Below, in pieces: positions 1-64,000 of a stretch of 64,000 nucleotides of DNA; position 1 is the stretch's first letter, and each line of letters opens with the position of its first letter. The stretch spans positions 682,001-746,000 of the forward strand of contig NZ_CP034539.1 of assembly GCF_003963535.1 (NCBI RefSeq). The letters are read 5' to 3'. The translations under genes were made by a program, and so were the position numbers. Source of the DNA: Streptomyces cyaneochromogenes. GTDB taxonomy: Bacteria > Actinomycetota > Actinomycetes > Streptomycetales > Streptomycetaceae. Under the pieces are notes generated by a model. That model was not told where the DNA came from and made no database searches. It saw only the letters and a list, made by a program, of their open reading frames with translations.

Positions 1-396
1 TCGGTGAAGAAGGCGGTCACGGTGGCCTACCGGGTCGCAGCCGAACGCGGCATCGGCACGCACCCGCACCCCCTGACCCTCGACGTCGCCCAGCCGCTGC
101 TGGCCGAGGCGAACGACGAACGGGACCCCTCGGGCGAGGCGCTGATCATGCTGGGCAGCGTCGTCGTGGTGGAGAAGGCGCGGGCCTGGGTCACGACGGT
201 GATGGACATGGAGCGCTTCCTCCGCGAGGGCGGCCGGGACCAGGAGGCCTGGCAGGCGCTGCTGGAGAGGCAGCGCGCCGGGCGCGAGGGCTACTACGCG
301 GCGGTGCGGGAGGACCTGGGCCTCCCGCCGGGCCACTCCGCGCGCTGGCCGATCCGCGAGGCCGAGCCGGTGCCCCCGGTACCGTCTCAGCGGTAG
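1..396 (+). CDS. Hypothetical protein, probably 5'-truncated by the window edge
   Basis: The frame is open from the first base; a GTG at position 4 could be a start but no ribosome binding site can be seen, so the gene may begin outside the window. The visible 130 residues are charged and soluble, with no signal peptide or membrane segment, and include a Val-rich stretch (around residues 52-57) followed by helices rich in Glu, Arg and Trp. I do not recognise the family. It ends at TAG 394-396, overlapping the end of the convergent dehydrogenase gene by 10 bases. Confidence 0.55.
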   Translation, partial: SVKKAVTVAYRVAAERGIGTHPHPLTLDVAQPLLAEANDERDPSGEALIMLGSVVVVEKARAWVTTVMDMERFLREGGRDQEAWQALLERQRAGREGYYAAVREDLGLPPGHSARWPIREAEPVPPVPSQR

Positions 397-1301
397 CCCG
401 TCGTGTCCGCCGGCTTCCCCGCGTCCTGGACCTCGACCAGGTACCGCCAGGCATCGGGGCGGCTGCCGTCGAGGTCCGTGAAGCCGTAGACCTGCGCGAG
501 CTGCCCGCCGGAGAGGGACTCGCCGTTCCAGCGGGCCACGTCGGGGTCGGCGGCGAGGGCGGCGACGGCGCGGCCCACATAGCGCGGGGTCTCGGAGATG
601 GCGAAGTGCGGGACGCGCTCGAGGGCGTCGCGCCAGTTGTCCTCCCGCACTCCGAAGGCCTCCAGCATCATCTCGGAGCGCAGCCAGCCCGGGGTCAGCG
701 CGACGGCGGTGGCGCCGCGCGGTCCGAGTTCATGGCCGAGGGAGAAGGCCATGCGCAGGACCGACGCCTTGGCCAGGTCGTAGAAGAAGGAGCTCCGGTA
801 GTTGACGCGGTTGTACTCCGCGGTGCCGTCGGTCATCTCGACCACCAGTCCGCCGGGGTGGCGCAGGAGCAGCGGCAGGGCGTGATGGCTGGTGATCGCG
901 TGGGTCTCGACGGCCAGCCGGAGCAGGCGCAGGCCCTTGTCGAGGTCGTGCTCCCAGACCGGGCTGTCCCAGGCGAACAGCTTCTCGCCGCCCCAGATGT
1001 CGTTGACGAGGACGTCGAGGCGGCCCTGCTCCTGCGCGATCCGGTCCACCAGGACACGGACCTGCGCCGGGTCGAGATGGTCGGCGGGTACGGCGATGCC
1101 CTGGCCTCCCGCCTCGGTGACGAGGTCGGCGGTGTCCTCGATCGTCTCGGGGCGGTCGTACTCCGAGCGCCGGGCGCGTGTGCTGCGTCCCGTCACGTAG
1201 ACGGTGGCCCCGGCGGCCCCGAGCTCCACGGCGATACCGCGTCCGGCTCCCCGTGTCGCCCCGGCGACCAGTGTGACCTTGTCCTTCAGCGGCTGTGACA
1301 T
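387..1301 (-). CDS. Short-chain dehydrogenase/reductase (SDR) family oxidoreductase
   Basis: This 304-residue protein has the SDR layout: an N-terminal Rossmann nucleotide-binding motif (GATRGAGRG, about residues 14-22), a central N-D-I-W-G segment where NNAG-type motifs sit, and the catalytic YxxxK as YDLAK near residue 174. The RSTR segment after the second beta strand (about residues 39-42) suggests NADP(H) preference. The substrate cannot be deduced. It starts at ATG 1301 and is transcribed alone toward the convergent first gene. The roughly 300 residues are slightly longer than classical SDRs (about 250), with an insertion before the catalytic Tyr. Confidence 0.88.
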   Translation of the reverse strand: MSQPLKDKVTLVAGATRGAGRGIAVELGAAGATVYVTGRSTRARRSEYDRPETIEDTADLVTEAGGQGIAVPADHLDPAQVRVLVDRIAQEQGRLDVLVNDIWGGEKLFAWDSPVWEHDLDKGLRLLRLAVETHAITSHHALPLLLRHPGGLVVEMTDGTAEYNRVNYRSSFFYDLAKASVLRMAFSLGHELGPRGATAVALTPGWLRSEMMLEAFGVREDNWRDALERVPHFAISETPRYVGRAVAALAADPDVARWNGESLSGGQLAQVYGFTDLDGSRPDAWRYLVEVQDAGKPADTTGYR

Positions 1302-1422
1302 GTCCGGCCTCCCGACCCCGTGCTTGTTACGTCGCTGTCGAGGGTGCCGGGTAAGCCGGACATCTTCTGTCGTCTTTTAAGGGCGGGTGTGGCCTTTTGC
1401 GGGAGGGTCACCCGTCCGGGCC

Positions 1423-2058
1423 TCAGTGGCCGCGGTCGATCCACTCCTGCAGATGCGGCGTCTCCGTGCCGATGGTGGTCGCGTCGCCGTGGCCGGTGAG
1501 GACCTTGGTCTCGGGCGGGAGGGTGAGCAGGCGGGTGCGGATCGAGTCGATGATCGTCGGGAAGTGGGAGTAGGAACGGCCGGTGGCGCCGGGGCCGCCC
1601 TGGAAGAGGGTGTCGCCGGTGAAGACGACGCCCAGGCCGGGGTCGTACAGGCACACCGCGCCCGGCGCGTGGCCCGGGGTGTGCAGGACGGTGAGGTCGG
1701 CGCCCGCGGCCTCGATGATCTGCCCGTCCACGAGATGGGCGTCGGGGTCGCGGTCCGGATGGGTCTGCTTCCACAGCGACAGGTCGTCGGGGTGGAGCCA
1801 GATGGTGGCGCCGGTGCGGTCGGCGAGGGCGGGTGCGGCGTCGATGTGGTCGTTGTGGGCGTGGGTGCACACGATCGCGGTGAGGCGGCGGTCACCGACG
1901 GCCTCGGCGATGGCGTCGGCGTCATGGGCGGCGTCGATGACGATCACCTCCTGGTCGTCGCCGACGATCCACACGTTGTTCTCGACGTCCCAGGTGCCGC
2001 CGTCCAGCGTGAACTGGCCGGAAGTGACCAGGCGTTCGATGCGCGCGGCCCCGCTCAC
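1423..2058 (-). CDS. Metallo-beta-lactamase-fold hydrolase, probable partner of the mycothiol dehydrogenase
   Basis: The 211-residue protein carries the HxHxDH metal motif ([10 protein letters not shown], about residues 65-74), a second metal His in HTPGHAPG, an Asp ligand in the FTGDTLF segment and a C-terminal GHGD, which is the glyoxalase II-like metallo-beta-lactamase pattern. Its GTG start at 2058 overlaps the stop of mscR by four bases, so the two genes are translationally coupled. In actinobacteria this pairing is common. The inferred role is hydrolysis of the S-formyl-mycothiol made by MscR, completing formaldehyde oxidation to formate. That role is not proven by the sequence. Confidence 0.87.
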
Positions 2059-3143
2059 AGCGTCACCACCGAGCGCAGGACGTCGCCGCCGTGCATCCGC
2101 TCGAACGCCTTCTCCACCTCGTCGAGCTGGATGGTCTCGGTGACGAACGCCGCCAGGTCCAGACGGCCCTGCAGGTGCAGGTCGATCAGCATCGGGAAGT
2201 CGCGTGAGGGCAGGCAGTCGCCGTACCAGGAGGACTTCAGCGCGCCACCACGGCCGAAGACGTCCAGAAGCGGCAGTTCCAACTTCATCTCCGGGGTGGG
2301 CACACCGACCAGGACGACCGTGCCGGCGAGGTCGCGGGCGTAGAAGGCCTGCTTGTACGTCTCCGGACGGCCCACCGCCTCGATGACGACATCCGCGCCG
2401 AAGCCGCCGGTCAGCTCGCGGATCGCCTCCACCGGATCCGTCTGCCGGGAGTTGACGGTGTGCGTGGCGCCCATCGCGCGGGCCTTGTCCAGCTTGCGGT
2501 CGTCGATGTCGACGGCGATGATCCTCGCCGCCCCGGCCAGCCGCGACCCGGCGATCGCCGCGTCCCCCACCCCGCCGCAGCCGATCACCGCCACGCTGTC
2601 ACCACGCCCCACCCGCCCCGTGTTGATCGCCGCGCCGATTCCGGCCATCACCCCGCAGCCCAGCAGACCCGCGACCTGCGGTGCCACCGACGCGTCCACC
2701 TTGGTGCACTGCCCGGCCGCCACCAGCGTCTTCTGCGCGAACGCACCGATACCCAGCGCCGGGGACAGCTCCTGCCCGGACGAGGCAAGGGTCATCTTCT
2801 GCTTTGCGTTGTGGGTGTTGAAGCAGTACCAGGGCCGACCCCGCAGACACGCACGACACTGACCGCACACCGCACGCCAGTTGAGGATCACGAAGTCCCC
2901 GGGCTCGACGTCGGTGACTCCCTCGCCGACGGCCTCCACCACACCGGCCGCCTCATGCCCGAGCAGGAAGGGGAAGTCGTCGCTGATGCCGCCCTGCTTG
3001 TAGTGCAGGTCGGTATGGCACACACCGCACGCCTGCACCTTCACCACGGCCTCGCCCGGCCCCGGATCGGGCACCACGATCGTCTCCACCCGCACCGGCT
3101 CGTCCTTGCCCGGTGCGATCACACCGCGAACTTCCTGCGCCAT
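2055..3143 (-). CDS. mscR: S-(hydroxymethyl)mycothiol dehydrogenase (formaldehyde detoxification)
   Basis: A 362-residue zinc-dependent alcohol dehydrogenase of the class III/MscR type, which oxidises the spontaneous adduct of formaldehyde and mycothiol to S-formyl-mycothiol with NAD. Visible features are the catalytic zinc ligands CGVCHTD (about residues 38-44) and GHEAAG, the structural zinc cluster C-x2-C-x2-C-x7-C in [15 protein letters not shown], and the Rossmann motif GCGGVGDAA. It lies first in a two-gene operon with a metallo-beta-lactamase-fold hydrolase. An A/G-rich ribosome binding site lies just upstream of ATG 3143. The length fits MscR proteins (about 361 residues). Confidence 0.93.
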
Positions 3144-3258
3144 GGTGCTTCACCCTTCCCTCGGCGGCTCCGGTTCCACTCCCGACCCTAGATGTGACTG
3201 ATCAGTAAAGGCACGCGGCAGAGCCCTTCACAGCACCATCCAGCCACCACACCACTGG

Positions 3259-3308
3259 ATACCCCCCGGGGTACCTCTGCTATCTTTGACATATACCCCC
3301 GGGGGTAA
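3259..3308 (+). promoter_or_regulatory. Promoter with two CsoR/CstR-type operators upstream of the sulfide island
   Basis: Two palindromes of the form ATACCCC..GGGGTA occur at 3259-3274 and 3293-3308; the second is a perfect 14-bp TACCCCCGGGGGTA palindrome. A TTGACA -35 element sits at 3286-3291, directly before the second palindrome, so a bound repressor would cover the promoter spacer. The same operator occurs once more at 6323-6338 between the repressor gene and the rhodanese gene, which supports autoregulation and coordinated control. Confidence 0.8.
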
Positions 3309-3364
3309 TTCTTCCAGCGGGTTTCACGGGGAGACGGGGAAGACGAGGAGAGAGGAGCACTGCC

Positions 3365-5053
3365 GTGTATTTCGTCGACACCATCGACGTGCCGGGGCTC
3401 GGGAACCGCAGCTATCTGGCGGGCGGTGCGCACAGCGCCGTGGTCGTCGATCCGCCCAGGGACATCGACCGGGTGATCGCGGCCGCCGCCCGGCGGGGTG
3501 TGCGCATCACGCATGTCGCCGAGACCCACGTCCACAACGACTACGTGACCGGCGGCCTGGAGCTGGCCCGGATCACCGGTGCCGCGTATCTCGTACCGGC
3601 CGCGGCGCGGGTGGGGTACGAGCGGGTGGCGGTCGCCGACGGGGACCGTACGGAGATCGCGGACGGCCTGGGGCTGCGTGCCCTGGCCACTGCGGGGCAC
3701 ACCCCGCACCACACCTCGTACGTCCTGGAGGAGTCCGGGCGCGCGGTGGCCGTCTTCACCGGCGGTTCGCTGCTGATCGGCACGGTCGGGCGGCCCGACC
3801 TCGTGGAGCCGCGGCTGACCGGGCCGCTGGCGCGGGCGCAGTACGACTCCGCGCACCGGCTGGCCGCCGAGCTGCCGGACGAGACGGCGGTCCTGCCTAC
3901 GCACGGTTTCGGCAGCTTCTGCTCCGCCACGCAGGGGGCCGGCGGGACGGCGACGACCATCGGACGCGAGCGCGCCGTCAACGAGGCTCTGGTGAAGGAC
4001 GTGGACACGTTCGTCGCGGACCTGCTCGCCGGGCTGGAGGACATCCCGGCCTACTACGCGCACATGGGCCCGGCGAACGCGGAAGGTCCGGCGCCGGTGG
4101 ACCTGACCCCGCCGCACCCGGCCGACGCCGGGGAGATCGCGGCGCGGCTGGCCGCCGGGGAGTGGGTGGTGGATCTGCGCAACCGGGTGGCGTTCGCCGA
4201 GGGACATGTCGCCGGGTCGTTCAACTTCGAGGCCGAGGGGCAGCTCGCCACCTATCTGGCCTGGCTGCTGCCATGGGGCAAGCCGGTCACGCTGCTGGCC
4301 GAGAGCCCGGCCCAACTGGCCGACGCCCAGCGGGAACTGGTCCGGGTCGGCATCGACCGGCCGGCCGCCGCCGCGACCGGTTCCCCCGCCGACTGGACAC
4401 CGCAGGGCGAGCGGCCGCGCTCCTTCCCGCGCGGCACCTTCGCCGACCTGGCCGCTGCCGAACGGGCCGCACGGCACGGCGTCGTGGTCCTGGACGTGCG
4501 GCGCGACTCCGAGCGCGCCGCCGGTCACATCCGGGGCTCGGTGCACATTCCGCTGCACCGGCTGCGCGACCGTCTCGCGGAGATACCGGACGGCACCGTG
4601 TGGGTGCACTGCGCCGGCGGTATGCGCGCGGCCATCGCCGCCTCGCTGCTGGACGCGGCGGGACGTGACGTCGTCGCCGTCGACGACGGGTTCGCCGCGG
4701 CGCACGAAGCCGGGCTCCCCATGGCACGCATCACCGCGGCGCAGGCTCATGAGCGGGTGGGCGCGGACGCCGTTCTCGTGGACGTGCGCGAGCGCGACGA
4801 ATGGGCCGCCGGACACGCTCCGGGCGCCGTACTCGCGCCGCTGTCCGCACTGTCGTCCGGGGAACTGCTCCCACAGGCCGCACAGGGCCGGCCGGTCGTC
4901 GCGATCTGCCGCTCCGGGAAGCGCTCCCGGGAGGCCGCGGCCCTGCTCGCGGCGCGCGGCGCCGATGTCGTGGACGTGATCGGCGGCATGAGCGCCTGGG
5001 CCGAGGCAGGGCTTCCCGTGGTGGCGGAGCCGGGGGCGCGCGGTGGTGAGTGA
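3365..5053 (+). CDS. CstB-like metallo-beta-lactamase/multi-rhodanese fusion (persulfide processing)
   Basis: This 562-residue protein has an N-terminal metallo-beta-lactamase domain (residues 1-235; the metal motif reads THVHNDY, as in persulfide-dioxygenase relatives fused to rhodanese). Three rhodanese-homology domains follow: residues 245-335 without a catalytic Cys, 365-450 with Cys in HCAGGMRA, and 460-560 with Cys in CRSGKRS. Staphylococcal CstB uses the same type of fusion to oxidise low-molecular-weight persulfide to thiosulfate. Here the third rhodanese unit makes it longer than CstB. GTG 3365 is the start, preceded by a strong GAGGAG site. It is first in a unit with the TauE exporter and lies under CstR-type operators. 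Confidence 0.86.
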   Translation: MYFVDTIDVPGLGNRSYLAGGAHSAVVVDPPRDIDRVIAAAARRGVRITHVAETHVHNDYVTGGLELARITGAAYLVPAAARVGYERVAVADGDRTEIADGLGLRALATAGHTPHHTSYVLEESGRAVAVFTGGSLLIGTVGRPDLVEPRLTGPLARAQYDSAHRLAAELPDETAVLPTHGFGSFCSATQGAGGTATTIGRERAVNEALVKDVDTFVADLLAGLEDIPAYYAHMGPANAEGPAPVDLTPPHPADAGEIAARLAAGEWVVDLRNRVAFAEGHVAGSFNFEAEGQLATYLAWLLPWGKPVTLLAESPAQLADAQRELVRVGIDRPAAAATGSPADWTPQGERPRSFPRGTFADLAAAERAARHGVVVLDVRRDSERAAGHIRGSVHIPLHRLRDRLAEIPDGTVWVHCAGGMRAAIAASLLDAAGRDVVAVDDGFAAAHEAGLPMARITAAQAHERVGADAVLVDVRERDEWAAGHAPGAVLAPLSALSSGELLPQAAQGRPVVAICRSGKRSREAAALLAARGADVVDVIGGMSAWAEAGLPVVAEPGARGGE

Positions 5054-5266
5054 GGGCGCGGGCGGAGCGCGGGAGATCCTGGGCGATACGCGGGAGTTCG
5101 CGGGGCGAGCCCGGGAGCTCACGAGCCCCGCCCACCAGTCCGCGGAGCGAGCCCGGGAGCCGCTGCCAGAAGCGGTGCCGCCCCATCACTTCGGCCGCGC
5201 ACGACCCCTGTCTCTGCGGGTGCCCCTGGACCACCACGCCTTGTCCCGCCGCCCGGGCCTCCCACG
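5054..5266 (+). other. 213-bp intergenic stretch with short direct repeats
   Basis: The stretch between the rhodanese fusion and the TauE gene has two imperfect copies of a GCGGRGCGAGCCCGGGAGC element (5100-5118 and about 5141-5159) and repeated CGGGAG words. A frame beginning at GTG 5043 is open to 5270, but its product has no recognisable features and biased Arg/Glu/Pro content. I see no clear promoter or terminator. Confidence 0.4.
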
Positions 5267-6016
5267 GTGAGCGCCCTTGTCCTCGGCCTGCTCGCCGGTG
5301 CCGTCACCGGGCTCGCGCTCGGGGCGTTGGGAGGTGGCGGCAGTGTGCTCGCCGTGCCCGCGCTGATGTATCTGCTGGGCTTCACGCCGGCCGCGGCGGC
5401 GACCGCGAGTCTGGTCATCGTCGCCGTCACGTCCGTCACCGCGCTGGGCGCGCATGCCCGCGAGGGCACCGTGCGATGGCGTGCCGGGGCGCTGTTCGCG
5501 GCGGCGGGCCTGGTGCCCGCGGCGGTCGGCGGGGCGCTGTCCGGGCGGCTGCCTCCCGGCCTGCTCACCGGGGCGTTCGCGGTGATCGCCGCTGTCGCCG
5601 CGCTGCGCATGCTCCGGCCGTCGGCCGCCGTACGGCACGACGACGTGCCGGTGCGTCCCGGTCGGGTCGTTCAGGCCGGCGCGGGGCTCGGCGCGGTCAC
5701 CGGGGTGCTCGGGGTGGGCGGCGGCTTCCTCGCCGTACCGGCGCTGGTGAACGTGGTGGGGCTGCGGATGCGGGCCGCCGTGGGCACGAGCCTGCTGGTC
5801 ATCACCGTCAACTCGCTGGTCGCGCTGGCGGCTCGGGCCGGCTCGGCCGCGCCCGTGGACTGGACCGCCGTCGCGCCCTTCGCCGCGGCCGCGGTGCTCG
5901 GTGCCTGGGACGGCAGGCGTCTCGCCGCGAAGGTCTCCGGAGGCACGCTTCAGCGGCTCTTCGCGTACGTCCTGCTGGCGGTGGCGTTGTTCATGCTGGG
6001 CGACGCCGTCGCGTGA
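5267..6016 (+). CDS. TauE/SafE-family sulfite/organosulfur exporter
   Basis: A 249-residue polytopic membrane protein with about eight hydrophobic segments arranged as two related halves, each starting with a Gly-rich loop (GALGGGGS near residue 22 and GVLGVGGGF near residue 147). This is typical of the TauE/SafE (DUF81) family. Members linked to CstR regulons are thought to export sulfite or related products of persulfide oxidation. It lies on the same strand as the CstB-like gene, 213 bases downstream, and is convergent with the cstR-like gene, from which it is separated by 3 bases. The GTG start at 5267 is preceded by a poor ribosome binding site. Confidence 0.87.
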   Translation: MSALVLGLLAGAVTGLALGALGGGGSVLAVPALMYLLGFTPAAAATASLVIVAVTSVTALGAHAREGTVRWRAGALFAAAGLVPAAVGGALSGRLPPGLLTGAFAVIAAVAALRMLRPSAAVRHDDVPVRPGRVVQAGAGLGAVTGVLGVGGGFLAVPALVNVVGLRMRAAVGTSLLVITVNSLVALAARAGSAAPVDWTAVAPFAAAAVLGAWDGRRLAAKVSGGTLQRLFAYVLLAVALFMLGDAVA

Positions 6017-6019
6017 CAC

Positions 6020-7440
<1,421 letters not shown>

Positions 7441-7449
7441 GGTGGCGAA

Positions 7450-7728
7450 CCGCGTATCCCGCTGGTCTCCGACACCACCGGCGAGCCGGTGGGAGCCGAG
7501 GCCGCCCGGCCGGACCACTGGGTTCGGGCACTGCGCGATCCGGTCCGTTTCGCGGACGCGGTCACCCGCATGAGGCATGACGGTGTGACCGCCTTCGTCG
7601 AACTGGGGCCGGGCGAGGTCCTGTCCCGCGTGCTCGACGCCTGTCTGCCGCAGGGGGACGACCGGCCGATCGTGCTCTGCGTCGCCCGGAACCGGCACGC
7701 CCAAGGCAGGCGGGCCGACGTAGCCTGA
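7450..7728 (+). pseudogene. Relic: end of a type I polyketide synthase acyltransferase domain
   Basis: From about 7450 the plus strand encodes a segment typical of the last third of a polyketide synthase acyltransferase domain: a PLVSDTTGEPV stretch, then DHWVRALRDPVRFADAV, then VTAFVELGPGEVLSRVL. It stops at TGA 7726-7728. No ketosynthase, catalytic GHSxG motif or carrier protein lies nearby, and upstream of 7450 the frame turns into the antisense of the transketolase relic. About 93 residues survive. This is a fragment left by deletion or rearrangement, not a working gene. Confidence 0.72.
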
Positions 7729-7756
7729 ATGCTCCGTCCGACTCCGAAGGAGCGCC

Positions 7757-9511
7757 GTGAGCACAGACCGGACAGCGACCGACCAGCCCGCTTGGCGGCT
7801 GCTCCTCGGCTACGTACGGCCCCACCGGTGGGCCCTGCTGACGGGCGCCCTGCTGTCGCTGGTCACCGGGGCCACGGGGCTGCTCCTTCCGCTGGTGGCG
7901 CGGGACTTGATCGACGACCTGTCCCACGACCGGGCCATCACCGGGGCGCTGCTGGTCATGTCCGGGCTGGTGGTGGCGAACGCGGCGCTGGGCGCGCTGG
8001 GCTCGTACGTGCTGCGGCGCACCGCCGAGTCGGTGGTGCTCGGCGCGCGGCGCGCCCTGTCGTCGTATCTGCTGCGGCTGCGCATCACCGCCGTGGACCG
8101 CAGTGAGCCGGGCGATCTGATGGCCCGCATCACCTCGGACACGACGCTGCTGCGCGAGGTCACCACCGACTCCCTCGTCGGCCTCGGCACCGGCGGGCTC
8201 ACGCTGGTGGCGACGGTGGTGATGATGGGCCTGGTGGACCCGGTGCTGCTGGCGGTCACGCTCGCCGTGATCCTGGGCGCCGGGACGATCCTCGGCGTGA
8301 TCGTGCCGCGCATCAACCGGGCCAGCCGCGAGGCGCAGAACGCGGTCGGCGTGATGGGGGCCTCGCTGGAGCGGATACTCGGGGCGCTGCGCACGGTGAA
8401 GGCGTCCGGCGCCGAGCACCGGGAGGAGCGGACCCTGCACGAGGCCGCCGAGGAGTCGTGGCGGCAGAGCGTACGGGCCGCCAAATGGTCGGCGGCGGCG
8501 GGCAACACGGCCGGGCTCGCCATGCAGATCGCCTTCATCACGGTGCTCGCGGTGGGCGGGGCGCGGGTGGCGACCGGGGCGGTCGACGTCGGCACGCTGG
8601 TCGCCTTCCTGCTGTACGTCTTCTATCTGATGTCGCCGATCCAGCAGGTCGTCGGCGCCATCACCCAGTACCAGACGGGCGCGGCGGCGCTCGCCAGGAT
8701 CCAGGAGGCGCTGCAACTGCCCGCCGAACCGGCCGCCGTACCCGAGCCGTTGCCCGCCGCCGGGGTGGAGCCCGCCGCGCTCGCCTTCGACGACGTCCGC
8801 TTCCGCTACGCCGACGACCTGCCGTACGTCCACCACGGGGTGACGTTCGCCGTGCCCGCGCAAGGGATGACCGCGTTCGTCGGCCCGTCGGGCGCGGGGA
8901 AGACCACCGTCTTCTCCCTCATCGAGCGGTTCTACGACCCCGAGGCGGGGACCATCTCGCTCGACGGGCGGGATCTGGCGGACTGGGAGCTGTCCCGGCT
9001 GCGGTCCGCCATCGGCTATGTGGAGCAGGACGCGCCGGTCCTGTCGGGATCACTGCGGGACAACCTGCTGCTCGGCAACCCCGACGCGGACGACGACGCC
9101 GTCACGCGGGTGCTGAAGACGACCCGGCTCGACGGCCTGGTCGCCCGGCTGCCCAGCGGTCTCGACACGCTCGTCGGACACCGCGGCACCAAGCTGTCCG
9201 GCGGGGAGCGCCAGCGCGTCGCCATCGCCCGCGCCCTGCTGCGCCGCCCCCGCCTGCTGCTGCTCGACGAGGCGACCTCGCAGCTGGACGCGGTGAACGA
9301 GGCGGCGTTGCGCGACACCGTCGCCGATGTCGCCCGTACGACCACGGTGCTGGTCGTCGCGCACCGGTTGTCGACGGTGACGATGGCCGACCGGATCGTG
9401 GTGATGGACGCGGGCCGGGTGCGCGCGGTGGGCACGCATCGCGAACTCGTCGCGCAGGACCCGCTGTACGCGGAACTGGCGGCGACGCAGTTCCTGGCGA
9501 CGGCCGGGTGA
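7757..9511 (+). CDS. ABC transporter, fused permease and ATPase (multidrug/lipid exporter type)
   Basis: This 584-residue half-transporter has six transmembrane helices (residues about 15-320) followed by an ATPase domain with Walker [10 protein letters not shown], signature LSGGERQR, Walker B LLLLDEAT and an H-loop in VAHRLST. It belongs to the type I exporters that dimerise and move drugs, lipids or peptides outward. GTG 7757 has an AAGGAG site seven bases upstream. The substrate is unknown. It sits next to the siderophore locus on the same strand but is separated from it by the minus-strand reductase gene, so a role in siderophore export is only a possibility. Confidence 0.92.
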
Positions 9512-9536
9512 CGACACCGGCCGCGCCGTCGGGGGC

Positions 9537-10385
9537 TCAGCCCTGCAGCCTGCGAAGCCGCTCCGCGTCGCAGGTGCGGGGGCATGTGGAGCATGCCTCG
9601 TCCGGGCGGATCGTGTAGTACATGCAGCAGCCCGCGCGAGTGCGGGTGGGGTGCCGCTGTCCGTCCGGGGTCGTCAGGTAGCGGAAGTCGGCGCCGCCGG
9701 GATACGGAGCGACGGAGCCGGGAAGCAGTTCGGTGGCCGCGCGTACGGCGTCGCCCTCGCGGCCGAGGATCCGGCCCAGGTACCAGATGCCGGAGACGAG
9801 GTCGTCGGAGACCATCCCCCACAGGGCGCGCGGGCCGCGCCGTACGAGCGGGCCGATCGCTTCCAGGAGCGGCGCCATGTGGTCGGCGACCGCCCGCCTC
9901 AACTCCACGCGCAGCGCCTCTTCGTGAGGGACCGTCAGCGCGGTGGGAAGGTCGGCGTCCGAGTCGTCGGGCAGGCAGGCGAAGTCGGTTCCGGGAGCGA
10001 GGGTGAACACGGACGAGCCGAGATCCAGCCGCAGCTCCTCGGGCCGGATGCGCGGCACCCTCCGCTCCAGGTACCAGGGTCCACTCATGAGCAGCGCGAC
10101 CGACCAGGCGTAGTCGTGCAGGGCGCGCGAGGCGGCCACATCGCGGCGCGGGGCGACCGTGTGGCGGTCCTGGATCCGGCCCGCCTCGGCGTCGACGAAC
10201 GCTTCGAGGACGGCCGGTTCGGCTGCCAACTCGGCCGCTGTCACGCCGGCCTGGGCCACATCCTCACCCGGCTCCGCGACCCGCACGGACAGGACTTCGC
10301 AGAGGTCGGTCAGCCCGCGGTAGACGTCACCGAGCGTGCGCCGGGGCGGGGCGCCGGTCGGCGGGGTCGTCAGGGCCAGGGACAT
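9537..10385 (-). CDS. Ferric-siderophore reductase, FhuF-like with C-terminal [2Fe-2S] motif
   Basis: The 282-residue protein ends in a GCCMYYTIRPDEACSTCPRTC-like segment split as CC-x10-C-x2-C, the [2Fe-2S] ligand pattern of FhuF-type ferric-siderophore reductases. These reduce Fe(III) in the imported siderophore in the cytoplasm so that iron is released. ATG 10385 was chosen because GGAG lies six bases upstream; an upstream start at 10412 would run into the iron box. It is divergent from the FecCD/siderophore operon and shares its iron-regulated intergenic region, which fits a role in using the same siderophore. Confidence 0.87.
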   Translation of the reverse strand: MSLALTTPPTGAPPRRTLGDVYRGLTDLCEVLSVRVAEPGEDVAQAGVTAAELAAEPAVLEAFVDAEAGRIQDRHTVAPRRDVAASRALHDYAWSVALLMSGPWYLERRVPRIRPEELRLDLGSSVFTLAPGTDFACLPDDSDADLPTALTVPHEEALRVELRRAVADHMAPLLEAIGPLVRRGPRALWGMVSDDLVSGIWYLGRILGREGDAVRAATELLPGSVAPYPGGADFRYLTTPDGQRHPTRTRAGCCMYYTIRPDEACSTCPRTCDAERLRRLQG

Positions 10386-10418
10386 CGACGCTCCAGTACG
10401 GGATTTGCACACGCTGGC

Positions 10419-10439
10419 GAGGTAAGGCTTACCTTACAC
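10419..10439. promoter_or_regulatory. Iron box (DmdR/IdeR-type) for the reductase gene
   Basis: The sequence contains AGGTAAGGCTTACCTTA, a near-palindrome matching the actinobacterial iron-box consensus TTAGGTTAGGCTNACCTAA. It lies about 35 bases upstream of the minus-strand reductase start, where a bound iron-loaded DmdR/IdeR repressor would block transcription. Confidence 0.8.
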
Positions 10440-10526
10440 ACGTCATCGCTGGACAACCGCATGATCGCAGCCGGAACGCGATCTTCTATTGCGAACGTCA
10501 CAGAGATCACACAGCAGTTGAAATCT

Positions 10527-10546
10527 AAAGCAAGGCTAACCTAATC
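10527..10546. promoter_or_regulatory. Iron box (DmdR/IdeR-type) for the siderophore uptake operon
   Basis: AAAGCAAGGCTAACCTAATC on the plus strand resembles the iron-box consensus, with one half better conserved (GGCTAACCTAA). It ends ten bases before the GTG of the first permease. With the box at 10419 it gives each direction of the divergent region its own operator. Confidence 0.78.
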
Positions 10547-10555
10547 TCACGGCTT

Positions 10556-11584
10556 GTGACTGCGACCCAACAGGGCGCACCCCCCACAGGTGTGCCCTCC
10601 CGTGCCCTGAGGCACATTCCGATCTTCCTCGCCGGCATCGCCGCCCTCGCCCTCTGCACCGCCCTGAGCCTCGCCCTCGGCGCCCGTTCGGTACCCCTGT
10701 CCACGGTGACCGACGCGCTGTTCGGCGACGCCCATGGGCGGGACGCGCTCGTGGTGACCGGGCTGCGGCTGCCGCGTACGGTCATCGGACTGGCCGTCGG
10801 GGCCGCGCTCGGGGTCGCCGGGGCCGTGGCGCAGGGCATCACCCGCAATCCGCTCGCCTCACCCACGACGCTCGGCATCAACGCGGGCGCCGGTTTCGCG
10901 GTCGTCGTCGCCATCTTCGCGCTGAAGCTCAACAGCCCCGCCGAGTACGTGTGGTTCGCGTTCGCGGGCGCGACGGGCGCCGCCGTGTTCGCCCAGGCGC
11001 TGGCCCGGCGCGCCGGGGACATCGACGCCGTGCGGCTGGCGCTCGGCGGCACCGTCCTGCAACTGGTGCTGCTGTCCTGGACGTCGGCGGTGATGCTGAT
11101 GAACCAGCGCACCCTGGACGAGGCCCGCTTCTGGCTGGCCGGGTCGCTAACCGGCCGCACCCTCGACGTACTGTGGCCGGTGCTGCCGACCCTGCTGCTC
11201 GGCCTCGTGGTCGCGCTGGCCGTCTCCCCCGCCCTCAACGCCCTTGCCCTGGGCGACGATTCGGCCCAGGCGCTCGGCGTCCCGGTGGCCCGGATCCGGC
11301 TGGCCGGCGGCATCGCGGTCGTGCTGCTCGCCGGATCGGCGGTGGCGGTGGCCGGTCCGGTCGCCTTCATCGGGCTGGCCGCGCCCCATCTCGTACGGCC
11401 GCTGCTCGGCGGCGACCACCGGCTGCTGGTGCCCGGCTGTCTGATCGCGGGCCCGCTGCTGCTGCTCGCGGCCGACGTGCTCGGCCGGATGGTGATCCGC
11501 CCCTCGGAACTGGAGGTCGGCATCGTCACCGCGTTCCTGGGCGCGCCGCTGCTCGCGCTGCTGGCTCGAAGGGTGGCCCGATGA
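10556..11584 (+). CDS. FecCD-family iron-siderophore ABC permease, first subunit
   Basis: A 342-residue membrane protein with about nine to ten hydrophobic segments and the FecCD/BtuC hallmarks GxVAQGITRNPLASPTTLGI (about residues 85-105) and GPVAFIGLAAPHLVR near residue 270. It forms the inner-membrane channel for a ferric siderophore together with the next gene. GTG 10556 lies ten bases after an iron box, leaving a very short or absent leader. Its stop overlaps the next start (ATGA), so translation of the two permeases is coupled. Confidence 0.93.
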   Translation: MTATQQGAPPTGVPSRALRHIPIFLAGIAALALCTALSLALGARSVPLSTVTDALFGDAHGRDALVVTGLRLPRTVIGLAVGAALGVAGAVAQGITRNPLASPTTLGINAGAGFAVVVAIFALKLNSPAEYVWFAFAGATGAAVFAQALARRAGDIDAVRLALGGTVLQLVLLSWTSAVMLMNQRTLDEARFWLAGSLTGRTLDVLWPVLPTLLLGLVVALAVSPALNALALGDDSAQALGVPVARIRLAGGIAVVLLAGSAVAVAGPVAFIGLAAPHLVRPLLGGDHRLLVPGCLIAGPLLLLAADVLGRMVIRPSELEVGIVTAFLGAPLLALLARRVAR

Positions 11585-11667
11585 GCACGACGAAGGGTGG
11601 CTCCATGAGCGCCACGAAGAGTGGCTCCGCCAGCGCCACGAAGGATGACTCGATGAGCGCCACGACC
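11581..11667 (+). repeat. 24-bp tandem repeat, about 3.6 copies, at the 5' end of a permease gene
   Basis: Units begin at 11581, 11605, 11629 and 11653 (partial). Each reads close to ATGAGCGCCACGAAGRGTGG followed by CTCC and keeps the reading frame. The repeat adds a hydrophilic Ser/Thr/Lys tail to the second FecCD permease. Confidence 0.85.
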
Positions 11668-12699
11668 GTCGCCGTCCGGCCGAAGTCCACCGCCCGTGCC
11701 CGCGTCCGCCGCCGCGTGACGCTGTTCGCCACCACCGGTCTCCTCGCCCTCTTCGCCCTGCTCACCCTCTCCCTGACGACGGGTGAGATCCCGATGCCCG
11801 CCGGCACCGCCCTGCGCGCGCTGATCGGCCTCGGGGATCCGGGCGACGTGCTGGTGGTGCAGGAATTCCGGGCGCCGCGCTCGGTGGCGGCGATCGTCGC
11901 CGGTGCCGGCCTGGGCGCTGCGGGCTGTGTGCTGCAGCGTCTGTTCCGCAACCCGCTGGCCTCCCCGGACGTCATGGGCATCACCGGCGGTGCGTCGCTG
12001 GGCGCGGTGGCGTTGATCGCCGCCGGGGCCTCGCCGACGCTGATCCCGGTCGGTGCCCTGGGCGGCGGGCTGCTCGCGGCGCTGCTGCTGGGCGTGTTCG
12101 CCTGGGGCTCGGGCCTCGCGGTCACCCGGCTGGTGCTCACCGGGCTCGCCGTGCAGGCCGGACTCGCGGCCGCCGTGAACCTGATGATCGTGCGCTTCCC
12201 GGCCGAGCTCGCCGGATCCGCGCTGCAGTGGACCACCGGCTCGGTGTACGGGCGGACCTGGGCGGAGGTGTGGGGAGCGGGCGGCGCCATGGTGCCGGCC
12301 CTCGCCACCGCCCTGGTGATGAACCGTCAGTTGGCCGTGCTCGACCTCGGGGACGACTCGGCGGGCGCGCTCGGTCTGCGCACCTCCAGTGCCCGGCTCC
12401 GGCTTCTCGTCCTCGCCGTCGTGCTGGCGTCGCTGGCCGCCGCGCTGGCCGGTCCGGTGACGTTCGTGGCGCTCGCCGTGCCGCACATCGTGCGGTTCGT
12501 CACCGGGCCGCCGACCGCCGCGTCCCTGGCCCTCGCCGGGCTCACCGGCGCGGTCCTGCTGCTCGCCTCCGACCTGGTCGTGCATCACCTGCTGCCGATC
12601 GAGGGGCTGCCGGTCGGCGCGGTCACCGCCACGCTCGGCGCTCCCTGGCTGCTGATCCTGATGCTGCGTCAGAGCTCGCCCGTGCAGAGGAGTCAGTGA
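11581..12699 (+). CDS. FecCD-family iron-siderophore ABC permease, second subunit
   Basis: A 372-residue permease whose core starts near residue 45 and shows the family motifs VLQRLFRNPLASPDVMGI and GPVTFVALAVPHIVR. The first 28 residues are unusual: they are built of an eight-residue repeat (MSTTKGGS, MSATKSGS, ASATKDDS, MSAT) encoded by a 24-bp tandem repeat with several in-frame ATGs, and they precede the normal cytosolic basic tail. Any of the ATGs at 11581, 11605 or 11653 could be used. I keep 11581 because of the ATGA overlap with the first permease. Confidence 0.92.
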   Translation: MSTTKGGSMSATKSGSASATKDDSMSATTVAVRPKSTARARVRRRVTLFATTGLLALFALLTLSLTTGEIPMPAGTALRALIGLGDPGDVLVVQEFRAPRSVAAIVAGAGLGAAGCVLQRLFRNPLASPDVMGITGGASLGAVALIAAGASPTLIPVGALGGGLLAALLLGVFAWGSGLAVTRLVLTGLAVQAGLAAAVNLMIVRFPAELAGSALQWTTGSVYGRTWAEVWGAGGAMVPALATALVMNRQLAVLDLGDDSAGALGLRTSSARLRLLVLAVVLASLAAALAGPVTFVALAVPHIVRFVTGPPTAASLALAGLTGAVLLLASDLVVHHLLPIEGLPVGAVTATLGAPWLLILMLRQSSPVQRSQ

Positions 12700-12740
12700 T
12701 GACGGAGCGCGCCGCAGGGGATGTCGCGTTGTGCCGTCTG

Positions 12741-12813
12741 GCGTCTGCGGCGCCATCGTGGCCGGCCGCGCCCGCGCGGCGGGAGCCGCATGTTCAACAC
12801 AGCCCCGCGCCCT
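12741..12813 (+). repeat. Dispersed intergenic repeat, copy 1
   Basis: A 73-bp GC-rich element runs from GCGTCTGCGGCGCC to CAGCCCCGCGCCC. It is almost identical to the reverse complement of 52771-52843 elsewhere in this window. It lies in the 199-bp gap between the permease and ATPase genes. Elements of this look are common between genes in Streptomyces genomes. A 67-codon frame (12699-12902) runs through the copy and overlaps both neighbours by ATGA-type junctions. Confidence 0.75.
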
Positions 12814-12898
12814 TCAGGAGCGATGCCGTACTGCCGAGGACTTCGCGCCGCCTGCTCGGCGCCCCGCACGAACCCTCCCCCGCCCCCAGGAGCCGCAC

Positions 12899-13765
12899 AT
12901 GACCGCCACCGCCAACCAGCTCTCCACCCAGGGCCTCGACCTGCGCTACGGCGACCGGCTCGTGGTCGGGGAGCTCGACCTGACGCTGCCCGGCGGTGCC
13001 GTCACGGCCATCGTCGGCCCCAACGCCTGTGGGAAGTCGACCCTGTTGCGGGGCCTCAGCCGGCTCCTCGCCCCGGCCGCCGGCACCGTCACGCTCGACG
13101 GTTCCGACATCCACCGGATGTCCGCGCGGACGCTGGCCCTGCGCATGGGTCTGCTGCCGCAGCAGCCGGTCACGCCGGAGGCGATCACCGTCGAAGCGCT
13201 CGTACGCCTCGGCCGGTACCCGCATCAGCGGCTGCTGAGCCCCTGGTCCGCCGCCGACCAGAAGGCCGTCGACGAGGCCCTGGAGCGCACCGGCACCGCG
13301 GCCCTGCGCGACCACCCCGTCGACCGCCTCTCCGGCGGTCAGCGGCAACGGGCCTGGATCGCGCTGGCGTTGGCGCAGGACACCGAGCTGCTGCTGCTCG
13401 ACGAGCCCACCACCTTCCTCGACCTCCGGCACCAGCTCGACGTCCTCGACCTGGTCGCCGCCCTGCACGCCGAGGCGGGCCGCACCGTGGTGATGGTGCT
13501 GCACGACCTCGGACAGGCCGCCCGCTACGCGGACCACATGGTGGTCCTCAAGGACGGCCGTCTGGCCGCCGCCGGCGCCCCGGCCGACGTCCTCGACGCG
13601 GAGCTGGTCAAGTCCGTGTTCGACGTGGACTGCCGGGTGATCCCAGACCCGGAGACCGGCACCCCGCTGGTCGTCCCCATGAGCCGAGGGGCGCGCCGGG
13701 GTCGAGAGCCCGAGCGCGCGGAGGCCCGAAGGGCTGAGCACGGTCGGGGTCTCGACCCCGGCTGA
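12899..13765 (+). CDS. Iron-siderophore ABC transporter ATP-binding protein (FecE/FepC type)
   Basis: This 288-residue ATPase carries Walker A GPNACGKST, Q-loop, signature LSGGQRQRAW, Walker B LLLLDEPTTFLD and an H-loop His in MVLHDLGQAARYADH, all as in FepC. It powers the two FecCD permeases upstream. ATG 12899 is set by an AGGAG seven bases upstream. The last 30 residues are rich in Arg, Gly and Glu and extend past the usual family end. The gene is separated from the permeases by a gap holding a dispersed repeat. Confidence 0.92.
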   Translation: MTATANQLSTQGLDLRYGDRLVVGELDLTLPGGAVTAIVGPNACGKSTLLRGLSRLLAPAAGTVTLDGSDIHRMSARTLALRMGLLPQQPVTPEAITVEALVRLGRYPHQRLLSPWSAADQKAVDEALERTGTAALRDHPVDRLSGGQRQRAWIALALAQDTELLLLDEPTTFLDLRHQLDVLDLVAALHAEAGRTVVMVLHDLGQAARYADHMVVLKDGRLAAAGAPADVLDAELVKSVFDVDCRVIPDPETGTPLVVPMSRGARRGREPERAEARRAEHGRGLDPG

Positions 13766-13862
13766 AAGCGCTCCGTAGGCGAATCAATCAAAAGGTGCGC
13801 AGTGCGGTGCGGCACTCCGCCGTCTCCGGCTGATCAACCACTAACAGAAAGTCCCCACGCTC

Positions 13863-14879
13863 ATGCGCTCTCCCCTGCGCGGATTCGGCCGGCTCCTCGC
13901 CGTGCTGCTCTCCGTCCTGCTCGGTACGGCCGTGCTGGCCGCCTGCGGCAGCGAGAAGTCGTCCGACGAGGCCGACACGGCGAAGGCCCCCGGCGCCTCG
14001 TCGACCGCCTTCCCCCGCACCCTCAAGACCGTGATGGGCGACGTGAAGATCCCGTCCCAGCCGAAGCGGGTCGTCGTGCTCGACACCGGTGAGCTGGACG
14101 ACGTCACCCTGCTCGGCATCGACCCGGTCGGCGCGGTCGCCCCGCACTTCAAGACCGAGGGCGGCTTCCCGACGTACCTGGACGGCGAGTTGAAGGACAC
14201 CGTCGACGTCGGCCCGCTCCTGGAGCCGAACCTGGAGAAGATCGCCTCCCTCAAGCCCGACCTGATCCTGTCCTCCAAGGTCCGGCACGAGAAGGTCTAC
14301 GACAAGCTCAGCGCGATCGCCCCGACCGTGTTCACCGAGACCACCGGCGGTGTCTGGAAGGAGAACCTCAAGGTCCACGCCGAGGCGCTGGGCCTGGAGA
14401 AGGAGGCCGCGGCCGAGCTGAAGGAGTACGAGACGCAGGCCAAGGCGCTCGGTGAGGCCATCAAGAAGAAGGACGGCGGCACCATGCCGACCGCGTCCGT
14501 GGTCCGCTTCATCGCCGGTCCGACCCGTCTGTACCAGTCCAACGCCTACAGCGGCGTCGTCCTGAACGACATCGGCCTCCAGCGCCCGAAGACGCAGATC
14601 TCCAGCGACCCCGAGGTCACGATGAAGGACGTCAGCCCCGAGCAGATCGACCAGGCCGACGCCGACCTGATCTTCGTGACCGCCGCCGACGCCGAGGACA
14701 AGACGCAGAAGGCGCAGGTCGTCTCCAACCCGGTGTGGAAGAGCCTGCCCGCCGTGAAGGACGGCAAGGTCTTCGAGGTCCCGGACGAGACGTGGATGTC
14801 CGGCATCGGTGTCCAGGCCGCCGAGGAGATGCTCAAGGACGTGGCGAAGGCCACCGGCGTGGAGCTCCCGGCGAAGTAA
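13863..14879 (+). CDS. Iron-siderophore ABC transporter substrate-binding lipoprotein
   Basis: This 338-residue protein has a lipoprotein signal peptide ending in the lipobox LAAC (Cys at residue 28), then a low-complexity linker and a type III periplasmic-binding-protein fold. Typical segments are PKRVVVLDTGELDDVTLLG near residue 60 and IASLKPDLILSS near residue 130. It would sit on the outer face of the membrane and hand the ferric siderophore to the FecCD permeases. It is 97 bases downstream of the ATPase, without its own iron box, so it is likely read through from the promoter at 10546. Confidence 0.92.
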   Translation: MRSPLRGFGRLLAVLLSVLLGTAVLAACGSEKSSDEADTAKAPGASSTAFPRTLKTVMGDVKIPSQPKRVVVLDTGELDDVTLLGIDPVGAVAPHFKTEGGFPTYLDGELKDTVDVGPLLEPNLEKIASLKPDLILSSKVRHEKVYDKLSAIAPTVFTETTGGVWKENLKVHAEALGLEKEAAAELKEYETQAKALGEAIKKKDGGTMPTASVVRFIAGPTRLYQSNAYSGVVLNDIGLQRPKTQISSDPEVTMKDVSPEQIDQADADLIFVTAADAEDKTQKAQVVSNPVWKSLPAVKDGKVFEVPDETWMSGIGVQAAEEMLKDVAKATGVELPAK

Positions 14880-14966
14880 CCGCCGCTGTTCTACCGGGGC
14901 GGGCCGCGCGCGACCGGCTCGGCCCGCCCCGACCCCCCACCCGCTAGCGGAAGTTGCTGCTCTGCC

Positions 14967-16142
14967 ATGCGTCTGTACCTGCTCGCCCTCAACCCGACCG
15001 ACTCCGTCACCGAGGGCTTCCTGCCCGCCGCCGCGCGCCTCGGCCTGGACGTCACCGTCCTCACCGACCAGCCCGACGCCCACCGCCGCACCTACCCGGA
15101 GATCGAGATCCTGGAGTGCGACGTCCGGGACCACCGGGCCGTGATCACCCGGATCTCCACCCACCACCGCCCCGACGCCGTCTTCACCAACAGCGACCAC
15201 CTCCAGACCCAGGCCGCCCTGGCCGCCGCCTACTTCGACCTCCCCGGCAAGGACTGGCGGGCCACCCTGCGCTGCAAGGACAAGGCCGAGATGCGCCGCC
15301 GCCTCGCCGCGGCCGGCGTGGACACCGTCTGGTCGGCCGAGCTGACCGAGGCGGTCGCTCCCGGGGACGCACCGTACCCGTGCGTGGTCAAGCCGCGCGA
15401 GGGCGTCGCCAGCGAGGACGTCGTCCTCGTCCACGGCCCGGAAGACCTGGTGGCCGAAACCAAGTCGATCCTGGAGCGCCGCCCGGGCGCCGTGCTGGTC
15501 GTCGAGGAGTACCTCCCCGGCGAGCTGTTCACCCTGGAGACCCTCGGCGACGGGAACGTCCGCCATGTGCTCGGCGGCTTCCACACCGAGCTGTCGCCGC
15601 CGCCGTACTTCATCGAGGAACGCCTCACCTTCGTCCCCGCCCACCCCGAGCCGGTCGTCGAGCAGGTCCTGGCGCAGCTGGACGCGCTGGGCGTCGGGTT
15701 CGGCGCCTGTCACACCGAGTTCGTGGTGCACGAGGGGCGGGCGCGGATCATCGAGGTCAACTACCGCGCCATCGGCGACCAGTGCGACCTGCTGCTGGCC
15801 CGCCTGCTTGAGATCCCGCTCTTCGAGCACATCCTGCGCACCCACCTGGGCGAGCCGCTCCCGGCCGACCTGGGCGCCCGGCGCGACGGCGCCGCCCGCC
15901 TGGAGTACCCGTGCGCCGACCGCGCCGGCACCCTGGTCGGTGCCCCCGAGGCCACGGACCTCGACGTCGACGGGGTGCACCTGACGTACCGTCCGCTGCG
16001 GTCCGTGGGCGAGTGGCACGAGCTGTACATGACCAACCGGGACTACCTCGGGGTGCTGCGCGCCACCGGAACCGACCAGGGCACGGTGGACCGGGCGGTG
16101 GCCGACTTCCTGGCCGAACGGCAGTGGGAGATCCAGCCGTGA
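14967..16142 (+). CDS. ATP-grasp ligase of the siderophore cluster
   Basis: A 391-residue ATP-grasp enzyme. It has an N-terminal Rossmann-like lid (residues 1-95), a central nucleotide-binding part with PCVVKPREGVASEDV (about residues 137-151) and VVEEYLPGELF, and metal ligands near FVVHEGRARIIEVNYR (about residues 252-267). Relatives include carboxylate-amine ligases related to carbamoyl-phosphate synthase. In this cluster it probably activates a carboxylate as acyl phosphate to form an amide with an amine or amino acid building block. Its GTGA overlap with the following IucA/IucC gene shows they work in one pathway. The exact substrates are unknown. Confidence 0.85.
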   Translation: MRLYLLALNPTDSVTEGFLPAAARLGLDVTVLTDQPDAHRRTYPEIEILECDVRDHRAVITRISTHHRPDAVFTNSDHLQTQAALAAAYFDLPGKDWRATLRCKDKAEMRRRLAAAGVDTVWSAELTEAVAPGDAPYPCVVKPREGVASEDVVLVHGPEDLVAETKSILERRPGAVLVVEEYLPGELFTLETLGDGNVRHVLGGFHTELSPPPYFIEERLTFVPAHPEPVVEQVLAQLDALGVGFGACHTEFVVHEGRARIIEVNYRAIGDQCDLLLARLLEIPLFEHILRTHLGEPLPADLGARRDGAARLEYPCADRAGTLVGAPEATDLDVDGVHLTYRPLRSVGEWHELYMTNRDYLGVLRATGTDQGTVDRAVADFLAERQWEIQP

Positions 16143-17824
16143 GCGCCCCGACCGTGACGGACACCTGCGAGGCGGAGCTGCTCACCCGTGTGCTCAGCGC
16201 CCTGCTGCGCGAGGACGTGGTCGGGCTGCGCACGCGCAGTGCGCTCCTGCACCGGCCGGACGGTGACTGGCTGAGGCTGCCCACACCCGGGGGTGACGCG
16301 CTGCTGCTGCCCGTCGGGGAGGACGGCTACCAGAGCGAGTACGCCGCCCGGCTGCCGCTCCTCGTGCGGGAAGCCGACGGCACCGAGCTGACGTCGTACG
16401 ACACCGTGCTCGGCGCGCTGCGCGAGCTCGCCGAGCCCGTGGACCGGGGCGGCTTCGACGCCTTCGCCGAGGAGTGCCGGCAGACGCTGGCCACGACACG
16501 GCTGCACGTGGCGACGCGGACGGAGGTCCTGGCACGGCTCGAACCCGGGACCGGCCTCGGCGGCGGTCTGGCGTACGACGCGCTCGCCGCCCGCCTCGAC
16601 CACCCCGTCTACCCGACCGCGCGCGGCCGCTCCGGGCTGACGGAGGAGCAACTGCGCGCGTACGCCCCGGAGTTCCACCCGCGTTTCGCGCTGCGGTGGC
16701 TCGCTCTGCCCCGGGAGTCGGTCACCCTGACCGGCACGCTCCCGCGGCTCTGGCCCACACCGGCGACGCTCGGCCTGACCGAGGTGCAGGACACCCATCT
16801 CGCGCTGCCCGTCCACCCGTTGACCGTCGAAGCACTGTCGGACGCCGACGGCCTCCCGGGCGGCGCGGTCCTCGCCGACCGCGCCCACCTCGATGTCGTA
16901 CCCACCCTGTCGATGCGCACCGTCGCCACGGTCGCGGATCCCTCCCTGCACCTCAAACTCCCCCTGGCCACCGCCACGTTGGGCCTGCGCAACAAGCGGA
17001 CCGTCAAGCCCGGCACACTCGTCGACGGCGCGGTGGGGCAGCGGCTGCTGGAGGCCGTGATCGCCCGTGAGCCCCGCTTCAGGGACACGATCCTGCACGC
17101 CGACGAGACGACGTACGCGCACGCGGGCCATGAGCTGCTGGCCGTCCTGTGCCGCCGCTACCCCGCCGGGCTCGACGACTCGACGGTCGTTCCGCTGGCG
17201 GCCCTCCTCGCGCAGGCCTCCGACGGACGGCCGGTCATCGACCATCTCGCCGACCGCTTCTACGGCGGTGACCCGCTCGCCCTGCTGGACGCCCTGCTGA
17301 CGCTGCTGTTCGACTGGCAGACCACGCTGTTCGGGTACGGCATCGCGCTGGAGTCGCACCAGCAGAACATCTCGGTGGTCCTGCGGCCGGGCGGCGACCT
17401 GCGGCTGCTGTTCAAGGACAACGACGGGCCGCGCATCAACGCCGAGCGGCTGGACGCCGTACTCCCCGGGCCGTGGGACTTCGACGACGCTCGGATCTTC
17501 GCTACGGACGACGGTCCGGTGGCCGATGTGTTCGCCACCATCACCGTCCATCTGTGCGCCGGCTCCTACGCGTTCGGCCTGCCGAAGCACCGTGACGCCC
17601 TGCTGGACCTCGTCCGCGACCGGCTGTCGCAGGCCGTGGACCGGCTCGGCGGCGACGCGGCGGCCGTCCTGCGCGCCCGTGTCCTGGACGCGCCGCGGCT
17701 GCCGGTGAAGGCGATGGTCTCGGCGGGGACGCTGCTGTCCAAGGAGCGCTCGGGTGCGGCCGACATCAACAAGCACTACACGAGCGGACCCAACTACCTG
17801 CTGCGCGGCGGTGGTTCGGCATGA
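16139..17824 (+). CDS. IucA/IucC-family NRPS-independent siderophore synthetase, copy A
   Basis: The 561-residue product has the family order: an N-terminal lobe with a TARGRSGLT phosphate-binding loop (about residues 160-168) and an ALPVHPLTVEAL segment where relatives show HPWQ, a KLPLATATLGLRNKR core and a C-terminal FerR-like tail with FGYGIALESHQQN. Such enzymes adenylate citrate or another carboxylate and condense it with an amine or alcohol. The HPLT in place of HPWQ differs from copy B at 19029-20837, so the two probably do successive, different condensations. GTG 16139 overlaps the ATP-grasp stop. Confidence 0.9.
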   Translation: MSAPTVTDTCEAELLTRVLSALLREDVVGLRTRSALLHRPDGDWLRLPTPGGDALLLPVGEDGYQSEYAARLPLLVREADGTELTSYDTVLGALRELAEPVDRGGFDAFAEECRQTLATTRLHVATRTEVLARLEPGTGLGGGLAYDALAARLDHPVYPTARGRSGLTEEQLRAYAPEFHPRFALRWLALPRESVTLTGTLPRLWPTPATLGLTEVQDTHLALPVHPLTVEALSDADGLPGGAVLADRAHLDVVPTLSMRTVATVADPSLHLKLPLATATLGLRNKRTVKPGTLVDGAVGQRLLEAVIAREPRFRDTILHADETTYAHAGHELLAVLCRRYPAGLDDSTVVPLAALLAQASDGRPVIDHLADRFYGGDPLALLDALLTLLFDWQTTLFGYGIALESHQQNISVVLRPGGDLRLLFKDNDGPRINAERLDAVLPGPWDFDDARIFATDDGPVADVFATITVHLCAGSYAFGLPKHRDALLDLVRDRLSQAVDRLGGDAAAVLRARVLDAPRLPVKAMVSAGTLLSKERSGAADINKHYTSGPNYLLRGGGSA

Positions 17825-19029
17825 GCGCGCAGGCGCTGCGCATGCCGCGCCCGGGGTTCGGGCGCGGGCATGTGCAGGCGGTGGCCGGCTGCTACTTCGT
17901 GGCCTCGTTCGCGGCCCTGGGGCTGCCGCCGTACCTGACCGAGATCCTGCCGGAGCTGGGCGACCACCAGGCCCGCTGGGCGGGGGTGCTGTACATCGTG
18001 CCGACCGTGTTCGGCGCGCTCGGCGCCCCGCTGTGGGGGCGGCTCGCCGACCGGTACGGCCGTAAACGGCTGCTGCTGCGCGCCCAGTTGGGGCTCGCGG
18101 TGTCCTTCGTGGTCGCGGGCTGGGCGGACTCGATGGCCACCTTCACGGTGGCGTTGGTGCTCCAGGGCGTCCTGGGCGGGACGTTCGCCGCGTCCAACGG
18201 CTATCTGGGCGCCGCGCTGGAGGGCCCCGCGCTGTCCAAAGCGCTCACCCTGATGCAGGGCAGCGCGCGGGCGGCGCTGGTCGTGGCGCCGATCGTGGTC
18301 GGATCCCTGTCGGGCTGGCTCTCCCCGCACCGTCAGTACGCGCTGCTCGCCGTACTGCCGCTGACGGCCGCTCTGTTGCTCGCCGCACTTCCCGAGCCGG
18401 AGCCCGTCGAGCAGCCGCAGAGCCGGCCGGAGACGGTCGACGCGGCGGCCCCGGTGGTCTCGCTGAAGGTGCTCTACGCCCTGGAGTTCGCCTTCGTCTT
18501 CTCCACGGTCATCTCCTTCCCCTACCTGATCGCGCTCGTCGACGACCGAATACCGGGGACCTCACCGGCCCTGTCCGGCGTGCTCTTCGCCCTGCCCCAC
18601 CTGGTCTATCTGGTGGCGGCACTGGCGGTGCACGCGACATTCCGGGACCGTCCGAGGGCCGGGATCGCGCTCGGCTTCGCCTGTATCGCGCTCGGCCTCG
18701 CCGGGCACGCGGTCGCCGGTTCGCCGGCCTCGCTGATCGCCGTACGACTGCTGCTGGGCGTCGGACTCACCCTCGGCCTGGTGTCCCTGTCGGTGCTGGC
18801 CGCCGACTGTGCCAAGGGCCGTGCGCCGGGGGGCATGTTCGGATCACTGGAGTTCTTCTCCAAGGCCGGCGCGGTCGCCGCCGGAGTGGCCGCGGCGGCG
18901 GGCAGTGCCCGCTTCGGACCGGCCGCGCCCGTGCTCATCGGCGGCGCCGCCGCCGCAGTCACCGTCATCGCCACGCTTCTCCTCTCCTCACTCCCCGCAC
19001 TGAACCACCGCACCCGCCGGAGCAGCTGA
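17821..19029 (+). CDS. MFS transporter, probable siderophore exporter
   Basis: This 402-residue protein has about twelve hydrophobic helices and the major-facilitator motif GRLADRYGRKRLLL between helices 2 and 3 (about residues 77-90). It is embedded between two siderophore synthetase genes with ATGA overlaps on both sides. In staphyloferrin loci the equivalent position is held by SbnD or SfaA, which secrete the finished siderophore, and that is the inferred role here. Confidence 0.9.
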   Translation: MSAQALRMPRPGFGRGHVQAVAGCYFVASFAALGLPPYLTEILPELGDHQARWAGVLYIVPTVFGALGAPLWGRLADRYGRKRLLLRAQLGLAVSFVVAGWADSMATFTVALVLQGVLGGTFAASNGYLGAALEGPALSKALTLMQGSARAALVVAPIVVGSLSGWLSPHRQYALLAVLPLTAALLLAALPEPEPVEQPQSRPETVDAAAPVVSLKVLYALEFAFVFSTVISFPYLIALVDDRIPGTSPALSGVLFALPHLVYLVAALAVHATFRDRPRAGIALGFACIALGLAGHAVAGSPASLIAVRLLLGVGLTLGLVSLSVLAADCAKGRAPGGMFGSLEFFSKAGAVAAGVAAAAGSARFGPAAPVLIGGAAAAVTVIATLLLSSLPALNHRTRRSS

Positions 19030-20837
19030 TGCCCTCCCTGACCGACTCGCTCGGCAGCGCCCCCAAGCTCTCGACCCCGCTCGAACAGCGCGGCACCCCC
19101 GCCCCCCGCACCTCTTTGCCCACCGCCGACGACGCGGTGGCCCACACCCTGCTCAACTGCCTGCTGCGCGAGGTCTCCGGCCCCGAGCACCAGACCGTGG
19201 TCACCGACGGCCACCTGCTGCTGCGCCTGCCCCGCCGCGGGGTCCTGCTGCGCGCCGCCCTGCGCCGTACCTCGCTGCTCGGGGCGCACCGGTTCACCGG
19301 CCCGGTGAGCGAACAGCGCGACGGCGACTGGACCGAGGTGGACTGGCGTCGCCTCGCCGAGTACACGCACGACGAGCTGACGCTGCGCACGGGCGTGCGC
19401 AACGATGAGTTCCTGAAGCAGATCGCCTCCAGCCACGAGGCGGTGGCGACCGCGCTGGCCGGCCCGCGAAGTCCCTCGGACGCCGCCTCCGAGGACCGGC
19501 TCTCCGCCTACCTCGCCTCGGAGCAGTCCCTGCTCTTCGGCCACCGCTTCCACCCCACACCGAAGGCCCGCACCGGCGATCCGCGCGCCTGGTCCGCGTA
19601 CGCCCCGGAGGTCGGGGCCGCCTTCCCGCTGCGGCACCTCGCCGTGCGCGCGGACCTGATCGCCGAGGAGTACGCCGACGCCACGGCCGTCGCCTCGCTG
19701 GACGGGCAGCGCACGGACGTCCCCGAGGGCTACCGGCTGCTGCCCGCCCACCCCTGGCAGTACGAGACGCTCAGCGAGCATCCGCTGCTCCGCGCGGCCC
19801 TCGACCGCGGCGACGTCCTCGACCTCGGCCCCGGCGGACGGCCCTTCGCCGCCACCGCGTCCGTCCGCACCCTGTACGACGGCGAGAGCTTCCTGAAGTT
19901 CAGCCTGAACGTGCGGATCACCAACTGCCTGCGCAAGAACAGCAGTTACGAGCTGTCGGGCGCCGTCGCCCTCACCCGCGTCCTGGCCCCGGCGCTCGCC
20001 GACCTGGCCGAGCGGTTCCCGGGCAGCGCGGTGCTGCGCGAGCCCGCCTACCGCACGCTGGCGCTCCCCGGACCGGACGGGACGCCGGACCGCGAGCTCT
20101 TCGAGGGCTTCGGCGTCATCGTCCGCGAGGGCCTGCCGCAGCGGCTCGCGCCGGGCACCACTCCCCTGCTGGCGGCCGCGGTCGCCGACGAGTACCCGAC
20201 CGGCGCCGCGCACATCTCCCGGCTCCTCGCCGGCGCCGACGAGCAGGCGGCCCTCGACTGGTGGTCGGCGTATCTCGACCTCCTCCTGCCTCCCGTCCTC
20301 GCCGCGTACTTCGACCACGGCCTGGTCCTGGAACCCCATCTGCAGAACGTCCTGATCTGCGTCGACGGCGACGGCAGGCCCGCCCAGGTCCTCTTCCGCG
20401 ACCTGGAGGGCACCAAGCTGGTCCCCGACCACCACGCGGACACGCTCGCCGGGCTGCCGCCCGAGGTCGCGGGCCCGATGACGTACGACGCGCAGCGCGG
20501 GTGGGACCGGGTCGTGTACTGCCTGCTGGTCAACCATGTCGCCGAGCTGCTCGCCGCCCTCGCCGACCTGCACCCGACGGCGGAGGCCGCGCTGTGGGCG
20601 CGGGTGCGGGCCACGCTCGATGCGTACACCGACCGGTTCGGCTGCCCGCCGCGCATGGCGGCCCTGCTCGCGGGCGTGCCCCTGCCCGCCAAGGCCAATC
20701 TGCTCACCCGCTGGGAGCGCAAGGCCGACCGCGAGGCCGGGTACGTCCGGCTGCCGTCCCCGCTCGCCGAAGCCGTCCTGGGCGGCGCGACAAGGGCCAC
20801 CACCGCCCCGCGTGACACGACCGGGGGCACCCGATGA
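19029..20837 (+). CDS. IucA/IucC-family NRPS-independent siderophore synthetase, copy B
   Basis: A 602-residue synthetase with a phosphate-binding loop near HPTPKARTGD (about residues 178-187), the canonical LPAHPWQYETL motif (about residues 237-247), KFSLNVRITNCLRKNSSYE and the C-terminal HGLVLEPHLQNVL. The canonical motifs suggest a typical citrate- or acyl-citrate-activating enzyme acting beside the more divergent copy A. It overlaps the MFS gene by one to three bases and the decarboxylase gene by an ATGA junction. The first 35 residues are poorly conserved and a later start is possible. Confidence 0.91.
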   Translation: MPSLTDSLGSAPKLSTPLEQRGTPAPRTSLPTADDAVAHTLLNCLLREVSGPEHQTVVTDGHLLLRLPRRGVLLRAALRRTSLLGAHRFTGPVSEQRDGDWTEVDWRRLAEYTHDELTLRTGVRNDEFLKQIASSHEAVATALAGPRSPSDAASEDRLSAYLASEQSLLFGHRFHPTPKARTGDPRAWSAYAPEVGAAFPLRHLAVRADLIAEEYADATAVASLDGQRTDVPEGYRLLPAHPWQYETLSEHPLLRAALDRGDVLDLGPGGRPFAATASVRTLYDGESFLKFSLNVRITNCLRKNSSYELSGAVALTRVLAPALADLAERFPGSAVLREPAYRTLALPGPDGTPDRELFEGFGVIVREGLPQRLAPGTTPLLAAAVADEYPTGAAHISRLLAGADEQAALDWWSAYLDLLLPPVLAAYFDHGLVLEPHLQNVLICVDGDGRPAQVLFRDLEGTKLVPDHHADTLAGLPPEVAGPMTYDAQRGWDRVVYCLLVNHVAELLAALADLHPTAEAALWARVRATLDAYTDRFGCPPRMAALLAGVPLPAKANLLTRWERKADREAGYVRLPSPLAEAVLGGATRATTAPRDTTGGTR

Positions 20838-22045
20838 CCGAGCCGACACCCGCGGTCCGCGACCGCGCCCTGTCCCTGCGGCCCACCGAACTGCCCGCGT
20901 ACCTCTACGACTTGGCGGCCCTGCGCGACCACGCCGCCGCCGTGCGCGACGCCCTGCCCGAGCGGGTCGAGCTGTACTACGCCGCGAAGGCCAACCCGGA
21001 GCCGGAGATCCTCGCCGCGCTCAGCCCGTACGTCGACGGGTACGAGGTCTCCTCGGGCGGCGAACTCGCCCACGTCGCCAAGGCCGTGCCCGGCCGACCG
21101 CTCGCCTTCGGCGGTCCCGGGAAGACGCCGGACGAGGTGACGGCCGCGCTGGAGGCGGGGGTCGAGCGCTTCCACGTCGAGAGCGCGTACGAGCTGCGCG
21201 TGCTGGCCGAGTTGGCACGGGCGTACGCGCCGGGTCGGCGGGTGGCGGTGCTGCCGAGGGTCAACCTGCCGGTCGCCGACGGGTCGTTGGCGGGCAGCTC
21301 GCTGGCGATGGGGGGCCGTCCGACGCCCTTCGGTACGGACCCGGCGCAGGCCGTCGAGATCGTGCGTGCGCTGACGGACGGGACGTATCCGCACCTCGAA
21401 CTGCGCGGTATCCACGCCCACTTGGCCAGCGGCCTGGAGGCGGCCGAGCAGGTCGCGGTGGCGGAGTCGATCGTGAGCTGGGCGACGGGCCTGGGTGTGC
21501 CGCTCGCCGAGGTGAACGTCGGCGGCGGCATGCACGTCGACTACGCCGACCCGGAGCGCCGCTTCGACTGGGCCGCGTACGGCAAGGGTCTGGCCCGCCT
21601 GGCCGAGGCGCACCCGGGGCTGACCCTGCGCATCGAGCCGGGCCGGGCCCTCACGGCGTACTGCGGCTGGTACGCCACCGAGGTGCTGGACGTGAAGCGG
21701 AGCCACGGCGAGGAGTTCGCCGTCGTGCGAGGCGGCACGCACCACATGCGGACCCCGGCGACGAAGGGCCACGACCAGCCCTGTTCCGTGCTGCCGGTGG
21801 ACTCCTGGCCGCACCCCTGGCCACGGCCCGCTGCGGAGGGCGAGCGGGTCACGCTGGCCGGTCAGCTGTGCACGCCGAAGGACGTGCTGGCACGCCGGGT
21901 GCCCGCGGCCGGGCTCCGGGCCGGGGACCGGGTGGTGTTCTCGCTGGCGGGCGCCTACGCGTGGAACATCTCCCACCACGACTTCCTGATGCATCCCGGG
22001 CCGGGCTTCCACTTCCTGTCGCCGCAGGACCGAAGCGCCGGGTAG
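20834..22045 (+). CDS. PLP-dependent fold III decarboxylase (SbnH/diaminopimelate-decarboxylase-like)
   Basis: This 403-residue enzyme has the alanine-racemase-like fold III signature with the PLP lysine in LYYAAKANPEPE (about residue 55), a glycine loop NVGGGMHVDY and RIEPGRALTAYCG for phosphate and substrate binding. The staphyloferrin B enzyme SbnH, which decarboxylates a citryl-diaminopropionate intermediate, belongs to this family, as do enzymes making diamines. It is last in the operon and coupled to copy B of the synthetases, so it either makes the diamine or trims an intermediate. The choice cannot be made from sequence. Confidence 0.88.
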   Translation: MTEPTPAVRDRALSLRPTELPAYLYDLAALRDHAAAVRDALPERVELYYAAKANPEPEILAALSPYVDGYEVSSGGELAHVAKAVPGRPLAFGGPGKTPDEVTAALEAGVERFHVESAYELRVLAELARAYAPGRRVAVLPRVNLPVADGSLAGSSLAMGGRPTPFGTDPAQAVEIVRALTDGTYPHLELRGIHAHLASGLEAAEQVAVAESIVSWATGLGVPLAEVNVGGGMHVDYADPERRFDWAAYGKGLARLAEAHPGLTLRIEPGRALTAYCGWYATEVLDVKRSHGEEFAVVRGGTHHMRTPATKGHDQPCSVLPVDSWPHPWPRPAAEGERVTLAGQLCTPKDVLARRVPAAGLRAGDRVVFSLAGAYAWNISHHDFLMHPGPGFHFLSPQDRSAG

Positions 22046-22083
22046 CGAGTCGTCACTCTCAGCACACACGAGCGGCACACACG

Positions 22084-22115
22084 AAGGGCCGCCCGGCACG
22101 ATCCGGGCGGCCCTT
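22084..22115. terminator. Strong bidirectional terminator after the siderophore operon
   Basis: A perfect 13-bp stem AAGGGCCGCCCGG / CCGGGCGGCCCTT with a six-base CACGAT loop, with T on one side and A on the other, lies between the convergent decarboxylase gene and the small secreted protein gene. It can end transcription from both directions. Confidence 0.9.
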
Positions 22116-22128
22116 TCGGTGTGTCGAC

Positions 22129-22389
22129 CTAGCGGAGGTGTCCCAGCTGCGCCGGGTTCAGGGCGTTGATGCGGTCGAGGTGCCCCAGCTGCTGGGAGAC
22201 CCGCGGGACCCGGGTCTTGTGCTGCTCGGGGATACCGGTCGTGGCGAGCGAGTCGAGCGTGCTGATCGGGTTCAGCGGTCCGCCCGCGTTCCGGGTGTCC
22301 ACGGGGTGCGCGTTCGCCAGCGGAGCGGCGAGGCCGGTGATGCCGGCGGCGAGACCAACGGCGGCTGCGATACGTCGTGTTGAGATCAT
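22129..22389 (-). CDS. Small secreted protein of unknown function
   Basis: The 86-residue protein has a clear Sec signal peptide: basic start MISTRR, a hydrophobic Ala/Gly/Leu core and a probable cleavage after ANA (residue 27). The mature 59 residues are polar, without Cys, and contain the segment NPISTLDSLATTGIPEQHK followed by VPRVSQQLGHL. Similar short exported proteins occur in many streptomycetes but I know of no function. It is divergent from the SnoaL-like gene across 170 bases. Confidence 0.72.
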   Translation of the reverse strand: MISTRRIAAAVGLAAGITGLAAPLANAHPVDTRNAGGPLNPISTLDSLATTGIPEQHKTRVPRVSQQLGHLDRINALNPAQLGHLR

Positions 22390-22559
22390 GCTTTCAGCAA
22401 CGCGGGCGGCCCGCCGCCGGACACGGCCGCCCGGCGGCGCTCACCCGTCAGGCCCAGCGCACCGGGCGCGCTTGCCGAGTCCGGCGAGGCGGAGGAGTCT
22501 CGGAGGAGAGGTCTTCGCGGCCGCCCCTCGTCCTGCCGCGGGCCTCGGAGGAGGTCACC

Positions 22560-22925
22560 ATGGGCACTGCCACAAGCCCTTCGTTCGACACCGAGACACT
22601 GCGCCGGGGCATAGAAGGACAGACCCCGGAGACACTTCTGTCGCTGTACGCGGACGACGCGGAACTGCGCGTCGTCAACCGCAACACCCAGCCCAGCCAC
22701 CCCAAGGTGCTGCACGGCCGCAACGAGATCGCGGACATGCTCCTCGACGTCTACAGCCGCGACATGACGCACAAGCTGGAGGGATGCGTCATCCAGGGGG
22801 ACCGGGCGGCCTACAGCGAGTCGTGCGAGTACGCGGACGGGGTGCGCGTCCTGTCCGAGTCCATGATCACGCTGCGCGACGGCAAGATCTCCCGGCAGAT
22901 CCTGATCGAGGCGTGGGACGAGTAG
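22560..22925 (+). CDS. SnoaL-like/NTF2-fold small protein
   Basis: This 121-residue protein matches the NTF2-like/SnoaL polyketide-cyclase fold: an N-terminal helix, ETLLSLYADDAELRVVN, KVLHGRNEIADML and a closing strand ISRQILIEAWDE. Members act as isomerases, cyclases or ligand-binding proteins. ATG 22560 follows a textbook GGAGG with a five-base spacer. The conserved pocket contains no Cys-dependent chemistry that I can identify. No biosynthetic partner is adjacent. It converges on the AlaRS-like gene. Confidence 0.82.
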   Translation: MGTATSPSFDTETLRRGIEGQTPETLLSLYADDAELRVVNRNTQPSHPKVLHGRNEIADMLLDVYSRDMTHKLEGCVIQGDRAAYSESCEYADGVRVLSESMITLRDGKISRQILIEAWDE

Positions 22926-22989
22926 GAAGGTGGGAGAGGAACGGCCGAAGGTCCGGGCCACCCACGGCTGACCTGGACCTTCGCCGTGG

Positions 22990-24174
22990 TCAAGGGGTTC
23001 TCAGCGTCGTGACCAGGTCACGCGGCAGTCCGTGGGTGTCATGGAGGTAGCGGTAGTCCTCGTCGCTCAACGGGCCCTCGAACTGCGGCCTGCCGAGCAC
23101 CCGGCGGCCCCGCTCCAGCAGCCTGCCGAACCGCCGTTCCTCGTCCAGCAGCACCTCGCGCACCGGACCTGTTCCGCCGGGCCGGCGGAAGTGGTCCAGT
23201 GTGTGCCGCAGGACCTCCTCGGGCAGGTCGGAGAGGGTGCGCGAGGGGTCGTCGCGCCACAGGGTGGTGAGGGCACGGCGGATCAGCCTGCGCAGGACGT
23301 AGCCGCGTCCGGTGTTGGAGGGCCGTACGCCTTCGCCGATGACGACGATGCCGGACCGCAGGTGGTCACAGACGAGGCGCCTCGACGTGCCGTCCAGGTG
23401 CCACAGCGAGGGCAGGAGCCTCATCCAGGGTTCGAACAGGTCGATGTCGTAAACGGAGTTGTGGCCCTGCAGCACCGTCACGAGCCGCTCCAGTCCCATC
23501 CCGGTGTCGACACCGGGCTGTTGGAGGGTGTGGAGGCTGCCGTCCCCGAGCCGGCGGTAGCGCATGCTCACGTGGTTCCACACCTCGACCCACCTGGGGT
23601 CGCAGGTGGGGGTGCCCTGTGGTGGCGTGCCCAGATCACCGGTCCAGACGAAGATCTCGGAATCGGGGCCGCACAGGCCGACGGGACCGTGGGACCACCA
23701 GTTCTCCTCGCGGGTCGGCTCGACGGGCAGCCCCAACTCCCGCCAGGTGCGCAGCGATTCACTGTCGGGACCGACCTGGTCGTCTCCCCCGAAGACGGTG
23801 ACGTACATCCGCTCCGGCGGGATCCCGAATCCGTCGCGCAGCAGCTCGTACCCCCAACGCAGGCTCTGTGAATGGCCGTAGTCGCCCAAGGACCAGGAGC
23901 CGAGCATCTCGAACACCGTCAGATGGGTCGGGTCGCCCACCTCGTCGAGGTCGCTGGTGCGCAGACAGCGCTGGACGTTGACCAGGCGCCGTCCCTGGGG
24001 ATGCGGGCGGCCTTCCAGGTAGGGAGTGAGCGGGTGCATGCCCGAGGTGGTGAACAGCACCGGGTCGGAGGGCGGCGGCAGGAGTGTGCCGCCGGTGACC
24101 TGCTCGTGGCCCCGTTCGCGGAAGAAGTCGGTGAAGGTGCGGACGATCTGGTCGGTGGTCGGCGTGGTGTTCAT
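22990..24174 (-). CDS. Stand-alone alanyl-tRNA-synthetase-like protein lacking editing and C-Ala domains
   Basis: The 394 residues align with the N-terminal half of AlaRS only. They include a motif 1 region, motif 2 around VNVQRCLRTSDLDEVG and FEMLGSWSLGDY, and motif 3 in TGMGLERLVTVLQGHNSVYDIDLF split over residues 219-241. The tRNA-acceptor-recognition helices follow, with PSNTGRGYVLRRLIRRAL and a closing LHDTHGLPRDLVTTL, after which the protein ends. Full AlaRS is about 880-890 residues, so the editing and oligomerisation parts are absent. The catalytic motifs look intact, so it may still make Ala-AMP and charge tRNA or another acceptor. It is probably a duplicate of the housekeeping enzyme with resistance or biosynthetic use. 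Confidence 0.85.
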   Translation of the reverse strand: MNTTPTTDQIVRTFTDFFRERGHEQVTGGTLLPPPSDPVLFTTSGMHPLTPYLEGRPHPQGRRLVNVQRCLRTSDLDEVGDPTHLTVFEMLGSWSLGDYGHSQSLRWGYELLRDGFGIPPERMYVTVFGGDDQVGPDSESLRTWRELGLPVEPTREENWWSHGPVGLCGPDSEIFVWTGDLGTPPQGTPTCDPRWVEVWNHVSMRYRRLGDGSLHTLQQPGVDTGMGLERLVTVLQGHNSVYDIDLFEPWMRLLPSLWHLDGTSRRLVCDHLRSGIVVIGEGVRPSNTGRGYVLRRLIRRALTTLWRDDPSRTLSDLPEEVLRHTLDHFRRPGGTGPVREVLLDEERRFGRLLERGRRVLGRPQFEGPLSDEDYRYLHDTHGLPRDLVTTLRTP

Positions 24175-24259
24175 CGCGGGTTCCTTCGGGTCGTCGGGTC
24201 ATGACGACCGGAACGAGCCGCGGAACGGAGTGCGACGGGGAGGAAGAGGGTGGCGCACA

Positions 24260-24284
24260 CCGGCGGTCCGTTTCCGGCCGCCGG
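24260..24284 (-). promoter_or_regulatory. Hairpin between the Ala-rich leader and the AlaRS-like gene
   Basis: A seven-bp perfect stem CCGGCGG / CCGCCGG with an 11-base loop begins 12 bases after the stop of the small frame. A pyrimidine-rich tract follows it on the minus strand, but no clean T run, so it is a candidate attenuator rather than a sure terminator. Confidence 0.45.
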
Positions 24285-24295
24285 GAGGAGTGGGA

Positions 24296-24364
24296 TCAGG
24301 CGTGGGCAGCCGGGGAGCTGGTCGCTCGCGCGGCTGCGGTGCGGGTGTGCCTGATGACCTTCAT
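24296..24364 (-). CDS. Possible Ala-rich leader peptide upstream of the AlaRS-like gene
   Basis: A 22-codon frame, ATG 24364 to TGA 24296, reads MKVIRHTRTAAARATSSPA then AHA; seven of its 22 codons are Ala. No ribosome binding site precedes it, but a TACCGT hexamer ends about six bases before the ATG, which would fit a leaderless transcript. A GC hairpin (24260-24284, stem CCGGCGG/CCGCCGG) follows directly, then 85 bases to the AlaRS-like start. The layout resembles amino-acid attenuators such as the Streptomyces trp leader. Alanine is a common residue in this genome, so chance is possible. Confidence 0.4.
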   Translation of the reverse strand: MKVIRHTRTAAARATSSPAAHA

Positions 24365-24486
24365 GGAATCGACGGTAACAGCCGGGGTCCGAGCCGTCGC
24401 CGGGATTTTCCGGGCCCGAGCCTCGACCGGCGTGCGCGCGCCGAGCGGCCGCGTGGTCGCGGACGGCCTCCGCTATGGTGGCCGTG

Positions 24487-24558
24487 GGCCGTGACTGGCG
24501 CTGAGGTGGAGTACCACCGGGGAGCGACCTCGCAGAGTCGATGCCGTGCGCCTGGGCG
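24487..24558 (+). promoter_or_regulatory. ZTP riboswitch (pfl motif) controlling folD
   Basis: The stretch shows the conserved core of the ZTP-sensing pfl RNA: CCGTGACTGGCGC at 24489-24501, a GGTGG/CCACC hairpin at 24505-24517, CGGGGAGCGACC, and the downstream GCGCCTGGGC at 24548-24557 that forms the pseudoknot half. A TATGGT -10 element at 24474-24479 puts the transcript start just upstream. CCTGGGC (24551-24557) is also perfectly complementary to GCCCAGG (24573-24579), which overlaps the AGGAG of folD. Ligand binding would therefore free the ribosome binding site, a translational ON switch. ZTP/ZMP accumulates when 10-formyl-folate is short, which fits control of folD. Confidence 0.9.
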
Positions 24559-24587
24559 AACCTGACACCCCAGCCCAGGAGTGGATC

Positions 24588-25436
24588 ATGACCCAGGCCC
24601 GGCTCATGGATGGCACCGCGCTCGCCCGGCGCATCGTCGAGGAGACCGCAAAGCGGGCGGCCGACCTCACCGAACGCACCGGCTCCGCACCTTGCCTTGC
24701 GACCGTACTGGTCGGAGAGGATCCCGCGTCCGTCACCTACGTCCGGATGAAGCGGAACCGGTGCCGCACGGCCGGGATCACCTCACGCCATGTGCCGCTG
24801 CCCGCGGACACCACCACCGAGCAAGTCGTCGCCACCCTGCGCGAGTTGTCGGCCGACCCCGGTGTGCACGGCATCCTGCTCCAGCACCCGATGGGCCCGC
24901 ACATCGACGAGCGGGCCGCGTTCGAGGCGATCGCGCCGCAGAAGGACGTCGACGGCGTCACCTTCGCATCCTTCGCCACGATGAGCTTCGGGCTGCCGGG
25001 GTTCGTGTCCTGCACGCCGGGCGGGATCATGCGGCTGCTCGACGAGTACGGCGTCGATCCGGCGGGCCGTCGTGCCGTGGTCGTCGGCCGCAGCGCGATC
25101 CTCGGCAAGCCGGCCGGCATGCTGCTCCTCGCACGTGACGCGACGGTGACGTACTGCCACTCCCGTACGACGGACCTCTCGGCGGCCGTCCGCGAGGCGG
25201 ACATCGTCGTCGCGGCGGTGGGGCGCCCGCGGCTGATCCGGGGGCAGGACGTCAAGCCCGGCGCCGTGGTGATCGACGCCGGGTACAGCCCCGGGAACGT
25301 CGGCGACGTCGACTTCGACTCCGCCGTCGAGCGGGCCTCGCTGATCACGCCGGTACCGGGCGGCGTCGGCCCGATGACGATCGCCACGCTGCTGGAGCAG
25401 ACCGTGGACGCCGCCGCCCGGCAGCTCGGGGTGTGA
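24588..25436 (+). CDS. folD: Bifunctional methylene-tetrahydrofolate dehydrogenase/methenyl-THF cyclohydrolase
   Basis: This 282-residue cytosolic enzyme interconverts methylene-, methenyl- and 10-formyl-tetrahydrofolate, feeding purine synthesis. Visible signatures are the SVTYVRMKRNRC segment with the catalytic Tyr/Lys pair (about residues 48-58), QHPMGPHID, PQKDVDGV and the NADP-binding GRSAILGKPAGMLL near residue 165. ATG 24588 was chosen over an upstream in-frame GTG at 24546 because that GTG lies inside the riboswitch, while AGGAG sits seven bases before 24588. It is probably translated only when the upstream ZTP riboswitch is occupied. Confidence 0.95.
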   Translation: MTQARLMDGTALARRIVEETAKRAADLTERTGSAPCLATVLVGEDPASVTYVRMKRNRCRTAGITSRHVPLPADTTTEQVVATLRELSADPGVHGILLQHPMGPHIDERAAFEAIAPQKDVDGVTFASFATMSFGLPGFVSCTPGGIMRLLDEYGVDPAGRRAVVVGRSAILGKPAGMLLLARDATVTYCHSRTTDLSAAVREADIVVAAVGRPRLIRGQDVKPGAVVIDAGYSPGNVGDVDFDSAVERASLITPVPGGVGPMTIATLLEQTVDAAARQLGV

Positions 25437-25445
25437 CACAGGCTC

Positions 25446-26435
25446 TCAGCGCATCCAGGCGCTGTACGACATCACGTCGCCGGCCTTGACGCCGTACTCG
25501 GGCTCGGCCTTGGTGAAGGTCGTCTCCAGTCCGAGGACGGCGCCGTCGGCGGGGTCCATGATCAGCATGTGGCGAGCGCCGGACATCTCGTAGACGTATG
25601 CCTGCCCGCCGCGCCCCAGCCGGTCCCGCACCTGCCCGACGGGGCGCAGCCCCTCGGCGTCCGCCAGGAGTCCGGCGAGCACGGCGGACTCACGGGCGCC
25701 GAGGGTCCAGTGATCCAGCAGGATCTTCGTGGCATCGAGCAGTTCGGACGTGCTCAGCGGCTTGCTGTGGTCCGACAGGTGGGCACGCACCGCTTCTTCC
25801 AGATAGGCGCTCAGCTCCACGGCGTCGTGCGGCGGTGGCGACTTGGGCGGGGCGTCACTCCAACTCGGCGGGTACGTCTGCCTGCTGAGCACATGGCCGT
25901 CGTCGACGACGCGCGGCTCGCCGTCCCCCTCGACGAGGACGGGCCGGCCCGGATGGCGCGGGTCGGTCGCCACGACGATCTCCGTGTGGCTGTCGTCGGC
26001 GTTCCAGCGGACGATGCGCTCCTCGGGGAGGGTGATCGGCGGCTTGTCCTCGGACATGCCCATGCTCCACGACTGCACGTGCGTGCCCTTGCGGAGCTCG
26101 GGCTCCCCGTCCCGGGCGTCGGCTTTCGCTCGTTCGGCCAGGGTCTTCAGGGATACGGGGGTGGAGTCGGCCCGCACGACCAGCGGGCGGGGGGCGGCGA
26201 TGGCGGGGGCGGTGGTCTGGCCGGTGAACAGCAGCGCCGACACGAGCGCGGCGACCACGCCGGTGGCGGCGAGTCCCCACAGCAGCCGGGGCCCACGGCG
26301 GGCGATGGCCGGCCGCTCGTGCAGCAGCCGGTCGAGGTGGCGTTCGGCGTTGTGGTCGAGCGGCCCGTCGCCGTAGTGGGGGCCGTCGGAGGGCACCGGG
26401 TTGGCGCCGCGCAGGAGGTCGAGTTCGTCAGCCAT
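25446..26435 (-). CDS. CU044_5270-family single-pass membrane protein (partner of ECF sigma factor)
   Basis: The 329-residue protein has a 47-residue basic cytosolic tail, one transmembrane helix (about residues 49-70) and a large extracytoplasmic domain ending in AYVYEMSGARHMLIMDPADGAVLG. This is the pattern of the actinobacterial CU044_5270 family, almost always found downstream of an ECF sigma gene. It overlaps the sigma gene by eight bases. By position it may act as an anti-sigma or signal-input protein. It has no zinc-binding ZAS motif in the tail, so the mode of control is unknown. Confidence 0.8.
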   Translation of the reverse strand: MADELDLLRGANPVPSDGPHYGDGPLDHNAERHLDRLLHERPAIARRGPRLLWGLAATGVVAALVSALLFTGQTTAPAIAAPRPLVVRADSTPVSLKTLAERAKADARDGEPELRKGTHVQSWSMGMSEDKPPITLPEERIVRWNADDSHTEIVVATDPRHPGRPVLVEGDGEPRVVDDGHVLSRQTYPPSWSDAPPKSPPPHDAVELSAYLEEAVRAHLSDHSKPLSTSELLDATKILLDHWTLGARESAVLAGLLADAEGLRPVGQVRDRLGRGGQAYVYEMSGARHMLIMDPADGAVLGLETTFTKAEPEYGVKAGDVMSYSAWMR

Positions 26436-26961
26436 GGCCGTGTTCCTTTGCCGGGGTCGTGGGAGACATGCGGTCGATCTCGGCTCTCAGCCGGCGCCGC
26501 GCCCGGTGCAACCGCATCGACGCGGCCCGGCGGCCACAGCCGAGCACGACGGCGACCTCGTCGATGCCGAGCTCCTCCCAGGCCGTCAGGCGCAGCACCT
26601 CCTGGTCCGGCGGGGAGAGCCGGGCGAGCGCCTCGTGCACCCAGGCACCCGGTGACTCGGCGTCGGGGCCGGCCTCGATGTGCCGGCCGTGCGCCGTGTC
26701 GTCGTTGCCGAGCCGGTCGACCAGCCGTCGACGGCGCCCGTAACCGCGTACCGCGTTCGCCAGGCAGTTGCGTGCCACGCCGTACAGCCAGGGCAGCGGT
26801 GCGTCCGGGATGTCGTCCCGGCGCCGCCAGGCGACGGTGAACACCTCCGCCACCACTTCCTCGACCTCACTCGTACGCCCGTCCAGTCGCCGCGCGACAT
26901 AGCGGCTGACCGCCCAGTAGTGCTCGCGATAGGCAGCGGCGAAGATCTCGTCGTTGCTCAT
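26428..26961 (-). CDS. ECF-type RNA polymerase sigma factor
   Basis: A 177-residue extracytoplasmic-function sigma factor with a sigma-2 region (residues 8-75, including [20 protein letters not shown] and [13 protein letters not shown]) and a sigma-4 helix-turn-helix (residues 110-160, [18 protein letters not shown] then [20 protein letters not shown]). No sigma-3 region is present. It directs RNA polymerase to a small regulon, likely including its own operon with the membrane partner. It is divergent from ctaD across 105 bases. Confidence 0.92.
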
Positions 26962-27066
26962 GTCCCTTTCGTGTCCGGCACCCGCCGGATCGTCACACCC
27001 GCTTCCGTGATTCTTGTCGCGTCCTCAGAGTGTGACCTCCGGTCGGACGCCGGACACAGGCGGGGC

Positions 27067-28695
27067 GTGAAGACGATCAGAAACGCCAAGCAGGTCAGGG
27101 CCGTCCAGTGGCTGACCACCACCGACCACAAGACGATCGGAACGCTGTATCTCGTCACGTCGTTCGCGTTCTTCGTGATCGGCGGCGTGATGGCGCTGCT
27201 CATGCGCGCCGAGCTCGCCCGTCCTGGTCTGCAGATCATGTCGAACGAGCAGTTCAACCAGGCGTTCACGATGCACGGCACGATCATGCTGCTGATGTTC
27301 GCGACGCCGCTGTTCGCCGGCTTCGCGAACTGGATCATGCCGCTGCAGATCGGCGCGCCGGACGTGGCCTTCCCCCGGCTGAACATGTTCGCCTACTGGC
27401 TGTACCTGTTCGGCTCGCTCATCGCGGTCGGCGGCTTCCTCACCCCGCAGGGCGCGGCCGACTTCGGCTGGTTCGCCTACGCCCCGCTGTCGGACGCCGT
27501 GCGCAGTCCCGGTGTGGGCGCAGACATGTGGATCATGGGCCTTGCCTTCTCCGGCTTCGGCACCATCCTCGGCTCGGTCAACTTCGTCACCACGATCATC
27601 TGCATGCGTGCCCCCGGCATGACCATGTTCCGCATGCCGATCTTCACCTGGAACGTGCTGCTGACCGGTGTGCTGGTCCTGCTCGCCTTCCCGGTGCTGG
27701 CCGCGGCGCTGTTCGCGCTGGAGGCGGACCGTAAGTTCGGAGCGCACGTCTTCGACGCGGCGAACGGTGGAGCGTTGCTGTGGCAGCACCTCTTCTGGTT
27801 CTTCGGCCACCCGGAGGTGTACATCATCGCGCTGCCGTTCTTCGGCATCATCAGTGAGGTCATCCCGGTCTTCTCCCGCAAGCCGATGTTCGGCTACATG
27901 GGTCTGATCGCGGCCACCATCGCGATCGCGGGTCTGTCCGTGACGGTGTGGGCACACCACATGTACGTCACCGGCGGTGTGCTCCTGCCGTTCTTCGCCT
28001 TCATGACGTTCCTCATCGCCGTACCGACAGGCGTGAAGTTCTTCAACTGGATCGGAACGATGTGGAACGGCTCGCTGAGTTTCGAGACCCCTATGCTCTG
28101 GGCCTTCGGATTCCTGATCACCTTCGTCTTCGGCGGCCTGACCGGCGTCATGCTCGCCTCACCGCCGCTGGACTTCCCGACGTCCGACACCTATTTCGTC
28201 GTGGCCCATTTCCACTACGTCATCTTCGGCACCGTCGTCTTCGCGATGTTCTCCGGATTCCACTTCTGGTGGCCGAAGTTCACCGGCAGGATGCTCGACG
28301 AACGCCTCGGCAAGATGACGTTCTGGACGCTGTTCATCGGCTTCCACGGCACGTTCCTCGTCCAGCACTGGCTGGGCGTGAACGGAATGCAGCGCCGGAT
28401 TCCCGACTATCTGGCGGTGGAAGGGCTCACGCCCCTCAATTCGCTGTCGACGGTGTTCTCGTTCGTGCTCGGGCTGTCCCTGCTGCCGTTCTTCTACAAC
28501 ATCTGGAAGACCGCGAAGTACGGCAGGAAGGTCGAGGCCGACGACCCCTGGGGCTACGGCCGATCCCTGGAATGGGCGACCTCCTGCCCGCCGCCGCGGC
28601 ACAACTTCGTCGTCCTGCCGCGGATCCGGTCCGAGTCCCCGGCGTTCGACCTGCATCACGCCCCCGCGCCGGAGCGGGAGTTGACCGCCCTGTGA
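27067..28695 (+). CDS. ctaD: Cytochrome c oxidase subunit I (aa3-type), orphan copy
   Basis: A 542-residue heme-copper oxidase core subunit with twelve hydrophobic helices. Metal ligands are visible: heme His in [12 protein letters not shown], the CuB His-Tyr pair in FGHPEVYI, CuB histidines in [10 protein letters not shown] and heme ligands in [10 protein letters not shown]. It reduces oxygen and pumps protons at the cytoplasmic membrane. No subunit II, III or qcr genes are adjacent, so this is a second, unlinked ctaD next to a sigma-factor operon. GTG 27067 has only a weak GGCGGGG site. It overlaps the next small gene by four bases. Confidence 0.95.
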
Positions 28696-29015
28696 GCATC
28701 ACGGACAAGTTCCTCAACGACATCGAGGGGCATCTGCTGCTCGCCGCGACCCGCGAGGAAGGCCGTACGGCCGCCGCGCGATTCAGCGCGCCGCTGGACT
28801 GGCTGACCGACGCCCAGCGCGGCGAGGTGGAGCGGCGGTTCGAGGCGGAATACCTCGCACTCGTCCGCGCCTCCTGGCAGCACACGGCGGTGCGTGCCGG
28901 GAGACTGCGGGACGAGTACGAGGCGACGTACCGCGGCCTGCGGCGCCGTCTGCTGGCCGGCTGGCTGCTGACCGGTGCCCTGGCTCTCGGTTTCCTCGTG
29001 GTGTGCCTCGTCTAG
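28692..29015 (+). CDS. Small membrane protein co-translated with ctaD
   Basis: This 107-residue protein is mainly helical and charged, with one C-terminal transmembrane helix (about residues 88-107) and no signal peptide, so it should be tail-anchored. The GTGA overlap with ctaD indicates translational coupling. I do not recognise a family. Its place suggests an accessory or assembly factor for this oxidase copy, which is inference only. Confidence 0.75.
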
Positions 29016-29022
29016 GCGCGGG

Positions 29023-30987
29023 CTAGCTCACCGTCCACTTCTGGTTGTTCTGGCCGTTGCAGGCCCAGAGCACCAGCTTCGAGCCGTTGGCCGTGGCAGC
29101 GCCGTAGGCGTCGAGGCAGAGCCCGGCGTTGACGTTGGTGAGCGTTCCGTCGCTGTTGACGTTCCACTTCTGGTTGTTCTGGCCGTTGCAGTCCCAGATG
29201 ACGACCCGGGTGCCGTTGGTGGTGCCTTGGTCGTAGGCGTCGAGGCACTTGTTGCCGTACACCACCAGTTCCTTGCGGGTGCCGTTGTACTGCCACACCT
29301 GGTTCTGGCCGCCGCCGCAGTCCCACAGTTGGGCGTCGGTGCCGTTGGTGATGGTGTTGTTGTTGATGTCCACGCAGCGGCCGGACCCGGTCCCCGTGAT
29401 CAGCGTGCCGTTCCTGCCGGGAAGGGGCCGGACGACGATGCCTTCGAGCGTCGGGGCGCCGGAGAAGGAGATCGTGTTGGTGCTGCCCTTGAAGAGGGAG
29501 ACGTTGACGGAGATGTTGCCCGGGCTCGTGCCGGTCGGCGGGAAGGAGACCTTGGTGGAGGTCTGGCCGTTGACCGTCAGGGTGGCGGGGCGGGCGGTGG
29601 AGGTGTTGTTGGTGTAGGAGACCTCGACCGTCTTCAGACCGGCGCTGCCGGCGACCACTCCGGAGAAGCTCGACGTGCCGTTGTACGTGCTCGCGGACTG
29701 CTCGGTGCCGCCGGTGACGGTGAGCATCACGGAACCGCCGGCCGGGACGCTGGTGGTGTGACTCGTACCGGTCGTGGCGACGTTCTGGCGGGCCCACAGA
29801 TCACGGACGGTCGCGGAGGCGTTCGTCAGGCCGAGGTCGGACCAGCGGACGGTCATGTTCTGCGTGGCCGACGTGCGGTTGAGGAGGACGACGGCACGGT
29901 TGCCGCTGCCGGAGAGGACCTTGCCGTAGACCTGGAGGCCGGAGGTGTCCTCGGCGACCTTGACGCCCTGCAGGCCGCGCGCGTCCTGGTCGACGGCGAT
30001 GACCTCGGGGTTGGTGAGGATGTTCGTCGTCTCGGTGGTGAGGGTGGTGAGATCGAGGCCGGCCAGGAGCGGGGCGCCGGAGATCGCCCACAGGCTCATG
30101 TGGCTGCGGCTCTGGGCGGCGGTCAGGCCCGTCATGCCGACGACCATCATGTCGGGGTCGTTGTAGTAGCCGGTGTGCTGGGCCGTGGGGTGGATGTTGC
30201 GGTCGAAGGCGGTGAGGACGTTGCCGTACGACGGTGTGCCGCCGTGGAAGAAGATGTCCGTGTTCGTCCGCCACATCGGACCCATGCCCGGCGCCCAGTT
30301 CCAGGGGTTGGAGTAGCCCCAGTTGCACAGGGAGAGGGCGAGCGGGCGGCCGGTGGTGGCGGTCGCGGCGGCCACGGCGTCGCTGATCGCCTGGTAGGTC
30401 GTCCTCGGGTCGAGGCCCTCGGCGTCACCGCCGCACCAGTCGACCTTCACGAAGTCGAAGCCCCAGCGCGAGAACTGGAGCATGTCCTGCTCGTAGTGCC
30501 CCTCGCTGCCCGAGCCGGGCGCGGCCGGGCGGCCGGTCGGGAAGTAGTAGCCGCAGCCGTCCTTGCCGGCGTCGGTGTAGATGCCGGCCTTGATGCCCTT
30601 GCTGTGGATGTAGTCGGCGATGGCCTTCATGCCGCCGGGCCACTCCGCCTCGTCGACGGTGATGTTGCCGCCGCTGTCCCGGGTGCCCTGCCACCAGCCC
30701 TCGTCGATGTTGATGTACTCGTAGCCGGCCTCGGGCAGACCCGCCGCCACGAACGCGTCGACCTGCCGCTTGATGACGTCGTAGTCGACCTTCGCGGCGA
30801 ACGCGTTCCAGGACGCCCAGCCCATCGGGGCCGTGGGCACGGGTATCTGACGGGCCGTCGTGGCCGCCCGGGCCGGTGCGGGCCCCGCGAACATCAGGGC
30901 CGCGGCCGCGGCGAGCACCAGGACGAGGGCGCGTACGGCCGCGGAGCTGAGGCGGTGTACGGGAGTCAATCGGGGCGGGGGGTACAT
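29023..30987 (-). CDS. Secreted GH27 alpha-galactosidase with beta-sandwich and ricin-type CBM13 domains
   Basis: The 654-residue precursor has a signal peptide ending near APARA (residue 41). A GH27 catalytic barrel follows, with GWASWNAF, INIDEGWW and the nucleophile Asp in KVDWCGG near residue 183, then a C-terminal all-beta region. A galactose-binding-like sandwich (about residues 430-525, with VEVSYTNNTSTARPATL) precedes a ricin-type trefoil (about 530-654, repeated QxW motifs such as NNQKW). It would release alpha-galactose from plant polymers outside the cell. ATG 30987 has an AGGAG site. Confidence 0.9.
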   Translation of the reverse strand: MYPPPRLTPVHRLSSAAVRALVLVLAAAAALMFAGPAPARAATTARQIPVPTAPMGWASWNAFAAKVDYDVIKRQVDAFVAAGLPEAGYEYINIDEGWWQGTRDSGGNITVDEAEWPGGMKAIADYIHSKGIKAGIYTDAGKDGCGYYFPTGRPAAPGSGSEGHYEQDMLQFSRWGFDFVKVDWCGGDAEGLDPRTTYQAISDAVAAATATTGRPLALSLCNWGYSNPWNWAPGMGPMWRTNTDIFFHGGTPSYGNVLTAFDRNIHPTAQHTGYYNDPDMMVVGMTGLTAAQSRSHMSLWAISGAPLLAGLDLTTLTTETTNILTNPEVIAVDQDARGLQGVKVAEDTSGLQVYGKVLSGSGNRAVVLLNRTSATQNMTVRWSDLGLTNASATVRDLWARQNVATTGTSHTTSVPAGGSVMLTVTGGTEQSASTYNGTSSFSGVVAGSAGLKTVEVSYTNNTSTARPATLTVNGQTSTKVSFPPTGTSPGNISVNVSLFKGSTNTISFSGAPTLEGIVVRPLPGRNGTLITGTGSGRCVDINNNTITNGTDAQLWDCGGGQNQVWQYNGTRKELVVYGNKCLDAYDQGTTNGTRVVIWDCNGQNNQKWNVNSDGTLTNVNAGLCLDAYGAATANGSKLVLWACNGQNNQKWTVS

Positions 30988-31029
30988 GCGGCTCCTAAGT
31001 GCGGGAGGAACACTCAGCTCGTACGATAT

Positions 31030-31055
31030 TTCGAACTCAATTCGAAAAATCGAAC
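31030..31055. promoter_or_regulatory. Repeated TTCGAA palindromes upstream of the GH27 gene
   Basis: TTCGAA occurs at 31030-31035 and 31041-31046, with a third half TCGAAC at 31050-31055, giving roughly one helical turn between repeats. The AT-rich stretch stands out in this genome and lies 43-68 bases upstream of the GH27 start. It is a probable operator for a sugar-responsive regulator encoded elsewhere. Confidence 0.55.
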
Positions 31056-31173
31056 ATGTCGCGCCGAAATTAGAGCCACGCGTGAGTGAAGTCAACGGCC
31101 GGGACAGACCCGAAGTCGTCATTTCCCACGTTCCGTTGGCCCGCAGGTCCGCCCGCGCCGCCATACTGGCCGA

Positions 31174-32397
31174 GTGCGCGTAGCGATCATGACGGCGGGC
31201 TCCCGGGGCGATGTGGCCCCCTACACCGGCCTCGGGCACGCCCTGTCCCGGGCCGGACACGAGGTCACCTTGGTGACGCACGGCCGCTTCGAACGGCTCG
31301 TGGCGGGGTCGGGCGTACATTTCCATCCGCTGCCGGTTGATCCACGGGCGGAGCTGGAGTCCCCGCGCGGGCGGAGCCTGCACAGGAGCGCGACCGGCGT
31401 GGGCAAGCTCGTGCGCGTGGTCGCGATGGCACGGGCCCTGGCCGGGCAGATGACCGACGCCATGCTGGCGGCCGCGCGGTCCAGTGACGTCCTGCTCCTG
31501 GCAGCCTCCACCGCCCCGCTGGGGCAGGTCATCGCCGAGGGCCTTTCGCTGCCGAGCATCGCCCTCCCGCTGCAACCCCTCGCCCCCACCCGGGAGTTCG
31601 GGCCCCCGATACTCGGCGGCCGCTCCTGGGGAGGCCTCGGCAACCGTGTCGCCGGGCACGGGGTGAACCTGGCGATCGAGCGCGTCTTCTCGGCGGCGGT
31701 GCCGGATGCGCGGACGAGGCTCGGGCTCTCCCGCGGCGGGGCCCGCACCGCGCGACGGAGCCCTGTGCTGCACGGTTTCAGTCCCCTGGTGGTCCCCCGG
31801 CCGCGCGACTGGCGCCCGGATCTGGAAGTGGCGGGTTACTGGTGGCCGTACGACGGTGAGGCTCGACTCCCCGCCGGACTGCGGGACTTCCTGGACGCGG
31901 GTCCGCCGCCGGTCTACGTGGGCCTGGGCAGCGCGACCGTGCCCGACCCTGCCGGGCTCAGCACGGAGGTCGTGGACGCGCTGCGGCGGGCCGGGCTGCG
32001 CGGGGTGATCCAGCGAGGGTGGGGCGGGCTGGAGGCCACCGGCGACGACGTCCTGACCATCGACGACGTACCGCACTCCGCGCTGTTCCCGCGGATGGCC
32101 GCCGTGGTCCACCACTGCGGTGCGGGCACGACCGCGGCCGGCCTGCGCGCCGGGGTGCCGGCCGTTCCCGTGCCGGTCCAGTTCGACGAGGGGTTCTGGG
32201 CCGGACGCCTGGTCGCGCTCGGCACGGCGCCCCGGGCCGTACCGTTGCGCAGGCTCACGGCCGGGTCACTGGCGGCGGCCCTGCGCCGGGCGACCGGCGA
32301 CCCGGCGTACGGCCGCCGCGCCCGGGCTCTGGCCGACGAGCTGCGTACCGAGAACGGTGCGGCTCCCGTCCTCGAAGCGGTGAACCGGCTCGGCTGA
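31174..32397 (+). CDS. GT1-family glycosyltransferase (UGT/sterol- or macrolide-glycosyltransferase type), copy A
   Basis: The 407-residue GT-B protein starts VRVAIMTAGSRGDVAPYTGLG, the glycine-rich N-terminal acceptor-side loop of this family. It has FVGLGSAT-like strands near residue 250 and a donor-binding stretch with FPRMAAVVHHCGAGTTAAGL (about residues 308-327), where the HCGAGT matches the nucleotide-sugar signature. It lacks a signal peptide. It is a paralogue of the gene at 34963-36165, with which it shares most motifs. The acceptor is unknown: a sterol/hopanoid, a lipid or a drug. Confidence 0.87.
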   Translation: MRVAIMTAGSRGDVAPYTGLGHALSRAGHEVTLVTHGRFERLVAGSGVHFHPLPVDPRAELESPRGRSLHRSATGVGKLVRVVAMARALAGQMTDAMLAAARSSDVLLLAASTAPLGQVIAEGLSLPSIALPLQPLAPTREFGPPILGGRSWGGLGNRVAGHGVNLAIERVFSAAVPDARTRLGLSRGGARTARRSPVLHGFSPLVVPRPRDWRPDLEVAGYWWPYDGEARLPAGLRDFLDAGPPPVYVGLGSATVPDPAGLSTEVVDALRRAGLRGVIQRGWGGLEATGDDVLTIDDVPHSALFPRMAAVVHHCGAGTTAAGLRAGVPAVPVPVQFDEGFWAGRLVALGTAPRAVPLRRLTAGSLAAALRRATGDPAYGRRARALADELRTENGAAPVLEAVNRLG

Positions 32398-32403
32398 ATC
32401 GCT

Positions 32404-32431
32404 GTTCAGCTCCGTTCAGCATTCGTTCAGC
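32404..32431 (+). promoter_or_regulatory. Three GTTCAGC direct repeats, probable response-regulator site
   Basis: GTTCAGC occurs at 32404-32410, 32414-32420 and 32425-32431, spaced 10 and 11 bases, the helical-turn spacing used by OmpR/PhoB-type regulators. The array lies 80-106 bases upstream of the PepSY gene. It resembles but does not equal the Streptomyces PHO box (GTTCACC). Confidence 0.65.
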
Positions 32432-32509
32432 CCTGACATCGCATCCTGGAACCACAGGTCGGACCGCACACCGAAGTGGGCACCGCACCGCGCTGCACAA
32501 GGAGCGGAC

Positions 32510-32839
32510 ATGAAGCACAAGGGCAAGTGGATCGTCGCGGGCGTGATCTCGGCCGTGCTCATCGGCGGCGGCACCGGGCTCGCCGTGGCCACCGCCGGCG
32601 GGGACGACTCCGAGCCGCCCATCACGGGCAGCGCGCTGGAGCGGGCGAGCGCCGCCGCGCTGGACCACACCGGCGGCGGCAGGGTCACGGACACCGAGGC
32701 CGGCGACGAGGACGCGTACTACGAGGTCGAGGTCACGCTCGACAACGGCAAGCGGACCGATGTCCACCTCGACAAGGACTTCAAGGTCGTCAGCAGTTCG
32801 GCGGACAGCGGCGAGGACGAGCAGAACGGCGACGACTGA
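32510..32839 (+). CDS. Exported PepSY-domain protein
   Basis: This 109-residue protein has a basic start, one hydrophobic helix (about residues 8-28) and a short extracytoplasmic PepSY-like domain: the AALDHTGGGRVTDTEAGDE segment followed by AYYEVEVTLDNGKRTDVHLD and a C-terminal acidic tail. PepSY proteins often sit beside two-component systems or peptidases that they restrain. No kinase gene is next to it here, but direct repeats upstream suggest control by a distant response regulator. An AAGGAG lies upstream of ATG 32510. Confidence 0.82.
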   Translation: MKHKGKWIVAGVISAVLIGGGTGLAVATAGGDDSEPPITGSALERASAAALDHTGGGRVTDTEAGDEDAYYEVEVTLDNGKRTDVHLDKDFKVVSSSADSGEDEQNGDD

Positions 32840-32863
32840 TCACCGACGGCTCCGGCACCGCCG

Positions 32864-33526
32864 TCAGGGCCCGGCCATCCGCGGATCCGCCGGCTGGAGG
32901 ATGCCGAGGAGCAGACGGACGAGTTCGTCGACGACCTCGTCGAGGGTCGCGTCCACCCACCCCGCGCTCCAGTCGTGCAGCAGACCGTTGACGCTGCCGA
33001 TGAACGCGGTCACGGCGAGGCGGTAGTCGCGAGGTGCCGCCTCCCCGCGGGCGACGGCGGCCGCCACCTCGGCGCACACCAGGTCGATCCACTGGGCGCG
33101 GCGGGCGAGGCGCTGCTCCTCCAGGCGCGGGCTGACGCCGACGATCTCGACGAAGGTGATGCGGATGCGGCGCGGGTCGGCGGTGACGTTCGCGGCGTAC
33201 GCGCGGAAGATCGCGGTGGCGCGTTCGGCGAGCGGCCGGTCGACCACGTCGGCGGCCACCGCCAGCACGGCCTCCTGCGACCACCCGTTGACCTGGAGGT
33301 GGAGGGCGGCCAGGACGTCCTCCAGGCTGCGGAACTCCTCGTAGAACTGACGGGTCGACAGGCCCGCGGCCTCGCTCAGGGCGACGACGGTCGTGCCCCG
33401 GTAGCCGGGGCTGTCGCCGAACAACTGCAGCGCCGCGTCCAGGAAGCGGCGCCGCCGCTCGGCCTGTCGTTCCTCGGCCGACTTGCCGCCGTAGCGGCCG
33501 GTGGGCGCCTTGAGCCTGCCCGCCAC
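32864..33526 (-). CDS. TetR-family transcriptional regulator
   Basis: The 220-residue protein has a TetR helix-turn-helix (residues 20-65, with VVALSEAAGLSTRQFYEEFRS) and a helical ligand-binding part. GTG 33526 was preferred to an upstream TTG at 33562 because GGGAGGA lies five bases before it. It is divergent from the beta-propeller gene, and the palindrome CTTACT-TTTC-AGTAAG between them is its probable operator. It thus likely represses that gene and itself. Confidence 0.88.
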   Translation of the reverse strand: MAGRLKAPTGRYGGKSAEERQAERRRRFLDAALQLFGDSPGYRGTTVVALSEAAGLSTRQFYEEFRSLEDVLAALHLQVNGWSQEAVLAVAADVVDRPLAERATAIFRAYAANVTADPRRIRITFVEIVGVSPRLEEQRLARRAQWIDLVCAEVAAAVARGEAAPRDYRLAVTAFIGSVNGLLHDWSAGWVDATLDEVVDELVRLLLGILQPADPRMAGP

Positions 33527-33603
33527 ACTGTCCTCCCGCCACCTCGCCGACCCGACGGCCAATTTTGTCGTGTCCGCGGTCTTGTGGAGAAGGGCACCCC
33601 TTC

Positions 33604-33619
33604 CTTACTTTTCAGTAAG
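33604..33619. promoter_or_regulatory. Palindromic TetR-type operator
   Basis: CTTACT and AGTAAG form perfect six-base arms around TTTC, in an AT-rich island between the divergent TetR and beta-propeller genes, 93 bases upstream of the latter. Confidence 0.7.
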
Positions 33620-33711
33620 TTGATTCTGAAACCGCTTGTGTTCAGATCCGCCGCAGCTCTGCTCTTGGCATGCCCCACTCATGAAACCCACCCGAGAGGA
33701 AGGGAGCAGTC

Positions 33712-34962
33712 ATGCCTGCCATCAGACCCAGGCACCTGTGCTCCGTAGCCGCCGCCCTCGCCCTGACCGTCACCGCCCCCGCGACCGTCGCCACCGCCGC
33801 CGACTCCTCCGCCGCCCTGCGTGAGGTGATGTTCGTCGGCAACAACTGGGACGGCACTGCCGATGTCATCAAGTCATCCGCTGACTTCGCGAAGATCGGC
33901 CGCATCGACGTCGTCCCCGACAAGGACGAGCGGATGGCGGAGATCAACGCCGATCCGATCAAGTGGATCTACTTCATGGCGATCCGCAACAGCGTCGGCG
34001 AGGGCCACGACCAGTTCGTCGACGACATGTACTCCACCCCCGACGGCACGTCGATGGTCGTCTCCCGGCCGAGCTTCGCCGACGTCGTGTCCATCGACCT
34101 GGCCACCGGTGACATCAACTGGCGCTTCCCCGTGTCCGGTTACCGCGCCGACCACATGGCGGTCTCCCCCGACGGCAAACGCGTCGCGGTGTCGGCCTCG
34201 ACCTCGAACACCGTGCATGTGCTGGACATCGACACGGGCAGGGAACTGGGCAGGTTCGCGACGGGCGACAAGCCGCACGAGAACATCTTCACGCAGGACG
34301 GCAAGTACATCTACAACATGGCGATCGGCGACGTGAACACGCAGACCGACGCCCCCTGGCTGGACTGGACGAAGGGCGACCGGCGCATCACGGTCGTCGA
34401 CGCGAACACGTACCAGCAGGTCAAGGTCATCGACATGCGCCCGAAGCTGGACGCGATAGGTCTGAAGGACCACTCCGACGCGGTACGGCCCGCCGTGTTC
34501 TCGCCGGACGAGTCGAAGCTGTACTTCCAGGTGTCGTTCTTCAACGGCTTCTTCGAGTACGACCTGGCCACGGACAAGATCACCCGGACGAAGACCCTGC
34601 CGAAGAACCCGGCGACCAGCGACGACCGCACCACCTTCGTCAACGACTCGCGCCACCACGGCATTTCGATGAGCCCGGACGGCAGCAAGCTGTGCGTCGC
34701 GGGCACGATGGACGACTACGCCACCGTCGTCAACCGCACCACCCTCCAGGAGGGCCCGCTCGTCACCGCCTCCAAGCCCTACTGGGCCACCGTCAGCGGT
34801 GACGGCAAGTCCTGCGTGGTCTCCGAGAGCGGCACCGACCAGGTCACCGCCATCGACTTCGCCACGGGGCGCAAGACGGTGTCCGTCCCGGTCGGCGACC
34901 ATCCGCAGCGGGTCCGGCTGGCCCATGTGCCGGCCGGCTGGACCGGCCCCTCGGTGAGCTGA
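33712..34962 (+). CDS. Secreted beta-propeller (YncE/YVTN-like) protein
   Basis: This 416-residue protein has a signal peptide cleaved after about VATAA (residue 31). Repeated beta-propeller blades follow, such as FADVVSIDLATGDINWRF, HMAVSPDGKRVAVSAS, TVHVLDIDTGRELGRF and VTAIDFATGRKTVSVPVGD, typical of the YVTN/lactonase-like fold. No catalytic motif was recognised. Such proteins bind metals, sugars or cell-wall material, or act as quinoprotein-like dehydrogenases without cofactor sites. A TetR regulator transcribed divergently probably controls it. The stop is immediately followed by the convergent glycosyltransferase stop. Confidence 0.83.
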   Translation: MPAIRPRHLCSVAAALALTVTAPATVATAADSSAALREVMFVGNNWDGTADVIKSSADFAKIGRIDVVPDKDERMAEINADPIKWIYFMAIRNSVGEGHDQFVDDMYSTPDGTSMVVSRPSFADVVSIDLATGDINWRFPVSGYRADHMAVSPDGKRVAVSASTSNTVHVLDIDTGRELGRFATGDKPHENIFTQDGKYIYNMAIGDVNTQTDAPWLDWTKGDRRITVVDANTYQQVKVIDMRPKLDAIGLKDHSDAVRPAVFSPDESKLYFQVSFFNGFFEYDLATDKITRTKTLPKNPATSDDRTTFVNDSRHHGISMSPDGSKLCVAGTMDDYATVVNRTTLQEGPLVTASKPYWATVSGDGKSCVVSESGTDQVTAIDFATGRKTVSVPVGDHPQRVRLAHVPAGWTGPSVS

Positions 34963-36165
34963 TCAGCCCAGTGCCTTGAGCACCGCACCCACCCCGTCCT
35001 CGGTCGCCATGTGCCGCGCGGCGACCGAGGCGGCACGGGCGTACGTCTGCTGCCGTAGGGCCCGGCCGAGCGCGTCGGCGAGCCGCTCGACGGTGAGGGC
35101 GGCGAACGGGACCGGTGCGGTGGCCGCGCCGATCGACGCCAGCCGTCCCGCCCAGAACGGCTGGTCCGCCGTCACCGGCACCGGAACCGCGGGCACCCCG
35201 GCGCGCAGGGCCGCCGCCGCGGTGCCCGCCCCGGCGTGATGAACCGCCGCGGCCACCCTCGGGAACAGCAGCGCGTGCGGTACGTCGCCGATGCTCAGGA
35301 CGTCGTCGCCGCCGTCCGCCGCGAGTCCGGCACTGCCCGCCTGCACGATGCCGCGCACCCCGGCGCGGCGCAGCGCGCGGACGGCGATCTCGCTCAGCCG
35401 CTCACCGTGCCCGGCGGCCATGCTCCCGAAGCCGATGAACACCGGGCGCGCCCCGGCCGCGAGGAAGTCCTCGACCTCGGCGGGCAGCCGCCGGTCCGGT
35501 GCGACGTACGGCCACCAGGTGCCGACGACGTCGAGACCCTCGCGCCAGTCCGACGGGCGCGCCACCAGCGCCGTACTGAAGCCGTGCAGCACGGGCCGGT
35601 TCGCCCGCTCCTGTCGGCGGCGCGTCTCGGCCGGAGTCCGCGGTGGCAGGTCCAGGCGGCGGCGCAGTTCGGTGACGGCCTCGGTGTAGACGCGGTCGAC
35701 CATGCGCAGCGCGAAGCGTCCCGCGGTGCGGTTGCCGAGGCGGCCGAGGGAGCGGGTGCCCATGACGTTGGGCGGGAAGTCGCCGGTCGGGGCGGTGGGT
35801 TGAAGGTAGGCGTCGACCGTAGGGATGCCCATGGCCTCGGCCACATGCCGGCCGAGCGGTGCGGTGGTGACCGACAGCACGAGCAGGTCCGTGCCCGGGT
35901 CCACCGCGTCGGCGAATCCCCGGCCGAGTTCGGTGACGTACGCGGCCGCGGTGCGCAGCAGTTCACGTCTGCCCTCGACTCCGCCCCGGTCCTGCGGGCG
36001 GGTGGGCAGCCCCCTGAACTCCAGGCCGGCCTCCCGTACCAGGGGCGCGAAGGCGTCGGTCGTGGCCAGGGTGACCTCATGCCCGGCCGCGCGCAGGCCC
36101 GCCCCCAGGCCCGTGTACGGAGCCACGTCACCGCGCGATCCGGCGGCGGCGATCAGGATCCTCAT
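34963..36165 (-). CDS. GT1-family glycosyltransferase, copy B, coupled to a TipA-like regulator
   Basis: The 400-residue GT-B protein starts MRILIAAAGSRGDVAPYTGLG and carries a donor-site HHAGAGTAAAALRAGVPAVPVPV (about residues 310-332; the segment is longer but parallels copy A). It closely parallels the protein at 31174-32397 through its length, so the two are paralogues. ATG 36165 overlaps the stop of the MerR-family gene by four bases, meaning the regulator and transferase are made together. Drug-inducible modification of a toxic compound or glycosylation of a lipid are both possible. Confidence 0.87.
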   Translation of the reverse strand: MRILIAAAGSRGDVAPYTGLGAGLRAAGHEVTLATTDAFAPLVREAGLEFRGLPTRPQDRGGVEGRRELLRTAAAYVTELGRGFADAVDPGTDLLVLSVTTAPLGRHVAEAMGIPTVDAYLQPTAPTGDFPPNVMGTRSLGRLGNRTAGRFALRMVDRVYTEAVTELRRRLDLPPRTPAETRRRQERANRPVLHGFSTALVARPSDWREGLDVVGTWWPYVAPDRRLPAEVEDFLAAGARPVFIGFGSMAAGHGERLSEIAVRALRRAGVRGIVQAGSAGLAADGGDDVLSIGDVPHALLFPRVAAAVHHAGAGTAAAALRAGVPAVPVPVTADQPFWAGRLASIGAATAPVPFAALTVERLADALGRALRQQTYARAASVAARHMATEDGVGAVLKALG

Positions 36166-36950
36166 CTGTCCTCCTCGCGGTCCGCCCGGCGGGCCGCGTT
36201 CGCGTGGACGGCCTTGCACAGATGGGCGGCGAGGCCCGGCCGTTGCTGCGACGGCGGCACGACGAGCGCGAAGGCGCGCGGATCGGCGGCGAAGTCGTCC
36301 GCGATGCGCCGGTGCATGTCGGGTGGACAGGTGGTGAACCAGCGGGCGATGTGCAGGCGGTGCTCCTCGGCGAGGTCCATGGTCCGCTCGCCGTCGGCGG
36401 GCTCCCCATCGTCGAAGGCCGCGAGCAGTTCCACCCGCCAGGCGGCGGCCTCGCGCATCAGCTGCCGCCAGTCCTCCTTGGTGTGGGCGGCGGCGCGAGC
36501 CATCGACTCCCGATGCCCGGCCGAGTCCTGCCACTTGAGCTGGGCCTCGGTGGCGTAGCTGAGGTCGAAGCCGATCTCGCCGAAGACCTCGAAGCGTTCC
36601 TCCGGGGTCAGCTCCACGCCCGTCTGCCGGACCTCGATCGCCTGCTCGGCGACCTCGGCCAGGCGCTGCAGCCGTCCGATCTCCTCGCTCAACTGCCTCA
36701 GCCGGGCCCGGAGATGCTCCAGGGCGTTCGCCTGCGGGTCCTTGAGGATCTCGGCGATCTCGTCGAGGGAGAAGCCGAGTTCGCGGTAGAAGAGGATCTG
36801 CTGGAGCCGGGCCAGATCGGCGTCGCTGTACAGCCGGTAACCGGCGCCGCTGCGGCCACTGGGCGAGAGCAGTCCCGCCCGGTCGTAGTGGTGCAGCGTG
36901 CGCACGGTCACCCCGGCGAAGGACGAGACCTGCCCCACGGAGTAGCTCAT
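36162..36950 (-). CDS. TipA-like MerR-family regulator with TipAS drug-binding domain
   Basis: This 262-residue protein joins a MerR winged-helix DNA-binding domain (residues 1-75: TVRTLHHYDRAGLLSP and YRLYSDADLARL), a coiled-coil dimerisation helix (75-115) and a TipAS-like C-terminal domain (about 130-250, with AEEHRLHIARWFTTCPP). TipAL of S. lividans binds thiopeptides and activates its own promoter. The first gene of a two-gene operon with a glycosyltransferase, it probably activates that operon when a ligand binds. The spacing between -35 and -10 fits a MerR-type 19-bp promoter. Confidence 0.88.
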   Translation of the reverse strand: MSYSVGQVSSFAGVTVRTLHHYDRAGLLSPSGRSGAGYRLYSDADLARLQQILFYRELGFSLDEIAEILKDPQANALEHLRARLRQLSEEIGRLQRLAEVAEQAIEVRQTGVELTPEERFEVFGEIGFDLSYATEAQLKWQDSAGHRESMARAAAHTKEDWRQLMREAAAWRVELLAAFDDGEPADGERTMDLAEEHRLHIARWFTTCPPDMHRRIADDFAADPRAFALVVPPSQQRPGLAAHLCKAVHANAARRADREEDR

Positions 36951-36974
36951 TCACCTGCCCTTTCGTCGGGGTAC

Positions 36975-37005
36975 AGCGTGCAGCCTGACGTAAGGGGAGG
37001 GTCAA
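36975..37005 (-). promoter_or_regulatory. MerR-type promoter of the TipA-like/glycosyltransferase operon
   Basis: On the minus strand a TTGACC -35 (37005-37000) is followed after 19 bases by CACGCT (36980-36975), a poor -10. The spacer contains CCTTACGTCAGG, an imperfect dyad around ACGT. A 19-base spacer with an internal dyad is the standard arrangement for MerR-family activators. Confidence 0.6.
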
Positions 37006-37014
37006 ACGGCGGTT

Positions 37015-38880
37015 CTATCCGACGGTTCGCGCGGCCCACGCGCTGAGCTCGGACCGTGCGGCGTTCAGCACCGTCGCCGAGGGCGCGGTCGCCCCGTTGG
37101 TCACCAGCGCGTAGTGCGGGACTGCGGAGTCGGTGTCGGTGAGCAGCAGGCGGCGGCTGCCCGTGCCGCCCGGTTCGGCGGCGACACCGACCGGGGTCGT
37201 CGAGGTGTACGACGGCGGCGCGTACGCCGTACCCAGGTCGGAGACCACCGTCGTGGACCCGGGCGGGAAGGACGCCGGAAGGTGCAGTTCGGTGGGCGCC
37301 GTGCCGCTGTTCGAGCGCCACACCAGCAACCCGTACTGGCCCGATCCCACGAGCTGCGCCACGTTCGGCAGTGAGCTCGGCACCGGGTTCCAGGTCAGGG
37401 TCGCGTTGCCGTCGCGTGAGCGGTCCTCGTAGGTGAAGGCGACGGTCGTCCCGGACGTGGCGCTCGGGTAGATGCGGTCGAGCAGCCGGGCGTCCTGGCG
37501 CAGCACCGCCGTACCCGAGTCGTCGAGGCGTACGGCGGACAGGTCCTCGCCGTTCCAGGCGTCGCCGTCGGTCTGCACCTTGTCCGGGTTGTCGTTCATC
37601 AGCTCCTGGTGACGGCCGTTGTAGATGTCCCACTGCCACTGGGAGCCGGAGAGGACGGGACCGGAGCCCGCCGGGTTCGACCACCAACTCGCGCCCTTCA
37701 CCCGGGAGTCGAGGGCCTGGTACATCGCCTTGTAGACCGTCGGCGCCTTGTCGGAGACGGATCCGGTGAGCGGGTGCCCGAACTCGCTGATGATCGCGGT
37801 CGTCCCGGTAGCGGAGGCGCGGTCGCGGACGGTCCCGAAGTCGCCCACGTACTGCCCGTCCTGCGCCTTGCCCCACATGAAGACGCCGGAGATGGCCTTC
37901 TGGTCGTAGAAGTGGGTGTTGAAGGCGTAGCGCGGGCCGAGCGTGCCGGCGTCCAGCAGTCCGCCCTCCTCCTTCTGGAAGTCGAGGTTGGCGTTCCAGA
38001 AGAGGTTGGGCTCGACGAAGGCCGGCTTGGCCTGCCAGCCCGCCGCGTCCATGCGGGCGCGGAACTTGACGTAGAAGGGCCACAGCACGTCCTTCTCCCA
38101 CGTCCGGCTGGTCTGGCCGGAGTCGTAGGTGCCGGCGTGCGGCTCGTTCCACGGGTCGAACCCGACGACGCCCGTGAACTGGGCGGCGGTGAGGTTCTGC
38201 TTCACATACGCCATCGTCTTCTGGGCGGTGTCGAGGAAGGCGTCCTGGAGGCCGTACGCGTTGTGCCAGAAGTCGTACGTCGACTGCTTCACGGCCTCGT
38301 TCGAGGTGATGTTCTGGCCCCAGAACGGGCAGATCCCGCAGTATTCGTCGGGATAGTCGCCGAGGTCGACCGCCCACTTGGGGGCGCCGTCGCCGGTGTA
38401 CCAGCTGTCCGTGTCGAACAGCCAGCGGGAGTAGAGGTCCTGGTGGAAGTCGGGGTACACGCGGATCCCGGCGTCCAGGAACGCGCGCATCTGGTCGGTG
38501 GCCTTCGCGAGGTAGGTGGTGTCGACCTGGCCGCGCACGGGCTCCGCGTAGGCCCAGGAGAGCAGGAAGCGCACCGAGTTGCCGCCGCCCAGGGCGCGCA
38601 GCGCGGTCGCGGACTTCTTCGCGTCGGCGGTCGACGCGAAGGGCAGACCGTTGTTCTCCTTCAGTTTCGTCTCGCCGGAGACGTTGTAGCCGCGCAGCAC
38701 GACCTCGCGGCCGTTGCCGTCGACGAAGCGGCCGTTCTGCACGGTGAGGGGGGTTTCGTCGAACCAGAGGGAGCCGGGAAGGGTGGCGGCGGTGGCGGGA
38801 GAGGGGCCCACCACCGTCAGGGATCCGAAGAGGACGACCAGGACAACCAGCAGTCGCGACCGTATGTTCGGCATGTCCAC
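37015..38880 (-). CDS. Secreted GH5 glycosidase, endoglycoceramidase-like
   Basis: The 621-residue precursor has a signal peptide (cleavage near ATA, residue 31) and a GH5 barrel with VVLRGYNVSG, the DFHQDLYSRW segment that resembles endoglycoceramidases, the acid/base Glu in FDPWNEPH and the nucleophile Glu in IISEFGHP. A C-terminal beta-sandwich (about residues 480-580) follows. Family members cut glycosyl-ceramide or related glycolipid bonds. The start could be GTG 38880 or ATG 38874; neither has a good ribosome binding site. The last 30 residues are Ala/Ser-rich. Confidence 0.85.
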   Translation of the reverse strand: MDMPNIRSRLLVVLVVLFGSLTVVGPSPATAATLPGSLWFDETPLTVQNGRFVDGNGREVVLRGYNVSGETKLKENNGLPFASTADAKKSATALRALGGGNSVRFLLSWAYAEPVRGQVDTTYLAKATDQMRAFLDAGIRVYPDFHQDLYSRWLFDTDSWYTGDGAPKWAVDLGDYPDEYCGICPFWGQNITSNEAVKQSTYDFWHNAYGLQDAFLDTAQKTMAYVKQNLTAAQFTGVVGFDPWNEPHAGTYDSGQTSRTWEKDVLWPFYVKFRARMDAAGWQAKPAFVEPNLFWNANLDFQKEEGGLLDAGTLGPRYAFNTHFYDQKAISGVFMWGKAQDGQYVGDFGTVRDRASATGTTAIISEFGHPLTGSVSDKAPTVYKAMYQALDSRVKGASWWSNPAGSGPVLSGSQWQWDIYNGRHQELMNDNPDKVQTDGDAWNGEDLSAVRLDDSGTAVLRQDARLLDRIYPSATSGTTVAFTYEDRSRDGNATLTWNPVPSSLPNVAQLVGSGQYGLLVWRSNSGTAPTELHLPASFPPGSTTVVSDLGTAYAPPSYTSTTPVGVAAEPGGTGSRRLLLTDTDSAVPHYALVTNGATAPSATVLNAARSELSAWAARTVG

Positions 38881-38956
38881 TACAGTCCGGTGATTTCAGG
38901 ACACAGTCAACACCCCTGACTCTGGAGTAAGTTCAGTCTTTCCCGCCACCCCGGCC

Positions 38957-39616
38957 TCATCCCTCGCTGGGCAGACCGAGTTCCTCACGCGCCTCCGTGA
39001 CCCACCGCAGGACGCCGTCCGCCCCCGCCTTGCCGGCCGACTCAGCCGCCTCCCGCAGGAGTTCCGCGGCTTCCTCCCGCCGGTCCTGCTGAGCCGCGAG
39101 GTACGCGAGCCCGATCAGGTTGGCGGCCACCCCCGGCAGGAAGCCGAGTTCGCGGCGCAGCCGGGTGGACTCCTCGAAACGGGCCCGCGCCGCGTCGAGC
39201 CGGCCGGCCATGTGCTCCGCGAAGCCGAGGTGCCGAAGGGCGTAGGAGATGGTCAGCCGGTCGTCGGCCCGGGTGGCGAGGTCGAGGGAGCGGGTGAAGG
39301 CGGGCAGGGCGGTCTCGGTGTCGTCGCGGACCACCTGGTGGAAGGTGCCGACCCAGAACAGCGCCTCCCCCTCGCCGCGCACGTCACCGAGCTGCCGGTA
39401 CAGCCGTGCGGCACGTTCGAAGAGCTCCAGCTCCCGTCCGTCCTCGACCCGGTCCTTCAGGAACCGGGCGTGGACGATCCTGCCTCGGGCCAGGGCGAGA
39501 TCCGCCTCGACCGCGTCGAGCCCTTGGTCGGCCGTGTTCAGGGCGTCGCCGTCACCGCCGAACACCGAGCGTTCGTAGGCGAGTTGGGCTTGCTCAATGC
39601 GCGGGTCCACAGTCAT
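38957..39616 (-). CDS. Tetratricopeptide-repeat protein
   Basis: The 219-residue protein is all helix with TPR-type repeats: AARLYRQLGDVRGEGEALFWVG, AFTRSLDLATRADDRLTISYAL, ARARFEESTRLRRELG and AAELLREAAE, in register with 34-40-residue units over residues 60-205. It has no signal peptide, so it is cytosolic and probably a protein-interaction or regulatory factor. ATG 39616 is the start. It follows otrA on the same strand after 44 bases and may be read through from it, though the link is unclear. Confidence 0.8.
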   Translation of the reverse strand: MTVDPRIEQAQLAYERSVFGGDGDALNTADQGLDAVEADLALARGRIVHARFLKDRVEDGRELELFERAARLYRQLGDVRGEGEALFWVGTFHQVVRDDTETALPAFTRSLDLATRADDRLTISYALRHLGFAEHMAGRLDAARARFEESTRLRRELGFLPGVAANLIGLAYLAAQQDRREEAAELLREAAESAGKAGADGVLRWVTEAREELGLPSEG

Positions 39617-39660
39617 GCGGCGATCGTACGAACTTCGCCCCTCGCCCTCACCAAGATTTC

Positions 39661-41667
39661 TCAGCTCCCGACCCTGCGCGTCAGGTTCAGCAGGTACTCC
39701 TTCCGGTTCAGCGGGTTGAGGTCGGTACGGCGGCGTTCCGGAAGCGTGCCGCGCGGGGCGGGTGCGTAGTGGTCGAAGGCGCTCTCCAGCTCGCCCTCGC
39801 CGCGCGTGAGCCCCGGTAGGTGCTGCTCCAGTTCGTGCACGTGGGCCGCGGGGACCGAGCCCTCCAGCGAGCAGGTGTCGCCCCGCGTCCGCGTGGCCTG
39901 CGGCACCGCGCGCAGCCTGGTCAGCACCGGCAGCAGGGCGGCCAGGGTGTCGGTCGGGGCCTCGAGGCGGAAGCGGTGCATCGGCTCGTGGACCCGGGTG
40001 CCGGCCCGGCGCAGCGCCTCCACCAGGACCAGCGGGGTCAGACCGCGGAAGTCCTGTCCGGTGCTGGACATGCTCTTGTCGAAGCCCTGGTGGGCGTGGC
40101 TCTGCCGGGGCGAGTAGCCGCAGTGGGTCATGGTGACCGTGCAGTCGGGGATCTGCCAGCCGTGCAGCCCCTGCGTGAGGGTCTCGCGGACGGTGTCCTC
40201 GACGGCCTTGAAGAAGGCGTACGGCATGGAGCCCAGCTCCACCTCCAGGCGGAACTCCACTCCGGATCCGACCGGCGCCGGGTCGACGCGCAGGCCGACC
40301 GTGGCGAGGAACGGGTTCGCGTCCTTCTTGTTGAACTCGACCGCCGCGCCCGGGCCGACCGGCCGCTCGACGCACAGCGGGGTCGTCTCGCGGAAGGTGA
40401 CGTCGAGGCCGAAGTCGTCGGCGAGCGTGGCCTGGATGACCTCCTTCTGCACCTCGCCGTAGAGGGAGACGAAGGTCTCCTGCCGTACCTCGTCGTGGCG
40501 CAGGTCGATGAGCGGGTCCTGTTCGGCCAGGCGGGTGAGGGCACGGTGCAGGGCCCGCCGGTCCGTGCCGCCCGCCGGGTCCACGACCGTTTCGAGCGTG
40601 GGCGGCGCGAAGTGGTGCCCGTAGGCCTTGCGGGGCTCGCCGATCGCGTCGCCGATCCTGATGTCGGCCAGGCCCCACAGCCTGGCGATGCGGCCCGCCG
40701 CCACCTGGTCGTCCCTGACGTCCGTGCCCTGGTCGAAGACGCTGATCGCGGTGATCCGGCCCTCGGCACGGGAGTCTCCGAGGGCGCCGGTGCCGCCGGT
40801 CTCCCCTGCGGCGCCGAAGCGGATGCGGTCACGGGTGCGCAGGGTGCCGGAGAACATCCGCGCGTAGGCGACCTTCTCCCCCGCCGCTCCCCGCTCGACC
40901 TTGAAGACGGTGCCCGAGACCGGGCCCTCGGCGTCGCCGTCCGCGGCGGGGAGCAGTTCCCTGATCCCGCCGACCAGTGCCGTGACTCCGGCGCCCGTGA
41001 CGGCGGATCCGAAGTACACCGGGTGGACCAGCGCCTGCCGGGTCTGGTGGGCGAGGGCGGCGCGCAGGCGGTCGTACGAGACCGTCTCCTCGACGTACGC
41101 CGTCAGCAGTTCGTCGTCGTGGTCGGCCAGGACGTCGAGTGCCGCCGGGGCGAGGCCCGGGACGAACCGGGCGTCGCGCGTGCCCAGGCCCTGGGCCGTC
41201 CCCATCGGCACCACGGCCGACGTCAGCCGTTCCGCCAGGGCCCGCAGGACGGCGTCGTAGCGTGCGCCGCGCCTGTCGATCTTGTTGACGAAGACGAGGG
41301 TCGGGATGCGCAGCCGCCGCAGCGTGCGCATCAGCACACGGGTCTGCGGCTGGACGCCCTCGACGGCCGAGACGACCAGCACGGCGCCGTCCAGGACGCC
41401 GAGCACCCGCTCCACCTCGGCGATGAAGTCCGGGTGGCCGGGGGTGTCGATGAGGTTGACCGTCACGTCGTCGAGCGTGAAGGAGACGACGGCGGACTTG
41501 ATGGTGATGCCGCGCTGCCGCTCCAGCGCGAGGGAATCGGTCTGCGTGTTCCCGGCGTCGACGCTGCCGATCTCGTCGATCACGCCCGCGGTGTGCAGCA
41601 GGCGTTCGGTCAGGCTGGTCTTACCGGCGTCGACATGGGCGAGGATCCCGAGGTTGAGCAAGTGCAC
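39661..41667 (-). CDS. otrA: OtrA-type ribosomal protection GTPase (tetracycline resistance family)
   Basis: A 668-residue translational GTPase of the Tet(M)/Otr(A) type, an EF-G paralogue that removes tetracycline from the ribosome. GTP motifs are AHVDAGKTS (G1), IDTPGHPDF (G3) and FVNKIDRRG (G4), followed by a Tet-type C-terminal domain ending in NRKEYLLNLTRRVGS. Otr(A) of S. rimosus is nearly the same length (663). GTG 41667 is preceded by only a weak AAGGAC ten bases away, while an upstream ORF with a strong site overlaps this start. No drug biosynthetic genes are adjacent, so it may be a chromosomal housekeeping copy. Confidence 0.9.
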   Translation of the reverse strand: MHLLNLGILAHVDAGKTSLTERLLHTAGVIDEIGSVDAGNTQTDSLALERQRGITIKSAVVSFTLDDVTVNLIDTPGHPDFIAEVERVLGVLDGAVLVVSAVEGVQPQTRVLMRTLRRLRIPTLVFVNKIDRRGARYDAVLRALAERLTSAVVPMGTAQGLGTRDARFVPGLAPAALDVLADHDDELLTAYVEETVSYDRLRAALAHQTRQALVHPVYFGSAVTGAGVTALVGGIRELLPAADGDAEGPVSGTVFKVERGAAGEKVAYARMFSGTLRTRDRIRFGAAGETGGTGALGDSRAEGRITAISVFDQGTDVRDDQVAAGRIARLWGLADIRIGDAIGEPRKAYGHHFAPPTLETVVDPAGGTDRRALHRALTRLAEQDPLIDLRHDEVRQETFVSLYGEVQKEVIQATLADDFGLDVTFRETTPLCVERPVGPGAAVEFNKKDANPFLATVGLRVDPAPVGSGVEFRLEVELGSMPYAFFKAVEDTVRETLTQGLHGWQIPDCTVTMTHCGYSPRQSHAHQGFDKSMSSTGQDFRGLTPLVLVEALRRAGTRVHEPMHRFRLEAPTDTLAALLPVLTRLRAVPQATRTRGDTCSLEGSVPAAHVHELEQHLPGLTRGEGELESAFDHYAPAPRGTLPERRRTDLNPLNRKEYLLNLTRRVGS

Positions 41668-41731
41668 GAAACGTCATGTCCTTCGATGAGGGGGTCGTTC
41701 CTTCCGGGGTGGACATGAACGCAGTGCGCAT
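41621..41731 (-). CDS. Upstream leader ORF overlapping the otrA start
   Basis: A 36-codon frame begins at ATG 41731 with AAGGAG eight bases before it, and ends at TAA 41621, 47 bases inside otrA in another frame. The product begins MRTAFMSTPEGTTPSSKDM. Strong initiation of this frame would send ribosomes through the poor otrA start, so stalling by tetracycline could change otrA translation, as leader peptides do for tet(M). A tandem pair of GGCCGTCACCCAA (about 41742-41772) lies just upstream. Existence of the peptide is inferred from site strength and overlap only. Confidence 0.5.
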   Translation of the reverse strand: MRTAFMSTPEGTTPSSKDMTFRALAQPRDPRPCRRR

Positions 41732-41947
41732 TGCTGCTCCTTCTTGGGTGACGGCCTTGGGTGACGGCCTCGGCCTTCGCCGGACCCGTGCAGTGCAGCA
41801 GGACGGGGCCCGCACAAGCAATGGATTAACGCTCAACGAACGCTGCCGCAGCACTCGCCGCGTCACCGCCGCCGCCATAGAGTGACGTACATCACGTTCG
41901 GCCGATGTTTCTTCTCCACTTCCGCCCGAACGGCCCTTGGAGGGCAC

Positions 41948-42418
41948 ATGACTCACATCTCGCTGAAGGTGGACGGCACGACCTACGAGGACGACGTGGA
42001 GCCCCGTCTCCTCCTGATCCACTACCTGCGCGACCGCCTCGGTCTGACCGGCACCCCGATCGGCTGCGACACCTCGAACTGCGGGACCTGCACGGTCGAG
42101 CTGGACGGCACGGCCGTCAAGAGCTGCACCGTGCTCGCCGTCCAGGCCGACGGGAGCGAGGTGACCACCGTCCAGGGGCTCGCCCATGACGGCGAGTGGA
42201 CGGCCCTGCAGCGGGCGTTCCACGAGCGGCACGCGCTCCAGTGCGGCTACTGCACCCCGGGGATGATCATGGCGGCCCGCGATCTGCTGCGCGAGCACCC
42301 GCACCCCACGCCGGACGAGGTGCGCCATGGCCTGGAAGGCAACCTGTGCCGCTGCACCGGCTACCAGAACATCGTTCAGGCGGTCCTGGACGCCTCCGAG
42401 GAGGAGGTCACGGCATGA
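41948..42418 (+). CDS. coxS: CO-dehydrogenase-like molybdenum hydroxylase, [2Fe-2S] small subunit
   Basis: The 156-residue subunit carries both iron-sulfur clusters of the molybdenum hydroxylase: the N-terminal plant-ferredoxin cluster ([17 protein letters not shown], residues 39-55) and the C-terminal cluster in CGYCTPGM (about 101-108) and GNLCRCTGY (about 136-144). It passes electrons from the molybdenum centre to FAD. ATG 41948 has a GGAGG site seven bases upstream. It overlaps the large subunit gene by four bases. Confidence 0.94.
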
Positions 42419-44808
42419 GCGAGACCGTCGAACGCGAGGTCGGACGTGCCCGGTACCGCAAGGAGGATGCCCACCTGATCACCGGGCAGACCAACTGGAC
42501 CGACAACATCAGCGTCAACGGACTGCTGCACCTGGCGATCCTGCGCAGTCCGATGGCCCACGCCCGGATCGACCGCGTCGACGTCTCCGCGGCGCTCCAA
42601 CGCCCGGGAGTCATCGCCGCGTTCAGCGGACGCGACGTCGCTGAGGCAATGGGCTCATTGCCGTGCGCCTGGCCCGTCGCCGAGGGCACCGTGGTGCCGG
42701 ACCACCCGCCGATCGCCGTCGACGAGGTGCGCTACGCCGGCGACCCGGTGGCCGTCGTCGTGGCCCGCGACCGGTACACGGCCGCCGACGCGCTGGAGGC
42801 CGTCGAGGTCGACTACACCCCGCTGCCCGCCGCCCTGGACATCGAGGGGGCGCTGGCCGAGGGCAGCCCACTGGTCCACTCCGACAAGGGCACCAACCGC
42901 TGCTACGACTACCGCACGTCCGACGGCGACTACGCGGCCGCCAAGGCCCGGGCCGACGTCGTCCTGACCCGCCGCTACCACCAGCAGCGCCTCATCCCCA
43001 CCGCGATGGAGCCGCGCGCCGTCGTGGTCACCCCGCTCGCCGCTTCCGGCGATTTCACCCTCTACTCCTCCACCCAGGTCCCGCACGTCCTGCGCGTCCT
43101 GCTCGCGGTCACCACCGGCATCCCGGAGAACAAGATCCGCGTCGTCGCCCCCGACGTGGGCGGCGGGTTCGGCTCGAAGCTCCAGGTGTACGGCGAGGAA
43201 GTGATCACCCTGGTGCTGGCCAAGCGCCTCGGCCGGCCGCTGAAGTGGACCGAGTCCCGCTCCGAGGCCAACGTCGCCACCCACCACGGCCGCAGCCAGG
43301 TCCAGGACATCGAGATCGCCGCCCGCCTCGACGGCACCGTGCTGGGCCTGAAGGTCTCACTGCTGGCCGACATGGGCGCGTACCTGATGCTGCTCAGCCC
43401 CGGCATCCCGATCCTCGGCGCCTCCATGTACCCGGCGATCTACAAGATGGGGGCCTACGAGTTCTCCTGCACGGGCGTCTTCACCAACCGCACCCCGATC
43501 GACGCCTATCGGGGAGCGGGCCGCCCGGAGGCGACGTACGCGATCGAGCGGATCATCGACGACCTGGCCGCCGAACTCGGCATGGACCCCGTCGACCTGC
43601 GGCGCCACAACTGGATCCGGCACGAGGAGTTCCCGTACACCACGATCGCGGGGCTCACCTACGACAGCGGCAACTACGAGGCCGCCACCGACAGGGCGCT
43701 CGCGCTGTTCGACTACGACAAGCTGCGCGCCGAGCAGGCGGACCGCGTCGACCACGCGGACACCGTGCGCCTCGGCATCGGCGTGTCCACGTACACGGAG
43801 ATGTGCGGCCTCGCGCCGAGCCGCTGGCTGGGCGAGATGAACTACGCGGCGGGCGGCTGGGAGGCGGCGAACATCAGGGTGCTGCCCACCGGCAAGGTCG
43901 AGATCATCACAGGGACCAGCCCGCACGGGCAGGGCCATGTGACGTCCTGGAGCCAGATCGCCGCCGACGTCCTCGGGGTGCCGTTCGACGACATCGAGGT
44001 GATGCACGGCGACACCGTGCTGGCGACCCATGGCATGGACACCTACGGCTCACGCTCGGTCGTCATCGGTGGCGTCGCCGTCCACGAGGCGGCGCGCAAA
44101 GTGGTGGACAAGGCCCGCAAGGTCGCGGCCCACCTGCTGGAGGCCAACGAGGCGGACCTCGACTTCGCGGACGGCGTCTTCTCCGTCAAGGGCTCCCCCG
44201 AGGCGCGCAGGACCATCCAGGAGGTGGCCTTCGCGACCTTCTCCTCGCACGACCTGCCCGACGGCATGGAGCCGACGATCAACGCCGAGCACGTCCTCGA
44301 CCCCGACACGTTCTCGTTCCCGCACGGCACCCACCTGTGCGCGGTCGAGGTCGACACCGAGACGGGTGCCGTGCACATCCGGTCGTACGTGTGCGTCGAC
44401 GACGTCGGCAAGGTGATCAACCCGGTGATCGTCGAGGGCCAGCTGCACGGCGGCATCGCCCAGGGCATCGCCCAGGCGCTGTACGAGGAGGCCGTGTACG
44501 ACGAGGAGGGCAACCTGGTCACCGGAACGCTGGCCGACTATCTGGTGCCGGGCGCCCCGGACCTGCCCGAGTTCGTCACCGACCGCACCGAGACACCCGC
44601 CACCTCGAACCCCCTCGGCGTGAAGGGCGTCGGCGAGACGGGCACGATCGCCTCGACGCCGGCCGTGGTCAACGCGGTCGTGGACGCCCTGCGGCCCTTC
44701 GGCGTCCAGGACATCCGGATGCCCTGCACACCGGAACGGGTCTGGCAGGCCGTTCGGTCCGGTCCGTCCGGTTCCTCGGCCCAGTCCGGGAAGGAGGCGT
44801 CGGCATGA
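42415..44808 (+). CDS. coxL: CO-dehydrogenase-like molybdenum-binding large subunit, form II
   Basis: This 797-residue molybdopterin-cytosine-dinucleotide subunit has the active-site loop AYRGAGR (about residues 364-370). True form I CO dehydrogenases have AYxCSFR, so this belongs to form II (CODH-like), whose substrate is uncertain. Other family segments are GGGFGSK (about 245), GTSPHGQGH (about 501) and KGVGETGT near residue 739. It is coupled to both flanking subunit genes by four-base overlaps, and carries out the hydroxylation of a small molecule at Mo in the cytosol. Confidence 0.94.
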
Positions 44809-45659
44809 TTCCCGCCGCGTTCGAGTACGCCCGTCCCAGCAGCGTCGACGAGGCCGTCCGCATGCTCGCGGACGCCGGCGAGGACGCGAAGGTGCTGGCC
44901 GGCGGGCAGAGCCTGCTGCCGCTCATGCGGCTGCGGCTGGCCTTCCCGGAGCTCGTCGTGGACGTCAACCGGATCCCCGAGCTGCGCGGGGTCCGGGAGG
45001 ACGGCGACACCCTGGTCATCGGCGCGATGACCACGCACCACGACGTCATCGCGGATCCGCTGGTCCGGCGGCACGCGGGGCTCCTGGCCGCCGCCACCTC
45101 CACGGTCGCGGACCCGGCCGTACGGCATCGCGGCACCTTCGGCGGCTCGCTCGCACACGCCGACCCCGCCGGGGACCTGCCCGCGGTGGTGCTGGTGATG
45201 AACGCTGAGCTGGTGGCCCAGGGGCCGCGCGGGCGGCGCACGATCCCGGCGCGGGAGTTCTTCGTCGACTATCTCCAGTCCGCGCTGGAGCCCGACGAGC
45301 TGCTGGTCGAGGTCCGGATCCCGAAGGCGGACGGCTGGGGCTTCCGCTACGAGAAGTTCCACCGCGTCGCCCAGGCCTGGCCGATCGTCGGCGTGGCCGC
45401 GCTGGTGCGGCGTGGCGACGGGCACATCGCCGAGGCGCGGGTCGGGCTGACCAACATGGGCACGACCCCCTTGCGGGCGGCGGCCGCCGAGGAGGCGCTG
45501 TCCGGCGCCGGGGATCCGGAGGCGGTCGCGCAGGCCGCCCAGGAGGCGACGCAGGGCACCCGGCCGGCCCAGGACAGCTCGGCCTCGCCCGAGTACCGGG
45601 CCCATCTGGCGCGGGTGCTCACCAAGCGGGCGGTGCTGGCGGCCGCCGGGATGGGGTGA
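44805..45659 (+). CDS. coxM: CO-dehydrogenase-like FAD-binding medium subunit
   Basis: The 284-residue flavoprotein shows the FAD-binding pattern AGGQSLLP (about residues 31-38), DVNRIPEL and RHRGTFGGSLAHADPAGDLP (about 104-123), and the CO_deh_flav C-terminal domain. It receives electrons from the iron-sulfur subunit and passes them to the respiratory chain or an acceptor. The order here is small, large, medium; the classical CO dehydrogenase operon is medium, small, large, another sign of form II. ATG 44805 follows GGAGG. Confidence 0.93.
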   Translation: MIPAAFEYARPSSVDEAVRMLADAGEDAKVLAGGQSLLPLMRLRLAFPELVVDVNRIPELRGVREDGDTLVIGAMTTHHDVIADPLVRRHAGLLAAATSTVADPAVRHRGTFGGSLAHADPAGDLPAVVLVMNAELVAQGPRGRRTIPAREFFVDYLQSALEPDELLVEVRIPKADGWGFRYEKFHRVAQAWPIVGVAALVRRGDGHIAEARVGLTNMGTTPLRAAAAEEALSGAGDPEAVAQAAQEATQGTRPAQDSSASPEYRAHLARVLTKRAVLAAAGMG

Positions 45660-45674
45660 GCGACGATCATCGGC

Positions 45675-46550
45675 ATGGACGGCCCGGAGCAGGTGCGGGC
45701 CCGCCTGGAGGAGACGGGGTACCTCGTCGACGACGGGCTGGCCATCGCCTGCTTCCTGGCCCTGCGCCTCAGCCGGCCGCTGTTCTGCGAGGGCGATGCG
45801 GGCGTCGGCAAGACCGCGCTCGCCTCCGCCCTCGCCGAGGCTCTCGATGCCCCGCTGATCCGGTTGCAGTGCCACGAGGGCATCGACGCCTCGCAGGCCC
45901 TGTACGACTGGGACTTCCCACGCCAGCTGCTGCACCTGCGGGCCGCCGAGGCAGCCGGTGTCACCGACGCCGACAAGCTGGAGGGCGAGCTGTACGACCG
46001 GCGTTTCCTGGTCGCCCGTCCCCTGCTCAGGGCGCTTCAGACGCAGCCGTCGGTGCTCCTGGTCGACGAGATCGACCGCGCCGACGACGAGTTCGAGGCG
46101 TTCCTGCTGGAGCTGCTGTCGGAGTTCTCGGTCACCATCCCCGAGCTCGGCACGCTGCGGGCCGAGACGCCCCCGGTGGTCGTGCTCACCTCCAACCGCA
46201 CCCGCGAGGTGCACGACGCGCTGAAGCGGCGCTGCCTGTACCACTGGTTCGACCATCCCGACTTCGCCCGCGAACTGGCCATCGTCCGGCGGCGGTTGCC
46301 GCGGGTGTCGGCACGGCTGGCCGAGCAGGTGACCGCCCTGGTGCAGCGGCTGCGCGGCCACGACCTGCTCAAGCCGCCGGGTGTCGCCGAGACGATCGAC
46401 TGGGCCGAGGCCCTGGACGCGCTGGGCGCGAGCGAGGTCGACGCGGAGCTGGCGGTGGCGACACTGGGGTCGGTCCTCAAATACCGGGAGGACGCGGAGC
46501 GGGCGCGTGGGCTGGACTTCGCGGCGGTGCTCGCGGCGCGAGGGGCGTGA
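45675..46550 (+). CDS. MoxR-family AAA ATPase (CoxD-like)
   Basis: This 291-residue ATPase has Walker A GDAGVGKTALAS (about residues 39-50), Walker B VLLVDEIDRADDEFEAFLLE (about 132-151), sensor region LTSNRTREVHDALKRRCLY and a C-terminal helical lid. CoxD of CO-dehydrogenase clusters helps to insert the sulfido-copper or molybdenum centre in the apo-enzyme. It is coupled to the VWA-domain gene by a GTGA overlap, the usual MoxR-VWA pairing. Confidence 0.92.
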   Translation: MDGPEQVRARLEETGYLVDDGLAIACFLALRLSRPLFCEGDAGVGKTALASALAEALDAPLIRLQCHEGIDASQALYDWDFPRQLLHLRAAEAAGVTDADKLEGELYDRRFLVARPLLRALQTQPSVLLVDEIDRADDEFEAFLLELLSEFSVTIPELGTLRAETPPVVVLTSNRTREVHDALKRRCLYHWFDHPDFARELAIVRRRLPRVSARLAEQVTALVQRLRGHDLLKPPGVAETIDWAEALDALGASEVDAELAVATLGSVLKYREDAERARGLDFAAVLAARGA

Positions 46551-47668
46551 CGGCCGTGCTCGCCGGGGACGCCGCGCTCCTCGGCTTCGCCCGTGTTCTG
46601 CGTGCGGCGGGCGTCGACGCGAGTGCCGAGCGGGTGCACGCGTTCCTGTCCGCGGTGGACGTGCTGCGGCCGGGGATGCGGGCCGACGTGTACTGGGCGG
46701 GGCGGCTGACGCTGTGCGGGAACCGGGACGATCTGGAGCGGTACGAGCGGGTGTTCGCGGCCTGCTTCGGGGGTGGAGAGCCGGCCGGGCGGAGGGTGGC
46801 AGCGGCTCCCGCCCCACGTCTGCGCCTCGTCGTGGCAGACGCGGGTGCCGAGCGCCGTGCTCCTGGGGCGGCCGACCCCGCCACCCCGCCCGCCGCCTCC
46901 CTCGCCGGCTCCGCCGAGGTGCTGCGGCACCGCGACGTCGCCGACCTGGACGCGGCCGAGCGCGAGCAGGTGCGCCGGCTGCTGGCCGCTTTCGCGCTGC
47001 GCGGCGAGGCACGGCGCTCCGCGCGCCGGCGCCCTGGCCGGCGCGGGGCCGTCGATCCGCATCGCACGGTGCGGGAGCTGCTGCGGCACGGCGGTGAGCC
47101 CGCGCTGCTGCGTCGGCATGCCCGCACCGAGCAGCCGCGCCGGGTGGTGCTGCTGGTGGACGTCAGCGGCTCCATGGCGCCGTACGCCGACGCGCTGCTG
47201 CGCTTCGCGCACGCCGCCGCGCGAGGCGGCCGTACGGAGGTGTTCACGATCGGCACCCGGCTGACCCGGGTGACGCGGGAGCTGACGCACCGGGACCCGG
47301 ACCTGGCGATGGCGGCGGTCGCCGCGGCGGTGCCCGACTGGCGCGGGGGTACCCGGCTGGGCGAGCTGCTGCGGGCGTTCCTGGACCGCTGGGGACAGCG
47401 CGGCATGGCGCGTGGTGCGATCGTGGTGGTGCTGTCCGACGGCTGGGAGCGCGGCGATCCGGAGCTGCTCGCGGGCCAGATGCGGCGCCTGCACCGACTG
47501 GCGCACCGGGTGATCTGGGCCAACCCGCGCAAGGCCCGCCCCGGCTACGCGCCCCTGGCGGCCGGGATGGCGGCGGCGCTGCCCAGCGTGGACGCGTTCG
47601 TCGAGGGGCACAGTCTGGCCGCCCTGGAGCGGCTGGCGGCCGTGGTGAGAGGAGCGGACGATGCGTGA
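46547..47668 (+). CDS. VWA-domain protein (CoxE-like)
   Basis: The 373-residue protein has an N-terminal helical region and a C-terminal von Willebrand factor A fold with a MIDAS metal site DVSGSMAPY (about residues 204-212), and Ser/Thr at TRLGELLR and DGWERGD. It works with the MoxR ATPase as a chaperone pair maturing the molybdenum enzyme (CoxE role). A low-complexity Ala/Pro segment sits at residues 80-130. It starts at GTG 46547 and overlaps both neighbours. Confidence 0.9.
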   Translation: MTAVLAGDAALLGFARVLRAAGVDASAERVHAFLSAVDVLRPGMRADVYWAGRLTLCGNRDDLERYERVFAACFGGGEPAGRRVAAAPAPRLRLVVADAGAERRAPGAADPATPPAASLAGSAEVLRHRDVADLDAAEREQVRRLLAAFALRGEARRSARRRPGRRGAVDPHRTVRELLRHGGEPALLRRHARTEQPRRVVLLVDVSGSMAPYADALLRFAHAAARGGRTEVFTIGTRLTRVTRELTHRDPDLAMAAVAAAVPDWRGGTRLGELLRAFLDRWGQRGMARGAIVVVLSDGWERGDPELLAGQMRRLHRLAHRVIWANPRKARPGYAPLAAGMAAALPSVDAFVEGHSLAALERLAAVVRGADDA

Positions 47669-48761
47669 GATTCTCCCGGTGCTCGGCGGCTGGTACGCGG
47701 CCCGGGTGCCGTTCGGGCTCGCCACGGTGGTCGCCACTAGCCGCAGCGCCCCGCGTCACCCCGGTGCCGCGATGGCCGTCGGTCCGGACGACGAGGTCGT
47801 GGGCAGTGTGTCCGGCGGCTGTGTCGAGGGGGCCGTCTTCGAGCTCGCGCAGGAGGTGGTGGCGAGCGGCGAGGCGCGGCTGGAGACCTTCGGGTACAGC
47901 GACGAGGACGCGTTCGCGGTCGGGCTGACCTGTGGCGGGGAGATCACCCTGCTGGTGCGGCCCGTGACGCCGGCGAGCGATCCGTCGTTCGGCGAGGTCG
48001 CCGAGTCGGTCGCGGCAGGCCGTCCGGTGACCGTGGCGACGGTGACCGACGGGCCGGCGCCGCGCGGGGCGACACTGGTGGTGTGGCCGGACCGGGTCAC
48101 CGGCACGCTCGGCACGTCCGGCCTGGACGTGGCGGTCACCGCCGACGCGCGCGGCGAACTCGCCCTCGGCGCCACGGGGTTGAGGCACTACGGCCCGCAC
48201 GGCGAGCGCCGCGAGGACGACGTCACCGTCTTCCTGCACTCCTTCGCACCGCCGCCGCGCATGCTGGTCTTCGGCGCGATCGACTACGCGGCCGCGGTCG
48301 CGCGCATCGGCGACTTCCTCGGCTACCGGGTCACGGTGTGCGACGCACGGCCGGTCTTCGCCACGCCGAAACGCTTCCCGGAGGGCGTGGAGGTGGTCGT
48401 GGACTGGCCGCACCGCTACCTCGGCGGCACGGACACCGACGAGCGCACGGTGATCTGCGTGCTCACCCACGACCCGAAGTTCGACGTGCCGCTCTTGGAG
48501 GAGGCCCTGCGCCGCCCGGCGGCCTACATCGGGGCGATGGGCAGCCGCCGTACGCACGACGACCGCATGAAGCGGCTGGCCGAAGCCGGGCTCGCCGAGG
48601 GCGAGTTGGCCCGGCTGCGCTCCCCGGTCGGGCTCGACCTCGGGGCCCGTACGCCCGAGGAGGTCGCCGTGTCCGTCGCCGCCGAGATCGTCGCGCTGCG
48701 GTGGGGCGGCACGGGCGTCCCGCTGACGGCCACAGCGGGCGCGATCCACCCATCGTCGTAG
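47661..48761 (+). CDS. XdhC/CoxI-family molybdenum cofactor insertion protein
   Basis: A 366-residue protein with an N-terminal XdhC_CoxI domain (VVATSRSAPRHPGAAM and GSVSGGCVEGAV near residues 30-58) and a C-terminal Rossmann XdhC_C domain (VFGAIDYAAAVARIG about residue 200, then GAMGSRRTHDDRMKRL). XdhC proteins bind and sulfurate the cofactor before insertion into molybdenum hydroxylases. It overlaps the VWA gene by eight bases, in the same operon. Confidence 0.92.
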   Translation: MREILPVLGGWYAARVPFGLATVVATSRSAPRHPGAAMAVGPDDEVVGSVSGGCVEGAVFELAQEVVASGEARLETFGYSDEDAFAVGLTCGGEITLLVRPVTPASDPSFGEVAESVAAGRPVTVATVTDGPAPRGATLVVWPDRVTGTLGTSGLDVAVTADARGELALGATGLRHYGPHGERREDDVTVFLHSFAPPPRMLVFGAIDYAAAVARIGDFLGYRVTVCDARPVFATPKRFPEGVEVVVDWPHRYLGGTDTDERTVICVLTHDPKFDVPLLEEALRRPAAYIGAMGSRRTHDDRMKRLAEAGLAEGELARLRSPVGLDLGARTPEEVAVSVAAEIVALRWGGTGVPLTATAGAIHPSS

Positions 48762-48780
48762 CAGCCGATTGGAGGAAGTC

Positions 48781-49389
48781 ATGGAGCTGCACCACGAGTT
48801 CACCGTCCCCGTCCCGGTCGACGAGGCCTGGCGCGCGCTCCTCGACATCGAGCACGTCGCGCCCTGCATGCCCGGGGCGAGCGTCGAGGAGTACGACGGC
48901 AGGACCGTGACCGGCGCGGTGAAGGTCAAGGTGGGGCCGATCACCGTGACGTACAAGGGCACCGCGGCCTTCGAGGAGCAGGACGAGACGGCGCACCGCA
49001 TGGTGCTGATCGCGAGCGGCCGGGAGACGCACGGCCAGGGCACCGCACGGGCCACGATGACGGGCACGCTCGGCGAGAGCGACGGCGGTACGGCCGTGTC
49101 GGTGGACACCGATCTGACGGTGACCGGCCGCCCGGCCCAGTTCGGGCGCGGGGTGATGGCCGATGTGGGCGACCGGCTGGTCGGGCAGTTCGCCGCGTCC
49201 TTGTCGGAGCGGCTGGCCGAGCCCGCCGGGAGCGCGGCGGTGGCCGACGAGCAGGCGGACGAGCCGCTCGACCTGCTCCGCACGGCCGGGGTGCCGGTGG
49301 CGAAACGGGTCGCGGCGGTGGTGGCGGTGGTAGTGGGGGTGCTGGTGGTGGCACGGGTACGGAGGTGGCGGCAAAGCGGACGTAAATGA
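48781..49389 (+). CDS. coxG: CoxG/SRPBCC-family membrane-anchoring protein
   Basis: A 202-residue protein with an SRPBCC (carbon monoxide dehydrogenase subunit G) domain at residues 1-145, starting MELHHEFTVPVPVDEAWRAL, and a C-terminal hydrophobic helix (about 180-198) ending in a basic tail. CoxG anchors the CO dehydrogenase to the inner face of the cytoplasmic membrane. ATG 48781 has GGAGGAAG immediately upstream. It is last in the operon. Confidence 0.93.
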   Translation: MELHHEFTVPVPVDEAWRALLDIEHVAPCMPGASVEEYDGRTVTGAVKVKVGPITVTYKGTAAFEEQDETAHRMVLIASGRETHGQGTARATMTGTLGESDGGTAVSVDTDLTVTGRPAQFGRGVMADVGDRLVGQFAASLSERLAEPAGSAAVADEQADEPLDLLRTAGVPVAKRVAAVVAVVVGVLVVARVRRWRQSGRK

Positions 49390-49488
49390 CCGCCGTCAGC
49401 CGGTGTAAGGCGGGCGCTAAGGGGTAGTCACGCCACAACGGAGGCATCCGTGCCTCCGAGCCACAGCCTCTGAGCGGGAAGGAGGTCC

Positions 49489-49566
49489 ATGACAGCGCAT
49501 AAGCAGCGCCGGGCCGCTTCCCACGCACGGAGCGGCCCGGACCTTTTGCCCGGCCGTCAGCGCTGA
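49489..49566 (+). CDS. Tiny ORF with a perfect Shine-Dalgarno, built over a terminator
   Basis: ATG 49489 follows AAGGAGG with a four-base spacer and opens a 25-codon frame, MTAHKQRRAASHARSGPDLL and on to TGA 49566. The coding sequence is itself the terminator-like hairpin 49509-49540 followed by TTTT. A second hairpin, GGAGGC/GCCTCC, lies at 49439-49456. The arrangement looks like a short RNA or attenuator after coxG. The end overlaps the convergent metallophosphoesterase by ten bases. Confidence 0.35.
   Translation: MTAHKQRRAASHARSGPDLLPGRQR
49509..49548 (+). terminator. Terminator after the CO-dehydrogenase-like operon
   Basis: A perfect ten-bp stem CCGGGCCGCT / AGCGGCCCGG with a 12-base loop (49519-49530) is followed by ACCTTTT. 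It separates the molybdenum hydroxylase operon from the convergent metallophosphoesterase. Confidence 0.8.
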
Positions 49567-50057
49567 GGCAGCCGGTGCAGCTCCACGTCCATGAGCCGGC
49601 CCTCTTCCACGATCGCGGTCATGTAGGTGCAGTGGGGCTGTCGGCGGCGGTCCGTCGGGGAGCCCGGGTTGAGCAGGCGCAGGCCTGAGGGCGCGGTGGT
49701 GTCCCAGGGGATGTGGCTGTGCCCGAAGACCAGGACGTCCAGGTCGGGGAAACGGGCGGCGCAACGCGCCTCGCGGCCCTGGGCGGGGCCGGTCTCGTGG
49801 ACCATGCCGAACCGCAGGCCGCCGAGCTCGACGTACGCCACTTCGGGGAGGCGGGCGCGCAGGTCGGGTCCGTCGTTGTTGCCGTAGACACCGACGAGCC
49901 GGGCGCAGCGGCCCTCCAGCAGGTCGAGCGTGGCCGCGTCGACCCAGTCCCCGGCGTGGAACACGACGTCGGCGCGCGGGAGTTCGTCGAGCAGCGCGGC
50001 CGGCAGAACCTTGGCGCGTTTGGGCAGGTGGGTGTCGGACATCAGCAGCAGACGCAC
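49557..50057 (-). CDS. YfcE/MJ0936-type metallophosphoesterase
   Basis: This 166-residue phosphoesterase of the calcineurin-like superfamily has MSDTHLP (metal Asp/His, residues 6-12), HAGDWVD, YGNNDG and the C-terminal GHSHIP motif, the order in YfcE-type phosphodiesterases. Substrates are unknown; family members cleave simple phosphodiesters or cyclic nucleotides. The start is ATG 50057, and it is transcribed alone, divergent from the glycosyltransferase. Confidence 0.87.
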   Translation of the reverse strand: MRLLLMSDTHLPKRAKVLPAALLDELPRADVVFHAGDWVDAATLDLLEGRCARLVGVYGNNDGPDLRARLPEVAYVELGGLRFGMVHETGPAQGREARCAARFPDLDVLVFGHSHIPWDTTAPSGLRLLNPGSPTDRRRQPHCTYMTAIVEEGRLMDVELHRLPQR

Positions 50058-50112
50058 CCCGTCAGGCTATCGACGGGGAGGAGCAGAGTGCGTTTCCGCC
50101 GTGGTTGAGCGG

Positions 50113-50140
50113 TGGACAAAACCGGTGACAGGGTTAGGAT
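50113..50140 (+). promoter_or_regulatory. Probable HrdB-type promoter for the family 2 glycosyltransferase
   Basis: TGGACA at 50113-50118 and TAGGAT at 50135-50140 with a 16-base spacer match the principal sigma factor consensus. The start would lie about 55 bases upstream of the ATG at 50202. Confidence 0.6.
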
Positions 50141-50201
50141 CTGGCCACGAGCACCTCAATCTGACTCAAACGCACAGCGACCTCTGGGGGCTGGGAGCCG
50201 G

Positions 50202-52142
50202 ATGCCGGTCAAGGTCAGCGTCGTCGTCCCCGTGTACAACCCCGGGGTCTACATCGAGAACTGCATCGCCTCGCTGCTCGGACAGTCGCTGCCGCCAAAC
50301 GACTACGAAGTGATCTTCGTGGACGACGGTTCCACCGATGACACACCCGCCCGGCTCGACGCGCTCGCCGCCCGCGACCCCCGGGTGAGCGTCGTCCACC
50401 AGGAGAACTCCGGCTGGTCGGGCAAGCCCCGCAATGTCGGCATCGCCGCAGCGCGGGGCGAGTACGTGATGTTCGTCGACAACGACGACCACCTGGGCGA
50501 CGAGGCCCTCGAGCGGATGTACGACTACGGCGTGGCCAACGCCGCCGACGTCGTGGTCGGCAAGATGGCGGGCAAGGGCCGCGGGGTGCCGGTGGAGCTG
50601 TTCCGCCGCAACCGCCCGCGCGCCACCGTCGAGAACGCTCCGCTGATCGACAGCCTCACCCCGCACAAGATGTTCCGCCGCGCCTTCCTCGACGACATCG
50701 GCCTGCGCTTCCCCGAGGGCAGGCGGCGCCTGGAGGACCACGTCTTCGTCACGGAGGCGTACCTGCGCGCGAGCAACATCTGCGTGATCGGCGACTACGT
50801 CTGCTACTACCACGTGCGGCGCGACGACTCCTCGAACGCCGGTTTCCAGCGCTTCGACCCCGGCGGCTACTTCAAGAACCTCCGCGAGGCCCTCGACGTC
50901 GTCGAGCGGTACACCGAGCCGGGCCCCCTGCGTGACCGGCTGCTGCGGCGGTGGCTGCGGGTGGAGATGGTCGAGCGGATGCGCGGGCGCCGCTTCCGTG
51001 CGATGCCGGCCGACTGGCGCCGGGAACTGTTCGAGGAGATCCACCAGGTCGTCGTGGAGCGCTTCGGCCCCGGCGTGGCGGCCGGGCTGCAGCCGACGCA
51101 GCAGGTCGTGGCCGCGCTGATCGCGGCGGACCGGTACGACGACGTCGAGGCCTTCGCCGAGTGGGAGACCGGCATCGCGCTCAGGGCCGTCCCCGAGCGT
51201 GTGGTGTGGGAGAACGGCACCCTGCGGGTCGGTTTCACCGCCGAGTACACGGTCGCCGGTGAGCCGATGACCTTCGCCGCCGACCCGGCCCGCACGCCGC
51301 TCGACGGACCGCCCGAGGACTTGGCGGCGGCCATCGCGTGGGTGGGCGCCGACACCGTGGCCCGGTTCGGCACGTCCACCGCGGATCTGCTGCTGCGCGA
51401 GCGGGCCAGTGCGGCCCAGTACTTCCAGCCGGTGGAGTTCACCCGGGAGGAGGTGCCCGCCGGGGACGACGGCCGGGTCCGGCTGGTGCTGCGCGCGACC
51501 GCCGCCGTCGACCCCGCCACCCTCACCCGCGACGGCCTGTGGGACGCCTTCGCCCGCGTCAGGCTGGGCGGCTGGACCAAGGAGTGCCGCCTCGGCCCCG
51601 CCCCACGCGAGGACCGTCCCGCCCCGCCCGCCGGTGTGGTCGGCGGCCACGTGGTCCTGCCGTACTGGACCACGCCGCACGAGAACCTCGCCCTGGACGT
51701 GGACCGCGCGACCCACCGCGTCGGCCTGGGCGCCCTCGCGCCGCACGACGTCACGGCCGTGGGCGGGCGACTGCGCGCACCGCTCCCGCTGCACGTCCCC
51801 GACGACGGCACGAAGGTGTCGCTCAGGCTCACCTCGTCCGGCTCCTCCCGTGAGGTGCCCGCCACGCTCGTCCCGCACGGCTCCCGGGCGCTGTTGAAGG
51901 CCGTGCTGCCGCTCGGTGACCTGCGGCGAGGGACCTGGCGCGCGGCCCTCGGCACGCCCGGCCCGCGCTTCCTGACTCTGCCGTTCGCGCTGCGCACCGG
52001 TGCCGGCGGAGTACGCGTGGCGCGCACTCCCCGCTCCGGCACGCTACGGAGACTGGTCCGCAGGGCGCGGCGCACGCTCGGCACCGCCCTGGGCCGTACG
52101 GCGGCCCGGCTGCGGGTCCGGGCCCACGCCCGCAGGAGGTGA
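50202..52142 (+). CDS. Glycosyltransferase family 2 with large C-terminal region
   Basis: The 646-residue protein has a GT-A fold at residues 1-230: SVVVPVYNPGVYIENCI, the UDP-sugar motif FVDDGSTDDT (about 38-47) and the DxD-like MFVDNDDH near residue 91, followed by a helical region and a beta-rich C-terminal half (about residues 340-620) of the kind seen in teichoic-acid-type enzymes. No transmembrane helix is evident. It lies just before rmlC and faces the other rml genes, so it may use dTDP-rhamnose to decorate a wall polymer. ATG 50202 has GGGAG before it. Confidence 0.86.
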   Translation: MPVKVSVVVPVYNPGVYIENCIASLLGQSLPPNDYEVIFVDDGSTDDTPARLDALAARDPRVSVVHQENSGWSGKPRNVGIAAARGEYVMFVDNDDHLGDEALERMYDYGVANAADVVVGKMAGKGRGVPVELFRRNRPRATVENAPLIDSLTPHKMFRRAFLDDIGLRFPEGRRRLEDHVFVTEAYLRASNICVIGDYVCYYHVRRDDSSNAGFQRFDPGGYFKNLREALDVVERYTEPGPLRDRLLRRWLRVEMVERMRGRRFRAMPADWRRELFEEIHQVVVERFGPGVAAGLQPTQQVVAALIAADRYDDVEAFAEWETGIALRAVPERVVWENGTLRVGFTAEYTVAGEPMTFAADPARTPLDGPPEDLAAAIAWVGADTVARFGTSTADLLLRERASAAQYFQPVEFTREEVPAGDDGRVRLVLRATAAVDPATLTRDGLWDAFARVRLGGWTKECRLGPAPREDRPAPPAGVVGGHVVLPYWTTPHENLALDVDRATHRVGLGALAPHDVTAVGGRLRAPLPLHVPDDGTKVSLRLTSSGSSREVPATLVPHGSRALLKAVLPLGDLRRGTWRAALGTPGPRFLTLPFALRTGAGGVRVARTPRSGTLRRLVRRARRTLGTALGRTAARLRVRAHARRR

Positions 52143-52146
52143 CGGC

Positions 52147-52758
52147 ATGCGATCCCTCGGCATCGACGGCGCCTGGGCGCTGGAGCCCAAGGTCTTCCCC
52201 GACGACCGGGGCAGCTTCCACGAGTGGTACCGCGGCGAGGAGTTCCGCGAGGCCACCGGCTACGACCTGTCCCTGGCCCAGGCCAACTGCTCGGTCTCCC
52301 GCTGGGGCGTCCTACGGGGCGTGCACTTCTCCGACGTGCCGCCCGGCCAGGCCAAGTACGTGACCTGTCTGCGCGGCGCCGTCCTCGACGTGGTCGTCGA
52401 CATCCGCGTCGGCTCCCCCACCTTCGGCCGCTGGGAGGCCCTGCGCCTCGACGACGACAGCCACCACGCCGTGTTCCTCGCGGAGGGCCTCGGCCATGCC
52501 TTCATGGCCCTCACCGACCACGCCACGGTGGCCTACCTGTGCTCGACGGGCTACGCCCCGGAGCACGAGCACGGGGTGCACCCGCTGGATCCGGAGCTCG
52601 GCATCGCGTGGCCGGAGAACATTCCACCGGTGCTGTCCCCCAAGGACGCGCAGGCGCCGTCACTGGCCGTGGCCGAGCGGACGGGCCTCCTACCGTCCTA
52701 CGATGCCTGCACCGCCCGCTACGACCAGCTACGCACGGGGCGTCTCGGCCGCGGCTGA
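52147..52758 (+). CDS. rmlC: dTDP-4-dehydrorhamnose 3,5-epimerase
   Basis: A 203-residue cupin-fold epimerase with the key GVLRGVHFSD (active His, about residues 56-65) and a second active residue region in GLGHAFMALTDHATVAYLCS. It converts dTDP-4-keto-6-deoxyglucose to dTDP-4-keto-rhamnose. The start at ATG 52147 follows AGGAGG. It is on the plus strand, apart from rmlABD on the other strand at 53680-56602, so the rhamnose genes are split between two converging units. Confidence 0.92.
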   Translation: MRSLGIDGAWALEPKVFPDDRGSFHEWYRGEEFREATGYDLSLAQANCSVSRWGVLRGVHFSDVPPGQAKYVTCLRGAVLDVVVDIRVGSPTFGRWEALRLDDDSHHAVFLAEGLGHAFMALTDHATVAYLCSTGYAPEHEHGVHPLDPELGIAWPENIPPVLSPKDAQAPSLAVAERTGLLPSYDACTARYDQLRTGRLGRG

Positions 52759-52770
52759 CCGCAACGTCTT

Positions 52771-52843
52771 CAGGGGCGCGGGGCTGTATCGATATGCGGC
52801 TCCGCCGCGCGGGCGCGACCAGCCACGACGGCGCCGCAGACGC
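52771..52843 (-). repeat. Dispersed intergenic repeat, copy 2
   Basis: The reverse complement of this segment (from GCGTCTGCGGCGCC to CAGCCCCGCGCCCC) nearly equals the copy at 12741-12813, with a few substitutions and one deletion. It starts 12 bases after the rmlC stop and ends before the convergent methyltransferase stop, where it can also serve as a terminator-like structure. Confidence 0.75.
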
Positions 52844-52889
52844 GACAGGCCGCGACAGGCCACATCTCGGCACTGACAGAGCGCACCGT

Positions 52890-53693
52890 TCACCCGCCGG
52901 CGGCAACCCGCGAAACCGCCGCGCGCAACGGCTCCCACCCTCGCGAGCGCCCGACGCCCAGGGTGCGAGCCCGAGCCAACGGCCGCCAGAAGCTCCCGCC
53001 GAGCAGAGCCGCAGGCGCCACCGCCCCCGCCCGGTCCAGAATCGTCTCGGGCACCTTCTGCGGGTCGGGCACCTCGTACTCGGATACGATCTCCTCGTAC
53101 CGGTCCCGCAACACCGTGTTCCGGCGATCCGCGCCGAAGACGACCAGCTGCCCGGTCGGCCGGGTGTCCACCAGCACCGTCACCAGATCGGGCCGGTAAC
53201 GGCCCAGGATCTCGGCGATCTTGTAGACGTCACCGGTCCACGCCCCGGTGTGCCGGTCCCGCGCCGCCTCGTCGACATTGCGGGGCAACATGTCGTCGAA
53301 GACGATCACACTCGTCCAGTCCGAGTACCGCTCGATGTTCATGAAGTCCCGCAGCGCGTACTCGAACAGATGCATGCCGTCGATGAACGACAGGTCGAGG
53401 ACGGTACGCCGCCAGTACCCGAGCGGACGGCGCCCGCGCCGCAGATTGCGGAGCGGATGGCGGCCGCCCCTGAGGTGGATGAACGGATTGTCGCGGGCGA
53501 AGAAGTCATCGCTGGTGGCCTTGACCAGATGCACGTCGCAGCGGATCTCCGTGACGACCTTGAAGGCAGGGTCGACGGCGACGGTGGGGACGCGGGAGAG
53601 CCGGAGGCTGCGGCCGTCGTTGACGCCGATCTCCAGGTAGTTGCGGTTGCCGCTGACCTTGTGCAGTTCCCTCAGGAACTCATGGCGTTTCAC
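52890..53693 (-). CDS. SAM-dependent methyltransferase (Methyltransf_24-like)
   Basis: The 267-residue protein has motif I as YLEIGVNDGRSL (about residues 20-31), VAVDPAF for motif II, and LSFIDGMHLFEYALRDF (about 97-113), as in sugar O-methyltransferases of the CmcI/rhamnosyl-methyltransferase class. The GTG start at 53693 overlaps the end of rmlD by 14 bases and follows AGGAGA. It is last in the rmlA-rmlB-rmlD unit and so may methylate a rhamnose on the final glycan, an inference from position. Confidence 0.78.
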   Translation of the reverse strand: MKRHEFLRELHKVSGNRNYLEIGVNDGRSLRLSRVPTVAVDPAFKVVTEIRCDVHLVKATSDDFFARDNPFIHLRGGRHPLRNLRRGRRPLGYWRRTVLDLSFIDGMHLFEYALRDFMNIERYSDWTSVIVFDDMLPRNVDEAARDRHTGAWTGDVYKIAEILGRYRPDLVTVLVDTRPTGQLVVFGADRRNTVLRDRYEEIVSEYEVPDPQKVPETILDRAGAVAPAALLGGSFWRPLARARTLGVGRSRGWEPLRAAVSRVAAGG

Positions 53694-54561
53694 GAAGGGT
53701 CTCCTTGCGGATCCGGGGAAGTGCTTCGTGCAGGGCGGCGCGCCAGTCGCGCGGTGGGGCGAGGCCGAGCCGCTGCCGACGGCCGTGCGCGAGGACGCTG
53801 TACGCGGGGCGGGGCGCGGGCCGGGGAAAGGCCTCGCTCGGGACGCGGCGCACTCGGTCGGGGTCGGCGCCGAGCAGCCGGAACACCTCACGGGCCAGGT
53901 CGTACCAGGTGGCCTCGCCGGAGTTGGTGGCGTGCAGGACGCCGGTCGCGTCACGGCCGACGCGCGGGCCGAGGTCGGCGACGAGCGCGGCGACGTCGGC
54001 GGTCCAGGTGGGCTGACCGCGCTGGTCGTGCACGACGTCCACGGTGTCGAGGCGGGCCTCGGCCTCGATCATGGTACGGACGAAACTGCGGCCGTGGACG
54101 CCGTAGAGCCAGGCGGTGCGCACCACCGCGCCAGCAGCCGGGAGTTCGTCCAGCACACCCCGCTCACCGGCCAGTTTGGTGCGGCCGTAGGCGGTGCGCG
54201 GGGCGGGGGGATCGTCCTCGGCGTACGGGGTTCGGGCATCGCCGGCGAAGACGTAGTCGGTGGAGACGTGGATCAGGCGGGCTCCGCGAGCGGCGCAGGC
54301 CCTCGCGAGCAGGCGCGGCCCGTCGCCGTTGACCCGCAGGGCCCGTTCCTCGTCCTTCTCGGCGTCGTCCACGGCCGTGTACGCGGCACAGTTGACGACC
54401 ACGTCGGGGGCGTGCGCGGCGAGGGCGTGGTCGACGGCCTCGGGGCCGGTGATGTCGAGGTCCGCGTGGCGCAGGCCGGTCACCTGCTCGCCGCGGGTGA
54501 GGAGTTCCTCGACCGTGTCGCGGCCGAGCATGCCGCCCGCGCCGGTGACCAGCCACCTCAT
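53680..54561 (-). CDS. rmlD: dTDP-4-dehydrorhamnose reductase
   Basis: This 293-residue enzyme of the extended SDR type has the Rossmann motif GAGGMLGRD (residues 7-15), VSTDYVFAG and the catalytic Tyr/Lys in YGRTKLAGE (about 128-136). It reduces dTDP-4-keto-rhamnose to dTDP-rhamnose with NADPH. It overlaps rmlB by four bases upstream. The start ATG 54561 was chosen for the overlap and family length. Confidence 0.93.
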   Translation of the reverse strand: MRWLVTGAGGMLGRDTVEELLTRGEQVTGLRHADLDITGPEAVDHALAAHAPDVVVNCAAYTAVDDAEKDEERALRVNGDGPRLLARACAARGARLIHVSTDYVFAGDARTPYAEDDPPAPRTAYGRTKLAGERGVLDELPAAGAVVRTAWLYGVHGRSFVRTMIEAEARLDTVDVVHDQRGQPTWTADVAALVADLGPRVGRDATGVLHATNSGEATWYDLAREVFRLLGADPDRVRRVPSEAFPRPAPRPAYSVLAHGRRQRLGLAPPRDWRAALHEALPRIRKETLRETP

Positions 54562-55538
54562 CCGTGCTCCTCGCCCGCGCGCCGTTTGAGGGGTTCCCAC
54601 CAGGCGCGGTGGTCGCGGTACCAGGCGACGGTGGCGGCGAGGCCGGACGCGAAGTCGTGGCGGGGCCGGTAGCCGAGTTCGGTGCGGGCCTTGGTCCAGT
54701 CGACGGAGTAGCGCAGGTCGTGGCCCTTGCGGTCCTCGACGTGCTCCACCCGGTCCCAGTCCGCGCCGCAGGCTTCCAGCAGCTGGGCGGTGAGGTCCCT
54801 GTTGGTCAGTTCCGTGCCGCCGCCGATGTTGTAGATCTCGCCGGGGCTGCCTTGGGTGCGGACGAGTTCGACGCCGTGGCAGTGGTCGTCGACATGCAGC
54901 CAGTCGCGGACGTTGAGGCCCTCGCCGTAGAGGGGGACCCGTTCGCCGTCGAGGAGGTTGGTGATGAACAGCGGGACGACCTTCTCGGGGAACTGGTGCG
55001 GCCCGTAGTTGTTGGAGCAGCGGGTCACCCGGACGTCGAGGCCGTGGGTGCGGTGGTAGGCGAGGGCGAGCAGGTCGGAGGAGGCCTTGGAGGCGGAGTA
55101 CGGCGAGCTGGGCCGCAGGGGGTCCTCCTCGGTGGCGGAACCCGTCTCGACGGAGCCGTAGACCTCGTCCGTCGATATGTGCACGAAGGGCGCGACGCCG
55201 TAGCGCAGGGCGGCGTCCAGCAGGGTCTGGGTACCGACGACGTTGGTGAGGACGAAGTCGCCGGCGCCGGTTATCGAGCGGTCCACATGGGACTCGGCGG
55301 CGAAGTGCACGACCTGGTCGGCCTCGGCCATCAGCTTGTCTACGAGTTCGGCGTCCCGGATGTCGCCGCGCACGAACTCCAGCCGGGGATGGCCGAGTTC
55401 GAGGTTGTCCAGGGTGCCGGCGTAGGTGAGTTTGTCCAGCACGGTGATCCGTGGGGCGGCGGGGGCGTCGCGGGCGAGCAGAGTGCGGACGTACGTCGAG
55501 CCTATGAAGCCGGCTGCGCCGGTGACGAGAAGGTTCAT
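54558..55538 (-). CDS. rmlB: dTDP-glucose 4,6-dehydratase
   Basis: A 326-residue extended SDR with GAAGFIGSTYV (NAD site, residues 7-17), STDEVYG (about 123-129) and YSASKAS (about 149-155), with RCSNNYGPHQFPEK later. It forms dTDP-4-keto-6-deoxyglucose. Its start overlaps the stop of rmlA by four bases, so it is co-translated with its predecessor. Confidence 0.95.
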   Translation of the reverse strand: MNLLVTGAAGFIGSTYVRTLLARDAPAAPRITVLDKLTYAGTLDNLELGHPRLEFVRGDIRDAELVDKLMAEADQVVHFAAESHVDRSITGAGDFVLTNVVGTQTLLDAALRYGVAPFVHISTDEVYGSVETGSATEEDPLRPSSPYSASKASSDLLALAYHRTHGLDVRVTRCSNNYGPHQFPEKVVPLFITNLLDGERVPLYGEGLNVRDWLHVDDHCHGVELVRTQGSPGEIYNIGGGTELTNRDLTAQLLEACGADWDRVEHVEDRKGHDLRYSVDWTKARTELGYRPRHDFASGLAATVAWYRDHRAWWEPLKRRAGEEHG

Positions 55539-56602
55539 GTGTGGATCTGCACTTTGCTGTGGTCTCCGAGGACGAGGCGGTGGGCGCTGGGGACGCTGGG
55601 TGCGGGCGTGACCTGGACGTGCCGCCCGATGAGCGAGGACTCGATCCGGCCCACCCCGTCGATGGAGGCGTCGTGCAGCACGATGGAGAACTCCAACTCG
55701 CTGTCGGTGATGCGGCAGTTCTCCGCGATGGAGGTGAACGGGCCGACGTAGGAGTCCTCGACGACGGTGCCCGCGCCGACGACGGCGGGGCCGACGATGC
55801 GCGAGTTGACGATGCGCGCGCCCTCCTCGACGACGACCCGTCCGACGGTCTGCGAGGCGTCGTCGACGTCACCGTCGATGCGTCGCGCGAGGCCCTCCAG
55901 GACGGTCCGGTTGACCTCCAGCATGTCGGCGACGTTCCCGGTGTCCTTCCAGTAGCCCTTGATGACCGTGCAGCGCACGTCGGCCCGGGAGTCGATGAGG
56001 TGCTGCAGGGCGTGGGTGATCTCCAACTCGCCGCGCCAGGAGGGCTCGATGGCGCGGACCGCGTCGTGGATCACCGGCGTGAACAGGTAGACGCCGACCA
56101 GGGCGAGGTCGCTCTTGGGGTGCGCCGGTTTCTCCTCCAGGCCGATGACCTGGCCGAGGTCGTCGAGTTCGGCGACGCCGAAGGAGCGCGGGTCCTCGAC
56201 GCGGGTGAGCAGGATCTGGGCGTCGGGGCGGTTGTCGCGGAACTCGTCGACGAGGTCGGTGATTCCGCCGACGATGAAGTTGTCACCGAGGTACATAACG
56301 AAGTCGTCGTCGCCGAGGTAGTCCCGGGCGATGAGGACGGCGTGGGCCAGCCCCAGCGGGCGTTCCTGCGGGATGTAGGTGATGTCCAGACCGAATCTGG
56401 TGCCGTCGCCGACGGCGTCCTGGATCTCCGCGGCCGTGTCGCCGACGATCACGCCGACGTCGGTGATGCCGGCGTCGGCGATGGATTCCAGCCCGTAGAA
56501 GAGCACGGCCTTGTTGGCCACCGGCACGAGCTGTTTGGCCGAAGTGTGCGTGATCGGCCGCAGGCGTGTACCGGCGCCGCCGGACAGCACAAGAGCCTTC
56601 AT
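55535..56602 (-). CDS. rmlA: Glucose-1-phosphate thymidylyltransferase, long (StrD-type) form
   Basis: This 355-residue protein has the nucleotidyltransferase signature LSGGAGTRLRPIT (residues 6-18), a YLGDNF metal site (about 104-109) and a C-terminal left-handed beta-helix (about residues 250-355, hexapeptide-like stretches). Short RmlA proteins have about 290 residues; the long form (StrD type) is frequent in actinobacteria. It makes dTDP-glucose as the first step for the rml operon. AAGGTGA before ATG 56602 is the ribosome binding site. Confidence 0.93.
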   Translation of the reverse strand: MKALVLSGGAGTRLRPITHTSAKQLVPVANKAVLFYGLESIADAGITDVGVIVGDTAAEIQDAVGDGTRFGLDITYIPQERPLGLAHAVLIARDYLGDDDFVMYLGDNFIVGGITDLVDEFRDNRPDAQILLTRVEDPRSFGVAELDDLGQVIGLEEKPAHPKSDLALVGVYLFTPVIHDAVRAIEPSWRGELEITHALQHLIDSRADVRCTVIKGYWKDTGNVADMLEVNRTVLEGLARRIDGDVDDASQTVGRVVVEEGARIVNSRIVGPAVVGAGTVVEDSYVGPFTSIAENCRITDSELEFSIVLHDASIDGVGRIESSLIGRHVQVTPAPSVPSAHRLVLGDHSKVQIHT

Positions 56603-56696
56603 CGGTTCACCTTAGCCCGGATCCGGCCGATTTGACGGGGTCGGGATTGGCTTGTTCGTCATGCCAGTACCCCTGGGCGTTCACCGGAATCCAGCC

Positions 56697-59141
56697 TCAG
56701 CCGCCCAACGCGAGTTCGCACCACACCTGTTTTCCGCCACTGACCGGCACTGTCCCCCAGGTGGCCGAAACGGCCTCGACCAGGAGGATGCCGCGGCCGC
56801 CGGTGGCCTCCCAGCTGATGCTGGTGGGCTTGACCGGGGTTCTGGGTGAGGCGTCGGTGACGGCGACGCGCAGCCGGTCGTTGACGAGGGTGAGGTCGAG
56901 GCGGACGCGGCCGTCGGTGTGCACGAGGGCGTTGGTGACGAGTTCGGAGACGACGAGCAGTACGGCGTCCAGGTCCCGCGGCGGCACGCCCCAGATGCGC
57001 AGGGTGCGCCGGGTGAAGCGGCGGGCGTGGCCGACGGCCTCCGGGACGCGCCAGACCGTCCAGGTCTCGCGCAGCGGGCGTACGGCCATGCCGTCGTAGC
57101 GCATGAGGAGCAGCGCGATGTCGTCGCTGCGGCGTGCGCCCACCAGCAGGGCGTCGGCGACGAGGCCGAGGTGGGCGGCGTCGGAGAGGGCCAGTTCGTG
57201 GGCGAGCCGGTCCATGCCGTCGTCGATGTCGGCGTCGGCCGACTCCACGAGGCCGTCGGTGGTGAGGGCGATGACGGTGCCGGGCCGCAGCCGCAGCGGG
57301 CTCATCGGGAACTCGGCCTGCTTCAGCACACCGAGCGGCGGGCCGCCCTCCGACTCGGCGATCTCCGTGGTGCCGTCCGGGTGGCGCAGCACCGGCGGGA
57401 GGTGTCCGGCGCGCACGCACCAGGCGGAGCCCTCCTCCAGGTCGACGTCCACGTAGGCGCAGGTGGCGAAGAGGTCGGTCTCCATGTCCATGAGGAGACG
57501 GTTGGCGTGGTGGACGACCACGTCCGGCGGGTGCCCCTCGGCGGCGTAGGCGCGCAGCGCGGTGCGCATCTGGCCCATGAGGGTGGCGGCGGCCGCGCTG
57601 TGGCCCTGGACGTCGCCGATGACGAGGGCCACGTGGTTGTCGGGCAGCGGGATCACGTCGTACCAGTCGCCGCCGACCTCCAGGCCCGCCGTGGTCGGCA
57701 GATAGCGGGCGACCGCCTCCGCGCCCGGCAGCCGGGGCAGCCTGCGCGGCAGGAGCTGGCGCTGGAGCATGCCGACGAGTTCGTGCTCGGCGTCGAAGGC
57801 GTGCGCGCGCAGCAGGGCCTGGCCGGCGAGGCCCGCGGAGGCGGTGAGCAGGGCGCGTTCGTCGGGGCCGAACTCGTGCGGGGTGTCCCAGCCGATCAGG
57901 CACGCGCCCGCCATGCGGCCCCCGGCGGGCAGCGGCAGGACGGCGAGGCCGCCGGGGCCGACGTCGGCGAGAGCGGGCTCCAGCGGGGTGCCGGCCGGCC
58001 AGATCCGGGCGCGGCCCTCGCGCAGGGCGGCGGCGAGGGTGGGCATGGCGCGCACGGGGGCGTCGGGCCATTCGGTACGCCACTCCAGGCGCCACAGCTG
58101 AGGCCAGGACTCGGGTTCGGGCGGGTCGAGGACGGTGACGACGAGCCGGTCGTTCTCCAGCTCGGCGAGCGCGATGCGGTCGGCGCGCAGCGGCTTGCGC
58201 AGGGCGGTGACCACGGCGTGGCCGACGTCGCGGACGGTGACGGCGGTGGCGAGGGCGGCGGCGAGGCGCTGGACGCGGGCCACGTCGGTGACCTCGGCGC
58301 GCAGGGTGGAGGCGTCGGCGACGGTGCCGACGAGGCGGGCGGGGACGCCCTCGCCGCCGGGCAGGAGGCGGCCGCGCAGCCGCAGCCACCTGGGCGGACC
58401 GGTCGGCTGCAGGATCCGGAACTCCAGCTCACGCTCGCCGATGGACATGTGGTCGGCCTCGACGACGGACATCAGCGACGGCAGGTCCTCCGGGACGGTC
58501 AGGCCCAGCAGGGTCTCGACCTTGCCGTCGAACTCGGCCGGGCCGAGGCCGAACAGCGCGAGGATGTCGGCGCCGACGTCGACGCGGCCGGTGTCCATGG
58601 CGAGGCTGAAGGCGTCGGCCGGGAGTTCGCCGCCCTCCGCGGCCGCGGGCAGCACGGGGAAGGCGACGGCCTCGGCGACCAGTTCCAGGCATTCCCGGTC
58701 GTCGGTGCCGAAGCCGCCGGGGTTCTCGCTCACGGCCAGCAGACAGCCGCCGCCGTCGCCGCGCGCGGGCAGGGCGGCCAGGAAGAAGTCCCGTGCGGGA
58801 GCCCTGCGCGACTCGGCGAGCTCGGCCGGGGAGAGCCACCGGGAGCGGCCGGTGCGGTGGACATCGGCGACCGGGGAGCGTCCGGCGAGGGCGTAGCTGT
58901 CGCGCAGGCCGTACAGGGTGCGGGGCACGCCGACGGACTCGATCAGGCACAGCAGCTCGCCGTCCTCGCTGGGCGTGTACACGGCGGCGAAGGTGGCTCC
59001 GCCGTAGACGAGCGTCTGCTCCAGGACCCGGCGCAGCCGTTCGGGCGAGTCGGGCTCGGCAGAAAGCGCCTTCAGGGCGCCTTCGGCACGCGGACGCCTC
59101 GTCCTGCGTCCCGCAGCGCCCTCAGTGACCACGTCCGCCAT
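56697..59141 (-). CDS. SpoIIE-type PP2C phosphatase with PAS/GAF sensors and HATPase domain
   Basis: The 814-residue regulator has an N-terminal GAF/PAS-like region (about residues 25-290), a second GAF (about 300-480), a SpoIIE phosphatase (about 500-690, with GDWYDVIPLPD and VIGDVQGH) and a C-terminal histidine-kinase-like ATPase (about 700-814, with SELVTNALVHTDG). This combination acts in partner-switching control of sigma factors through anti-sigma antagonists. ATG 59141 was chosen from the ATG that begins the family-like MADVV stretch; there is no ribosome binding site, so leaderless or upstream starts are possible. It is divergent from the lanthipeptide operon. Confidence 0.88.
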   Translation of the reverse strand: MADVVTEGAAGRRTRRPRAEGALKALSAEPDSPERLRRVLEQTLVYGGATFAAVYTPSEDGELLCLIESVGVPRTLYGLRDSYALAGRSPVADVHRTGRSRWLSPAELAESRRAPARDFFLAALPARGDGGGCLLAVSENPGGFGTDDRECLELVAEAVAFPVLPAAAEGGELPADAFSLAMDTGRVDVGADILALFGLGPAEFDGKVETLLGLTVPEDLPSLMSVVEADHMSIGERELEFRILQPTGPPRWLRLRGRLLPGGEGVPARLVGTVADASTLRAEVTDVARVQRLAAALATAVTVRDVGHAVVTALRKPLRADRIALAELENDRLVVTVLDPPEPESWPQLWRLEWRTEWPDAPVRAMPTLAAALREGRARIWPAGTPLEPALADVGPGGLAVLPLPAGGRMAGACLIGWDTPHEFGPDERALLTASAGLAGQALLRAHAFDAEHELVGMLQRQLLPRRLPRLPGAEAVARYLPTTAGLEVGGDWYDVIPLPDNHVALVIGDVQGHSAAAATLMGQMRTALRAYAAEGHPPDVVVHHANRLLMDMETDLFATCAYVDVDLEEGSAWCVRAGHLPPVLRHPDGTTEIAESEGGPPLGVLKQAEFPMSPLRLRPGTVIALTTDGLVESADADIDDGMDRLAHELALSDAAHLGLVADALLVGARRSDDIALLLMRYDGMAVRPLRETWTVWRVPEAVGHARRFTRRTLRIWGVPPRDLDAVLLVVSELVTNALVHTDGRVRLDLTLVNDRLRVAVTDASPRTPVKPTSISWEATGGRGILLVEAVSATWGTVPVSGGKQVWCELALGG

Positions 59142-59328
59142 TACAGCGCTTGTGGGCCACGTGCGCAGCCCTTGTGACCGTTCGATGGAGCGTTGACGTG
59201 GGAAGCGCTCGAAACCCTCCGAACAGTTCTTGACGCGTGCGTTCCGCACGGTGATCTCGTGACAGCCATGACTGTCCGTGCCCGCCGGCCCGCTGGAAGT
59301 CTCGGCGTGGGGCCAAGGAGGGGGAGGC

Positions 59329-61935
59329 ATGGACAAGCGGTACGAGGTGTACGCGCTCGCCGACCGGCACTTCTACGAGACGCCGGAACGCGTGTCCGCG
59401 GGGACACGGGACGCCGAGCAGCTGTACGAGACGGCGCGGCGTGCGGTGCCCGAGGGCTGGGAGTCGGCGCGGATCGGCGACTGGCTCGCGCTCACGCCGC
59501 TCGGCCCGGACGGGGCGCCTGTGCCCGGCCCGGCCCAGGGCTGGAAGGTCCATGCCTCGGCCACCCGGGCGAACGCGGAGCGGATCGCCGCACTCGTGTG
59601 GGACTACTGCGTGCCCCGCCGCATCCCGTTCAAGTTCGTGCCGGGCCCGAACCTGCTGCACCTGCGCAACACCAAGTACGCCGCCCGTGACTCCAGCGGC
59701 AAGTTCGTCACGGTCTACCCGGCCGACGAGGAGCAGCTGCACGTCGTACTGCGCGAGCTCGGCAAGCTCCTGGAGGGCTTCGAGGGGCCGTACATCCTCA
59801 GCGATCTGCGCTGGCACGACGGCCCGCTCTATGTCCGCTACGGCGCTTTCGCACGCACCTTCGTCGTCGACGAGCGCGGCTCGCTGGTGCCGGCGGTGCT
59901 GGACGGCGAGGGCAAGCGGGTGCCGGACCGGCGGGCGCCGTCCTTCCAGGTGCCGGAGTGGGTGACGCTGCCGGGCTTCCTGGAGCCGCATCTGGCGGCA
60001 CGCAACACCACGACGGTCGGCGGGCTGCCGTACCGCATCGAGAAGGCGCTGCACTTCTCCAACGGCGGCGGGGTGTACGCGGGCACCGACACCCGCGACG
60101 GGCGCCGGGTCGTGCTGAAGGAGGGCCGGCCGCACGCGGGGCTGGCCGCCGACGGGGCGGACGCCATCACGCGCCTGGAGCGGGAGAAGGACGCCCTGGA
60201 GCAGCTGGCGGGGACGGGGGTGGTGCCCGAGGTGCGGGACTGGTTCATGCTCGGCGACCACCGGTTCCTCGTCATGGACTTCCTGGAGGGCCGCCCGCTG
60301 AACTCGTTCTTCGCCGAGCGGCATCCGCTGCTCACCCCGGATCCCGATCCGAAGGCGGTGGCCGAGTACACGGCGTGGGCGGTGCGCATCCACGGGGCCG
60401 TCGAGCGGGCGGTGCAGGAGGTGCACGCGCGCGGGATCGCCTTCAACGACCTGCACGTCTTCAACATCATGGTCGGACCCGACGAGGAGTCGGTGTCCCT
60501 GCTCGACTTCGAGGCGGCGGCGCCGATCTCCGCGCAGGGCCGGCAGGTGGTCGCCCATCCCGGCTTCTTCGCCCCGCCGGACCGCACCGGCGCCGACGTG
60601 GACCGCTACGCACTGGCGTGTCTGCGGCTCGCCCTGTTCCTGCCGGTGACCACGCTGTTCGTGGTCGACCGGGGCAAGGCGGCCCACCTCGCCGACGTGA
60701 TCGCACGCGAATTCCCGGACGTGCCCCGGGAGTTCCTGGACGAGGCGGTCGCGGAGATCACGCGGGGCGCCCCCGCGCCGGCACCGTCCTTCGTGTCGCC
60801 CGGCGACTGGCCCTACAGCCGCGACTCCATGGTCAAGGCGCTCCTCGCCTCGGCGACCCCGGAGCGCGACGACCGGCTCTTCCCCGGCGACATCACGCAG
60901 TTCTCCGACGGCGGCGGACTCGGCCTGGCGCACGGTGCGGCCGGGGTGCTGTACGCGCTGGACGCGGTCGGTGCCGAGCGCTACGAGGAGGGCGAGCGCT
61001 GGCTCCTGGCCCGCACCGCACCGCCGCCGACGGGCACGCCGCTGGGGCTGTACGACGGTCTCGCGGGCGTCGCCCACGTCCTGGACCGGCTCGGTCACCG
61101 CCGGCGCGCCCTGGACCTGGTCGAGAGGATCCTCCAGGAGCGGTGGCAGAACCTCTCCGCCGACCTGCACGGCGGACTGGCCGGACTCGGCCTGGTCCTC
61201 GGCGAGTTGGCCCACACGACCGGCGAGACGGAGCTGCGGGACCGTGCCGCCGAGGCCGCCGACATCCTCGTACGACGACTCACGCAGCCTCTCCCGGACA
61301 CGCCGCGGCGGCGCCGGGCCGGGCTGCTGCGGGGCGCGAGCGGCCCCGCGCTGTTCCTGCTGCGGCAGTACGAACGGACCGGTGAGCCGGGGCTGTTGGC
61401 GGCGGCCGGGGTGGCGCTGCGGCGCGACCTGGAGTGCTGTGTGACGCACCCGGGCGGCTCGCTGGAGGTCGACGAGGGCTGGCGGACGCTGCCGTACCTC
61501 GGCGACGGGAGCGCGGGCATCGGGATGGTCCTGGACGACTACCTCGCTCAAGGCGGCGGCCCCGACGGTGAGATGGACCGGGCCCGCGCCGGGATCCTGA
61601 CCGCCGCCACCAGCCTCTTCTACGTCCAGCCCGGCCTCTTCCAGGGCCGCGCCGGGATGATCCTGCACCTCGCCCGCACCACCGCGCCCGGAGCGACCCG
61701 CGAACGGCTCGCCGAGCAGATCGCCGGGCTCGGCTGGTTCGCGATGGACTACCAGGGCCAACTGGCCTTCCCCGGCCACCAGATGATGCGGCTGTCGATG
61801 GACCTGGGCACCGGAACGGCAGGGTGCCTGCTCGCGCTCGGCGCGGCCCACACGGCCCCCGGCGATCCGGACACCGCCCACCTGCCGTTCCTGCCGCCGC
61901 TCGGGCGGCCCCCACAGCGCGGTTCCGCGATCTGA
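59329..61935 (+). CDS. amfT: Class III lanthipeptide synthetase (AmfT/RamC type)
   Basis: This 868-residue LanKC enzyme has an N-terminal lyase domain (about 1-205), a Ser/Thr-kinase-like domain (about 220-510: ATP loop SNGGGVYAG, catalytic NDLHVFN, LLDFEAA) and a C-terminal LanC-like cyclase (about 530-868) that lacks the usual Cys/His zinc ligands, as in class III. It phosphorylates Ser of the AmfS precursor, eliminates phosphate and closes lanthionine/labionin rings. ATG 59329 follows GGAGG. It is followed at once by amfS and two exporter genes, the SapB/AmfS gene order. Confidence 0.95.
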   Translation: MDKRYEVYALADRHFYETPERVSAGTRDAEQLYETARRAVPEGWESARIGDWLALTPLGPDGAPVPGPAQGWKVHASATRANAERIAALVWDYCVPRRIPFKFVPGPNLLHLRNTKYAARDSSGKFVTVYPADEEQLHVVLRELGKLLEGFEGPYILSDLRWHDGPLYVRYGAFARTFVVDERGSLVPAVLDGEGKRVPDRRAPSFQVPEWVTLPGFLEPHLAARNTTTVGGLPYRIEKALHFSNGGGVYAGTDTRDGRRVVLKEGRPHAGLAADGADAITRLEREKDALEQLAGTGVVPEVRDWFMLGDHRFLVMDFLEGRPLNSFFAERHPLLTPDPDPKAVAEYTAWAVRIHGAVERAVQEVHARGIAFNDLHVFNIMVGPDEESVSLLDFEAAAPISAQGRQVVAHPGFFAPPDRTGADVDRYALACLRLALFLPVTTLFVVDRGKAAHLADVIAREFPDVPREFLDEAVAEITRGAPAPAPSFVSPGDWPYSRDSMVKALLASATPERDDRLFPGDITQFSDGGGLGLAHGAAGVLYALDAVGAERYEEGERWLLARTAPPPTGTPLGLYDGLAGVAHVLDRLGHRRRALDLVERILQERWQNLSADLHGGLAGLGLVLGELAHTTGETELRDRAAEAADILVRRLTQPLPDTPRRRRAGLLRGASGPALFLLRQYERTGEPGLLAAAGVALRRDLECCVTHPGGSLEVDEGWRTLPYLGDGSAGIGMVLDDYLAQGGGPDGEMDRARAGILTAATSLFYVQPGLFQGRAGMILHLARTTAPGATRERLAEQIAGLGWFAMDYQGQLAFPGHQMMRLSMDLGTGTAGCLLALGAAHTAPGDPDTAHLPFLPPLGRPPQRGSAI

Positions 61936-61994
61936 CGGAGCCGTGACCCAACCCCGTCCCCACGGGTGGACGACACCGAAGGAAGGAAATCGAG

Positions 61995-62111
61995 ATGGCA
62001 CTGCTCGACCTGCAGGCGATGGAGTCCGAAGAGCGCACCGAAGGCGGCGGCCCCAGCACCCTGAGCCTGCTGTCGTGCGTCAGCGCGGCGAGCCTGACGC
62101 TCTGTCTCTGA
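61995..62111 (+). CDS. amfS: AmfS/SapB-type class III lanthipeptide precursor
   Basis: A 38-residue precursor. The leader starts MALLDLQAME with the LLDLQ recognition motif for LanKC, followed by an acidic stretch and a GGGP turn. The core (about residues 21-38) has two ring motifs Ser-x2-Ser-x3-Cys: S21, S24, C28 and S30, S33, C37. These yield two overlapping or labionin rings, as in SapB and AmfS, the surfactants that let aerial hyphae leave the water surface. GGAAGG precedes ATG 61995. It is too short for automatic gene callers to be sure of. Confidence 0.95.
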   Translation: MALLDLQAMESEERTEGGGPSTLSLLSCVSAASLTLCL

Positions 62112-62135
62112 CGAGCTCCGTGCGTCCAAGGCTGC

Positions 62136-62168
62136 GGGCGGTCCGCTCCCGCGAGGGAGGGGCCGCCC
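62136..62168 (+). promoter_or_regulatory. Strong hairpin between amfS and the exporter genes
   Basis: GGGCGGTCC (with a bulged G), CTCCC, a GCGA loop and GGGAGGGGCCGCCC form a long GC stem of about 13 pairs in the 91-base gap. Without a T run it is more likely an mRNA-stabilising or partial attenuator hairpin that gives more amfS than exporter mRNA. Confidence 0.65.
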
Positions 62169-62202
62169 GGGGTCCTGCACCGTCCCGGAGGGCCGCAACC
62201 GT

Positions 62203-63894
62203 ATGACCGAAGCCATCAGGACGCTCCCCGGACCGCTCGGCCCGGCGCCCGTCCGCACGCTGGCCCTGTGCCTGGTGAGCACGTCCGCGACCGGCGCCGG
62301 CCTGCTGCTGCCCGCCGCGCTCGGCCGGACCCTCGATCTGCTGCTCTCGCAGGCTCCGGCGACTCGCTGGGTCCTGTACTGCGCCGCGATCGTCCTGCTG
62401 CTCACCCTGCTCGACGCGTGCGAGACCGTACTGCGCGGCACGGTGGACGCCGGCACCACCGCCTGGCTGCGCCGCCGTCTGACCGGTCATGTCCTGGCCG
62501 TCGGCCCGCGCGCATCCGAACGCTTCGGCCCCGGAGACCTCGTCGCCCGACTCGTCGGCAACGCCGCCCAGGCGGGCACCGCACCGACCGCCCGCGCGGC
62601 CCTGCTCGCCGCGCTCGCCGGACCGGTCGGCGCCATCGTGGCCCTCGCTCTGATCGACCCGTGGCTCGCGGCCGTACTGCTGGCCGGAGCACCGGTGCTG
62701 GCGCTGCTGCTGAGGGCCTTCGCCCGCGACACCAGGCAGTGCGTGGTGAGCTACCAGAAGGCGCAGGGGCGGATCGCCCAGTCGCTCTCCGAGGCCGTCC
62801 GCGGACACCGCACCATCGAGGCGGCGGGGACGGCCGGCCGGGAGACGGCACGGATCCTGCGGCCGTTGCCCGAACTGTCCGAGGCCGGGCACCGCATGTG
62901 GCACGTGCAGGGGCGGGCCGCGGGCCGGTCCGTGGCCGTGGCCCCGCTGCTCCAGCTCGGCGTCGTCGCCGTGGCCGGGGTCCTGCTGGCCCGGCACCGG
63001 CTGACGGTGGGCGAGGTACTGGCGGCGTCCCGGTACGCGGTCCTCACGACCGGCGTCGGCGTGCTGGTCGGACAGCTCGCCGGGCTCGCCCGGGCCCGTG
63101 CGGCGACGGAACGCCTCCACGAGGTCCTGGCGGAGCCCGCCCCCCGCTACGGCGAGCGCGGGCTTCCCCCCGGTCCGGGCCGACTGGAACTGCGCGGGGT
63201 GACCGCCCGGCGCGGTGGGCGTGCCGTGCTCGACGGCGTCGACCTAGTGGTGCCCGGCGGGACGACCATGGCCGTCGTGGGCCGTTCGGGCGCCGGCAAA
63301 TCGCTCCTGGCCGCGATCGCCGGACGGCTGACCGAGCCGGACGCGGGAGAGGTACTGCTCGACGGCGTGCCGTTGCGCGACCTCACCCACGACGCGCTGC
63401 GCCGCGCCGTCGGCCACGCCTTCGAACGCCCGGCTCTGCTGGGTGGCACGGTGGAGCAGGAGATCGGCATGGCGCTGTCCTCCCCCTCCCCCGCCCGCGT
63501 GCGGGAAGCGGCCCGCACGGCCCACGCGGACGACTTCATACGCCGCCTGCCCCAGGGATACGCCACCGCCGTCGCCGACGCCCCCCGCTCCGGCGGCGAG
63601 TCCCAACGCCTCGGCCTGGCCCGCGCCTTCGCCCACGGCGGCCGCCTCCTGATCCTCGACGACGCCCTCTCCAGCCTCGACACGGTGACCGAGACCCGCA
63701 TCTCGGCCGCCCTCGTCGACGGCGGCGAGAACAACGGCACCCGCCTCCTGATGGCCCACCGCGCCGCGACGGCGGCCCGCGCGGACGCGGTGGCGTGGCT
63801 GGAGGGAGGGCGGGTGCGGGCGGTGGGGCGGCATGAGGAGCTGTGGGAGATCCCGGAGTACCGGGCGGTGTTCGCGGACGGGGAGCGGCCGTGA
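62203..63894 (+). CDS. amfB: ABC transporter of the lanthipeptide operon, first subunit (AmfB/RamA-like)
   Basis: This 563-residue half-transporter has six transmembrane helices (about residues 20-310) and an ATPase domain with Walker A GRSGAGKSLLA (about 361-371), signature RSGGESQRLGL and Walker B LLILDDALSS. It presumably exports the matured AmfS peptide together with the second transporter that follows. GTGA overlap at the end couples the two genes. No peptidase domain is present, so leader removal is done elsewhere. Confidence 0.92.
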   Translation: MTEAIRTLPGPLGPAPVRTLALCLVSTSATGAGLLLPAALGRTLDLLLSQAPATRWVLYCAAIVLLLTLLDACETVLRGTVDAGTTAWLRRRLTGHVLAVGPRASERFGPGDLVARLVGNAAQAGTAPTARAALLAALAGPVGAIVALALIDPWLAAVLLAGAPVLALLLRAFARDTRQCVVSYQKAQGRIAQSLSEAVRGHRTIEAAGTAGRETARILRPLPELSEAGHRMWHVQGRAAGRSVAVAPLLQLGVVAVAGVLLARHRLTVGEVLAASRYAVLTTGVGVLVGQLAGLARARAATERLHEVLAEPAPRYGERGLPPGPGRLELRGVTARRGGRAVLDGVDLVVPGGTTMAVVGRSGAGKSLLAAIAGRLTEPDAGEVLLDGVPLRDLTHDALRRAVGHAFERPALLGGTVEQEIGMALSSPSPARVREAARTAHADDFIRRLPQGYATAVADAPRSGGESQRLGLARAFAHGGRLLILDDALSSLDTVTETRISAALVDGGENNGTRLLMAHRAATAARADAVAWLEGGRVRAVGRHEELWEIPEYRAVFADGERP

Positions 63895-64000
63895 GCGAGG
63901 GCGTCCAGGGGCGCGGGCACCGACTCCTGCCGGAGCAGTGGCGGGTCCTGGTGCGGCATGAGGAGCGGTGGGAGTTTCACGCAATCCCGCGCGGACATCA
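63891..64000 (+). CDS. amfA: Second ABC transporter of the lanthipeptide operon, 3'-truncated by the window end
   Basis: A GTG at 63891 overlaps the amfB stop and opens a frame that continues past the window edge. The 36 visible residues (starting MSEGVQGRGHRLLPEQWRVL) are charged and do not yet reach a transmembrane or ATPase motif. In all known AmfS/SapB operons a second half-transporter follows here (amfA/ramB), which is the basis for the call. Confidence 0.7.
   Translation, partial: MSEGVQGRGHRLLPEQWRVLVRHEERWEFHAIPRGH

Follow-up and report, generated by a model that had tools for sequence, protein, structure and literature searches.

A ZMP/ZTP riboswitch ahead of an accessory folD gene in Streptomyces cyaneochromogenes whose aptamer strand is complementary to the Shine-Dalgarno region

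The DNA analyzed here (the window) is a stretch of 64,000 nucleotides, positions 682001-746000, of the Streptomyces cyaneochromogenes genome, which consists of one contig of 10.68 Mb. On the forward strand of the window, a folD gene is directly preceded by a riboswitch aptamer, and 23 bases separate the end of the aptamer (24564) from the folD ATG (24588). The features of the locus are given below in window coordinates, with the Shine-Dalgarno sequence abbreviated as SD.

24474..24479 (+), likely −10 element TATGGT (TANNNT type), from conserved columns in 80 orthologues
24481..24564 (+), ZMP/ZTP riboswitch aptamer (RF01750), 54.0 bits over the full model length; also in 80/80 orthologous loci
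24486..24530 (+), P1-J1/2-P2 subdomain, from the pairs of the cmscan alignment, with counts over 78 distinct orthologous sequences
24497..24500 (+), GGCG, pseudoknot strand in J1/2; partner CGCC 24549-24552, kept in 78/78 distinct sequences
24542..24558 (+), P3 stem-loop, its loop with the pseudoknot strand CGCC 24549-24552, from the cmscan alignment, with counts over 78 distinct sequences
24551..24557 (+), putative anti-SD strand CCTGGGC (pseudoknot CC, loop TG, P3 3′ strand GGC), from sequence and pairing counts
24573..24579 (+), GCCCAGG, complement of the anti-SD strand (“invader”), from sequence and from comparison of orthologous leaders and another family
24577..24581 (+), SD AGGAG of folD, from sequence, 6 nt before ATG 24588
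24588..25436 (+), accessory folD (methylene-THF dehydrogenase/cyclohydrolase family), 282 aa, PF00763 and PF02882 above cut-off
24593..24599 (+), CCCAGGC in codons 2-4, second complement of the aptamer strand (GCCTGGG 24550-24556), from equilibrium folds

A sequence-only reading of this DNA had proposed a ZTP (pfl) riboswitch in front of folD, and we ran the corresponding Rfam check. The covariance model RF01750 (ZMP-ZTP) matched 24481-24564 (+) over model positions 1-86 of 86 with a score of 54.0 bits, above the gathering score of 39 (E = 5.4e-6), and it was the only Rfam model with a gathering-level match in the 64-kb window. At the level of sequence, the RNA is thus confirmed as a member of the known ZMP/ZTP riboswitch class. 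The pfl core motifs that the earlier reading had named were all located where it had placed them: GTGACTGGCG at 24491-24500, the stem GGTGG/CCACC at 24505-24509/24514-24518, CGGGGAGCG at 24518-24526, and GCGCCTGGGC at 24548-24557. Like other members of the RF01750 class, the window has P1, J1/2, P2, P3, and the GGCG/CGCC pseudoknot, but non-standard pairs occur at the three outermost P1 positions of the model, at C24489-A24527, and at the outermost P3 position. The pseudoknot between the J1/2 GGCG and the P3-loop CGCC has 4/4 pairs in the window and in 78/78 distinct sequences, an invariance that provides no covariation evidence.

Upstream of the aptamer, a TANNNT element lies 14-19 bases before GACTGGCG, with T in 64, A in 71, and T in 67 of the 80 orthologues at fixed positions. 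We infer a transcript start at ∼24486, about the first base of P1, and the outer P1 bases of the model may lie before the transcript start in the window. A sigma-70 consensus match was also found downstream of the aptamer, at 24562-24589. A search for intrinsic terminators in 24300-24750 returned 0 terminator-like sites; the intrinsic terminator overlapping P3 of a terminator-type ZTP switch was not found within this interval.

The best start of folD is ATG 24588, and a longer open reading frame opens at a GTG within the aptamer. The downstream protein carries PF00763 and PF02882, in agreement with the purine and one-carbon genes expected behind such an aptamer; PMC2864571 names folD, glyA, and purH as genes that pfl RNAs precede or accompany. 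The genome contains two RF01750 matches, the one in the window and one ahead of a glyA-type gene at 6255625, and four FolD matches, of which the other three are 43-46% identical to the window copy. The copy at 6220754 passes an NCBIfam FolD cut-off (506 bits versus 401), whereas the window FolD falls under the cut-off in all 25 NCBIfam models listed of 32 (best 363 versus 475). Because of this difference, the window folD is, as judged from protein sequence scores, a diverged, accessory copy.

The sequence-only reading had also described CCTGGGC (24551-24557) and GCCCAGG (24573-24579) as a perfect complement covering the folD ribosome binding site. We verified both the positions and the overlap: GCCCAGG covers the AGG of the SD AGGAG (24577-24581), and no more than 16 bases lie between it and the aptamer strand. 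An alternative helix between the aptamer strand and the SD region, as expected of a translational ON switch, was found in the window as a predicted structure with 7/7 pairs. The claim that the strand acting as anti-SD is the pseudoknot strand itself held in part. It is correct for CC 24551-24552; the T and G belong to the P3 loop and the GGC to the P3 3′ strand.

Is this complementarity retained in other genomes? Orthologues were picked by FolD protein similarity alone and not by RNA (the best 80 of 262); their titles indicate Streptomyces, except for one Actinobacteria bacterium. Directly upstream of folD, the aptamer core was present in 80/80 of these protein-chosen orthologues. The seven bases ending in the SD AGG, scored against the consensus strand CCTGGGC with G-U allowed, gave 7/7 pairs in 72/80 and 6/7 pairs in 8/80 orthologues; the 72 include L222, whose aptamer strand is altered and which makes six pairs when scored with its own strand. 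Orthologous sequences are related, so these counts are not independent. For background, a heuristic applied to 494 kb of this genome gave 116 starts with an AGGA-type SD, false starts included; seven pairs occurred in 6/116, one of them this folD, and six or more in 23/116. Six pairs alone are therefore weak evidence, being reached by about one background start in five.

The pattern was also found outside the window's bacterial family. We fetched 20 of the 25 matches listed there (10 folD, 9 glyA, and 1 neither), and in one other family of the order GCYCAGG was present in 10/10 folD leaders and 0/9 glyA leaders. The ten folD of this family are 73-76% identical, several of the ten being close to each other. 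Within the window's own family, RF01750 matched in 231 of 297 genomes, and 150 of the matches listed were fetched (one of them the window again). In the 152 loci examined, the next gene was folD in 64 (two being the window itself), glyA in 61, and neither in 27. Five of the 27 “neither” loci were scanned and 5/5 encode an AICARFT/IMPCHase-domain (purH-type) protein; the remaining unclassified loci are termed purH-type solely on the appearance of their N-terminal residues. In L027, L037, L044, L083, and L154, the purH-type match starts at profile position 78, and the N-terminal part of AICARFT/IMPCHase is apparently absent.

Pairing counts over the 152-locus set, from which L160, L071, L119, and L034 were omitted, differed between the target genes. 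The wider folD set (61 loci, window included) had seven pairs in 34, six in 7, fewer in 3, and no AGGA site in 17. An AGGA site was present in 34 of the 61 glyA leaders, with seven pairs in 0/34 and six pairs in 2, and in 19 of the 26 other leaders, with seven pairs in 0 and six pairs in 6. We obtained a similar picture from the predicted pairing of the SD with the aptamer nine-mer, which was 0.51 for folD (60 loci), 0.10 (47) and 0.14 (11) for two types of glyA leader, and 0.05 for purH-type leaders (26); this comparison omits L160, L071, L119, L034, L112, L137, L138, and one folD locus without a recognized SD. The glyA and purH-type leaders of the same family have the same aptamer, but the predicted partner of their SD is mostly the linker. 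In these bacteria, direct use of the aptamer strand at the SD thus looks, from the predictions, like a trait of folD leaders.

Across orthologues the aptamer strand hardly varies, as expected of a strand that forms both P3 and the pseudoknot. Compensatory double changes cannot be seen on it, and therefore no covariation proof of the SD helix is possible. Variation was found on the leader side. Two bases before the AGG, the 70 scorable of 81 leaders have T in 42, C in 28, and a purine in 0, with at least 12 changes on the folD tree (141 rows, omitting L001, L160, L071, and L119); in background starts, T occurs at this position in 9%. At position −4, an A or C breaks the outermost pair in 7/70 leaders. 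The spacer varies among orthologues while the complement stays, each of the columns −5 to −14 having all four letters. In eleven leaders the alignment anchor was an earlier AGGAG of the linker, so that n is 69 or 70 for columns −14 to −2, and the G entries at −1 and some downstream entries are artefacts. Most of the leader-side variation preserves the pair.

We then considered equilibrium folds, calculated with a program that does not handle pseudoknots and that did not predict P3 in the prefixes tried. For transcripts starting at 24486, the probability of the SD helix depended on the transcript end: 0.98 (24580), 0.76 (24590), 0.95 (24599), 0.57 (24605), and 0.04 (24620). In the fold of 24481-24620 it was 0.09, with the strand captured by codons 2-4, and when the aptamer was imposed on this RNA two SD bases were still paired, in a local hairpin. 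Across the orthologous leaders, blocking the aptamer strand in RNAs ending at the start codon raised the mean predicted SD accessibility from 0.32 to 0.53 (70 of 81 sequences; the rule used found no start codon in the dropped L171, L182, L183, L187, L193, L196, L197, L221, L223, L225, and L229). Accessibility went up in 58/70 of these RNAs and down by more than 0.05 in 7/70. When 30 nt from the start codon on were included, blocking raised it from 0.34 to 0.52 (50 up, 7 down). Over 71 folD loci, predicted pairing of the SD with the aptamer was 0.52 versus 0.17 with shuffled linkers; 49/71 reached p ≤ 0.05 and 22/71 did no better than the linker shuffles. The 28 loci without GCYCAGG had a pairing of 0.43 versus 0.18 when shuffled, with 13/28 at p ≤ 0.05. 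Among the loci that do not fit are L055, L088, L100, L109, and L117, in which the aptamer P3 TGGGC is predicted to pair with a GCCCA overlapping the ATG, which in these models would be another use of the same strand.

On the basis of these results, we consider it very probable that the leader is a ZTP/ZMP-sensing translational ON switch for the accessory folD, in which the SD region replaces the terminator invader of the studied ZTP riboswitches. The anti-SD role had been proposed from one sequence, and it is now backed by six or seven pairs in 80/80 orthologues, by GCYCAGG in 10/10 folD leaders of another family, by the lack of a terminator-like site in the interval searched, and by the predicted rise in SD accessibility in 58/70 RNAs with the aptamer strand blocked. 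Ligand binding, direction, translational level, and kinetics of the window switch are all inferred, the first three by analogy with the class. The switch might operate as follows. Transcription would start at or next to P1, so that the leader would comprise little beyond the aptamer and the SD. A shortage of 10-formyl-tetrahydrofolate would raise ZMP/ZTP, and the ligand-bound aptamer would keep P3 and the pseudoknot closed, leaving the SD free. Without ligand, the emerging GCYC would pair with GGGC (the loop G and the P3 3′ strand), after which the AGG would take CCT (the pseudoknot CC and the loop T) and the SD would be sequestered.

This order of events resembles that of better-known members of the class. 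Bases downstream of studied ZTP switches pair with the P3 3′ bases, displace the pseudoknot, and form a terminator (PMC10085676, PMC7337938, PMC7484762), the invader nucleating on the P3 3′ bases and then migrating through the pseudoknot (PMC10085676). A 2026 covariation study describes the same rearrangement across terminator-type members (PMC13273304). The window shares with the Clostridium beijerinckii pfl switch an invader that lies on the P3 3′ bases and runs into the pseudoknot strand, but the clostridial invader builds an intrinsic terminator, whereas that of the window contains the SD (PMC10085676). A wobble in the invader recurs as well, here as the T two bases before the AGG in 42/70 scorable leaders; among the wobble pairs of the clostridial invader, correcting the one nearest the nucleation site cut the ON state most (PMC10085676). 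A ZTP riboswitch is also present in a Pectobacterium reporter, a translational fusion to lacZ that is expressed only with ligand and is responsive to trimethoprim (PMC10117056); the comparison with the window covers the riboswitch class.

Could the OFF structure be formed at a different site? Codons 2-4 have seven pairs with GCCTGGG in 58/70 and six in 12/70 scored starts, and this coding complement wins the equilibrium folds of window transcripts ending at 24620 or later (24640 also). In addition, the rare codon TCT accounts for 18/35 Ser codons at codon 2 among the 62 ZTP-folD starts recognized of 81, versus 5/84 at codon 2 and 66/8799 overall in the background, whose starts are heuristic with false ones included (Fisher p = 7e-8, kinship ignored), and codon 2 has switched between TCT and other codons at least 12 times on the tree. 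These data would suit a ZTP switch on folD whose OFF state pairs the aptamer strand with codons 2-4, so that a structured loop would hold both the SD and the ATG, the SD complement being secondary. We regard such an arrangement as improbable. When 30 nt of coding sequence are included, the SD helix dominates across 70 sequences (0.68 versus 0.36 for the coding helix), codons 2-4 differ in the ten folD of the other family although the SD complement is kept there, CAGGC of the coding copy follows from the Gln-Ala codons of the protein, and the SD complement is transcribed earlier.

Control might instead be transcriptional, for example through Rho-dependent termination, and the SD complement a mere by-product. 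Those ZTP switches that have been studied best act on transcription (PMC10085676, PMC7337938, PMC7484762), and the terminator search we used cannot recognize Rho-dependent sites. However, that search gave 0 terminator-like sites in 24300-24750, and a conserved complement that runs exactly into the SD, 16 bases from the aptamer strand, argues against transcriptional control, to which we assign a very small probability. Smallest of all, in our estimate, is the chance that the aptamer is real and the pairing functionless, the complement being simply an SD with its preferred context. The ribosome requires the AGG, hence three of the seven pairs come free, and six or more pairs arise in 23/116 background starts. 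Against this, four upstream bases lie outside the SD core, yet seven pairs are made in 72/80 orthologues versus 6/116 background starts; glyA leaders share the aptamer, but 0/34 of their AGGA sites make seven pairs; and the pattern recurs in another family.

We therefore keep to a translational ON switch acting at the SD. A more speculative extension, which we think unlikely although less so than the alternatives above, is that the switch extends into the coding sequence: codons 2-4 would be a second invader copy (CYCAGG), partly kept by TCT at codon 2, and in one clade of Streptomyces the two sites would compete for one aptamer strand and thereby adjust the OFF state or lock it. The riboswitch class, the genes it controls, and its mode of strand displacement were already known; the present comparison adds support for an invader that is specific to one gene and contains the SD, and it points to a possible competitor in the coding region. 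We found no description of the Streptomyces folD platform in the literature searched, the class paper of Kim et al. 2015 being outside its scope, and no priority is claimed. The 80 orthologues and the ten loci of another family make up a large comparative case in which a ZTP P3/pseudoknot strand stays complementary to the SD region. Pairing directed at the SD would follow the same strand-displacement logic as in terminator-type ZTP switches, and the locus may be a compact setting in which to ask whether the kinetics of the invader, its recurrent wobble included, also set the response of a translational riboswitch.

Three loci of the family sample suggest that the folD behind the aptamer is dispensable, the aptamer being kept before a missing or 5′-truncated gene. 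In L034, folD was not found within ∼1 kb of the aptamer, and folD was matched only from residue 163 onward in L071 and from residue 188 onward in L119. At the break, the leader of L071 contains the string CTGGGGGCACCTCCC; L201 has a similar string at its start.

The surroundings of folD were compared over the same 80 orthologous loci, of which 46/80 exceed 12 kb, the others ending at contig ends. A divergent alanyl-tRNA-synthetase (AlaRS)-like gene was considered as part of the same unit and rejected, with a match in 1/80 orthologous folD loci. This gene, at 22990-24174 (−), encodes a stand-alone AlaRS-like protein of 394 aa that matches PF01411 positions 2-403 of 552. It sits, in the window, between the riboswitch and a gene for a SnoaL-like protein (PF12680) at 22377-22925 (+), which was the most constant neighbour tested (match in 77/80 folD loci). 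Further upstream, the interval 19029-22045 (+) holds an IucA/IucC-type siderophore synthetase beside a PLP-dependent decarboxylase, each with a match in 15/80 folD loci.
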